Below the pieces are notes generated by a model. The model searched no databases, was not told the origin of the DNA, and worked only from the letters and a program-made list of their open reading frames with translations. A program made the position numbers and the translations under genes. Below, in pieces: positions 1 through 33,021 of a stretch of DNA of 33,021 nt. Source of the stretch: a virus. The number at the start of each line of letters is the position of its first letter. Within the stretch, counting starts at the first letter, position 1. The stretch is taken from IMG/VR virus record IMGVR_UViG_3300033151_000693, positions 1 through 33,021 of that record; one strand, 5' to 3'.

Positions 1-186
1 CTTTATGGAGCGGGAATAAATGTCAATGTCATAATTGAGAAAAATCAATGTCATTCTCACGTTCACAATAACTATATTCCACCTCATAATCATGGTTCAG
101 TGTCTATAGGTAAAATTGGTAATCATGCTTATAATTATCAACCACCTGATATTGATAATAAACGAATAGTATTAATGTCCATATAA
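1..186 (+). CDS. C-terminal end of an unidentified protein (5' truncated)
   Basis: Frame 1 is open from the first base of the window to a TAA at 184-186, giving the last 61 residues of a protein whose start lies outside. The tail is rich in histidine and asparagine (CHSHVHNN, PPHNHG) with alternating glycine and hydrophobic residues, which would suit a virion surface or fibre-like protein or a metal-binding tail. There is not enough sequence to assign a family. An AAGGAG site directly after its stop serves the next gene, so it is probably co-transcribed with queD. That it is coding is supported only by the open frame and tight spacing. Confidence 0.5.
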   Translation, partial: LYGAGINVNVIIEKNQCHSHVHNNYIPPHNHGSVSIGKIGNHAYNYQPPDIDNKRIVLMSI

Positions 187-195
187 GGAGTTATC

Positions 196-618
196 ATGTA
201 TAAAATTGAAAGAAAATTTACAGTACCTATTGGTCATAGATTAAGTAAACACCAAGGAAGATGTTTTTCATTTCATGGTCATAACTTTACTATATTGGTT
301 GGAGTCAAATCTGAAGTGTTAGATAAAAATGATATGGTCATGGATTTTTCAGCTTTAAATGCTATAGTTGAAGGTTATATTGATAATTTGGATCACTGTA
401 CGCTTCTTAATATAACAGATGAAGATATTGGAAACAAATTAAAAGAACTGGGGTCAAGAGTTATTTTTGTAAATCATGATCCAACAGCAGAAAAATTAGC
501 AGAAACAATTTATGAAACTGTTAAAGTAATTTTAGAAAGAATGTATCCACTTGTAAAAATGGATTATGTAACAGTTTATGAAAATGAAAAATCTAAGGCA
601 ACATATATAGAGGAATAA
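196..618 (+). CDS. queD: 6-carboxy-tetrahydropterin synthase (QueD / PTPS family)
   Basis: This 140-residue protein belongs to the 6-pyruvoyl-tetrahydropterin synthase fold, and QueD is the likely role: conversion of 7,8-dihydroneopterin triphosphate to 6-carboxy-5,6,7,8-tetrahydropterin in preQ0 (7-deazaguanine) synthesis. Visible zinc ligands are H14, H27 and H29, with the catalytic cysteine C23 in the CxxxHGH motif. Further family signatures are VMDFSAL near residue 50, LDHCTLLN near 67 and PTAEKLA near 96, and the length is normal. The start at ATG 196 follows AAGGAG with a 5-base spacer. FolE2, which makes its substrate, is encoded at 21754 in the same window, supporting a pterin/7-deazaguanine role. 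A true PTPS cannot be excluded, but QueD is the usual assignment in phages. Confidence 0.9.
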   Translation: MYKIERKFTVPIGHRLSKHQGRCFSFHGHNFTILVGVKSEVLDKNDMVMDFSALNAIVEGYIDNLDHCTLLNITDEDIGNKLKELGSRVIFVNHDPTAEKLAETIYETVKVILERMYPLVKMDYVTVYENEKSKATYIEE

Positions 619-620
619 AA

Positions 621-2021
621 ATGCAGTTTAAAAAACGTTCTGGGATTTTAATACCGAAAACCCTTCAATATAATTCTGCTTACATACAGATAAAAGAGTC
701 ATTAGAAAGACGAGTGAAATCATATAATACGTCCAATTATGTATTTTATATCTTTTATATTGAATCGGAAAAATTCCTTTTGATACCAAGAAATTTTCCG
801 ATTAGAACATATTTTTGGGATCTTATAATTGATGATCGAAGTCATGAGGGACATCCCATAAATATAGAACACAATATTACTCCCAGAAGCGAATCTCAAG
901 AAAATGCCATCAAATATTTAATGAATAATGAAAATGGTATTTTGCAATTAGATCCTGGTGTCGGTAAAACAGTAGTCTCGATATATATGATTGCAGAACG
1001 AAAAGTAAAATCTCTTATTTTAGTTCATCGCAAACCCCTTGCAACTCAATGGAAGAATAGATTATTAGAGTTCACAAATTTAAAAGAAGATGACATATCA
1101 AAAATGACAAGTGCTACTTTTAGGGAAGACTTGGAAAAACCAATTATAATCTCAACAACACAAACATTCTTATCATTATTAAAAAGAAAAAGACAAGACT
1201 TTTTAATTGCCTTAGATAAAGCAAATATTGGTGTCTTCGTTGCTGATGAAGTTCATACATCAGTTGGAGCACCAACATTTTCAGAATGCTCAATTCATAT
1301 GCCATCAAAATATACATATGGTTTAAGTGCAACCCCATATAGATATGATGGTAATGAAGATGTCATTAAATTCCATCTTGGGGAAATATTTGAAGATGAT
1401 GATTTAACTGGAACTATGAAAGCAAAAGTTACAATCATTCTTCTGGATTATGAAATAGATACACCACGCAGACACAAGTATATCCATTGGGGGGGTGAGT
1501 TCCAACGAGCACGGTATCTTAATATGCTTAGAAAATCAACACCCCTTGAACGTGTTGTGAGGGGTTTATTAACGAGTTTAAGTGACCAAAGAGAACTAAT
1601 ATGTATGTCTGAACGAGTTAAACATATTGATGATCTTTTCGATTGGTTACCATCAAAAGATAAGGCAAAATTTTGTGGTAATGGAACATTAGATTCTTTA
1701 AAATATAAAACAACATTTGCAACACCTGGTAAGTGTAGAGATGGAATTGATGTACCATGGAAAGATAGTATAATAATGACGTCCCCAACTTCAAATATTA
1801 AACAGTTAACTGGAAGAATTGTAAGAGAATTTGAAAATAAAAAGACCCCATCGGTTATAGATCTAGTTGATTATGGATGTACTTATATGAGCAGAACATT
1901 CTACAAGAGAAGAACTTTTTATATTGAACGCAACTGGGAAATTCAGTATTTATTATTTAAAGATAATAAATTACATAATATTGAGGAAAATATCGCAATA
2001 GATATAATAGAGGGAAAATAA
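621..2021 (+). CDS. SF2 DNA/RNA helicase (UvsW/DEAD-like)
   Basis: This 466-residue ATPase has the superfamily 2 helicase motifs in order: motif Q/I region with DPGVGKT at residues 111-117, DEVH (motif II) at 209-212, SAT (motif III) at 236-238, and QLTGRIVRE (motif VI) at 395-403. The architecture resembles phage UvsW-type or RAD25-like helicases that remodel branched DNA during recombination-dependent replication and repair. It sits just before SbcD/SbcC homologues, which fits a recombination role. An unusual N-terminal 90 residues precede the helicase core and could bind substrate. The start at 621 lies two bases after the queD stop; the stop overlaps the next start by one base (TAATG), implying translational coupling. 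The exact substrate is inferred. Confidence 0.85.
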   Translation: MQFKKRSGILIPKTLQYNSAYIQIKESLERRVKSYNTSNYVFYIFYIESEKFLLIPRNFPIRTYFWDLIIDDRSHEGHPINIEHNITPRSESQENAIKYLMNNENGILQLDPGVGKTVVSIYMIAERKVKSLILVHRKPLATQWKNRLLEFTNLKEDDISKMTSATFREDLEKPIIISTTQTFLSLLKRKRQDFLIALDKANIGVFVADEVHTSVGAPTFSECSIHMPSKYTYGLSATPYRYDGNEDVIKFHLGEIFEDDDLTGTMKAKVTIILLDYEIDTPRRHKYIHWGGEFQRARYLNMLRKSTPLERVVRGLLTSLSDQRELICMSERVKHIDDLFDWLPSKDKAKFCGNGTLDSLKYKTTFATPGKCRDGIDVPWKDSIIMTSPTSNIKQLTGRIVREFENKKTPSVIDLVDYGCTYMSRTFYKRRTFYIERNWEIQYLLFKDNKLHNIEENIAIDIIEGK

Positions 2022-2365
2022 TGAAAATAAAAAGTGACTTTGTAACAAATAGTAGTTCAACCGCATTTATTATAACAAATAGAAGCAATGTCGTAAAAAC
2101 TCTGGTTCATTTTGTAAAAGAAAATCCTCAATTAATCAAACAGTTTACAAAAGAATATGATTGGTATAAAGGTCATAGATATTCTCAAAAAGCATTATTA
2201 GAATCAGCCAAATTAAATAACTTAGAATTTAAACCAGGAGAAAGAAAATATTCTATATTTGGTGATGAAGACGGAACTTTAATTGGTCTTGTATTTGATT
2301 ATATTTTGCGAAGCGGTGGGAGCTCAAAAAGTTTTTCATGGAGATTTTGTGAATATTTGAGGTAA
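2021..2365 (+). CDS. Small protein with KSDFVTNSSS N-terminal motif, copy 1
   Basis: This 114-residue protein of unknown function begins MKIKSDFVTNSSSTAFII, an N-terminus shared almost exactly with the products at 2370 and 6120. After about 18 residues the three sequences diverge completely, so the conserved part behaves like a tag or recognition leader rather than a fold core. The rest is polar and basic (GHRYSQKALLESAKL, GERKYSIFGDEDG) and ends SWRFCEYLR. No signal peptide or membrane segment is visible. The start overlaps the helicase stop by one base. I recall similar N-termini in unannotated bacterial and phage proteins but cannot name a family. A radical SAM enzyme follows the third copy, making post-translational modification one possible explanation. 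Confidence 0.7.
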   Translation: MKIKSDFVTNSSSTAFIITNRSNVVKTLVHFVKENPQLIKQFTKEYDWYKGHRYSQKALLESAKLNNLEFKPGERKYSIFGDEDGTLIGLVFDYILRSGGSSKSFSWRFCEYLR

Positions 2366-2369
2366 AATT

Positions 2370-2660
2370 ATGAAAATAAAAAGCGACTTTATAACTAATA
2401 GTTCATCAGCGTCTTTTATGATATTGAAAGAAAATTTAAGTTATCTACAAATGGCTCTAATATTTGATCATATTGAAGTTGGAATGATATTAGCTAATAA
2501 ATATAAATATGATGTATATCCAGATCAATGGAAAATTTCAGAAACAGAAACAGAGATTAAAGGACACACATCTATGGATAACTTTGATATGTGGTGGTAT
2601 CTTGAAAAAATTGGGGTTAGAAGGGAGCATGTTGAATATGACTCTTCAAATGACTGGTAA
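2370..2660 (+). CDS. Small protein with KSDFITNSSS N-terminal motif, copy 2
   Basis: This 96-residue protein starts MKIKSDFITNSSSASFMI, matching the copies at 2021 and 6120 over the first 18 residues and then diverging. The remainder is acidic, with aromatic residues (DVYPDQWKISETETE, NFDMWWYLEKIG). It begins four bases after the stop of copy 1, behind a GAGGTAA site, and overlaps the following small cysteine-rich gene by 23 bases. DNA identity with copy 1 is also high over the motif (the first 15 bases are nearly identical), suggesting tandem duplication with later divergence or replacement of the 3' part. The function is unknown. Coding status is supported by motif conservation and by close packing. 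Confidence 0.68.
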   Translation: MKIKSDFITNSSSASFMILKENLSYLQMALIFDHIEVGMILANKYKYDVYPDQWKISETETEIKGHTSMDNFDMWWYLEKIGVRREHVEYDSSNDW

Positions 2661-2871
2661 AGAAATGAAAAAAATATCAGAATACAAAGGAAGTCCGTGT
2701 AATACTTGCCTAGTTAAAGCTACATGTACTAGAAGTCTAGAAGATAAAACTGTATGTAAAGATTACATGGATTTTATATTAAAGGAAGTAACGAGATGTG
2801 TTGATGAAGCTGAAAATAGATTCCCCAATAAAAAGGTCTTCAACCCCTTAGATAGTTCTCGTTCCTACTAA
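2638..2871 (+). CDS. Small cysteine-containing protein, possible zinc or Fe-S binder
   Basis: A longer open frame begins at 2509, but that would overlap most of copy 2. I choose ATG 2638 because AGGGAG at 2622-2627 sits about 10 bases upstream, giving 77 residues beginning MTLQMTGKEMKK. The product contains PCNTCLVKATC followed by a further cysteine (DKTVCKDY), that is CxxC-x5-C-x9-C, which could bind one zinc ion or a small cluster, and one later cysteine (TRCVDEAE). The C-terminal half is helical and charged. No family is recognised. An alternative start at 2629 is less likely because the SD would be only one base away. It lies 17 bases before the sbcD-like gene. Confidence 0.55.
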   Translation: MTLQMTGKEMKKISEYKGSPCNTCLVKATCTRSLEDKTVCKDYMDFILKEVTRCVDEAENRFPNKKVFNPLDSSRSY

Positions 2872-2888
2872 AAAAAGGAGAAATAATA

Positions 2889-3917
2889 ATGAAATTTGCA
2901 TTTATCGCAGACATTCATTTTTCAAGATATGGCCAAGATAAAATTGAAGATAAAACTAATTTGCCTGAGAGATTGCATAGTATAAAAAATGCATTGTATG
3001 AAGTAGCACAATATTGCAAAGACTATAAAATTGGAACTATTATATTTGGTGGTGATACTCTTCATGGAAAATCTATAATATATGCAATCGCTCAGGATTT
3101 AATGTTTGATTTCTTTGAAGATAACCCGGATATCGAATTTTGGGTTATTGATGGAAATCATGATTTGTCTGGAAAAGCCGAAACTGCAGTTTCAGCTCTA
3201 CGTCCTTTAGGAAATATACCTGGGGTTAATTGGATAGGTCATAAAAAACTTAGTTATCGGTTACCCAATGAAGATATGTTATTAGTCCCATATTCATATA
3301 AAACCCCAGAAATAGTCAAACAAAATAAAGCAAGAATATTAGTCTCTCATTTTGGTTTGGATGAAGGAATTTTAAACTCAGGATTAAGCATTATTTCAGA
3401 TGTTTCTTTAAAAGATCTTATTGGAAGATACGAATTAGTACTACTCGGACATTATCATAAACCCCAAGAAATAATAAGAGAAGATATTAAACTTTATTAC
3501 GCAGGATCCTTGATCCAATTAGACTGGGGGGAAAAGGGCGACGAGAAACGATTTTTGGTTGTTGATACAGATACATTAGATGTACAGAGTATCCCAATAA
3601 CTAATTATAAGAAACATATTGAAATTGAGTTAACAGCTGAAAATAAAGATGAAATGTTTAAACTTGCAAGAAAAGCAAAGCAAAATGGTGATCATGTTAA
3701 AGTAATAATGAAAGAAAAAGTTGATCTTACATCGGTTGCCGGTGAGTTTAATGTAGTAGACAAAACTGAACGTGATATAACAGATAGAGGTATTTCATCT
3801 TCAATGTCTAAAGATGATATTATAAGAAGATATCTAAAAATAAAAGAAGTACCAGAAGATCTGGCGGAAGAATATTTTAAAGCAGGTATTGATATAATCA
3901 ATTCATGCGAAATATAA
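2889..3917 (+). CDS. sbcD: SbcD/Mre11-type exonuclease subunit (T4 gp47-like)
   Basis: This 342-residue calcineurin-like phosphoesterase is the nuclease partner of the Rad50-like ATPase encoded next. All metal-binding motifs are present: D8 and H10 (ADIH), D56 (GGD), N90-H91-D92 (GNHD), H154 (SHFG), and H188 with H190 (GHYH). Together with SbcC it should form the SbcCD / gp46-gp47 complex that resects double-strand ends and opens hairpins during recombination-dependent replication; in T4 the pair is also used in host DNA degradation. Start ATG 2889 follows AAGGAG with an 8-base spacer. The stop is 10 bases from sbcC, a conserved operon arrangement. The length suits the compact phage version with a short capping domain. 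Confidence 0.9.
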   Translation: MKFAFIADIHFSRYGQDKIEDKTNLPERLHSIKNALYEVAQYCKDYKIGTIIFGGDTLHGKSIIYAIAQDLMFDFFEDNPDIEFWVIDGNHDLSGKAETAVSALRPLGNIPGVNWIGHKKLSYRLPNEDMLLVPYSYKTPEIVKQNKARILVSHFGLDEGILNSGLSIISDVSLKDLIGRYELVLLGHYHKPQEIIREDIKLYYAGSLIQLDWGEKGDEKRFLVVDTDTLDVQSIPITNYKKHIEIELTAENKDEMFKLARKAKQNGDHVKVIMKEKVDLTSVAGEFNVVDKTERDITDRGISSSMSKDDIIRRYLKIKEVPEDLAEEYFKAGIDIINSCEI

Positions 3918-3927
3918 GGAGAATATT

Positions 3928-6114
3928 ATGCGTAATATTCAATTTCAAGAAGTAGGGATGGAAAACTTTGGACCATATATTGATCCCATGATATTAAAAT
4001 TCCCAACTGATAAACTAACTTTATTAACAGGACCAAATGGTATTGGAAAAACTCTATCTTTAGATGCCATTCCTTTTACTCTATATGGTATTACCAGTAA
4101 GAAAGCAAAAGGTGATGATGTTGTTAATAATATAAAGAAGAAAAATTGTAAAACATGGGTTAAATTTAAAATAAATAAAGATCAGTATATTGCTACACGT
4201 TATCATAAATATTCAAGATTGGGTAATACAGTCATTCTGAATAAAAATAAAATTGATATAAAAAAAGGGCATAGAGAAGTTCTTCCTGAAATAGAAAGAT
4301 TATTATGCCCCCAAAAAGCATTTATGAATACGTTAATGTTTGGTCAAAAAGTAAAAGATTTCTTTACAGATCTTGTAGACTCTGACAAAAAAGAAATTTT
4401 TAGAAAGATAATAGGTCTTGAACAATACACTGATTATTATGGACAAGCAAAGATCAAATTAAAAGATCTCAAAGATCTTATTAATGAAGTAGAAAAAAGA
4501 CTTGGAATTAATAATGGATTACTTGAAGATACAATCATTCAGATTAAAATTCTCTCAGATCTTAAAACTAAATTTTATAAAGATAAACAAAATAACATCA
4601 ATACGTTAAAAGAATCTTATAAAGAAAATGAAAAATTATCAAATTTTTCGCAAAATGATCTAAGTAAAATACAAGTTGATTCAAATACTGAGAAAATTTC
4701 TGAAGAATTAAATAAAATTCAAAATAAAATTGCTATCTTAGATAAAGATACTTCTGTAAAACTCCATGACTTACAACACCAACAAGAAAAGAAAAGGATG
4801 GAGTTAGAAGCAAAAGCAACCGAAACAAAATTGAAAATCAAAAGCTTAAAGGACAATCTTTTATCTGAACTTCGTAATGAAGAAGCAAAATTAAAAGAAG
4901 AATTAAATAATATAATTTCATTAAATCAGAATGATAGACATGACCTTGAATTACAAGTTGAAAAAATTGAATCTGAAAATATTGGTTTATTAGAAAGAAT
5001 CTATGAAATAAATCATAATGTGCTTGAACAAGAACATTCAACATGTCCAACCTGTGAGCAAGATGTAACTGAAGATGCAACAGACAAGCTCATTTTAAAG
5101 GTGGAACATTTTCAATCTAAAGTTCAAAAAAATCAAAAAATAATTGATGAGTTACAAGAAAAACACAAAAACTTAATAAATAATCTAAGTCCGCTATCCG
5201 ATGAGTTTCATAATAAAATTTCTAATATAAAATTAAAAATGAAATCCATAATGGCTGATCAAGAAAAAGAATATACCGATATTGATATTAGATTGCAAAA
5301 TGCAATAGATCAAGTCAATGAAGCAGTAATTTCTATTAAAAATGATTTAGAAAAAGAACAACTCAAAGATAAACAAGAGTTGGGAAAAAGAGAAAAAGAT
5401 CTTATTGAGAAAAAACAATATCAAGAACAACAATTAGAAAAAATTAAAGAAATAGAAAAAACAATAAATTATTTACGCCAAAATATGGACTCTATTAATA
5501 ACCAAATAGAATACAAAGAAAATGAAAAATACGATTCAACACAACTTAATTCATATATTAAAAAAGAAAGAGATCAAAAAATTTCTATCGAAATTGATAA
5601 ACAACAATTTAAAACTATTTCCGCTCAAATTTTAATTTATGAGTTTTGGAAAGTAGGATATTCATCATCGGGAATCCCTTCAATGTTAATTGATGATTCA
5701 ATCCCTTTTATGAATAAGAAAATAACTGAATATCTAGATCTTCTAACAAATGGACGATATATAGTTTCATTTGATACTTTAGACGAAAATAAAGCTGGAG
5801 ATTTCAAAGACAAAATTTCAGTTAGAGTTATGGATACACACACAAAAGCAAACTCGAGAGTTCAACTGTCAGGTGGGCAAACAAGAATAATTGATATTGC
5901 TACAATTTTAACTCTCGGTGACTTACAATCAAATTTACAAGATGTTGTATTTAACATTTTATTATTTGATGAAATATTTGATGCATTGGATTATGAAAAT
6001 GCAAATTATGTTTCAAAAGTTTTAAATAAATTGAAAATTGGTAAATCAATTTATGTTATATCTCATACACATCAGGATCAACTTGAACCTGATGAGATAT
6101 TAACCATGAGGTAA
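3928..6114 (+). CDS. sbcC: SbcC/Rad50-type SMC ATPase (T4 gp46-like)
   Basis: This 728-residue protein has the SMC/Rad50 layout. The N-terminal ATPase half has Walker A GPNGIGKT at 35-42. Coiled coil occupies about residues 180-590 (Lys/Glu/Leu rich), interrupted by a zinc-hook CPTC at 373-376. The C-terminal half has the ABC signature LSGGQ at 647-651 and Walker B LLFDE with D681-E682. It should dimerise through the hook and power the SbcD nuclease on DNA ends. The coiled coil is short compared with bacterial SbcC and similar to phage gp46 proteins. Start ATG 3928 is 8 bases after AAGGAG. The gene is followed after five bases by the third KSDFVTNSSS gene. Confidence 0.92.
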   Translation: MRNIQFQEVGMENFGPYIDPMILKFPTDKLTLLTGPNGIGKTLSLDAIPFTLYGITSKKAKGDDVVNNIKKKNCKTWVKFKINKDQYIATRYHKYSRLGNTVILNKNKIDIKKGHREVLPEIERLLCPQKAFMNTLMFGQKVKDFFTDLVDSDKKEIFRKIIGLEQYTDYYGQAKIKLKDLKDLINEVEKRLGINNGLLEDTIIQIKILSDLKTKFYKDKQNNINTLKESYKENEKLSNFSQNDLSKIQVDSNTEKISEELNKIQNKIAILDKDTSVKLHDLQHQQEKKRMELEAKATETKLKIKSLKDNLLSELRNEEAKLKEELNNIISLNQNDRHDLELQVEKIESENIGLLERIYEINHNVLEQEHSTCPTCEQDVTEDATDKLILKVEHFQSKVQKNQKIIDELQEKHKNLINNLSPLSDEFHNKISNIKLKMKSIMADQEKEYTDIDIRLQNAIDQVNEAVISIKNDLEKEQLKDKQELGKREKDLIEKKQYQEQQLEKIKEIEKTINYLRQNMDSINNQIEYKENEKYDSTQLNSYIKKERDQKISIEIDKQQFKTISAQILIYEFWKVGYSSSGIPSMLIDDSIPFMNKKITEYLDLLTNGRYIVSFDTLDENKAGDFKDKISVRVMDTHTKANSRVQLSGGQTRIIDIATILTLGDLQSNLQDVVFNILLFDEIFDALDYENANYVSKVLNKLKIGKSIYVISHTHQDQLEPDEILTMR

Positions 6115-6119
6115 AAAAT

Positions 6120-6506
6120 ATGATAATTAAAAGTGATTTTGTAACAAATAGCTCTTCCACCGCATATATTATTTTAGATCTTGGAAGCAAACCAATGGAT
6201 TTTGCTACTATTTTGTGGCAAGAAGGACTTGAAAAATGGCAAATGAAAGTCAATGAAGTTTTCACTAAAGATCAAATAAATGAGTTTAAAAAATTTAATA
6301 ATTATAAAGAAGACCTGGATTGGATCGAAAACGTTACTGGTCCAAATAGTGGTATTTTAAGCTCGCTAGCATATAATACTGCTTTGATTCATTTACATGA
6401 AGGCCAAACAATTCACTATCTAGTGATTGATAGAGGTTATAATATATATAGATTAGTGGAAAAAGTACCACAACTTCAGATAATATATATAGATGGGGGC
6501 CATTGA
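6120..6506 (+). CDS. Small protein with KSDFVTNSSS N-terminal motif, copy 3
   Basis: This 128-residue protein starts MIIKSDFVTNSSSTAYII, again matching copies at 2021 and 2370 only over the first 18 residues. The rest includes QINEFKKFNNYKEDLDWIE and a C-terminal part with hydrophobic strands (HYLVIDRGYNIYRLVE, LQIIYIDGGH), so it is probably a small folded domain rather than a disordered peptide. Its TGA stop overlaps the ATG of the radical SAM gene by one base (TGATG), meaning the two are translationally coupled. That coupling is the best local hint that the NSSS family and the radical SAM enzyme belong together. No known function. Confidence 0.7.
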   Translation: MIIKSDFVTNSSSTAYIILDLGSKPMDFATILWQEGLEKWQMKVNEVFTKDQINEFKKFNNYKEDLDWIENVTGPNSGILSSLAYNTALIHLHEGQTIHYLVIDRGYNIYRLVEKVPQLQIIYIDGGH

Positions 6507-7555
6507 TGAATAAAATACATATAGTAAATTGGTTATTAACTCGAAAATGTAATTTGAGTTGTGACTATTGTGCAATTGTAAGAAACTATAAAAACAAACC
6601 AAAAGAATATCCAGACATGGACCATTATATAAAAAATGAAATGTCAACTAATTATATTATAAATATGTTAAGTTTATTTAAAAATCACAACTCAGATGCA
6701 TTTCATATATTCTATGGCGGCGAACCATTATTGCGAAAGGATTTACCAGAAATAATAAATTTTTGTAATAATAATAGTATTCATTATACAATTATTAGCA
6801 ATAATACGAAAGGAGTTCAACCGCTTTTTACTAAATTGTTTCATGAAGTAGAGTATATACAAGGGTTTACAAGTTCTGTTGATCCGGTATTTAATTCAAA
6901 TGAAGATGTAGGAGAAGATCGAGTTCTTAAAAGCATTGAAGGATTCAAGAGACTTAAAGAAATAAAAGATGCTGGTCTTGTAAAAGATGTTGTTGCAGAA
7001 ATAACTGTAATGAGATATAATGTGCAATATCTTTATGAGTTAGTAAAAAGTTTAAATGATGTTGGAATTAATAGCGATATTACATTTATTGATATTGCAA
7101 AGAATCCTTATTATGACTTTGCTAATATAAGTGATCCAGATTTGTTAGTTACTCGAGATGAAGCATTCCTTCCATTAAAGAACTTGATAGAAAGCGACTT
7201 TAATATTCATATGAAAAATAAGTTATTATCTAAAATATATAATTATGCATTACCATCAAATATGAATTGTGAGATTGATAAAAAATTACATAATGTTACA
7301 ATTGATGCTGATGGTTCAGTTAGATTATGTCTTCGTATAAGAGGTGTTTCAACTCCATCTCAAATAAAAGTTCAAAATCTATTTGATAAAAATGACATTA
7401 AACAAATCTCACATTTTGCTCATTTATGTATTATTAAAGATAAAGAAAAATATTGTCAATTATGTAATCATACTTGTCAATTGATGAGTAAAATAATTGA
7501 TGAAGAAAATTCTAGTCCGGATGAGTTGGTTCATTCAGATATAAGGGAGGGCTAA
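6506..7555 (+). CDS. Radical SAM protein with SPASM-like C-terminus
   Basis: This 349-residue protein has the radical SAM cluster motif CxxxCxxC at C15, C19, C22 (RKCNLSCDYC) and the GGEP motif (FYGGEPLL, near residue 71), which bind the 4Fe-4S cluster and SAM. The C-terminal third has a cysteine set of the SPASM/twitch kind: a cysteine before VTIDADGSVRLC, then CIIKDKEKYCQLCNHTC. SPASM enzymes typically hold auxiliary clusters and modify peptides or proteins. It is too long, and its C-terminus is wrong, for QueE, although QueD and FolE2 occur in this window. TTG at 6503 is an upstream alternative, but ATG 6506 behind GGGGG and overlapping the previous stop is preferred. The partner may be the NSSS-motif proteins. 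Confidence 0.85.
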   Translation: MNKIHIVNWLLTRKCNLSCDYCAIVRNYKNKPKEYPDMDHYIKNEMSTNYIINMLSLFKNHNSDAFHIFYGGEPLLRKDLPEIINFCNNNSIHYTIISNNTKGVQPLFTKLFHEVEYIQGFTSSVDPVFNSNEDVGEDRVLKSIEGFKRLKEIKDAGLVKDVVAEITVMRYNVQYLYELVKSLNDVGINSDITFIDIAKNPYYDFANISDPDLLVTRDEAFLPLKNLIESDFNIHMKNKLLSKIYNYALPSNMNCEIDKKLHNVTIDADGSVRLCLRIRGVSTPSQIKVQNLFDKNDIKQISHFAHLCIIKDKEKYCQLCNHTCQLMSKIIDEENSSPDELVHSDIREG

Positions 7556-7558
7556 ACT

Positions 7559-7885
7559 ATGCCTGAAAAGAAAGATGTAATAGATTCTGATATTATAATG
7601 TCTGCTGTTCAATTTTGGAAAAAAGTTTATGATGAAAAAGATGTTGTTATAAAGTTTATAAAACAAGATAGAACAGAAAGAATAATGAGATGTACTCTTG
7701 ATTTTACCAAAGTTCCAAAAAGAGATCATCCCAAAAGAGTTAATATTGAAAATATTTTGAAATTGATTCAAAAAAATAAAATTATGCATGTATATGATTT
7801 AGAAAAAATGGCATGGAGATCTGTTCCGTTTGATCGGGTTCAATGGATGGATACTAAAGATAGACGATATTTTGTAAAAAAATAA
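7559..7885 (+). CDS. Hypothetical protein, 108 residues
   Basis: This small basic protein has no motif I recognise. It begins MPEKKDVIDSDIIMSAVQFW and contains a run of beta-like segments (DVVIKFIKQDRTERIMRCTL) and later VYDLEKMAWRSVPFDRVQW. The pattern of a short strand set followed by a C-terminal WRSVPFDRV is reminiscent of small SH3-like or 'WYL-like' phage proteins that bind nucleic acid, but this is a guess. It starts three bases after the radical SAM stop, behind an AGGGAGG site within that gene's last codons. It is followed at 12 bases by another small gene. Coding status rests on the SD, spacing and open length. Confidence 0.6.
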   Translation: MPEKKDVIDSDIIMSAVQFWKKVYDEKDVVIKFIKQDRTERIMRCTLDFTKVPKRDHPKRVNIENILKLIQKNKIMHVYDLEKMAWRSVPFDRVQWMDTKDRRYFVKK

Positions 7886-7897
7886 GGAGAATGTCTA

Positions 7898-8257
7898 GTG
7901 GGAATTTTACAAGAATTGCTTAAAGAAATAAAAGGAGATGACAATACAGAGAAAATCAGAAAACTTTGTGATAAAATTGCTAAAGAAGAAGAAAATAATA
8001 TAAAAAATTTGTTGATGGTCCCAAAAGGACCTAATATATTTTTATCTTTAGAAGTTCCTGGAAGAACTACAAAAGAAAATGCATTTCTTATATTGGAACG
8101 AGAAAGCGAAGATAAGTATCTTTTGGTACTTTATATTACAATGACATGGGGAGAGAGTCGTTTAAAAAGACAAAAGGTTTGGGAGATAGATGATCATCGA
8201 CCAGAGAAAATTTTAACTGAATATGTGAAAAAATATAAATTTTTAAGAGGTGAATGA
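7898..8257 (+). CDS. Hypothetical protein, 119 residues, GTG start
   Basis: The reading frame opens at GTG 7898, 8 bases after AAGGAG (7884-7889). An out-of-frame ATG at 7891 lies within that spacer. The product begins with a charged helical region (LQELLKEIKGDDNTEKIRKL, KIAKEEENNIKN) followed by predicted strands (NIFLSLEVPG, NAFLILERE, KYLLVLYITMTWG) and ends KKYKFLRGE. No family is recognised. Its TGA stop overlaps the start of the 884-residue gene (ATGATG at 8254-8259), so it is coupled to the first gene of the ubiquitin-like cassette. It could be an accessory of that cassette, but nothing in the sequence proves it. Confidence 0.6.
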   Translation: MGILQELLKEIKGDDNTEKIRKLCDKIAKEEENNIKNLLMVPKGPNIFLSLEVPGRTTKENAFLILERESEDKYLLVLYITMTWGESRLKRQKVWEIDDHRPEKILTEYVKKYKFLRGE

Positions 8258-10908
8258 TGGCAGAAATACTTGAAGAAATAAGAATTAACTCTCAATTCTC
8301 ACAGTTAACAAAATCAGTATATGAAAAATCATTAAAAGAACCATCGATTCCAAGAATTAGAAAACAACATATAGAAACAAATACTTATTTAAAAAAAATC
8401 TCCAATAGATTTAACTCAGAAAACATACTTATGCCTCCAAATTGTCGTTATCTAGAAAAATTATCGAACGGTGGACATCTTGTAGTGATTGAAGAACCTC
8501 CTGCTTTAAGAACCATCAGAACTGATTTTGGAGAAATATCAAACGAATATGAAATGTTAAAAGCTAAAGGAAAAACAGAAGAATGGGGAATTGATAAGAA
8601 TTTATATGATTATGAAAAAATAATATATCCTGTCTCCTTTACATTAGCTCTCCCTTATGTTATCTTTATTAAAATATTTGACTCGAATAATAATGTTTTG
8701 TTAGGACAAGTATTTTTCAGAGTTGCTCGTCTTTCAGGTTTGGCAGATTATATTCTCAAAACTCCATTCACTAATATTTCTGACGAACAACATATCTGTT
8801 ATGGTGATAAGAACATTGAAAATCGCTCTTTAGATACAGCTATATCAGGTATTATAATGAAATTCTGGTCATCTAAATTTAACTCAGATTATACATATAA
8901 TTATAATGCATATAAAAAAGTACCATATGTTAATACACTTATTGAATGGCAATATCATTCTCAAACTGATCCAATGTTTATCTATACTGTTGACTGGCTT
9001 AAATATGAATGTAATTTACATCAATTAATTAAAAGAATTAAAACAGAATACGGATTTACTTCTACAGTAAATTTTGGTTATAAAGAATTATCAAGTATAT
9101 TTGTACAACCTATTGATACTGGCAAGAAAGAAGAAATCGGGTTGTCAACAAAGAAAAAATATAGTTTGTTTTATGATGTTGCTCAAGGTATGTATTTAGA
9201 TTCTGATTTTTTTATTCACGTTGGAGATCCCATTGAACTTAAAAATGGGAAAAAAGCATTTGTTGATTCATTTATTGGTTTCGCTAGTTCAGGTGTTATA
9301 TCTTATATTCAATTCAAAACTGAAGATGGACAAACATTTTTAGTAAAATATTCAAATAATACATCAGAATCACAACCACCGTATCTTATAAAAGCATTTA
9401 AGAAAGAACGATATGCAGAAAAGGGGATTCTTGCTAATGGAGTTGAGATTAAAGAAGATGATATTATTATAATTGATGTACCAGCAACTTCAACGAATCT
9501 CAATGAAGCTATTTATAAGAAAGTACACTATGTTAGAAAAAGTCGAGATGGAATTACAGAAGCTAAACTTGGAAATGACTTCTATATTCTGGAAAATACT
9601 ACTGGAAAAATTCTTGATATGGAAAATCCAGTGTATGATGGACTTGCATTAAAGAAAGGATCTAAGTATATTATTATAACATCTCCTTCAAGAGTTCCAC
9701 ACCACAAAGGATATCACGTAACTTTTGAAGGAATGTTAGTGGATGCCAAAAAGTTAAGGTTTGCTTTTAAGGATATTTATGATACGAGAAGATCACCAAT
9801 TACAATTTCATATGATCCAAAAAATGGAACTATAACGAATAGTAGATATAGATTATATGAAATCAAAAATACCAAAATAATGCCACCAGTATTTAGAATA
9901 GGAAGAAGTCTCTTATATTGCAAACGAGAAGTAGATACTCATATGTCATCTAAATTATATGAAAATGGTTTTGCATGGGGAACTATGGATGGAATTATTA
10001 CCGAACGTAATAGTCTAATATTAAAAGCAGATATCAAGCAAGTAGTTGAAAATTGTCTGTTAGACGATGGAACCAGATTAAAAATTGAAAGTTCTGATTT
10101 TGATATAGAATTTTGTATTGGGGATAAAGTTGTAGCAGCAGACTGGGAAAATCCAATCAATACATTGATAATTAAAACTATTCAAGGATTTAAAGTTGAT
10201 AAAACTAGTGGTTGTGTAGATTTCATATTAGCTGATAAAAATGATAATCTAACTGTTGTTAAATATATTGATGTTCGAGGTGATGCCGTCATTTTTACTG
10301 GAAGAATAAGGCACATCACTAACAAATTCGGTAAAGTTACATCAGGAACAAAAATTATTTCCAAAGAAGGTTTTATACCAAACTTTCCAAAGAAAGATGT
10401 TAATATTATTATTGGATTTATAACAGATAGTGGAGGAGAAGATCCTTTGGTATTGTGCTCTAATGGTTGTACATTATGGTATAGCGAAATGATAAAAAAC
10501 TTTATCAAAATTACAATGAAATCTAAAAAATGGAAAGATCTTCCACATGTTCCACTTGATGTTCAGAAAATAAAGATTCAACCAGGTGATTTAATTAATT
10601 GTAAAGGCGATTATAAAAATAAAGCTGGTTGGCTTGTTTGGTCGACTGGGTCAGGTATGCATAAAATTACAAATCTTAATACTTTATATAAATACCCAGA
10701 TTATTATCATTTAGATACATATATTATGTCTCAATCGCTTTTGGATTGTATACCAAATCCAAGATTACCAAAAAAAGATTTATTGGAAAAAGGGGTAGTT
10801 TCATCAATACCAAATTTTCATGGTTTGTTTATACAAAGTAAGGGTATGGATTTCAAGTTTATCAACGATGAAAGGAGTATATTATATGTTCAAGATTCAT
10901 ATAAATGA
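8254..10908 (+). CDS. Large protein with possible E2-like (PRTRC-B / Prok-E2_D-like) N-terminal region
   Basis: This 884-residue protein is the largest gene of the ubiquitin-like cassette. The N-terminal third contains PFTNISDEQHICYGD, with the cysteine at residue 182, followed about 25 residues later by FWSSKFNSDY. That order, P-x-x-N-(x)-G/E-x-x-C-x-G and then an aromatic F-x-S-x-F element, is what I remember of the prokaryotic E2-like families that accompany PRTRC ThiF and JAB proteins. The following 600 residues look beta-rich with repeated short strands and turns (GDPIELKNGKKAFVDSFIG, FCIGDKVVAADWENP, IQPGDLINCKG), suggesting several small barrel domains. Starts at 8254 and 8257 are both possible (ATGATG). 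It overlaps the JAMM gene by 23 bases. The E2 assignment is tentative; it may be a scaffold or substrate instead. Confidence 0.4.
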   Translation: MMAEILEEIRINSQFSQLTKSVYEKSLKEPSIPRIRKQHIETNTYLKKISNRFNSENILMPPNCRYLEKLSNGGHLVVIEEPPALRTIRTDFGEISNEYEMLKAKGKTEEWGIDKNLYDYEKIIYPVSFTLALPYVIFIKIFDSNNNVLLGQVFFRVARLSGLADYILKTPFTNISDEQHICYGDKNIENRSLDTAISGIIMKFWSSKFNSDYTYNYNAYKKVPYVNTLIEWQYHSQTDPMFIYTVDWLKYECNLHQLIKRIKTEYGFTSTVNFGYKELSSIFVQPIDTGKKEEIGLSTKKKYSLFYDVAQGMYLDSDFFIHVGDPIELKNGKKAFVDSFIGFASSGVISYIQFKTEDGQTFLVKYSNNTSESQPPYLIKAFKKERYAEKGILANGVEIKEDDIIIIDVPATSTNLNEAIYKKVHYVRKSRDGITEAKLGNDFYILENTTGKILDMENPVYDGLALKKGSKYIIITSPSRVPHHKGYHVTFEGMLVDAKKLRFAFKDIYDTRRSPITISYDPKNGTITNSRYRLYEIKNTKIMPPVFRIGRSLLYCKREVDTHMSSKLYENGFAWGTMDGIITERNSLILKADIKQVVENCLLDDGTRLKIESSDFDIEFCIGDKVVAADWENPINTLIIKTIQGFKVDKTSGCVDFILADKNDNLTVVKYIDVRGDAVIFTGRIRHITNKFGKVTSGTKIISKEGFIPNFPKKDVNIIIGFITDSGGEDPLVLCSNGCTLWYSEMIKNFIKITMKSKKWKDLPHVPLDVQKIKIQPGDLINCKGDYKNKAGWLVWSTGSGMHKITNLNTLYKYPDYYHLDTYIMSQSLLDCIPNPRLPKKDLLEKGVVSSIPNFHGLFIQSKGMDFKFINDERSILYVQDSYK

Positions 10909-12460
10909 TGGTCTTAATAAATTACCAGATGATGATATATATTATGTTATTGCAAAAGATGGAATTTATATAAAGAAAACATTAGGAGTAATGGACAGTT
11001 TGGTTCCCGTGAAAAATATATCTATATTAGAAGATATTAAAACAGTTGCAAGAATGAATATTAAAAAGATTCCTGCTGGACAATTTGCTCAAATCATATC
11101 ATTTTTTAAAGAAGTGTATGTGAAACATAGAGCAGAATGTATTGTAATATTATTTTATAATGAAGAAACTAAAACTTATAGAATTATTCCTCCAACACAA
11201 AAAGTATCTTCTGCAACAATAGACTATGATCGTGGACTGGTTTTAGAAGGGTGGACAATGGTTGGTGACATTCATAGTCATGCTGCAATGTCTGCTTTTC
11301 ACTCAGGAACTGATCATGATGATGAGCAATCATTTGATGGTCTTCATATAACGCTTGGAAATCTTGGTGATACTGATGTAAGTTTATCAGCATCAATTGT
11401 TTCAAACGGGCATAGGATCTTTATTGAGCCTGAGGAATATATAAATCGTTTAATTAAAACTAAAGATATAAATGAAAGTGAAATGAGACCAAATCGAACA
11501 GTATGGAAATATTGTCAAAAGGAAAAGAAGTTAGTGAAAGATATGGTTGCCTCATCTCGATTTGGAAGTACAACTTATCAAAGACTTGATAAACGATATA
11601 CAGTTAATATTTCAAAAAAATATTTTAGAACACCCAAAGGGTGGATGGATATGGTCGAATATAAAAGTTACTTCTATCAGCACAATTTACAACACTATCA
11701 AACAAATCAACAAAATATTAATAATTGGGAAAGTCTTTATGGTGGTGGTACTGATAATGAATGGGGATTTAATTATAACTCTAGTCTATGGAGACAATCA
11801 GGAAAAAAAGATTTAAAACTATTAGAGGCCCCAAAAGGAATCGAACCAAGTACAAATGATAATAAAGATGTCATTCCATGTACATCATGTAAGTTTAAGG
11901 ACTATAAAATTCTTTTGGAAACAAATGAAGTGGAAGAGACTGAATATTATTGTTGTGCTAAATGCGATTCTATATGGGAGGAGAGTTCGCTCTTGGATGG
12001 AGATAAGTGTCCAATTTGTACTACTGGAGATTTTCTATTTCCTTATGATGAGACCGACTTAAAAAATAACTATATTCCATCCGATAAGCATGATCATCTA
12101 TTTACAAAAGATGATCCTATTGAAATAAAGTCCGATTTTATAAAATGTGGTCACTGTGGTGAGACTTTTCATATGCATAATGGAGAAACAAAATGTCCAT
12201 TTTGTTATACAATATTAGGACCACAAAGTGTACAAGAGCAAGATAAAGAAGAACAAATGAGATCGGACTCCGGAGATTTTTTGGGTAAACACACAGAAGA
12301 GATTGATAAAGCAGCTCAAGAAGAAATAAATACATCTAAAAGTAATGTTGAAAGGATTCCAGATCCTTCTGAAAATCATTTACCCCTCCCGGAAAACTCA
12401 ACAAATGCATTTGGTTTAGCTAAAAAAATGATAGAACGAGTGCTTGGAAAGAGAGAGTAA
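10886..12460 (+). CDS. JAMM/JAB metallopeptidase (PRTRC protein A-like) with C-terminal zinc ribbons
   Basis: I start this gene at ATG 10886 because AAAGGAG at 10871-10877 precedes it; the open frame extends upstream to 10820 without an SD. The 524-residue product has a complete JAMM motif: E84 (RAEC), H130 and H132 (DIHSH), S140 and D143 (SGTD), i.e. HxH-x7-S-x2-D. The wording HSHAAMSAFHSGTDHDDE closely follows PRTRC system protein A as I remember it. Such peptidases cleave ubiquitin-like proteins from conjugates or process their tails. The C-terminal half adds cysteine pairs at 332-335, 356-360, 375-378, 421-424 and 437-440, at least two zinc-ribbon-type modules, then an acidic linker. Position next to E1 and Ubl genes supports a deconjugase role. 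Confidence 0.85.
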   Translation: MFKIHINDGLNKLPDDDIYYVIAKDGIYIKKTLGVMDSLVPVKNISILEDIKTVARMNIKKIPAGQFAQIISFFKEVYVKHRAECIVILFYNEETKTYRIIPPTQKVSSATIDYDRGLVLEGWTMVGDIHSHAAMSAFHSGTDHDDEQSFDGLHITLGNLGDTDVSLSASIVSNGHRIFIEPEEYINRLIKTKDINESEMRPNRTVWKYCQKEKKLVKDMVASSRFGSTTYQRLDKRYTVNISKKYFRTPKGWMDMVEYKSYFYQHNLQHYQTNQQNINNWESLYGGGTDNEWGFNYNSSLWRQSGKKDLKLLEAPKGIEPSTNDNKDVIPCTSCKFKDYKILLETNEVEETEYYCCAKCDSIWEESSLLDGDKCPICTTGDFLFPYDETDLKNNYIPSDKHDHLFTKDDPIEIKSDFIKCGHCGETFHMHNGETKCPFCYTILGPQSVQEQDKEEQMRSDSGDFLGKHTEEIDKAAQEEINTSKSNVERIPDPSENHLPLPENSTNAFGLAKKMIERVLGKRE

Positions 12461-12465
12461 AAATT

Positions 12466-13146
12466 ATGAATACTAATATCACTATTATCGGTCTTGGAGG
12501 AATTGGTTCTATCCTTATCGAAAGATTATGTCGATTCCTTAACTATTCAAATGATCTGAAAGCTAGCATCATTTTGGTAGATGGAGATGAATATGAACAA
12601 AAAAATTATGAAAGACAAGAGTTTCTTCAGATTGGTAATAAAGCAGAAGTTAAAGAAATGGAGTTAATAACAAAATACTCTCGTATTAGTTTTGGTGTTT
12701 TTCCTGCCTTCATAAATGAAACAAATATATCAGAAGTTGTTAAAGAAGGCACTATTGTATTTCTATGTGTAGATAATCACAAAACCAGAATGATTGTATC
12801 GAATTACTGCAAAGGTTTACAAAATGTTACTTTAATATCTGGCGGGAATGAATTTACTGACGGAAATGTACAAACCTATGTGAGAAAGAATGGTAAAGAT
12901 CTCACTCCAGATCTGTGCAAATATCACCCAGAAATTGAAAATCCTGACGATAAGTTACCTGAGGAAATGAGCTGCGAAGAACTATCTGAATCTGATCCTC
13001 AACTATACTTTACTAATTTAGGAGCTGCAACATTAATGTGTTGGGCATTTTATAACTCTGTTATAAAAGAAAATTACGAACGTTCGGAAATTTACTTTGA
13101 CATTCTTACTATGAATACAAATTCAAAAATAAGAGTAGTCGGGTAA
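12466..13146 (+). CDS. E1-like/ThiF adenylating protein (PRTRC ThiF-like)
   Basis: This 226-residue Rossmann protein has the ATP-binding GLGGIGS (G9, G11, G12, G14), acidic residues D39 and D41, and the N47-x2-R50-Q51 signature typical of ThiF/MoeB/E1 enzymes. Such enzymes adenylate the C-terminus of a ubiquitin-like protein and often take it over as a thioester. The segment PEEMSCEELSESDPQLYFTN matches what I recall of the PRTRC ThiF C-terminal part (SCS...dLF.N), and C170 in it is the best candidate for a thioester or zinc-related cysteine. It starts five bases after the JAMM stop and precedes the Ubl gene. It is compact: no FCCH or UFD-like domains as in eukaryotic E1. Confidence 0.85.
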   Translation: MNTNITIIGLGGIGSILIERLCRFLNYSNDLKASIILVDGDEYEQKNYERQEFLQIGNKAEVKEMELITKYSRISFGVFPAFINETNISEVVKEGTIVFLCVDNHKTRMIVSNYCKGLQNVTLISGGNEFTDGNVQTYVRKNGKDLTPDLCKYHPEIENPDDKLPEEMSCEELSESDPQLYFTNLGAATLMCWAFYNSVIKENYERSEIYFDILTMNTNSKIRVVG

Positions 13147-13186
13147 GTTAAAAAAAATCATTTGAAAAAAAGGAGAATGTGTAATT

Positions 13187-13675
13187 ATGGCTAGAAAAAA
13201 ATTCACGCGTGATCAACTCGAAGCTAAAACATCAAAAGAACTTAAAAGTATGTGTGTTTATGAACTAGACCTTCCAGGTTTGAGCAAGAAAACAAAAGAT
13301 GTCGTCATCAACGCTATTATGGCGAAATGCGGAGCTCCTGTAACAGCTTCAAAAACTGCTGCCGGTGCAACAGTTAAGAAATCACCTGGTGATGTAACAT
13401 CCATGTCATTCTCAGCTCATAGCGAATTGACAAAACCAGAGGCTGCCTTTGGTAAACGAACAACTACCACGATTCATGTTTCATGTGGTGCTTCATCAGG
13501 CAACTTCCCACTTGCCGGCCGTACTGTAAAACAGGTAGGTGAATTTCTCCGTGAAGTTCTAAATGTAGATCAGCTTTCTACCGGTCTTATAAATGGTAGA
13601 GAAGTTGGTGCCGATTATATCGTCAAAGAAGGAGATACTCTCGAGTTCTTGAAACCAGCAGGAAAAAAGGGATAA
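13187..13675 (+). CDS. Ubiquitin-like beta-grasp protein with N-terminal SAP/HeH-like region
   Basis: The 162-residue protein has two parts. Residues 7-48 (LEAKTSKELKSMCVYELDL, then KKTKDVVINAIMAK) look like a SAP or helix-extension-helix motif, often nucleic-acid binding. A flexible Ala/Thr/Ser linker follows. Residues 92-159 read like a beta-grasp Ubl: strand TTTIHVSCG, helix TVKQVGEFLREVL, then INGREVGADYIVKEGDTLEF, close to the ThiS/MoaD and PRTRC-C pattern, ending PAGKKG. The tail is GKKG rather than diglycine. AGGAG lies 11 bases upstream of the ATG. GC is about 42% by hand count against about 30% in neighbours, with more C-ending codons, and a strong terminator follows, so it is probably highly expressed. 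It is likely the substrate of the flanking E1-like proteins. Confidence 0.75.
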   Translation: MARKKFTRDQLEAKTSKELKSMCVYELDLPGLSKKTKDVVINAIMAKCGAPVTASKTAAGATVKKSPGDVTSMSFSAHSELTKPEAAFGKRTTTTIHVSCGASSGNFPLAGRTVKQVGEFLREVLNVDQLSTGLINGREVGADYIVKEGDTLEFLKPAGKKG

Positions 13676-13690
13676 ACATTTAGTCCCGAA

Positions 13691-13728
13691 AAGAGGGGAT
13701 CTCAACTAGAGGTCCCCTCTTTATTTTT
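13691..13728 (+). terminator. Rho-independent terminator after the Ubl gene
   Basis: AAGAGGGGA (13691-13699) pairs with TCCCCTCTT (13713-13721) around a 13-base loop, followed by a T-rich stretch (TTATTTTT). It is one of the strongest terminators in the window. It ends the transcript carrying the JAMM, E1 and Ubl genes, or at least reduces readthrough to the second E1 gene. Confidence 0.88.
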
Positions 13729-13759
13729 ACAAAAAGAATAAAAAGGAGACAATAATGAC

Positions 13760-14620
13760 GTGGTATATAAAACTATAACTGTAATTGGATTGGGAACTCT
13801 TGGTGGGTTCATAACGGATGCTATTTCAAACTCAGAAATTATTGAGAAAATTGAGATTATAGACCACGATATAGTTGAGACAAAGAATCTTAAAAATTCC
13901 ATATATAGACAAATTGATGTTGGCTTAGCAAAAACTGAAGCATTAAAAGATATAATTTTATCAAAAAATTCAAATACAAATGTGGATGTAAGAAGTGAAA
14001 AATACATTGAAGGTAAGACGATACTGTCAAAAAGTGATCTGGTTCTTGATTGTCGAGATATAACATATGATCGAACCTCAGAAATTGATGCAAGATTATA
14101 TATCTCATCCAGATACTTAATTGTAGATTGTCGTAAAAATGTTAAGTACACAAATAAAAGAGTAGGAAAATATATTGTTGAGCTATCAAAGGATGATTTA
14201 AGATATGCAGCATCAATCATATCAATGGCTATTCATAGTGGTACAATAACATCTTTGTTAAGGAGCAAATCAGTTCAAAAATATGAACTAGATTATGTAA
14301 AACATATTGATAACTACAAATGTGATTTATTATATGAAAATTTAATTGATGAAGAAAAATTTATAAATCTTCCAGATAAAATTGTACCAATAATAGAACT
14401 AAATAAGCTGTCAGATGTAAATGTCTTTTTGGGAAGTAAAGTTCTTCCAATAACTGAAAGAATAATTCCAAAAAATACATTACAAACCAGTGGAGATGTA
14501 ATTTTAAATTTAGCATCTGTAGCAACCAGTCAGTGTGATTTTAATAACTTTATAGTCTCATTATTTAAAGAAGGGAACCAAGTTTTTATTGAATTGATTC
14601 CAGAGACGGGAGCAGCATAG
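13760..14620 (+). CDS. Second E1-like/ThiF-family protein with extra C-terminal domain
   Basis: The 286-residue product has GLGTLGG (G10, G12, G15, G16), D35 and D37 (IIDHD), N43 and R50-Q51, followed by DVGLAK as in ThiF/E1 proteins, so it is a second adenylating-enzyme homologue in the cassette. About 130 C-terminal residues beyond the Rossmann part are not recognised; candidate cysteines are in LVLDCRD and LIVDCRK. The start is GTG 13760, 11 bases from AGGAG (13744-13748). An out-of-frame ATG at 13755 sits at a better distance but encodes only seven residues before a stop. The last base of its TAG stop is the first of the next gene's GTG. It may activate the same Ubl or have become a structural partner. 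Confidence 0.75.
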   Translation: MVYKTITVIGLGTLGGFITDAISNSEIIEKIEIIDHDIVETKNLKNSIYRQIDVGLAKTEALKDIILSKNSNTNVDVRSEKYIEGKTILSKSDLVLDCRDITYDRTSEIDARLYISSRYLIVDCRKNVKYTNKRVGKYIVELSKDDLRYAASIISMAIHSGTITSLLRSKSVQKYELDYVKHIDNYKCDLLYENLIDEEKFINLPDKIVPIIELNKLSDVNVFLGSKVLPITERIIPKNTLQTSGDVILNLASVATSQCDFNNFIVSLFKEGNQVFIELIPETGAA

Positions 14621-14958
14621 TGGATATAAATAATATTTTTATTTCTGATGTGTTTGTTCCAAATAAATTAATTTTTAAAAGTGAGCTTTATAAGATTTTA
14701 GAACTAGACAAAAAGTTTATAATAAGAGGATATAATATCAAAACTGTAAATGGTAAAATTGATATGTTAACTATAAAAAATCCACATCCAAATTGCAACC
14801 CAAAAACAGGAGAATTTTGTATTCCTCATTCACTGAGAAAACATGAGATAAATAAAAAAAATAAAATATTAATTGAAATTATGTTATGTTGTTTTAATTT
14901 AGATGACTGTTACTTTACGCCTTGGAATGAAATAAAATATACAAAACAAGAGGTATAG
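14620..14958 (+). CDS. Small E2-like conjugating protein
   Basis: This 112-residue protein contains HPNCNPKTGEFCIP (H56-P57-N58 and C67). Eukaryotic and bacterial E2 enzymes carry HPN followed by about seven residues, a glycine and then the catalytic cysteine with a hydrophobic residue after it (HPN...G.xCL). Here the gap is eight residues, a small difference. Strands upstream (KKFIIRGYNIKTV, KIDMLTIK) and a helix after the cysteine (NKILIEIMLCCFNLDD) agree with a reduced UBC fold, and FTPWNEI resembles the post-helix W/P region of E2s. The product is shorter than a full UBC domain (about 150 residues). It starts at GTG 14620, coupled to the second E1 gene. E1-E2 adjacency strengthens the call. 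Confidence 0.6.
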   Translation: MDINNIFISDVFVPNKLIFKSELYKILELDKKFIIRGYNIKTVNGKIDMLTIKNPHPNCNPKTGEFCIPHSLRKHEINKKNKILIEIMLCCFNLDDCYFTPWNEIKYTKQEV

Positions 14959-14962
14959 GAAC

Positions 14963-15196
14963 ATGACAGAAGAAAATGAGAAAATGACAGAAGAAAAACT
15001 TCAACAAAAAGTTACAGAAGCACTTGATGAATTAGGGGACTCAGCTAAAAAAACTTCAAGAAAGATATTTAATGGAATGGTTGAACGAACGGTTGAAGTA
15101 TTTTCTGAGATGTTAGATAAACAAAAAATTATCTTAAAGAAAAAAATACAAGGGGTTAATAATGACAAAGAAGAACCCAAAGAAAAAAGAGAGTAA
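14963..15196 (+). CDS. Small charged helical protein, 77 residues
   Basis: The product begins MTEENEKMTEEKLQQKVTEA and is almost entirely charged and helical, with a possible coiled coil around residues 10-65 (ALDELGDSAKKTSRKIFNG, VEVFSEMLDKQKIILKKKIQ). No cysteines or catalytic motifs are seen. It starts five bases after the E2-like gene, with GAGGTATAGG before the ATG, and overlaps the next gene by 35 bases. It could be an adaptor of the conjugation cassette or of RNA polymerase, but this is only positional. The family is not recognised. Confidence 0.6.
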   Translation: MTEENEKMTEEKLQQKVTEALDELGDSAKKTSRKIFNGMVERTVEVFSEMLDKQKIILKKKIQGVNNDKEEPKEKRE

Positions 15197-15386
15197 GTAT
15201 TCAATTGAGGCTCATATTGAACAACTTATAGAAAAAAAAATAATTGAACTTACAAAAAGAGATGTTAAAGTACTTGTAAATGAAATAATGCCAGATATTG
15301 ATTATATAATTTCAAATAAAATCAAAGAACATTTTTATCAAATAGGAAATTTCCTAGCAGAAAAATTTAAAGAACCAGGAGAATAA
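15162..15386 (+). CDS. Small charged helical protein, 74 residues
   Basis: The ATG at 15162 lies inside the end of the previous gene, behind AAGGGGTT. The product starts with a basic stretch (TKKNPKKKESK) and continues with helices (IEAHIEQLIEKKIIELTK, DVKVLVNEIM, NKIKEHFYQIGNFLAEKF). It resembles its neighbour in size and charge pattern, though I see no clear sequence identity. It ends five bases before the RNA polymerase beta' gene, with AGGAG in its last codons acting as that gene's SD. It might be an RNA polymerase accessory (omega-like size), but there is no omega motif visible. Confidence 0.58.
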   Translation: MTKKNPKKKESKYSIEAHIEQLIEKKIIELTKRDVKVLVNEIMPDIDYIISNKIKEHFYQIGNFLAEKFKEPGE

Positions 15387-15391
15387 AAAAT

Positions 15392-18100
15392 ATGCCAAAG
15401 ATATTAGATTATAACTCATTTTGTGATAATTTAGACGAAGTGACGTCTCTAAAAACATTCGGGAAGAAAAAGTTTCACCCAGAAGGGTTATTTTCTGAAC
15501 AGATTTTTGGACCAGTCAAAAACTATACATGTCAATGTGGTAGATATTATGGAATTTCACAAACTGGTAATATTTGTGATATATGTAAAGTAGATATTGT
15601 AAATAGTGATGTAAGAAGAAAACGTTTTGCAAAAATCACAATACCAGTGCCAGTTGTTAATCCATTATTCTATGACCTTCTTATTGAACTGGGTGGGAAA
15701 AACTTCAAGAAAGCTATTGATTCTCTAATGCGAAATGAAAAAAGCGTCTTATATAAATCTAATAACGATTATATGGTTACAGTAAATCCAGATGATGTCA
15801 TCCCCAAAGGAGAACAAGTTTGGGAACGAGCAGATGCTATTTATGAACTAGTTAGAGGCATTGCAGAAGATATGGTTGAAGAAAAAATTGAAGGATGGGA
15901 TTTAGTATTAAATAGCATTGATAGTTTGATGTTTGATAAAATAATAGTTCTTCCCCCTGATCTAAGACCAACTTCAAAAAGTTCAGGAAAAAATAAGCAA
16001 TTGATGGATAAAATAAATAGATATTATATCCAGATACTAACTAAAAAAGAAATAATGAAAGAAACTATCATTGATATTTATAAGGATAAGACTCTTTATT
16101 ATACTTATTTTAAACAACTTCAAAAAGATGTTAATGAATTATATTCCAGAATACTAGAAAAAATTGCAAAAAAAGAAGGGTTAATTAGAGGAAATATTCT
16201 GGGAAAGAGAATTGATTTTTCTGGACGAGCAGTTATAACACCTGATCCTACACTGACATTAGATGAGTGTAAATTACCATATCTTATGATATTAGAAATA
16301 TACAAACTCCCAATTGCTAAAAGAATTTTAGAAATGGGAAAATTTAAATTATTAAATCTAGCAATTGATTTTGTAGATCAATGTATTGATAATCAATCCC
16401 CAATATTATATAGTATATGTAATGATGTTACTAAAGACAAATACTGTATACTAAATAGACAACCATCTCTTCACAAATTAAGTATGCTTGGTTTTAAGAT
16501 AAAAATAACATTAGATCAAGTTATAAAAATCCATCCGTTATCTTGTCCTCCATTTAATGCAGATTTTGATGGAGATCAAATGGCTGTTTATATACCAATT
16601 ACAAATGATTGTGAAGAAGAAGTAAAAGAAAAAATTTCAATTAAATCAAATTTAAGTAGCCCAGCAAATGAAAGTTTAACAACAACACCATCTCAAGATA
16701 TTATTTTGGGAATTTACTATCTAACATCCCCAGAGGTTGCCAAAAAAGGAGAGAAAATTAAATATAAAGGTGAGTTTATTAACTGGGGACAAGTTGAATT
16801 TAACAAACAATTACCTAAGGATTATCCTCTAATTACAGAAGTTGTTAAAAATAAAGTTCTTTTAAGAATCCTTAATGATATTAAAAATAGATATTCTAGT
16901 GATATACTTATGAATGTATTGGATAATATTAAACTGATAGGATTTAAATATGCAACTTTATTTGGTTGTACCATGTCTTTACAGGATTGTTATGTACCGG
17001 AAGCGGAAAAACTAAAAAAAGAAGTATATAAACACAAAAGTACAAGAGATCAATTAATTGCTCTTTCTGATAAATCTTTAATTGAAGAAATCAAAAAAGA
17101 CTTCGCATATTCTTATATGATCGAGTCTGGTGCAAGAGGTAGTTGGGATCAAGTAAAACAAATGATTTTAACAAGAGGATTTATCTCAAACTTTGATGGC
17201 GAGATATTACCATACCCAATTAAAAACTCATTGATTGATGGATTAAACCAAGAGGAGTTTTTCTTTTCAACATATGGATGTCGTAAAGGGCTTCTTGATG
17301 TTGCTTTAAATACTGGCACATCTGGGTATCTATCAAGAAAATTAATTTTTACATGTGCAAACCTCCAAATTGATGAAAATATTGAAGATTGTGGTACTAA
17401 AGATCTTCTAGAAATAGATGTTAATACAAAGCGAAAAGCAAGAATGTTAGTCAATAGATATCATGTTATTAATGATGAACTTCAAAAAATTACATTGGAA
17501 AATTACAAAGATTTTATTGGAAAATATGTTTATGTTCGAAGTCCAATTCTATGTAAAAATCCAAAAATATGCCATACATGTTATGGTGATTTACATAAAA
17601 ATCTTAACAGTCGTTTCATTGGTATTTTAGCAGCACAAACCCTTGGTGAACGAGGAACACAACTTGTATTGAGAACTTTTCATACATCTGGTTCAGCTGT
17701 AATTAAGGGCGAAGAAAATCAAGATGAATCCATGAGACAACGAGATATTATTGGAGATCTTGCTTCAGTTTCAAAACTATTACATAAATTTAAAGGAAAA
17801 ACATATACAGATATAGTTAACGGACTATTTGACATATATGATAAAGATATATATCATGTCCATTTTGAATGTGTAGTTTCACAATTGATGTGGAAAAATC
17901 ATATAAAATGGAGATTACTACCAGATAGAGAAAAGGTTTCTCCTGATTTCTATTCTATACAAAGTGTGCCAAATAAAGAGAGTTGGGTTTTAGCAATGGC
18001 ATTCTCAAATCCAAAAAGAGCAATTCTTCAAGGCATTTTATATGAAGGAAGATACTCTGGTGTAATGGATAAGATCTTAAAAGGAGAAAAAATTAGATGA
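15392..18100 (+). CDS. rpoC: DNA-directed RNA polymerase beta' subunit (single chain)
   Basis: This 902-residue protein is a bacterial-type beta' subunit. It has the N-terminal zinc site CQCGRYYG...CDIC (C47, C49, C62, C65), the catalytic loop NADFDGDQMAV with D391, D393 and D395 holding Mg2+, and the trigger-loop region LRTFHTSGSA near residue 761. The second zinc site is formed by the cysteine in EDCGTKD and by CKNPKICHTC. It is shorter than bacterial beta' (about 1200-1400) and ends soon after the trigger loop, lacking long lineage-specific insertions. The chain is intact, unlike the split beta' of phiKZ-like phages. It overlaps the next gene by four bases (ATGA). It should form phage RNA polymerase with the beta subunit encoded at 18291. 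Confidence 0.95.
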   Translation: MPKILDYNSFCDNLDEVTSLKTFGKKKFHPEGLFSEQIFGPVKNYTCQCGRYYGISQTGNICDICKVDIVNSDVRRKRFAKITIPVPVVNPLFYDLLIELGGKNFKKAIDSLMRNEKSVLYKSNNDYMVTVNPDDVIPKGEQVWERADAIYELVRGIAEDMVEEKIEGWDLVLNSIDSLMFDKIIVLPPDLRPTSKSSGKNKQLMDKINRYYIQILTKKEIMKETIIDIYKDKTLYYTYFKQLQKDVNELYSRILEKIAKKEGLIRGNILGKRIDFSGRAVITPDPTLTLDECKLPYLMILEIYKLPIAKRILEMGKFKLLNLAIDFVDQCIDNQSPILYSICNDVTKDKYCILNRQPSLHKLSMLGFKIKITLDQVIKIHPLSCPPFNADFDGDQMAVYIPITNDCEEEVKEKISIKSNLSSPANESLTTTPSQDIILGIYYLTSPEVAKKGEKIKYKGEFINWGQVEFNKQLPKDYPLITEVVKNKVLLRILNDIKNRYSSDILMNVLDNIKLIGFKYATLFGCTMSLQDCYVPEAEKLKKEVYKHKSTRDQLIALSDKSLIEEIKKDFAYSYMIESGARGSWDQVKQMILTRGFISNFDGEILPYPIKNSLIDGLNQEEFFFSTYGCRKGLLDVALNTGTSGYLSRKLIFTCANLQIDENIEDCGTKDLLEIDVNTKRKARMLVNRYHVINDELQKITLENYKDFIGKYVYVRSPILCKNPKICHTCYGDLHKNLNSRFIGILAAQTLGERGTQLVLRTFHTSGSAVIKGEENQDESMRQRDIIGDLASVSKLLHKFKGKTYTDIVNGLFDIYDKDIYHVHFECVVSQLMWKNHIKWRLLPDREKVSPDFYSIQSVPNKESWVLAMAFSNPKRAILQGILYEGRYSGVMDKILKGEKIR

Positions 18101-18294
18101 GAAATCCAAAAAGAATTGAACCAATGTTATCATTAATTCGTAAAATCTGGACTCACCATCCAGATTTACGATTAATGCAATTATTAATGAATGCTCTAAA
18201 GATGAACAGAGATCCATATTATGTAGAAGATGATGATTTACAAAAAGCTCTAGAAAAAGACAAAAAAACATATGTCAGGGGGACTAAATCTTGA
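18097..18294 (+). CDS. DUF1040/YihD-like small protein between the RNAP genes
   Basis: This 65-residue protein starts MRNPKRIEPMLSLIRKIW and contains THHPDLRLMQLLMNAL and RDPYYVEDDDLQKAL. The pattern 'M-R-(D/N)-P-x-R-I ... P-D-L-R-L-x-Q-L ... Y-(Y)-V-E-D-D-x-L' matches a short family often labelled DUF1040 in bacteria and phages. Its function is unknown. It overlaps the beta' stop by four bases and its own TGA overlaps the TTG start of beta, so it is translated between both subunits and might be an assembly factor or small polymerase subunit. That suggestion is positional only. Confidence 0.7.
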   Translation: MRNPKRIEPMLSLIRKIWTHHPDLRLMQLLMNALKMNRDPYYVEDDDLQKALEKDKKTYVRGTKS

Positions 18295-21287
18295 ACATAA
18301 TTAATCCTACTTTTAAAATTCAAAACGAAGAGAATAACCTCTTTACAATAAGACAAAATGATTTCGACCAAATTTTACCATTAGTCAAAGAAATAGTTAA
18401 ACCAGTTGAAGAAATTGGATTCAATATTGTTGAGGTAGATCTTAAAGATTCCCGCTTCTCTTCAGGAGAATTATCTAAAACATTAAAACAGACTCTAAAT
18501 ATTAAGTTTCAAAAAGGAACCTCAAATATTGATCTTAGTATTTTTATTCCAAAGCTTATCAATGGAAACTATCTAATGATAAACGGTAGGAAGAAGATAC
18601 CTATTTTTCAATTATTTGATATTCCTGTAGTGACAAGGGGTGAAAGTATAAAAATAAGAACCAACATTGCTACAATAATGATATACAAAGATCGAGAAGA
18701 ACCATCAATTAGAATAAGTTTCCTTGGAAAAAAAGTTGCTCTCTCTCTCATTCTATGTGCTTATTATAGTATGGATGAAGTGGTACAAAAGTTTGGTCTT
18801 GATCTTCCTATTGATGAAAAGTCAGATAATTTTTATGAAATATTACGTAAAGATTTAAAAATGACTAAAGATGAGTCAGTTGGTTATACACAAGATGATT
18901 TTATTGTTGAGCTTGGAAGAACTTATTCTAAATATAATGCAAAATCAAAGGGTGAAGATATTCTATATGCTATTGATCTAATCCCAAAAGTTGATTTAGT
19001 TACAGCTAAATTTTTTCATACGGATTCATTATTAAATGAAATCATATATGCTATACAAACAGGTGATATTGATGATACTTTATTCACAAATAAAAGAGTT
19101 AGATGTTTTGAATATATGATTGTAGGAAAAATTTCAAAGATCATTTTTGATTTTTGTTTTGCTAATAGAACTTCTCGTCAACCAAAATTTAATATCAACT
19201 CAACTCAAATATTATCAGAATGTAATGTTTCAGATATTGTACAGTTTGATTTCTCAATAAATCCAATTGAAGAACTAACGAAATTATCAAGAATAAGTTT
19301 GTTAGGTCCTGGAGGGTTCAAACGAGAAAACATTCCAAAACATTTAAGAGATATTTGTCCAACGATGTTTGGTCGTATTTGCCCAGTTGATACCCCGGAT
19401 AGAGATAATTGTGGAGTATTACAAAATCTTATCCCAAATGTTAATCTAAATGAAGATTTAAAATTTACAGAAGAATTTTGTAGCAAACAACCTATATCAA
19501 TACCAGTTTCAATGACCCCATTTTTAAAGCATGATGATCAAACCAGATTACAAATGGCAGCATCTCAAATGCGTCAATCAATTATGTTAAAAGATTTTGA
19601 TTCTCCTTTAATAGCTTCTGGATGTGAAGGTCTCTATACAGATTATACACAATTTATAAAACGAGCAAAGAAATCAGGCAAAGTTCTTCATATTGATAAA
19701 GAATATTTAATAGTTATGTATAATGACGGTGAACCAGATATTTTCAATATTGCCTATCGAAAAATTTATGTTGAGCATTTAGATGTTATGAATATATATG
19801 TACGACCCGGTGATAAGTTTAAAAAGGGAGATATTTTAGCAGAGAGTAATTTTTGCAAAGATGGAAAAATTAACATTGGTAAAAATCTTCTGACTGGTGT
19901 TATGGTATATTATGGAAATAATTATGAAGATGGTATTGTAATTTCAGATCGCCTAGTTAACGAAGATACATTTACATCTGTACATTTTAAAGATTTATCA
20001 TTTACATTAACTCCAGATAAAGTTCTTTTATCTATTGATGATAATACTTACAAACCTCTTCCAAATGAATTGGAAACCATCAAAGCAGGAACTCCATATT
20101 CAATTATTAAAAAATTAAATTCAGATGATTTATACTCAGTATTTTCTGAACCAGTTCGTTTAGAAGCTAAAAAGAATTTTATAATTTCAGAGGTTAATTT
20201 ATATGCAAATTCATGGAATAAAGAAATTCCAGAGTTTAAACAATGGATTGAGAAAACTCTTGATGAGCAAATAGATAAACAAAAATATTTACAAAAAATA
20301 ATCAAAAATGTTTTTGAAAAAGAACAAGCAATCAAGTTAATTAGAGAAAATGGTTTAGATAAAATTTCTCTTGATCAAAAATATAAATATAAACGTGAGG
20401 AAATTAATGGTATACATGTTGAAATGTATGGAGTGCATTTTAGAAAAATAAAAGTTGGAGATAAAATTGCAAATAGGCACGGAAATAAAGGTATTATTTC
20501 TCGAATTGTTCCACATGAAAAAATGCCACAATTAGAAGATGGAAGACATCTAGATATTTGTATTAACCCGCTTGGCATCATATCTCGAATGAACATTGGT
20601 CAGTTATACGAAATGCACTTGGCAGCGTCAGTTCAAGATCTTAAATTTATTTTAATGAAAATGTTAAAAGAAAATAATTCTCAAGAAGAAATCAAAAAAT
20701 ACTTATTAGGATATATTCAAATTATTGACGAAACAACCGACCAGTGGTATTATAAACAATTTATTGAACAACTACCACAAAAAATTAATCTTGAATTTGT
20801 AGAGAATTTAACAATTATTCAACCTCCATTTGAATCATGTAGATTAGCAGAAGTTGAAGCAGCATTGACATATACAAATACAAAATTTAAACAGAAAATT
20901 TATGATCCTTTATCAAAAGTTCATATCGTAAATGAAATTGCTACAGGTTTAATTTACTTTTTCAGAATGGTTCATATTGCAGAAGAAAAATTAGCAGCTC
21001 GTGGTATTGGGGCATATGCTAGACGTACACTACAGCCATTGGGAGGAAGAAAAAATAAAGGTGGACAAAGATGTGGTGAAATGGAATCTGCATGTTTAAT
21101 AGGTCATGATGCCTCACATAATTTATTTGAGTTCTTTACAACAAAATCAGATTGTATTGATTTAAAAAATAATTATATACGTAATTTTATTGAACCAAGT
21201 TCAACTGATCATTTAATTGATATAGTTCCTGAATCAGTTAAACTTTTGAACTCATATCTTACAGTAATAGGAGTTGATCAAAAATGA
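18291..21287 (+). CDS. rpoB: DNA-directed RNA polymerase beta subunit (single chain)
   Basis: This 998-residue protein is a complete bacterial-type beta subunit. Diagnostic stretches are GPGGFKRENI at 339 followed by FGRICPVDTPDRDNCG (rifampicin-region neighbourhood), YGNNYEDGIVISDRLV, NRHGNKGIISRIVP near 728-740 and LQPLGGRKNKGGQRCGEMES near 914. The start is TTG 18291 overlapping the previous stop (TTGA), behind AGGGGG. It is shorter than E. coli beta (1342) and lacks large insertions. The order beta' then beta is the reverse of the bacterial rpoBC operon. The rifampicin pocket wording is PVDTPD in place of PIETPE, so drug sensitivity cannot be assumed. No alpha or sigma gene is recognisable in this window. 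Confidence 0.95.
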   Translation: MNIINPTFKIQNEENNLFTIRQNDFDQILPLVKEIVKPVEEIGFNIVEVDLKDSRFSSGELSKTLKQTLNIKFQKGTSNIDLSIFIPKLINGNYLMINGRKKIPIFQLFDIPVVTRGESIKIRTNIATIMIYKDREEPSIRISFLGKKVALSLILCAYYSMDEVVQKFGLDLPIDEKSDNFYEILRKDLKMTKDESVGYTQDDFIVELGRTYSKYNAKSKGEDILYAIDLIPKVDLVTAKFFHTDSLLNEIIYAIQTGDIDDTLFTNKRVRCFEYMIVGKISKIIFDFCFANRTSRQPKFNINSTQILSECNVSDIVQFDFSINPIEELTKLSRISLLGPGGFKRENIPKHLRDICPTMFGRICPVDTPDRDNCGVLQNLIPNVNLNEDLKFTEEFCSKQPISIPVSMTPFLKHDDQTRLQMAASQMRQSIMLKDFDSPLIASGCEGLYTDYTQFIKRAKKSGKVLHIDKEYLIVMYNDGEPDIFNIAYRKIYVEHLDVMNIYVRPGDKFKKGDILAESNFCKDGKINIGKNLLTGVMVYYGNNYEDGIVISDRLVNEDTFTSVHFKDLSFTLTPDKVLLSIDDNTYKPLPNELETIKAGTPYSIIKKLNSDDLYSVFSEPVRLEAKKNFIISEVNLYANSWNKEIPEFKQWIEKTLDEQIDKQKYLQKIIKNVFEKEQAIKLIRENGLDKISLDQKYKYKREEINGIHVEMYGVHFRKIKVGDKIANRHGNKGIISRIVPHEKMPQLEDGRHLDICINPLGIISRMNIGQLYEMHLAASVQDLKFILMKMLKENNSQEEIKKYLLGYIQIIDETTDQWYYKQFIEQLPQKINLEFVENLTIIQPPFESCRLAEVEAALTYTNTKFKQKIYDPLSKVHIVNEIATGLIYFFRMVHIAEEKLAARGIGAYARRTLQPLGGRKNKGGQRCGEMESACLIGHDASHNLFEFFTTKSDCIDLKNNYIRNFIEPSSTDHLIDIVPESVKLLNSYLTVIGVDQK

Positions 21288-21484
21288 GTTATTTTAATTA
21301 TATGCATACATCATCATCAACTATGATAGACACAATTGATTCTAATTCTATTAAAAAAGCGTTTGATACATTAAACTTAAAGCAGGAAAATATACTTAAG
21401 CATACGAAATTAGAAAAAGAAAAGGAAAGTGTCAATGTAAAGATACCAACTGTACTTTTTGATCCGGAGGATTTATTTTTATGA
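21284..21484 (+). CDS. Hypothetical protein, 66 residues
   Basis: It starts at ATG 21284, overlapping the RNA polymerase beta stop by four bases. The product is polar and helical (YMHTSSSTMIDTIDSN, IKKAFDTLNLKQENILKHTK) with a C-terminal stretch VNVKIPTVLFDPEDLFL. The last residues are acidic and hydrophobic, which could be a binding peptide. There is no family match that I know. Coupling at both ends suggests it is translated with the RNAP operon; it may interact with the polymerase, but evidence is positional. Confidence 0.55.
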   Translation: MSYFNYMHTSSSTMIDTIDSNSIKKAFDTLNLKQENILKHTKLEKEKESVNVKIPTVLFDPEDLFL

Positions 21485-21741
21485 AAAAAAGATATTGTCC
21501 AGAATGTGGTGCTGAAATAATATTTTTATATGAAACTCCAACTAAAACATATCGTATTAAAGGTGAAACTTTAGTTAGAGATGATAACAATATATCAGAT
21601 AATCCTGAGTTAAGTCCATATTGTTCTAACGATAAAGAACATAGAATACAACCATATACTTTAAATGAAGAGAAAGAATTCTGGATGTGGGTAGATACTG
21701 TTGTTATACATTTCAAAGATAGAGGGTTGTATTATATATAA
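21481..21741 (+). CDS. Small zinc-binding-like protein, 86 residues
   Basis: The product begins MKKRYCPECGAEIIFLYET, with CPEC forming half of a zinc ribbon and a later single cysteine (SPYCSNDKEH) with a histidine as possible further ligands. The rest has short strands and an aromatic C-terminus (FWMWVDTVVIHFKDRGLYYI). ATG 21481 lies 4 bases before the previous stop, preceded by CCGGAGGA at about 21464-21471. The function is unknown; a nucleic-acid or protein binding role is plausible for a zinc ribbon of this size. Confidence 0.65.
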   Translation: MKKRYCPECGAEIIFLYETPTKTYRIKGETLVRDDNNISDNPELSPYCSNDKEHRIQPYTLNEEKEFWMWVDTVVIHFKDRGLYYI

Positions 21742-21753
21742 GGGGGAAAATTA

Positions 21754-22596
21754 ATGGAATGTTTACCAGATATACAATGTGAGGAACCTAATATTGCTAT
21801 TCCCATCTGTCAAGTTGGAGTTGAGAATGTTGAAGTTCCGTTTAGTTTAGAACTTAAATCTGGAGGTTTTTATCAGCTAAGTGCAAACGTATCTATGCGA
21901 ACAGATTTGGATGAAAAAACTAAAGGAATATCAATGTCTCGACTCCTCTTGACATTAAAACCATATTTAGATTTACCTTTAAAATGTAAACTTATTAAAC
22001 AAATACTTGAAGATTTAAAAAATAATATTGGCAGTACATCAAGTTTTATGAAGTTTGAATTTCGCATGCCGCTTAAAAAGAAATCAATTAAGTCAGATAA
22101 TGAGTTCCCAATTTATTATAAATGTAGATTTGAAGGTCAACTCTATGAAACAGAATTTAGATTTTTTCAAGGAGTTGAAATTCAATATGCATCATATTGT
22201 CCTTGTTCTGCAGAACTATGCGGTCATTTATCTGACAATAATAGTAAAGGATTTCCACATAACCAAAGATCATATGCTGACATTTTAGTTGAAGTAAAAG
22301 AATCTAATTATGTATGGCTTGAAGATATTATTGAAGCAGTTGAATCAAATATTAAAACTCTACCATACCCAGTAATAAAAAGAGTTGATGAGCAAGAGAT
22401 TGCTAGAATTGCAGCAGAAAATCCATTATTTGTTGAAGATGCAATTAGATTAATTTCTAGTTCATTAGATGGAATGTCTGTTCTTCATGACTGGATTGTC
22501 AAATGTAGTCATGAAGAATCCATTCATACATCCGAAGCTATTGCAATTAATTGGAAAGGGGTAAGGGAAGGGTTTGATGGTAAGAGATATTTATAA
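21754..22596 (+). CDS. folE2: GTP cyclohydrolase FolE2 (type IB)
   Basis: This 280-residue protein matches FolE2, the GTP cyclohydrolase of the GCYH-IB family that turns GTP into 7,8-dihydroneopterin triphosphate. The signature SYCPCSAELCGHLSD (C149 and C151) is followed by HNQRS near residue 169, as in FolE2 where the CPCS cysteine is catalytic and the metal is flexible. The start follows AAGGGGGAA. The product feeds QueD at 196-618, so two consecutive steps to 6-carboxytetrahydropterin are encoded here, though 21 kb apart. QueE and QueC are not found in the window. Use for 7-deazaguanine DNA modification or for tRNA queuosine are both possible; folate synthesis is the less likely alternative. 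Confidence 0.9.
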   Translation: MECLPDIQCEEPNIAIPICQVGVENVEVPFSLELKSGGFYQLSANVSMRTDLDEKTKGISMSRLLLTLKPYLDLPLKCKLIKQILEDLKNNIGSTSSFMKFEFRMPLKKKSIKSDNEFPIYYKCRFEGQLYETEFRFFQGVEIQYASYCPCSAELCGHLSDNNSKGFPHNQRSYADILVEVKESNYVWLEDIIEAVESNIKTLPYPVIKRVDEQEIARIAAENPLFVEDAIRLISSSLDGMSVLHDWIVKCSHEESIHTSEAIAINWKGVREGFDGKRYL

Positions 22597-23156
22597 TGAT
22601 AATCCCTTGGGAAAAATCTGAGCAGGCTGGTTTTTATACAAGTACTTGGGGAAGATATGGTCATCAAAAACGTACATTTTCACGTACAGTTGAACATCTA
22701 GATGATAGTTCTAAACAATATTGGAGAAAAGGGGATATTGTTAAATTTAATAATGGTAGAATGCCCCAAACCCCAAGTGACATTTCATGGAAAGATTGGT
22801 TTATGACTGAAAAAGACTGGTTAAATACATTACCTTGGCATGGACAAACACCAAGATATGCAGCAGAACAGTATGCAGTTATTGCTGGCCGATATAGAGT
22901 TATAAAAAATAAACATATTACTTATATAGATTACGGTGTTGTTATAATGATGTTAACTGGTCCAAAAAAAGGTCATGTTCGAAGATACTGGCAAACTAGA
23001 CCATTTCAAATGATCTCTAAATTTCCACATATCAATCCTCCTCGAGTGTCTATAGAATTAATAGATTCATTTATGGAACACCACGAAGATTCAAATAAAT
23101 CACGAAATTCATTTTTAAAATGTTTGTATAAAAAATTGAATGTAAAGGAGATATAA
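22596..23156 (+). CDS. Hypothetical tryptophan-rich protein, 186 residues
   Basis: The gene starts on the last base of the FolE2 stop (TAATG). The product is rich in Trp, Tyr and His (STWGRYGHQKR, SWKDWFMTEKDWLNTLPWHG) and includes WRKGDIVKFNNGR and YGVVIMMLTGPKKGHVRRYW, which have the look of KOW/SH3-like strand-turn-strand elements. The C-terminal 50 residues are helical and basic. No family is recognised. It is tied to FolE2 by overlap, so a role in the same modification pathway is conceivable but not supported by motifs. Confidence 0.6.
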   Translation: MIIPWEKSEQAGFYTSTWGRYGHQKRTFSRTVEHLDDSSKQYWRKGDIVKFNNGRMPQTPSDISWKDWFMTEKDWLNTLPWHGQTPRYAAEQYAVIAGRYRVIKNKHITYIDYGVVIMMLTGPKKGHVRRYWQTRPFQMISKFPHINPPRVSIELIDSFMEHHEDSNKSRNSFLKCLYKKLNVKEI

Positions 23157-23163
23157 TTCACAT

Positions 23164-23502
23164 ATGCATGAGTTATATAAGAAAGAAAGAAGTTATGAAC
23201 GTCATGTCTTTGGAGAATATTCTCAAGACAAATCCCTAAATTTTGCAAGCTTTCTAATATTCCTTGAGCAATATGTTGCAAAAGCAAAGAAAGCATATAC
23301 AAAAAAATGGGAACAAGATTTACCACCGTGGTTACTTTCATGTTCTGAGTTTGAAAACCACGGAATTGCACCAGTAAAAGCATATGAAGAAATCATAAAA
23401 GTAATGGCTCTAGCAGGAGCAGCTCTTGAAACATATGCTAATATTGATGCTAGCAAATGGAGGGAACATCCAGAGATGGATGCCCTCAAATGGAAAGAAT
23501 AA
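23164..23502 (+). CDS. Conserved-looking phage protein of 112 residues, function unknown
   Basis: The sequence YERHVFGEYSQDKSLNFASF followed by LIFLEQYVAKAKKAY, LPPWLLSCSEF and PVKAYEEIIKVMALAGAALE has a strongly conserved feel and resembles a hypothetical protein that I have seen in several large phages. It is all-helical. The acidic helix EEIIKVMALAGAALETY could belong to a MazG-like or similar helical nucleotide-binding fold, but the ExxE/ExxD metal pattern is not evident, so I do not name it so. The ATG at 23164 is 13 bases from AAGGAG (23145-23150), a long spacing. Confidence 0.6.
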   Translation: MHELYKKERSYERHVFGEYSQDKSLNFASFLIFLEQYVAKAKKAYTKKWEQDLPPWLLSCSEFENHGIAPVKAYEEIIKVMALAGAALETYANIDASKWREHPEMDALKWKE

Positions 23503-23529
23503 AAAAAAAGAAAAAGGAGTATCGAATTA

Positions 23530-24264
23530 ATGAATGAAAACTTATCTCAGATGGTAAAGGATACAACCCCAAAAGAAGATGAAATTATCTTTTCAGAAAA
23601 TAATTTAGTTCTTCCCATAGAAGAAGAACCAGAAGTTGTAGCAGAGAGAAACGTTATTAATATCATATCTTTATTTGAATGGTTCAATTTAAATTCTGAA
23701 AAATTTGATAACATCAATCAAGTAAAAGTTTCAATAAGGGGAGTTGATCCAAGCAAAACTCTAATCATGGCGGTTAAAGATGGTTCTGGAAAAAAAGACG
23801 AAGAAGAAAATGATAAAAGAGATCTTAGAGTCTTTGAAAATGCTGATACACATCCAGTTCTGAATCTTGAAGGATTAGATATGCAGATTTATAATAATGG
23901 TTTTAAAATTCTCTATGAATATAATGGTATTTTCATCAAATGTTATGGAATTCGTACAGGATTGATTGCTACATTTTGTAATAAAATTGAAGGGGTATTG
24001 GTTCCTTACACTATCACAAGAGTGAAAAAGAAAGATATAGATCTCGAAATTCCTTCAATTGATATAGAATTGATTAAACAAAAGCTACAACAAAATGCTG
24101 ATATAGAAGCTCTTCAACTCCTTTATAGACAAAGCGTAAAAGCTTTGGATCAATTTACTACAAATGAGAGTGTGGTTTCTTGGTTATATTCAAAGCAAAA
24201 TGAAGTAACAGATATCAATCATCATCTTCAAATTGATAATGTAATTATTGACATTCTGAAATAG
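23530..24264 (+). CDS. Hypothetical protein, 244 residues
   Basis: The product has an acidic, probably disordered N-terminus (TTPKEDEIIFSENN, PIEEEPEVVAERN), then a mixed alpha/beta core (IISLFEWFNLNS, VKVSIRGVDPSKTLIMAVK, GFKILYEYNGIFIKCYG) and a helical C-terminus (KQKLQQNADIEALQLLYRQS). No catalytic motif is seen and I do not recognise the family. The start follows AAAAAGGAG with a 10-base spacer. It is followed by a hairpin and then by a gene without clear SD, so the transcription unit may end or be attenuated here. Confidence 0.6.
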   Translation: MNENLSQMVKDTTPKEDEIIFSENNLVLPIEEEPEVVAERNVINIISLFEWFNLNSEKFDNINQVKVSIRGVDPSKTLIMAVKDGSGKKDEEENDKRDLRVFENADTHPVLNLEGLDMQIYNNGFKILYEYNGIFIKCYGIRTGLIATFCNKIEGVLVPYTITRVKKKDIDLEIPSIDIELIKQKLQQNADIEALQLLYRQSVKALDQFTTNESVVSWLYSKQNEVTDINHHLQIDNVIIDILK

Positions 24265-24269
24265 AAAAT

Positions 24270-24301
24270 GGGGTTGGCATAAATAAAGATATGTCAATCC
24301 C
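24270..24301 (+). repeat. Stem-loop in the 49-base gap, possible weak terminator or translational control
   Basis: GGGTTGGCATA (24271-24281) pairs with TATGTCAATCCC (24290-24301): 11 pairs with one bulged T and one G-T wobble, and an 8-base loop. A competing pairing of GTTGG (24273-24277) with CCAAC (24300-24304) exists. The tail (AACTTTAATATT) is only weakly T-rich, so termination would be weak. The next gene's ATG at 24314 has no SD. Confidence 0.45.
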
Positions 24302-24313
24302 AACTTTAATATT

Positions 24314-25042
24314 ATGAAAATTAATAAAAATGTAAAATTATTTCTAAGAGATCTATATCTTTATGATATTGAAGCATGTCATTATACAATCATGCAAAAG
24401 TTAGATCTTGATTTATCTCACATTAATCGCCAAGATAAAACTGAAAGGAATATTCAGATTGGTAAAATGATGAGAAAGAATCCAAGATTAACATCTCTTC
24501 TACAGAATACAACTCGATCTGTAATAGATGAATTTATACACATAAATAAAATCACAGAAGATGATATTATATTAAGACAATATGATGGTATAATAATATC
24601 AAAAATCCTTCAATATACAGATACTAAACATATACCATTAAATATTCGTAAACATTTTCAAATATTCATTTCATCAATTGACAGACAAAAATATATTGCT
24701 TTAACAAATAAAGGAGAAGTAATAATTAAGGGAATACCCTTTCGATATAGAGAAATGGATAAAATTTATGAAGCAATTTGTAAAATTAACTATACAAGAA
24801 AAGAAACAATATTCAGATATTTACAAAGGATAAAAGATAGTATCATTAGATCACAGGATCCAAAATTATTTGCAATTCCAACGAAAAATAAATTTAATAT
24901 ATTTCTTAAAGAGTATGGTCAACTTGAGGTTTCAAAAGCGGCTTTAAAAATTATGGATACTAAAGATATAGATAAAGAAAGATATTTTAAATTTTATATT
25001 GAACCATTTACTAAAACCATTGTGGTTCAATTTGTGAGGTGA
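24314..25042 (+). CDS. Hypothetical basic protein, 242 residues
   Basis: The product is basic and mostly helical, with segments such as RDLYLYDIEACHYTIMQKL, RNIQIGKMMRKNPRLTSLLQ, RYREMDKIYEAICKINYTRK and TIFRYLQRIKDSIIR. The later part has strands (KFYIEPFTKTIVVQF). I do not recognise a family; the Arg/Lys spacing suggests nucleic-acid binding. The ATG at 24314 is not preceded by a clear SD; upstream is the stem-loop at 24270-24301, so translation may depend on leaderless-like or coupled initiation. Its TGA stop lies two bases before the next ATG. Confidence 0.6.
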   Translation: MKINKNVKLFLRDLYLYDIEACHYTIMQKLDLDLSHINRQDKTERNIQIGKMMRKNPRLTSLLQNTTRSVIDEFIHINKITEDDIILRQYDGIIISKILQYTDTKHIPLNIRKHFQIFISSIDRQKYIALTNKGEVIIKGIPFRYREMDKIYEAICKINYTRKETIFRYLQRIKDSIIRSQDPKLFAIPTKNKFNIFLKEYGQLEVSKAALKIMDTKDIDKERYFKFYIEPFTKTIVVQFVR

Positions 25043-25044
25043 AA

Positions 25045-25653
25045 ATGAACATATTAAATATAGCAGCGGGAAAACAAAAACCACTAAAAATTCCATATAC
25101 TACCTCCTTAACTAGTAAGTATATAGTTAATATTGATAATGGTTATTTTAATTCTTTTCATCATGCTGCAGCAATAGAAAGAATGATTAAAGAAAATGGC
25201 TTGAAATTTGCTGAAGTTCGTAACTTGTATTGTAAACATGATATATTTAACTATATGGAAAAAACTGCAATAATATTTGATAGTGTTGCAATATATAGAT
25301 ACCTTGAGCATGTAACTTTTACTCAAGTGAATTATTTTATATATCTAGTATCAACAGTTATAAAAAAGGGAGGTATTGTTGATATAATAGTTCCAAACTA
25401 TGATGTTTTATCTCAAATGGTTTTAGATGAAGATCCTTTTGATGATAAAAATTTTGAAGCATCTAATATTTTATTAACAACCGAAATGTTAAATGAACCA
25501 TCATGTCCTCATGCTTCTATTTGGACTCCATTACGAGCAATATATTTTTGGGAATTAGAAAAACGATTTAAAGTTGAAGAAAAAGATATTGACCCAAAAT
25601 TCAAATTTGATGGTCGAGATATTTATATGAGATTTTTAGCAAGGAGAATTTAA
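25045..25653 (+). CDS. Possible SAM-dependent methyltransferase-like protein
   Basis: I use ATG 25045, six residues before the AAGKQ turn, with GAGGTG at 25035-25040 as SD; GTG 25039 is an alternative. The 202-residue product opens MNILNIAAGKQKPL, a strand followed by a glycine-containing turn like methyltransferase motif I (though not GxGxG), then YIVNIDNGY (possible acidic end of strand 2), FDSVAIYRYLEHV, and KKGGIVDIIVPNY, a common arrangement in class I methyltransferases (the 'YxYLEHV' and 'KxGGxxxxxxPN' motifs). The substrate is unknown. The degenerate motif I lowers confidence; it could be an inactive relative or glycosyl/nucleotide-binding protein. Confidence 0.5.
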   Translation: MNILNIAAGKQKPLKIPYTTSLTSKYIVNIDNGYFNSFHHAAAIERMIKENGLKFAEVRNLYCKHDIFNYMEKTAIIFDSVAIYRYLEHVTFTQVNYFIYLVSTVIKKGGIVDIIVPNYDVLSQMVLDEDPFDDKNFEASNILLTTEMLNEPSCPHASIWTPLRAIYFWELEKRFKVEEKDIDPKFKFDGRDIYMRFLARRI

Positions 25654-26013
25654 ATGCCAGGTACACCACTACCACCACACCCACCACCATCATATAGAGT
25701 TTCAACTAGTGGTCGGCGAAATGGAAAAACTTCATTTCATGAGATACTGTATAATTCAGATATAGTATTGAGTGTAAAACATGATGGAACAATACATATT
25801 ATAAAAAATAGATATGACGCAACAACAGGTGTAAAACCTCTGGGCACAGTAATAGATATTATGTCACGAATGTTAGCTTGCGCTATGTTTAAAGGACATC
25901 TAAAGATGTTTCAAGAAGGACTTAAACAAAAATTAGTCAAAGAAATATCAAAAATTCTTATAAAAGAAGGAGGTGAAAATTTTGAGGACTCCATTCAGCG
26001 AACGAGTGAATGA
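25654..26013 (+). CDS. Small protein with proline-rich N-terminus, 119 residues
   Basis: It starts immediately after the previous stop with AAGGAG nine bases upstream. The first residues are proline- and histidine-rich (MPGTPLPPHPPPSYR), followed by a basic region and a strand pair (DIVLSVKHDGTIHIIKNRYD). The C-terminal half is helical (GTVIDIMSRMLACAMFKGHL, EGLKQKLVKEISKILIKEGG). No family is recognised. The end of the gene contains the strong SD of the following gene and overlaps it by 32 bases. Confidence 0.58.
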   Translation: MPGTPLPPHPPPSYRVSTSGRRNGKTSFHEILYNSDIVLSVKHDGTIHIIKNRYDATTGVKPLGTVIDIMSRMLACAMFKGHLKMFQEGLKQKLVKEISKILIKEGGENFEDSIQRTSE

Positions 26014-26908
26014 AATGGGTCTGGATACTCAACTTCATAAACTCTTATTTACATATTCAGATCAATATGGGGAAGTTGTATATAGACAATTATCTACCAG
26101 ACAAACACAACAAACTGATCCATCTGAAAATCATGAAACCGATGGATTAGCAGTTCCAATATTAGCAATATATACAAAATCAATAACCCAACTTGGATAC
26201 CGATATTGTGGGTATGTATCAGAATTTTATCAGTTCATTGGAAATGATGTTCTGAATCAAGAAATACGAAATGCAATTCAAGAAGTTGGGATGCCTATTC
26301 TAACAGAAAATTCGATTATGTCTTATGATTTAACAAGAATGAGAAATGAAATTATAATACAAAGCAGTCAAAATGTTGTTAGTGTTGGAGATATTCTTCC
26401 AGTTATGATTGTTAATAATAGTTATAATGGAACAAAAGCAGCAAGCGTTTCTTTTGGTATTGCAACATACCATGATAACAATAGAATCATTTTCTCATTC
26501 AGTCTTGGCGAAATGAGACAGATTCATCTTGTAAATTCAAATACCCAAATGTCATCTGTAGTTTCATCCTATATGGAAGTATTTACAGAACACATTACTG
26601 ATATGATTGCGGAAAGTTTCCAAAATCAACTAACAGAACATCAGATGCTTTCTACACTTGACGTAATTGAAGGAATCGGAAAACAAAGACGTAAAGATGT
26701 TGTTAAATTCCTACAAGAATTAATCCCACAAACTGAGGGGGAAAATCCTCCGCTTCCTTCATCATGGCTCATGTTTTTAGCAATTGTCAGATATAGTGCT
26801 TTTGAACCAAATCTTAATATTAAAAGAATGCTTGAGAATGTTGCAGAGAGTGTTCTTGTTATTCCAACAAGGATGTATGAAGTATTAGAAAAACTTCATA
26901 CGTCATAG
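25982..26908 (+). CDS. DUF932-like phage protein
   Basis: The frame opens at GTG 25973, but GGAGG at 25969-25973 covers that codon; TTG 25982, 8 bases downstream of the SD, is the likely start, giving 308 residues. The middle (VSVGDILPVMIVNNSYNGT, then ASVSFGIATYHDNNRIIF) resembles DUF932 / YubP-like phage and plasmid proteins, where 'N-S-(H/Y)-(D/N)-G' followed by a beta strand is typical. The C-terminal part is helical (QNQLTEHQMLSTLDVIEGIG). Its function in phages is unknown. A strong terminator follows, so it closes a transcription unit. The family call is by resemblance only. Confidence 0.5.
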   Translation: MRTPFSERVNEMGLDTQLHKLLFTYSDQYGEVVYRQLSTRQTQQTDPSENHETDGLAVPILAIYTKSITQLGYRYCGYVSEFYQFIGNDVLNQEIRNAIQEVGMPILTENSIMSYDLTRMRNEIIIQSSQNVVSVGDILPVMIVNNSYNGTKAASVSFGIATYHDNNRIIFSFSLGEMRQIHLVNSNTQMSSVVSSYMEVFTEHITDMIAESFQNQLTEHQMLSTLDVIEGIGKQRRKDVVKFLQELIPQTEGENPPLPSSWLMFLAIVRYSAFEPNLNIKRMLENVAESVLVIPTRMYEVLEKLHTS

Positions 26909-26910
26909 TT

Positions 26911-26946
26911 ATGATGGGGGTTAATAAACCCCCCATCATTTTTTTT
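26911..26946 (+). terminator. Rho-independent terminator
   Basis: ATGATGGGGG (26911-26920) pairs with CCCCCATCAT (26930-26939) and is followed by eight T residues (26939-26946). It lies directly after the DUF932-like gene and separates the preceding genes from the virion structural genes. Confidence 0.9.
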
Positions 26947-26974
26947 GGAACAAAAAAATAAAGGACGGTAGTGA

Positions 26975-28258
26975 ATGGCAGAAGCTAAGGCATATTTCAA
27001 ACAAAATAGAATGTATGATATAATAGTCAAAATCAAAGACTTAGATTATACAAATGATCTAGTTTCTATGGATTTTGCATCTTCTCTATCTACTTCATAT
27101 CAAGTTGTTGATTTAGTATTTTCTCTCGATCCAAATGATGTTATTATTGAAGAAATTTTCGGCGGTGAACCAATAAAACTTTCGATAATTTTATATCGAG
27201 AAAGTACATTTCCAGGACCCAGAATAGACATTGAATTAATGTATGTTAAATCTGAATTTATATTAACTGAAAAAACTGAGGCATCTACAGTTGGACCAAT
27301 GTCTGTGAGAGACAGGACTGTGCTAATGGTGACAACAGTTGCAAGACAACCATTCAAAATTATGACAACATTTGTTAATGATATTTTTATTGGGAAAACT
27401 ATTAGAGAGGTTTTAACATCTTTAGCATCTGATATTGATGCCACATTAAAATTTGACTCAAGTGGAGAAAACACAGAAGTAATTGATCAAGTTTGTATTC
27501 CACCAACAACATTTTATAAAATTATAAAAGAATACAGTGTAGGCAGTGACGATTTATTTGATGGTTTTCTAGATCAGCGATTTGGTTTATTCTCAGGAAC
27601 ACCTGGAGTATTTTGTCAATATGATAAAATTGTATATATAAAGAATCTAACTAAAAAATTAGAGAAAAGTCAAACATTTACTGTATATCAATTAGCATCT
27701 GGAACAACAGCTAAAATACAAGACAAAATATTTAAAGAATGTTTAAAAGGGGATACATTTTATACTTATGATACAATCACTACTGACTATTCTGGTAATG
27801 CAAAATTTGCAGAATTAGCTACAGATATTAATCATATTGTTAAACCCAAAAACACAATTGCAGGTCTTATTACACAAAATTTAGAAACTGTAGCAAAGAC
27901 ATATTCTCTATTTTATAGCCAAAAAAATACCAAACTTTATATTGATGAAGCAGCTAAAAGAAAAAAATATTATAATGAAGATACTGGATACAATACAAGC
28001 GCAACCCTTTTTAACTCAAGATTTGGAAGATTATTATCTGATCTTTCAAGTATTACTTTAAATCTTGAAAGAAATTTGTCTGTTATTAATTTAATAAATG
28101 TTGGAGAGTGTGTAAAATTTAAACCACAAACAATAGAGTATAATGATTTAGAAGGGAAATATATATTATGGAGTTCAATTTTAAAATTTAGAAGACCATC
28201 TGGGATTTGGCAAACTACAGCAACAATTAACCTTGCTAGAACCAACAAAAAGAATTAA
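26975..28258 (+). CDS. Probable baseplate hub / tail structural protein
   Basis: This 427-residue protein begins a transcription unit after a terminator, with AAAGGACGG before the ATG. It is beta-rich in the first 150 residues (YDIIVKIKDLDYTNDLVSMD, LVFSLDPNDVIIEE). Then comes FIGKTIREVLTSLASDID and IPPTTFYKIIKEYSVGSDDL, a pattern seen in gpD/gp27-like baseplate hub proteins of contractile phages: a short helix 'TxREVLxxLA' and 'PPxTxYxxIxxL' before a DFDG-like turn. Downstream structural genes (TerL, tape measure) support a tail role. No transmembrane segment or catalytic motif is visible. The call comes from pattern similarity and location. Confidence 0.5.
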   Translation: MAEAKAYFKQNRMYDIIVKIKDLDYTNDLVSMDFASSLSTSYQVVDLVFSLDPNDVIIEEIFGGEPIKLSIILYRESTFPGPRIDIELMYVKSEFILTEKTEASTVGPMSVRDRTVLMVTTVARQPFKIMTTFVNDIFIGKTIREVLTSLASDIDATLKFDSSGENTEVIDQVCIPPTTFYKIIKEYSVGSDDLFDGFLDQRFGLFSGTPGVFCQYDKIVYIKNLTKKLEKSQTFTVYQLASGTTAKIQDKIFKECLKGDTFYTYDTITTDYSGNAKFAELATDINHIVKPKNTIAGLITQNLETVAKTYSLFYSQKNTKLYIDEAAKRKKYYNEDTGYNTSATLFNSRFGRLLSDLSSITLNLERNLSVINLINVGECVKFKPQTIEYNDLEGKYILWSSILKFRRPSGIWQTTATINLARTNKKN

Positions 28259-28284
28259 TGGGGAACTACCCCCATTAATTTTTT
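28253..28284 (+). terminator. Rho-independent terminator after the hub-like gene
   Basis: AATTAATGGGG (28253-28263) pairs with CCCCATTAATT (28270-28280) over a 6-base loop, with TTTTTT at 28279-28284 as tail. The stem includes the hub gene's stop codon. It also overlaps the end of the minus-strand ORF described below. Confidence 0.88.
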
Positions 28285-28362
28285 GCCTCTATGATTACTT
28301 ATAACGTCAGCAAGGGTAAAACATTTTTTGTAAGAGTTACCACCCTCAAGTAAATTATTCAT
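28255..28362 (-). CDS. Possible tiny minus-strand gene, 35 residues
   Basis: On the complementary strand, AGGGAGG with a 6-base spacer precedes ATG at 28362, the best SD in this gap. The frame runs 35 codons to TAA at 28255-28257, giving MNNLLEGGNSYKKCFTLADV followed by ISNHRGKKLMGVVPH. It would be the only minus-strand gene in the window and ends in the terminator of the + strand hub gene. The AT-rich tract at 28375-28440 could hold its promoter. It might equally be a chance ORF, or an antisense RNA. The strong SD is the main argument; no family is recognised. Confidence 0.35.
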   Translation of the reverse strand: MNNLLEGGNSYKKCFTLADVISNHRGKKLMGVVPH

Positions 28363-28374
28363 TGTTTACCTCCC

Positions 28375-28479
28375 TTAAAAAAGTTAGTTTAAAAAAATCT
28401 AAATTTTCTTTTCATTAATTAATATATATAGTATCTAGAACTCTTCCCATAATTAGAACAAAAAATAAAGGAGTATAGT
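28375..28479 (+). promoter_or_regulatory. AT-rich intergenic region before terL, candidate promoter zone
   Basis: This is the longest gene-free stretch inside the structural region and lies between a terminator and TerL, so TerL needs its own promoter here. It contains a palindrome ATTAATTAAT (28414-28423) followed by ATATATATAGTATCTAG, which includes a TATATA-like -10 for either strand. No convincing -35 is visible, and the phage polymerase may use its own motif. AAAGGAG at 28465-28471 is the TerL SD. Confidence 0.35.
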
Positions 28480-30120
28480 ATGGCAACCAAATTACAGGGA
28501 ATGGCAGATAAATATATTTCAGAATATCTCAGGTGTAAAGCAGTATTTGACTATTTTTGCCGAAAATATATTTTAATAGAAATCCCGGGGAAGGATATAA
28601 ATCTAAATCCTTACCGAAAGCAAGTAGAACTAATTAATCTTATTGAAGAAAAAAGATATGTCTTAGTTTTAAAGAGTCGTCAGATCGGAATTTCAACGAT
28701 CATACAAGCATATTCTGCATGGTTAACTGTTTTTTATGATAATGTTGTTATTGGAATTATTTCAAAAGATGGGAAAGAAGCTACCGATTTTGCAAGAGCT
28801 ATTCGTGGAATGGTTGAAAAGATTCCCGAATGGATGAAACCTCCAAGAGGTCCTTTAGGAAGAGGATTTGCAAAAAGAACAGAACAATCATTTATCCTAA
28901 CTAACGGATCAAAAGTATTTGCTTCACCTGTTAATCCAAATGCTCCTGATAAAACTCTTCGTGGTAAAGCACTTACTTTCTTAGTCATTGATGAGGCAGC
29001 ATTCGTTCATCATATTGATACTGCATGGACTTCACTTGTGCCGGCTTTATCCACGAGTCAGATGCAAGCCCGAAAAGCTAACGTTCCTTATGGTACAGTT
29101 GTGTTATCTACACCAAATAAAACAGTTGGAATTGGAGAATGGTATTTTAGACGATACTCAAAGGCAGTTGATCGAGATGATATATTTGAACCATTTGTAA
29201 TCCACTGGAAAATGATTCCAGAGTTAGCAGATGATCCTAGTTGGTATAAAACTCAATGTCAACTTTTTGATAATGACCAAAGAAAAATAGCACAGGAATT
29301 AGAGTTAAAATTCTTACCAGCAGAGGGATCATTCTTTGAACCAGAAACAGTTGAAAGAGTTCAAGATGCTGTTCAAAAACCTATAGAAAAACTAAAACTT
29401 TTCAATGGAGAAGTTTGGAAATTTGCAAATCCAATTCCAGGAAGATATTATATATCAGGTGTAGATACTGCCCCTGAGCATGGAGAAGATAAATCTGCTA
29501 TGACTATTTGGGATTACGAAACTATGGAACAAGTTGCTGAATACCGTGGAAAATGTAAAGTACTTGATTATGTAAAAGTAGTAAAGGTAATGGCATCACA
29601 ATATCCAGGTTTAATAGTTGTAGAATCAAATTCATATGGAAATCAAATTGTTGAGCAATTAAATAATAGTGAGTTCTCGCATATGATGTATAAAGAGAGA
29701 CGAGGCACACAAACAATATTACCAGGTCTTGCAACTACTGCAAAAACAAGACCGTTAATGATAGATGCTTTATATTCATATATTACAGAGTTTCCTGAAT
29801 CTGTTAAATCAGAAAGATTGGCATTAGAAATAGCTGGCTTAGTTACAAAAACTTCTGGTAAAGTCGAAGCGGATTCAGGATGCCATGATGACTTGGTACT
29901 ATCATCATCTGTTGTTATGTATGTACGAAAATATGATCCACCTCTATTAATTGACTCTCAAGGATATTCTGCTATTACTGAAGATATGGCTAGTATTTTA
30001 GGAAGTAATGTTAATGTTCCATTAGATCGTTCAAATAAAGGTATCATGAAACATGTTAAAGAAAATATAAATGAGATGTCAGGATTCGTTGATGTTCTTA
30101 GTTTATATGACCAGCAATAA
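28480..30120 (+). CDS. terL: Terminase large subunit (T4 gp17-like)
   Basis: This 546-residue protein is the genome packaging motor. The ATPase domain has the deviant Walker A LKSRQIGIST (K65-T73) and Walker B FLVIDEAAF (D171, E172). The RNase H-like nuclease domain has D329 (SGVDTAP), E382 (VVESN) and D470/D471 (CHDDL). This is the arrangement of large T4-type terminases, and length is normal for the family. The start at ATG 28480 is 8 bases after AAAGGAG. It is preceded by a terminator and regulatory gap, so it starts its own transcription unit with the HExxH and tape measure genes. No small terminase gene is recognised next to it. Confidence 0.95.
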   Translation: MATKLQGMADKYISEYLRCKAVFDYFCRKYILIEIPGKDINLNPYRKQVELINLIEEKRYVLVLKSRQIGISTIIQAYSAWLTVFYDNVVIGIISKDGKEATDFARAIRGMVEKIPEWMKPPRGPLGRGFAKRTEQSFILTNGSKVFASPVNPNAPDKTLRGKALTFLVIDEAAFVHHIDTAWTSLVPALSTSQMQARKANVPYGTVVLSTPNKTVGIGEWYFRRYSKAVDRDDIFEPFVIHWKMIPELADDPSWYKTQCQLFDNDQRKIAQELELKFLPAEGSFFEPETVERVQDAVQKPIEKLKLFNGEVWKFANPIPGRYYISGVDTAPEHGEDKSAMTIWDYETMEQVAEYRGKCKVLDYVKVVKVMASQYPGLIVVESNSYGNQIVEQLNNSEFSHMMYKERRGTQTILPGLATTAKTRPLMIDALYSYITEFPESVKSERLALEIAGLVTKTSGKVEADSGCHDDLVLSSSVVMYVRKYDPPLLIDSQGYSAITEDMASILGSNVNVPLDRSNKGIMKHVKENINEMSGFVDVLSLYDQQ

Positions 30121-30129
30121 GGAGTTAAT

Positions 30130-31074
30130 ATGGATAAAATTGATTTATCAAATTTTACATGGAATGACCCAAATGAACCAAATGTAGATGTTAGTGAGAT
30201 ATTTGCTCTTCCATTTGGATTGAAACCTGTTGCAAAATTAGATTCTACTATTTTATATTCGTCTTCAAAATTACAAGAAAGTTTTATTAAGGCTCTAAAT
30301 AAAAGCGGAAGAACAAAGTCTGCTATTAATAAATTTAATAAACTTACATTCAACCAGGGAAAAATAATACCATGTTTCATTACAAAAGGAATGTCTAGAT
30401 TTATAGCTTGGAAATTATTCACTCCATCAAGTGTTAGAAGCATTATGGGGTTTTATACTCCAAGTATAGATAAAGTTTTTATATTAATCTCAAATACTGC
30501 TAATATATTTGGTCATATTTCTAATGATTTTATGGCAGAACTTACAGTTCATGAATGTATGCATATGTTATCAAACAAAATAGGAAATGGGTTCGTAAAT
30601 TTATATAGAAATGAACTTTCAACATATTATAATATATTATGGTCTAAAATATTTCAATTTGATCCAAAAGAGTTATCTTCTGATAAAATTATACCAACGG
30701 TTCTTTTTTTAAACAAACTGGAAACATCAAAAAGTAAAATAACTAATTCTGATTTAGTTAAGTACCATAAAATGCTACATACATCTTTAAAGGATATAAC
30801 AAAACTAGAAAGTAATATGTTTGAAAGAACGTTAAATGATTACATAGTATTGATAAAAGTGTTTATAACCAACATGAACGCTTTTTTTCAATCAGCACGT
30901 AAATTTTCTCATATTATATCCCCAATGTATGCGACATATAAAGAAGCATTTAATATGAAAAATTTAACAACAATTTGTATTCAGGAACTTATTTATCCAT
31001 CTGAAATTATAGCTATATTATCTGAAAATAAACGACATACATCTAAAGCATTAAAAGGGATAATGAAATTATAG
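30130..31074 (+). CDS. HExxH-motif protein, possible virion metalloprotease
   Basis: This 314-residue protein contains LTVHECMHML, a HExxH zinc-protease motif (H141, E142, H145), in a context of helix before and after, which is where gluzincin-type motifs sit. A third zinc ligand is not certain; an acidic residue further on would be needed. Flanking regions are mixed alpha/beta and the C-terminus is helical (KEAFNMKNLTTICIQELIYP). It starts 10 bases after terL with AAGGAG upstream and ends 8 bases before the tape measure gene. By location it is probably a morphogenesis or virion protein, perhaps a head maturation or tail-processing protease. No phage family is recognised and a chance motif is possible. 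Confidence 0.5.
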   Translation: MDKIDLSNFTWNDPNEPNVDVSEIFALPFGLKPVAKLDSTILYSSSKLQESFIKALNKSGRTKSAINKFNKLTFNQGKIIPCFITKGMSRFIAWKLFTPSSVRSIMGFYTPSIDKVFILISNTANIFGHISNDFMAELTVHECMHMLSNKIGNGFVNLYRNELSTYYNILWSKIFQFDPKELSSDKIIPTVLFLNKLETSKSKITNSDLVKYHKMLHTSLKDITKLESNMFERTLNDYIVLIKVFITNMNAFFQSARKFSHIISPMYATYKEAFNMKNLTTICIQELIYPSEIIAILSENKRHTSKALKGIMKL

Positions 31075-31082
31075 GAGTTTAA

Positions 31083-33021
31083 ATGGCTGATAAAGAAAAA
31101 ATGATGCCCGGAACTAAGATATTAGAAGAAGGGTCTTCACAATTAGCTAGTGATAGAGCTAAACGTATTAGTGGTCTTCACAGATCAGTTGATGATCTGG
31201 TTCAAGAGCAAAATAAAAAAAGACTACAAGTTTCAAATGAGATCAGTTCGTTAACAAAAGAACAGCAAAAGTTAATGCAACATCTAGAACTTGAGAGAAG
31301 CCAATTTACAAGCGAAACTGCATCAGCATATTCTGGAGTTATTAAAGGATTAGGTAATACAATTAAACAACTATCTATTGGTGTTAAAAATATCACTACA
31401 GAAACTGCTGGGGCATCATCTAACGCAATTAAACAATATGGTAAAGCAGTTGGTGAAGATATAAGTATTAACAAAACTAATACAATTGCTATGGCTCTTT
31501 CAAGGGCTACTCCACTTTTTGGTTACTTTGCAGCAAAATTTATGGAAACGGATGTGTTTCAAGATGCTGGTCGAAGAATTAAAGAAAGAATTGGTGATTC
31601 TGTATCAGAAGGTTTATCAAAAGCTGGTCATTCGGTTGCAGGAATATTTAAAAAAGGAAAAGAAGCTGAGCAACATGGAATGAGAGAAGATTTTGGAGCT
31701 GTTACTTCTGAAGTTAGCGGTTTAAGAAAGAAGATAGAAAAAGAACCACCTAAACTTCAAACTGGAGGTTATGTTAAAGAAGGTGGGTTAGTTCAAGTTC
31801 ATGCTGCTGAAGTTATTACACCTATTGATAAATTGCTGGCACAAATTGATGAATCAAGGAGCACAGAAATTGCAAAACGTCTCGGTGTAAGTATACAATT
31901 GATGTCGCAAACCATGAATAGATTAGAAACAGTTGTTGTTGAAAGAGAGAAAACACAGAAGGGAGTAATAAGTACATTTATTGAAGAGTTTAGAAGAGCA
32001 GGAGATCCGAGAACAGAATCATGGCAAGAAAGGCTACTTAAAGCCACAATAGAACTAAAAGTTGCAATGATAGGAACAACATCTCAACTTAGAATTGCAT
32101 GGCAACGTACTCTTCTTCAACATCCATCTTTTAGAGCTATGTTAATGTTTGGTCAAACAATGAAAACTGTTATAACAGCTCCATGGAAGATGCTTTTTGG
32201 AGCTAGAGGTGGATATTTATCAGATGTTAGACGAGCAACCAGAACAGATAATGTTTATATGAAAATGGTTAACCTTCTATCTATATTATATACAAAAGGT
32301 ATGCCAAAATTAGATTCAATTGCACTTTATACTAAAGCATCAGCAGAAGCTGCAATTGGAAGAGAAATAAAACCAGGAACAGCTTTAACTTATACATGGT
32401 TTGATAAAATTCGTGAGGCTATGACTAGTAGAAGTATAGTTTCAGCTGGATCATCGAGTTTTGATTCATTTGTTGACGCCCTTGGATTAGATAAAAGAGC
32501 TTTAAGAGATGCAGGAATTGAAGATTGGAGAGGTTTCTTCAGACCTGGTTTAGTAATGAGAAGAATGGGAGTTACTGGAGAAAATATAGGCGATATAACA
32601 GAAGAAGCAACACAAAGAGGAAAAGATGTTTTATCCTGTTTACTAGAACTTGTTAAGTTAAAGAGAGATCAAGAAGAAAGAGAAGGACCTCATTCACCAA
32701 GTATGGCACAAAATATTGCTGCAACTGCAAAAACTACCTATGCGAATTTTAAAGATAGAGTGAAAACAGAAAAGAAAAAACTATGGACACTTGACCGAAT
32801 AAAGAAAAGCGCCAAGGAACAAGTATCTAAACTAGGTGGTTTAAAAGGTTTCTTCAAAAAAATGGGAAAGAAAGTTTGGAGTTGGATTCCAATTATTTTT
32901 AACTTAATACGTAGCATCGTGAGTCCAATTTGGAAAATTGCAAAATGGATTGGAATGGCGTTAGGAACTGGAATCGGAAGTATAGGAACAGGAATTGCTG
33001 GAACAATTGGTGGAGTTGCCG
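31083..33021 (+). CDS. Probable tail tape measure protein (3' end outside the window)
   Basis: The frame opens at ATG 31083 behind TAGGAG and stays open to the last base, at least 646 residues, so the gene is cut by the window edge. The N-terminal 130 residues are helical with coiled-coil character (RSVDDLVQEQNKKRLQVSN). TGGYVKEGGLVQVHAAEVIT at residue 227 is a pattern typical of tape measure proteins ('GGxV.xGGxxxVHxxEVVxP'). Long helical stretches follow, then hydrophobic segments from about residue 600 (WSWIPIIFNLIRSIVSPIWK, then Gly/Ile-rich GTGIGSIGTGIAGTIGG). Such transmembrane-like segments near the middle or C-terminus are usual in tape measures that also help genome entry. Confidence 0.75.
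   Translation, partial: MADKEKMMPGTKILEEGSSQLASDRAKRISGLHRSVDDLVQEQNKKRLQVSNEISSLTKEQQKLMQHLELERSQFTSETASAYSGVIKGLGNTIKQLSIGVKNITTETAGASSNAIKQYGKAVGEDISINKTNTIAMALSRATPLFGYFAAKFMETDVFQDAGRRIKERIGDSVSEGLSKAGHSVAGIFKKGKEAEQHGMREDFGAVTSEVSGLRKKIEKEPPKLQTGGYVKEGGLVQVHAAEVITPIDKLLAQIDESRSTEIAKRLGVSIQLMSQTMNRLETVVVEREKTQKGVISTFIEEFRRAGDPRTESWQERLLKATIELKVAMIGTTSQLRIAWQRTLLQHPSFRAMLMFGQTMKTVITAPWKMLFGARGGYLSDVRRATRTDNVYMKMVNLLSILYTKGMPKLDSIALYTKASAEAAIGREIKPGTALTYTWFDKIREAMTSRSIVSAGSSSFDSFVDALGLDKRALRDAGIEDWRGFFRPGLVMRRMGVTGENIGDITEEATQRGKDVLSCLLELVKLKRDQEEREGPHSPSMAQNIAATAKTTYANFKDRVKTEKKKLWTLDRIKKSAKEQVSKLGGLKGFFKKMGKKVWSWIPIIFNLIRSIVSPIWKIAKWIGMALGTGIGSIGTGIAGTIGGVA

Follow-up and report, generated by a model that had tools for sequence, protein, structure and literature searches.

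A PRTRC-like operon type (6d), and in tail clusters a Ub-like/JAB pair, were described by Iyer et al. (2006; PMC1779556). The PRTRC plasmid cassette encodes an E2 of family D, a JAB protein and a ThiF protein, in that order, together with a ubiquitin-like protein (Ubl) ending in KG. E1, E2 and JAB chemistry is also used by CBASS Cap2/Cap3, where the conjugated protein, cGAS, has a conserved C-terminal Gly or Ala (PMC10097602). Bacterial systems of the Ubl type act against phages (PMC10097602; Hor et al., 2024, as cited in PMC12660748). In phages, among the records compared, simpler PRTRC-like sets with adjacent E2-D, JAB and ThiF genes occur in Salmonella phage Arash, Bacillus phage KLEB27-3 and Vibrio phage D69. 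In one survey of jumbo phages (PMC7824862) JAB, E1-like, E2-like, PRTRC and ThiF are absent from the main text, and another (PMC7162821) makes no mention of ubiquitin.

The stretch of DNA analyzed here (the window) is the IMG/VR virus record IMGVR_UViG_3300033151_000693, 33,021 nt in length. Based on its open reading frames, six genes on the + strand, in the order E2B, JAMM, ThiF1, Ubl, ThiF2 and p112, fill positions 8254-14958 with short gaps or overlaps between them. Together they resemble a complete ubiquitin-like gene set, putatively comprising a tag protein, two activating and two conjugating enzymes, and a tag-removing protease. The E1, E2, Ubl and JAB classes are all encoded together with their catalytic residues, and these positions hardly vary among dozens of divergent relatives; the element with the weakest support is the Ubl fold. 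A previous sequence-only reading had proposed a phage-encoded Ubl conjugation cassette with a PRTRC-like JAMM and first E1 at this place, and the proposal is backed by the sequence evidence given below. All of the proteins it named are open reading frames there, but the E2 domain of the 884-aa protein had been overlooked and the cassette is larger than was claimed. The two-E1 gene order, which had been called unfamiliar, was likewise absent from the literature searched; since the search covered open-licence papers only, a prior description elsewhere is possible.

Relationship of the cassette to PRTRC and CBASS systems

E2B, JAMM and ThiF1 keep the B-A-ThiF order, as in a PRTRC plasmid (L062). 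Comparison with the PRTRC models gave 51.3 bits for PRTRC_A (1e-13; cut-off 101.8), 14.8 for PRTRC_B (cut-off 131.45) and 33 for PRTRC_ThiF (cut-off 144.75), indicating homology, but with all three scores under the curated cut-offs. Thus, as far as model scores can tell, E2B, JAMM and ThiF1 are homologous to PRTRC proteins and lie outside the curated families. Unlike the plasmid cassette, the window has an E2B that is nearly four times longer, ThiF2 and p112 as additional genes, and a Ubl with an N-terminal Rho_N domain that is not recognized by the PRTRC_C model (the positive controls were also unmatched). When this Ubl was compared by profile with PRTRC_C-like proteins, nothing significant was seen outside the tail, in a small profile set that included one out-of-frame Arash sequence. 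ParB gave no match over cut-off in six records, and no PRTRC_D was found in the large relatives, in a search without positive control.

The simpler sets of Arash, KLEB27-3 and D69 differ from the window in that no ThiF2 or p112 was found in the stretches examined, and identity is about 30-40% where the proteins can be aligned. In Arash (L058), an unannotated Ubl-like ORF ending in RTGTKG was observed at 107-304, with the annotated CDS (102-320) in another frame. In contrast to CBASS Cap2/Cap3, the E1 and E2 of the window are separate proteins and a dedicated Ubl is present; no CD-NTase or effector was detected among the cassette genes and the window neighbours scanned.

E2B, JAMM, ThiF1 and Ubl

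E2B (8254..10908, + strand; 884 aa) has an N-terminal Prok-E2_D/PRTRC_B-like E2 domain, followed by about 600 aa that are conserved in the lineage and of unknown fold. The N-terminus matched Prok-E2_D in 15 of 17 relatives (best 3.7e-6), and profile-profile comparison with the E2-D proteins of plasmids and cultured phages gave 97.4% probability over 148 columns. The predicted active-site cysteine, Cys182 (codon 8797..8799, +), is invariant (48/48); this and the following counts of catalytic positions were made on the first search set (48-55 sequences), including only sequences that span each site. Internal repeats were considered for the C-terminal region, and none was significant by profile comparison. 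A second E2B-like ORF lies upstream of E2B in two relatives (L046, 4279-6291; L048, 3907-6180).

The start of the JAMM gene (10886..12460, +) overlaps the E2B stop. Its product is a PRTRC_A-like JAMM/JAB metalloprotease that scored above the family cut-off with Pfam Prok-JAB (1.2e-6, 28.8 bits), and it consists of a core of about 200 aa followed by a variable tail that is rich in Cys and has CxxC pairs like those of zinc ribbons. The complete JAMM motif noted in the earlier reading, E84 ... H130xH132 ... S140xxD143 (11135..11314, +; numbered from the Met at 10886), was invariant in a 17-row alignment, and all five residues were retained in 54/54 relatives. Likewise, both proteins previously proposed as ThiF/E1 proteins matched Pfam ThiF, ThiF1 at 1.4e-17 and ThiF2 at 4e-14. 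ThiF1 (12466..13146, +) is a PRTRC-type E1 in which alignment with MoeB identified the adenylation residues R50, K59 and D103 and a predicted thioester cysteine, Cys170 (codon 12973..12975, +), near the position of MoeB Cys187; each of the four residues was present in 55/55 sequences.

The Ubl (13187..13675, +) appears to consist of an N-terminal Rho_N/SAP-like helical domain, a linker and a C-terminal beta-grasp domain. Rho_N was matched in 16 of 17 members (best 1.5e-5), whereas support for the C-terminal domain came from TGS (16/17, best 6e-4) and ThiS (12/17, best 7e-4), each weak alone. The GKKG end reported earlier for this protein is as described, but the beta-grasp fold reported with it has no support beyond these Pfam matches; without a structural model, and with no solved beta-grasp structure significantly matched, its assignment remains weak. 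The C-terminal tail (13661..13672, +; GKKG in the window, GxKG in the family) is itself invariant at G159, K161 and G162 (53/53) and is followed in relatives by 0-9 extra residues. Among 67 distinct proteins, 40 stop at GxKG and about a third carry an extension of 1-9 residues, which is a single Cys in 16 and otherwise R, F, YK, DRKGC, VILTK, IDVGL or IIGTLLKKC; one further Ubl (L032) also ends in GSKGC. An invariant Gly followed by a stub that varies is the pattern expected if JAMM trims a precursor. Among plasmid relatives the tail is KSKG in L062 and AGTKG at the end of each tandem Ubl in L064, where a single gene (2439-2780) contains two head-to-tail Ubl repeats (Prok_Ub, 1.1e-4).

The +Cys extension recalls JAMM-trimmed sulfur carriers such as QbsE, and its frequency after the terminal Gly, the ThiF/MoeB-like character of the E1s and the presence of radical SAM, PTPS and FolE2 genes nearby would all suit a role of the Ubl in sulfur transfer. 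In such a role the trimmed Ubl would be thiocarboxylated by an E1 and supply the sulfur of a modified base or cofactor, a step in which the radical SAM neighbour might take part. Two E2-like proteins with invariant cysteines would be left unexplained by sulfur transfer, and the PRTRC-like ancestry of E2B, JAMM and ThiF1 also speaks against this role. Moreover, a sulfur carrier needs a donor, and searches of five relatives of 223-312 kb, with controls that worked, turned up neither rhodanese nor class V aminotransferase (cysteine desulfurase family). Although host enzymes could still supply sulfur, the lack of a donor in these five relatives weighs against this role, which we consider very unlikely.

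ThiF2 and p112

ThiF2 (13760..14620, +) is a second E1-like protein that lacks the catalytic-Cys loop and whose R50/Q51 positions vary among relatives. The AlphaFold model (pLDDT 88) has an E1 fold, with PDB matches to PaaA, AclA, Cap2, ThiF, MccB and UBA5 at 1e-8 to 1e-7; the name AclA was attached in the fold search to 9EGB, and no paper was found for the 9EGB/9EGC relatives. The C-terminal domain and tail, ending in ETGAA (14414..14617, +), are modelled as strand-strand-helix-strand-strand. This topology is compatible with a beta-grasp domain, which has not been shown. Homology of this domain to the Ubl was considered as well and was not supported, the profile comparison being not significant. 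Of 65 distinct ThiF2 proteins, 64 end in Ala, which recalls the Gly/Ala end of the conjugated cGAS of CBASS (PMC10097602).

The p112 gene (14620..14958, +) overlaps the ThiF2 stop and encodes a minimal E2-like protein of 112 aa. Its HPN...C active-site motif (14785..14820, +), also noted in the earlier reading, was invariant in the first 17 sequences, with H56, N58 and C67 each conserved in 51/51; a few divergent p112 proteins in the wider set depart from HPN (e.g., HPH). The AlphaFold model (pLDDT 94) returned E2 enzymes for all of its ten best PDB fold matches, but these were statistically weak (E only about 0.2-0.8, TM about 0.3-0.4); the E2-like identity of p112 rests on motif, predicted topology and weak fold scores. 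Search of a viral fold library gave no useful match for p112. Because its profile comparison with the E2-D family was not significant, the two E2-like proteins of the cassette are not shown to be close.

A viral contig (L145) resembles the window in having an HPN...C E2-like protein and a ThiF2-like E1 beside an RNA polymerase gene, but it has no PRTRC-type ThiF1 or E2-D, and its candidate Ubl and JAB score weakly. In a tree of E1 domains, ThiF1 was placed with the PRTRC ThiF proteins of plasmids and phages and ThiF2 with the L145 E1, the dividing branch having values of 97/95; MoeB fell on the ThiF2 side, and several branches were long. By profile comparison the L145 E1 was matched by ThiF2 at E 5e-14 vs 3e-6 for ThiF1, and p112 matched the L145 HPN...C protein over its full length (E 2.6e-5, 90 columns). 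ThiF1 thus belongs with the PRTRC E1s but ThiF2 with an E1 from another phage system, so that two E1-E2 pairs come together in this cassette. In addition, one relative (L126) has retained no cassette genes except ThiF2 and p112, in syntenic position. Together, these sequence relationships are evidence that ThiF2 and the HPN...C protein may be regarded as a second, separable E1-E2 pair. A stronger version, in which the cassette would run two independent E1-E2 cascades and ThiF2 itself would be the modifier of the second, through an activated and conjugated C-terminal Ala, rests on analogy and seems to us unlikely. As a separate observation, the candidate set of L145 (907-4896) consists of a possible-HTH protein with a KGA end, the HPN...C protein, the ThiF2-like E1 and a JAB-like protein.

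Distribution, genomic setting and proposed function

All six genes, in the same order and beside RNA polymerase, were found in about 67 IMG/VR contigs among the matches listed, with lengths up to 312 kb; this figure is a count over two search tables and includes some near-duplicates. A scan of viral contigs with a ThiF1 profile yielded 54 loci, 48 of which have the six genes in order; most of the remaining loci are truncated or divergent. So that selection did not depend on the cassette itself, RNA polymerase beta' served as bait, and the best 80 of 437 matches provided 60 loci with 8 kb or more of upstream sequence. The results showed that all six genes were present in 55/60 of these loci. 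The exceptions were one locus without a recognisable E2B (L140), L126 with only ThiF2 and p112, two with no cassette gene (L129 and L143), and L145 with its different set. Given that the bait was limited to the best 80 of 437 matches, the result speaks for the near lineage, in which the RNA polymerase is mostly at least 51% identical. A ThiF1 scan of 84,980 prokaryote species genomes gave no match, but it used only two short peptide patterns and could have missed distant relatives; a phage search with E2B also gave no match. The dN/dS values, determined against two relatives, were 0.09-0.34 for all six genes; together with the recurring gene order, they place the cassette beyond chance. In many relatives, recurrent extra genes separate Ubl from ThiF2 (e.g., L005, 11126-11758), among them a family of about 190 aa and another of about 80 aa, and in L048 Ubl and ThiF2 are in one reading frame (10721-11947).

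The cassette is flanked upstream by a WYL_2 (Sm-like SH3-barrel) gene (7559..7885, +; Pfam WYL_2 1.6e-5, just under cut-off), which is syntenic in most relatives, and downstream by the RNA polymerase beta' gene (15392..18100, +; Pfam RNA_pol_Rpb1 domains), which is syntenic in relatives. RNA polymerase, SbcC-like, helicase and radical SAM genes, and not tail genes, are the neighbours of the cassette in the window lineage. This setting bears on whether the Ubl or JAMM might act on structural proteins during virion maturation, a role that Iyer et al. (2006; PMC1779556) suggested for the Ub-like TAPI and the JAB protein in lambdoid tail clusters. In Arash, tail genes are found close to the E2-D and ThiF genes, whose products are annotated as structural proteins; that label may be automatic, and the location of the window-lineage cassette among RNA polymerase and DNA-handling genes counts against such a role. 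It suits Arash better than the window lineage, and we give it only a small chance.

As phages are targets of bacterial Ubl-type systems, a set carried by a phage could serve to counter these, either by disturbing host Bil or CBASS Cap2/Cap3 or by tagging host defence proteins. Counter-defence genes tend to be patchy, whereas this cassette has a fixed place and kept catalytic residues in 55/60 loci from the best 80 of 437 matches, and a decoy would not need the full catalytic set. That the cassette is nearly universal in the lineage, with fixed synteny, speaks against a counter-Bil role that is purely accessory, although such a role is still possible; we find counter-defence doubtful, and most likely the cassette serves the core biology of these jumbo phages instead of being an accessory island for counter-defence. 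Both counter-defence and virion maturation are purposes, and neither excludes conjugation chemistry.

We consider it probable, in the absence of biochemistry, that the cassette is a self-contained, reversible Ubl protein-conjugation system in the core genome of this jumbo-phage lineage. The Ubl precursor, where extended, would be trimmed by JAMM to the GxKG end; the terminal Gly would be adenylated by ThiF1 and the Ubl taken onto Cys170, followed by transfer to an E2 cysteine, for which E2B Cys182 is the expected partner. A target lysine would then receive the Ubl, and with it the nucleic-acid-binding Rho_N/SAP-like domain, until JAMM takes the Ubl off. ThiF2 and p112, as a second E1-E2 pair of different origin, might act on the same Ubl or on the C-terminal tail of ThiF2. 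Early-infection phage proteins would be the likeliest targets, with the neighbouring RNA polymerase as first candidate; the link to RNA polymerase is gene adjacency only, and the model is least certain about what the target is. While genes, domains, residue and tail conservation, synteny and E1 ancestry are results of the analysis, every chemical step, target and purpose is inferred from them. ClpP was sought as a protease partner and was not found in six records; a proteasome/HslV-like match was seen in one large relative only (G002, the contig of L028; 43161-43673).

If the model is correct, bacterial viruses own a complete reversible protein-tagging system, in the jumbo-phage core and positionally tied to RNA polymerase, and the uncharacterised PRTRC family gains a biological setting. 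The analysis suggests that very large bacterial viruses may run their own reversible protein tagging during infection, an inference made without any demonstration of conjugation chemistry; this chemistry can already be tested in cultured phages (Arash, KLEB27-3), which have simpler relatives of the system.

Other features of the window were also recorded. The radical SAM gene (6503-7555) is conserved beside the cassette, and its best sub-cut-off matches are prokaryotic viperin models. The PTPS gene (196-618) and the type I GTP cyclohydrolase (FolE2) gene (21754-22596) suggest a 7-deazaguanine-type pathway. Finally, a short N-terminal motif, MKIKxDF(V/I)TNSSST, is shared by proteins whose bodies are otherwise different, including those of two window ORFs (2021-2365 and 6120-6506), and it was matched by 70 ORFs in 47 loci.
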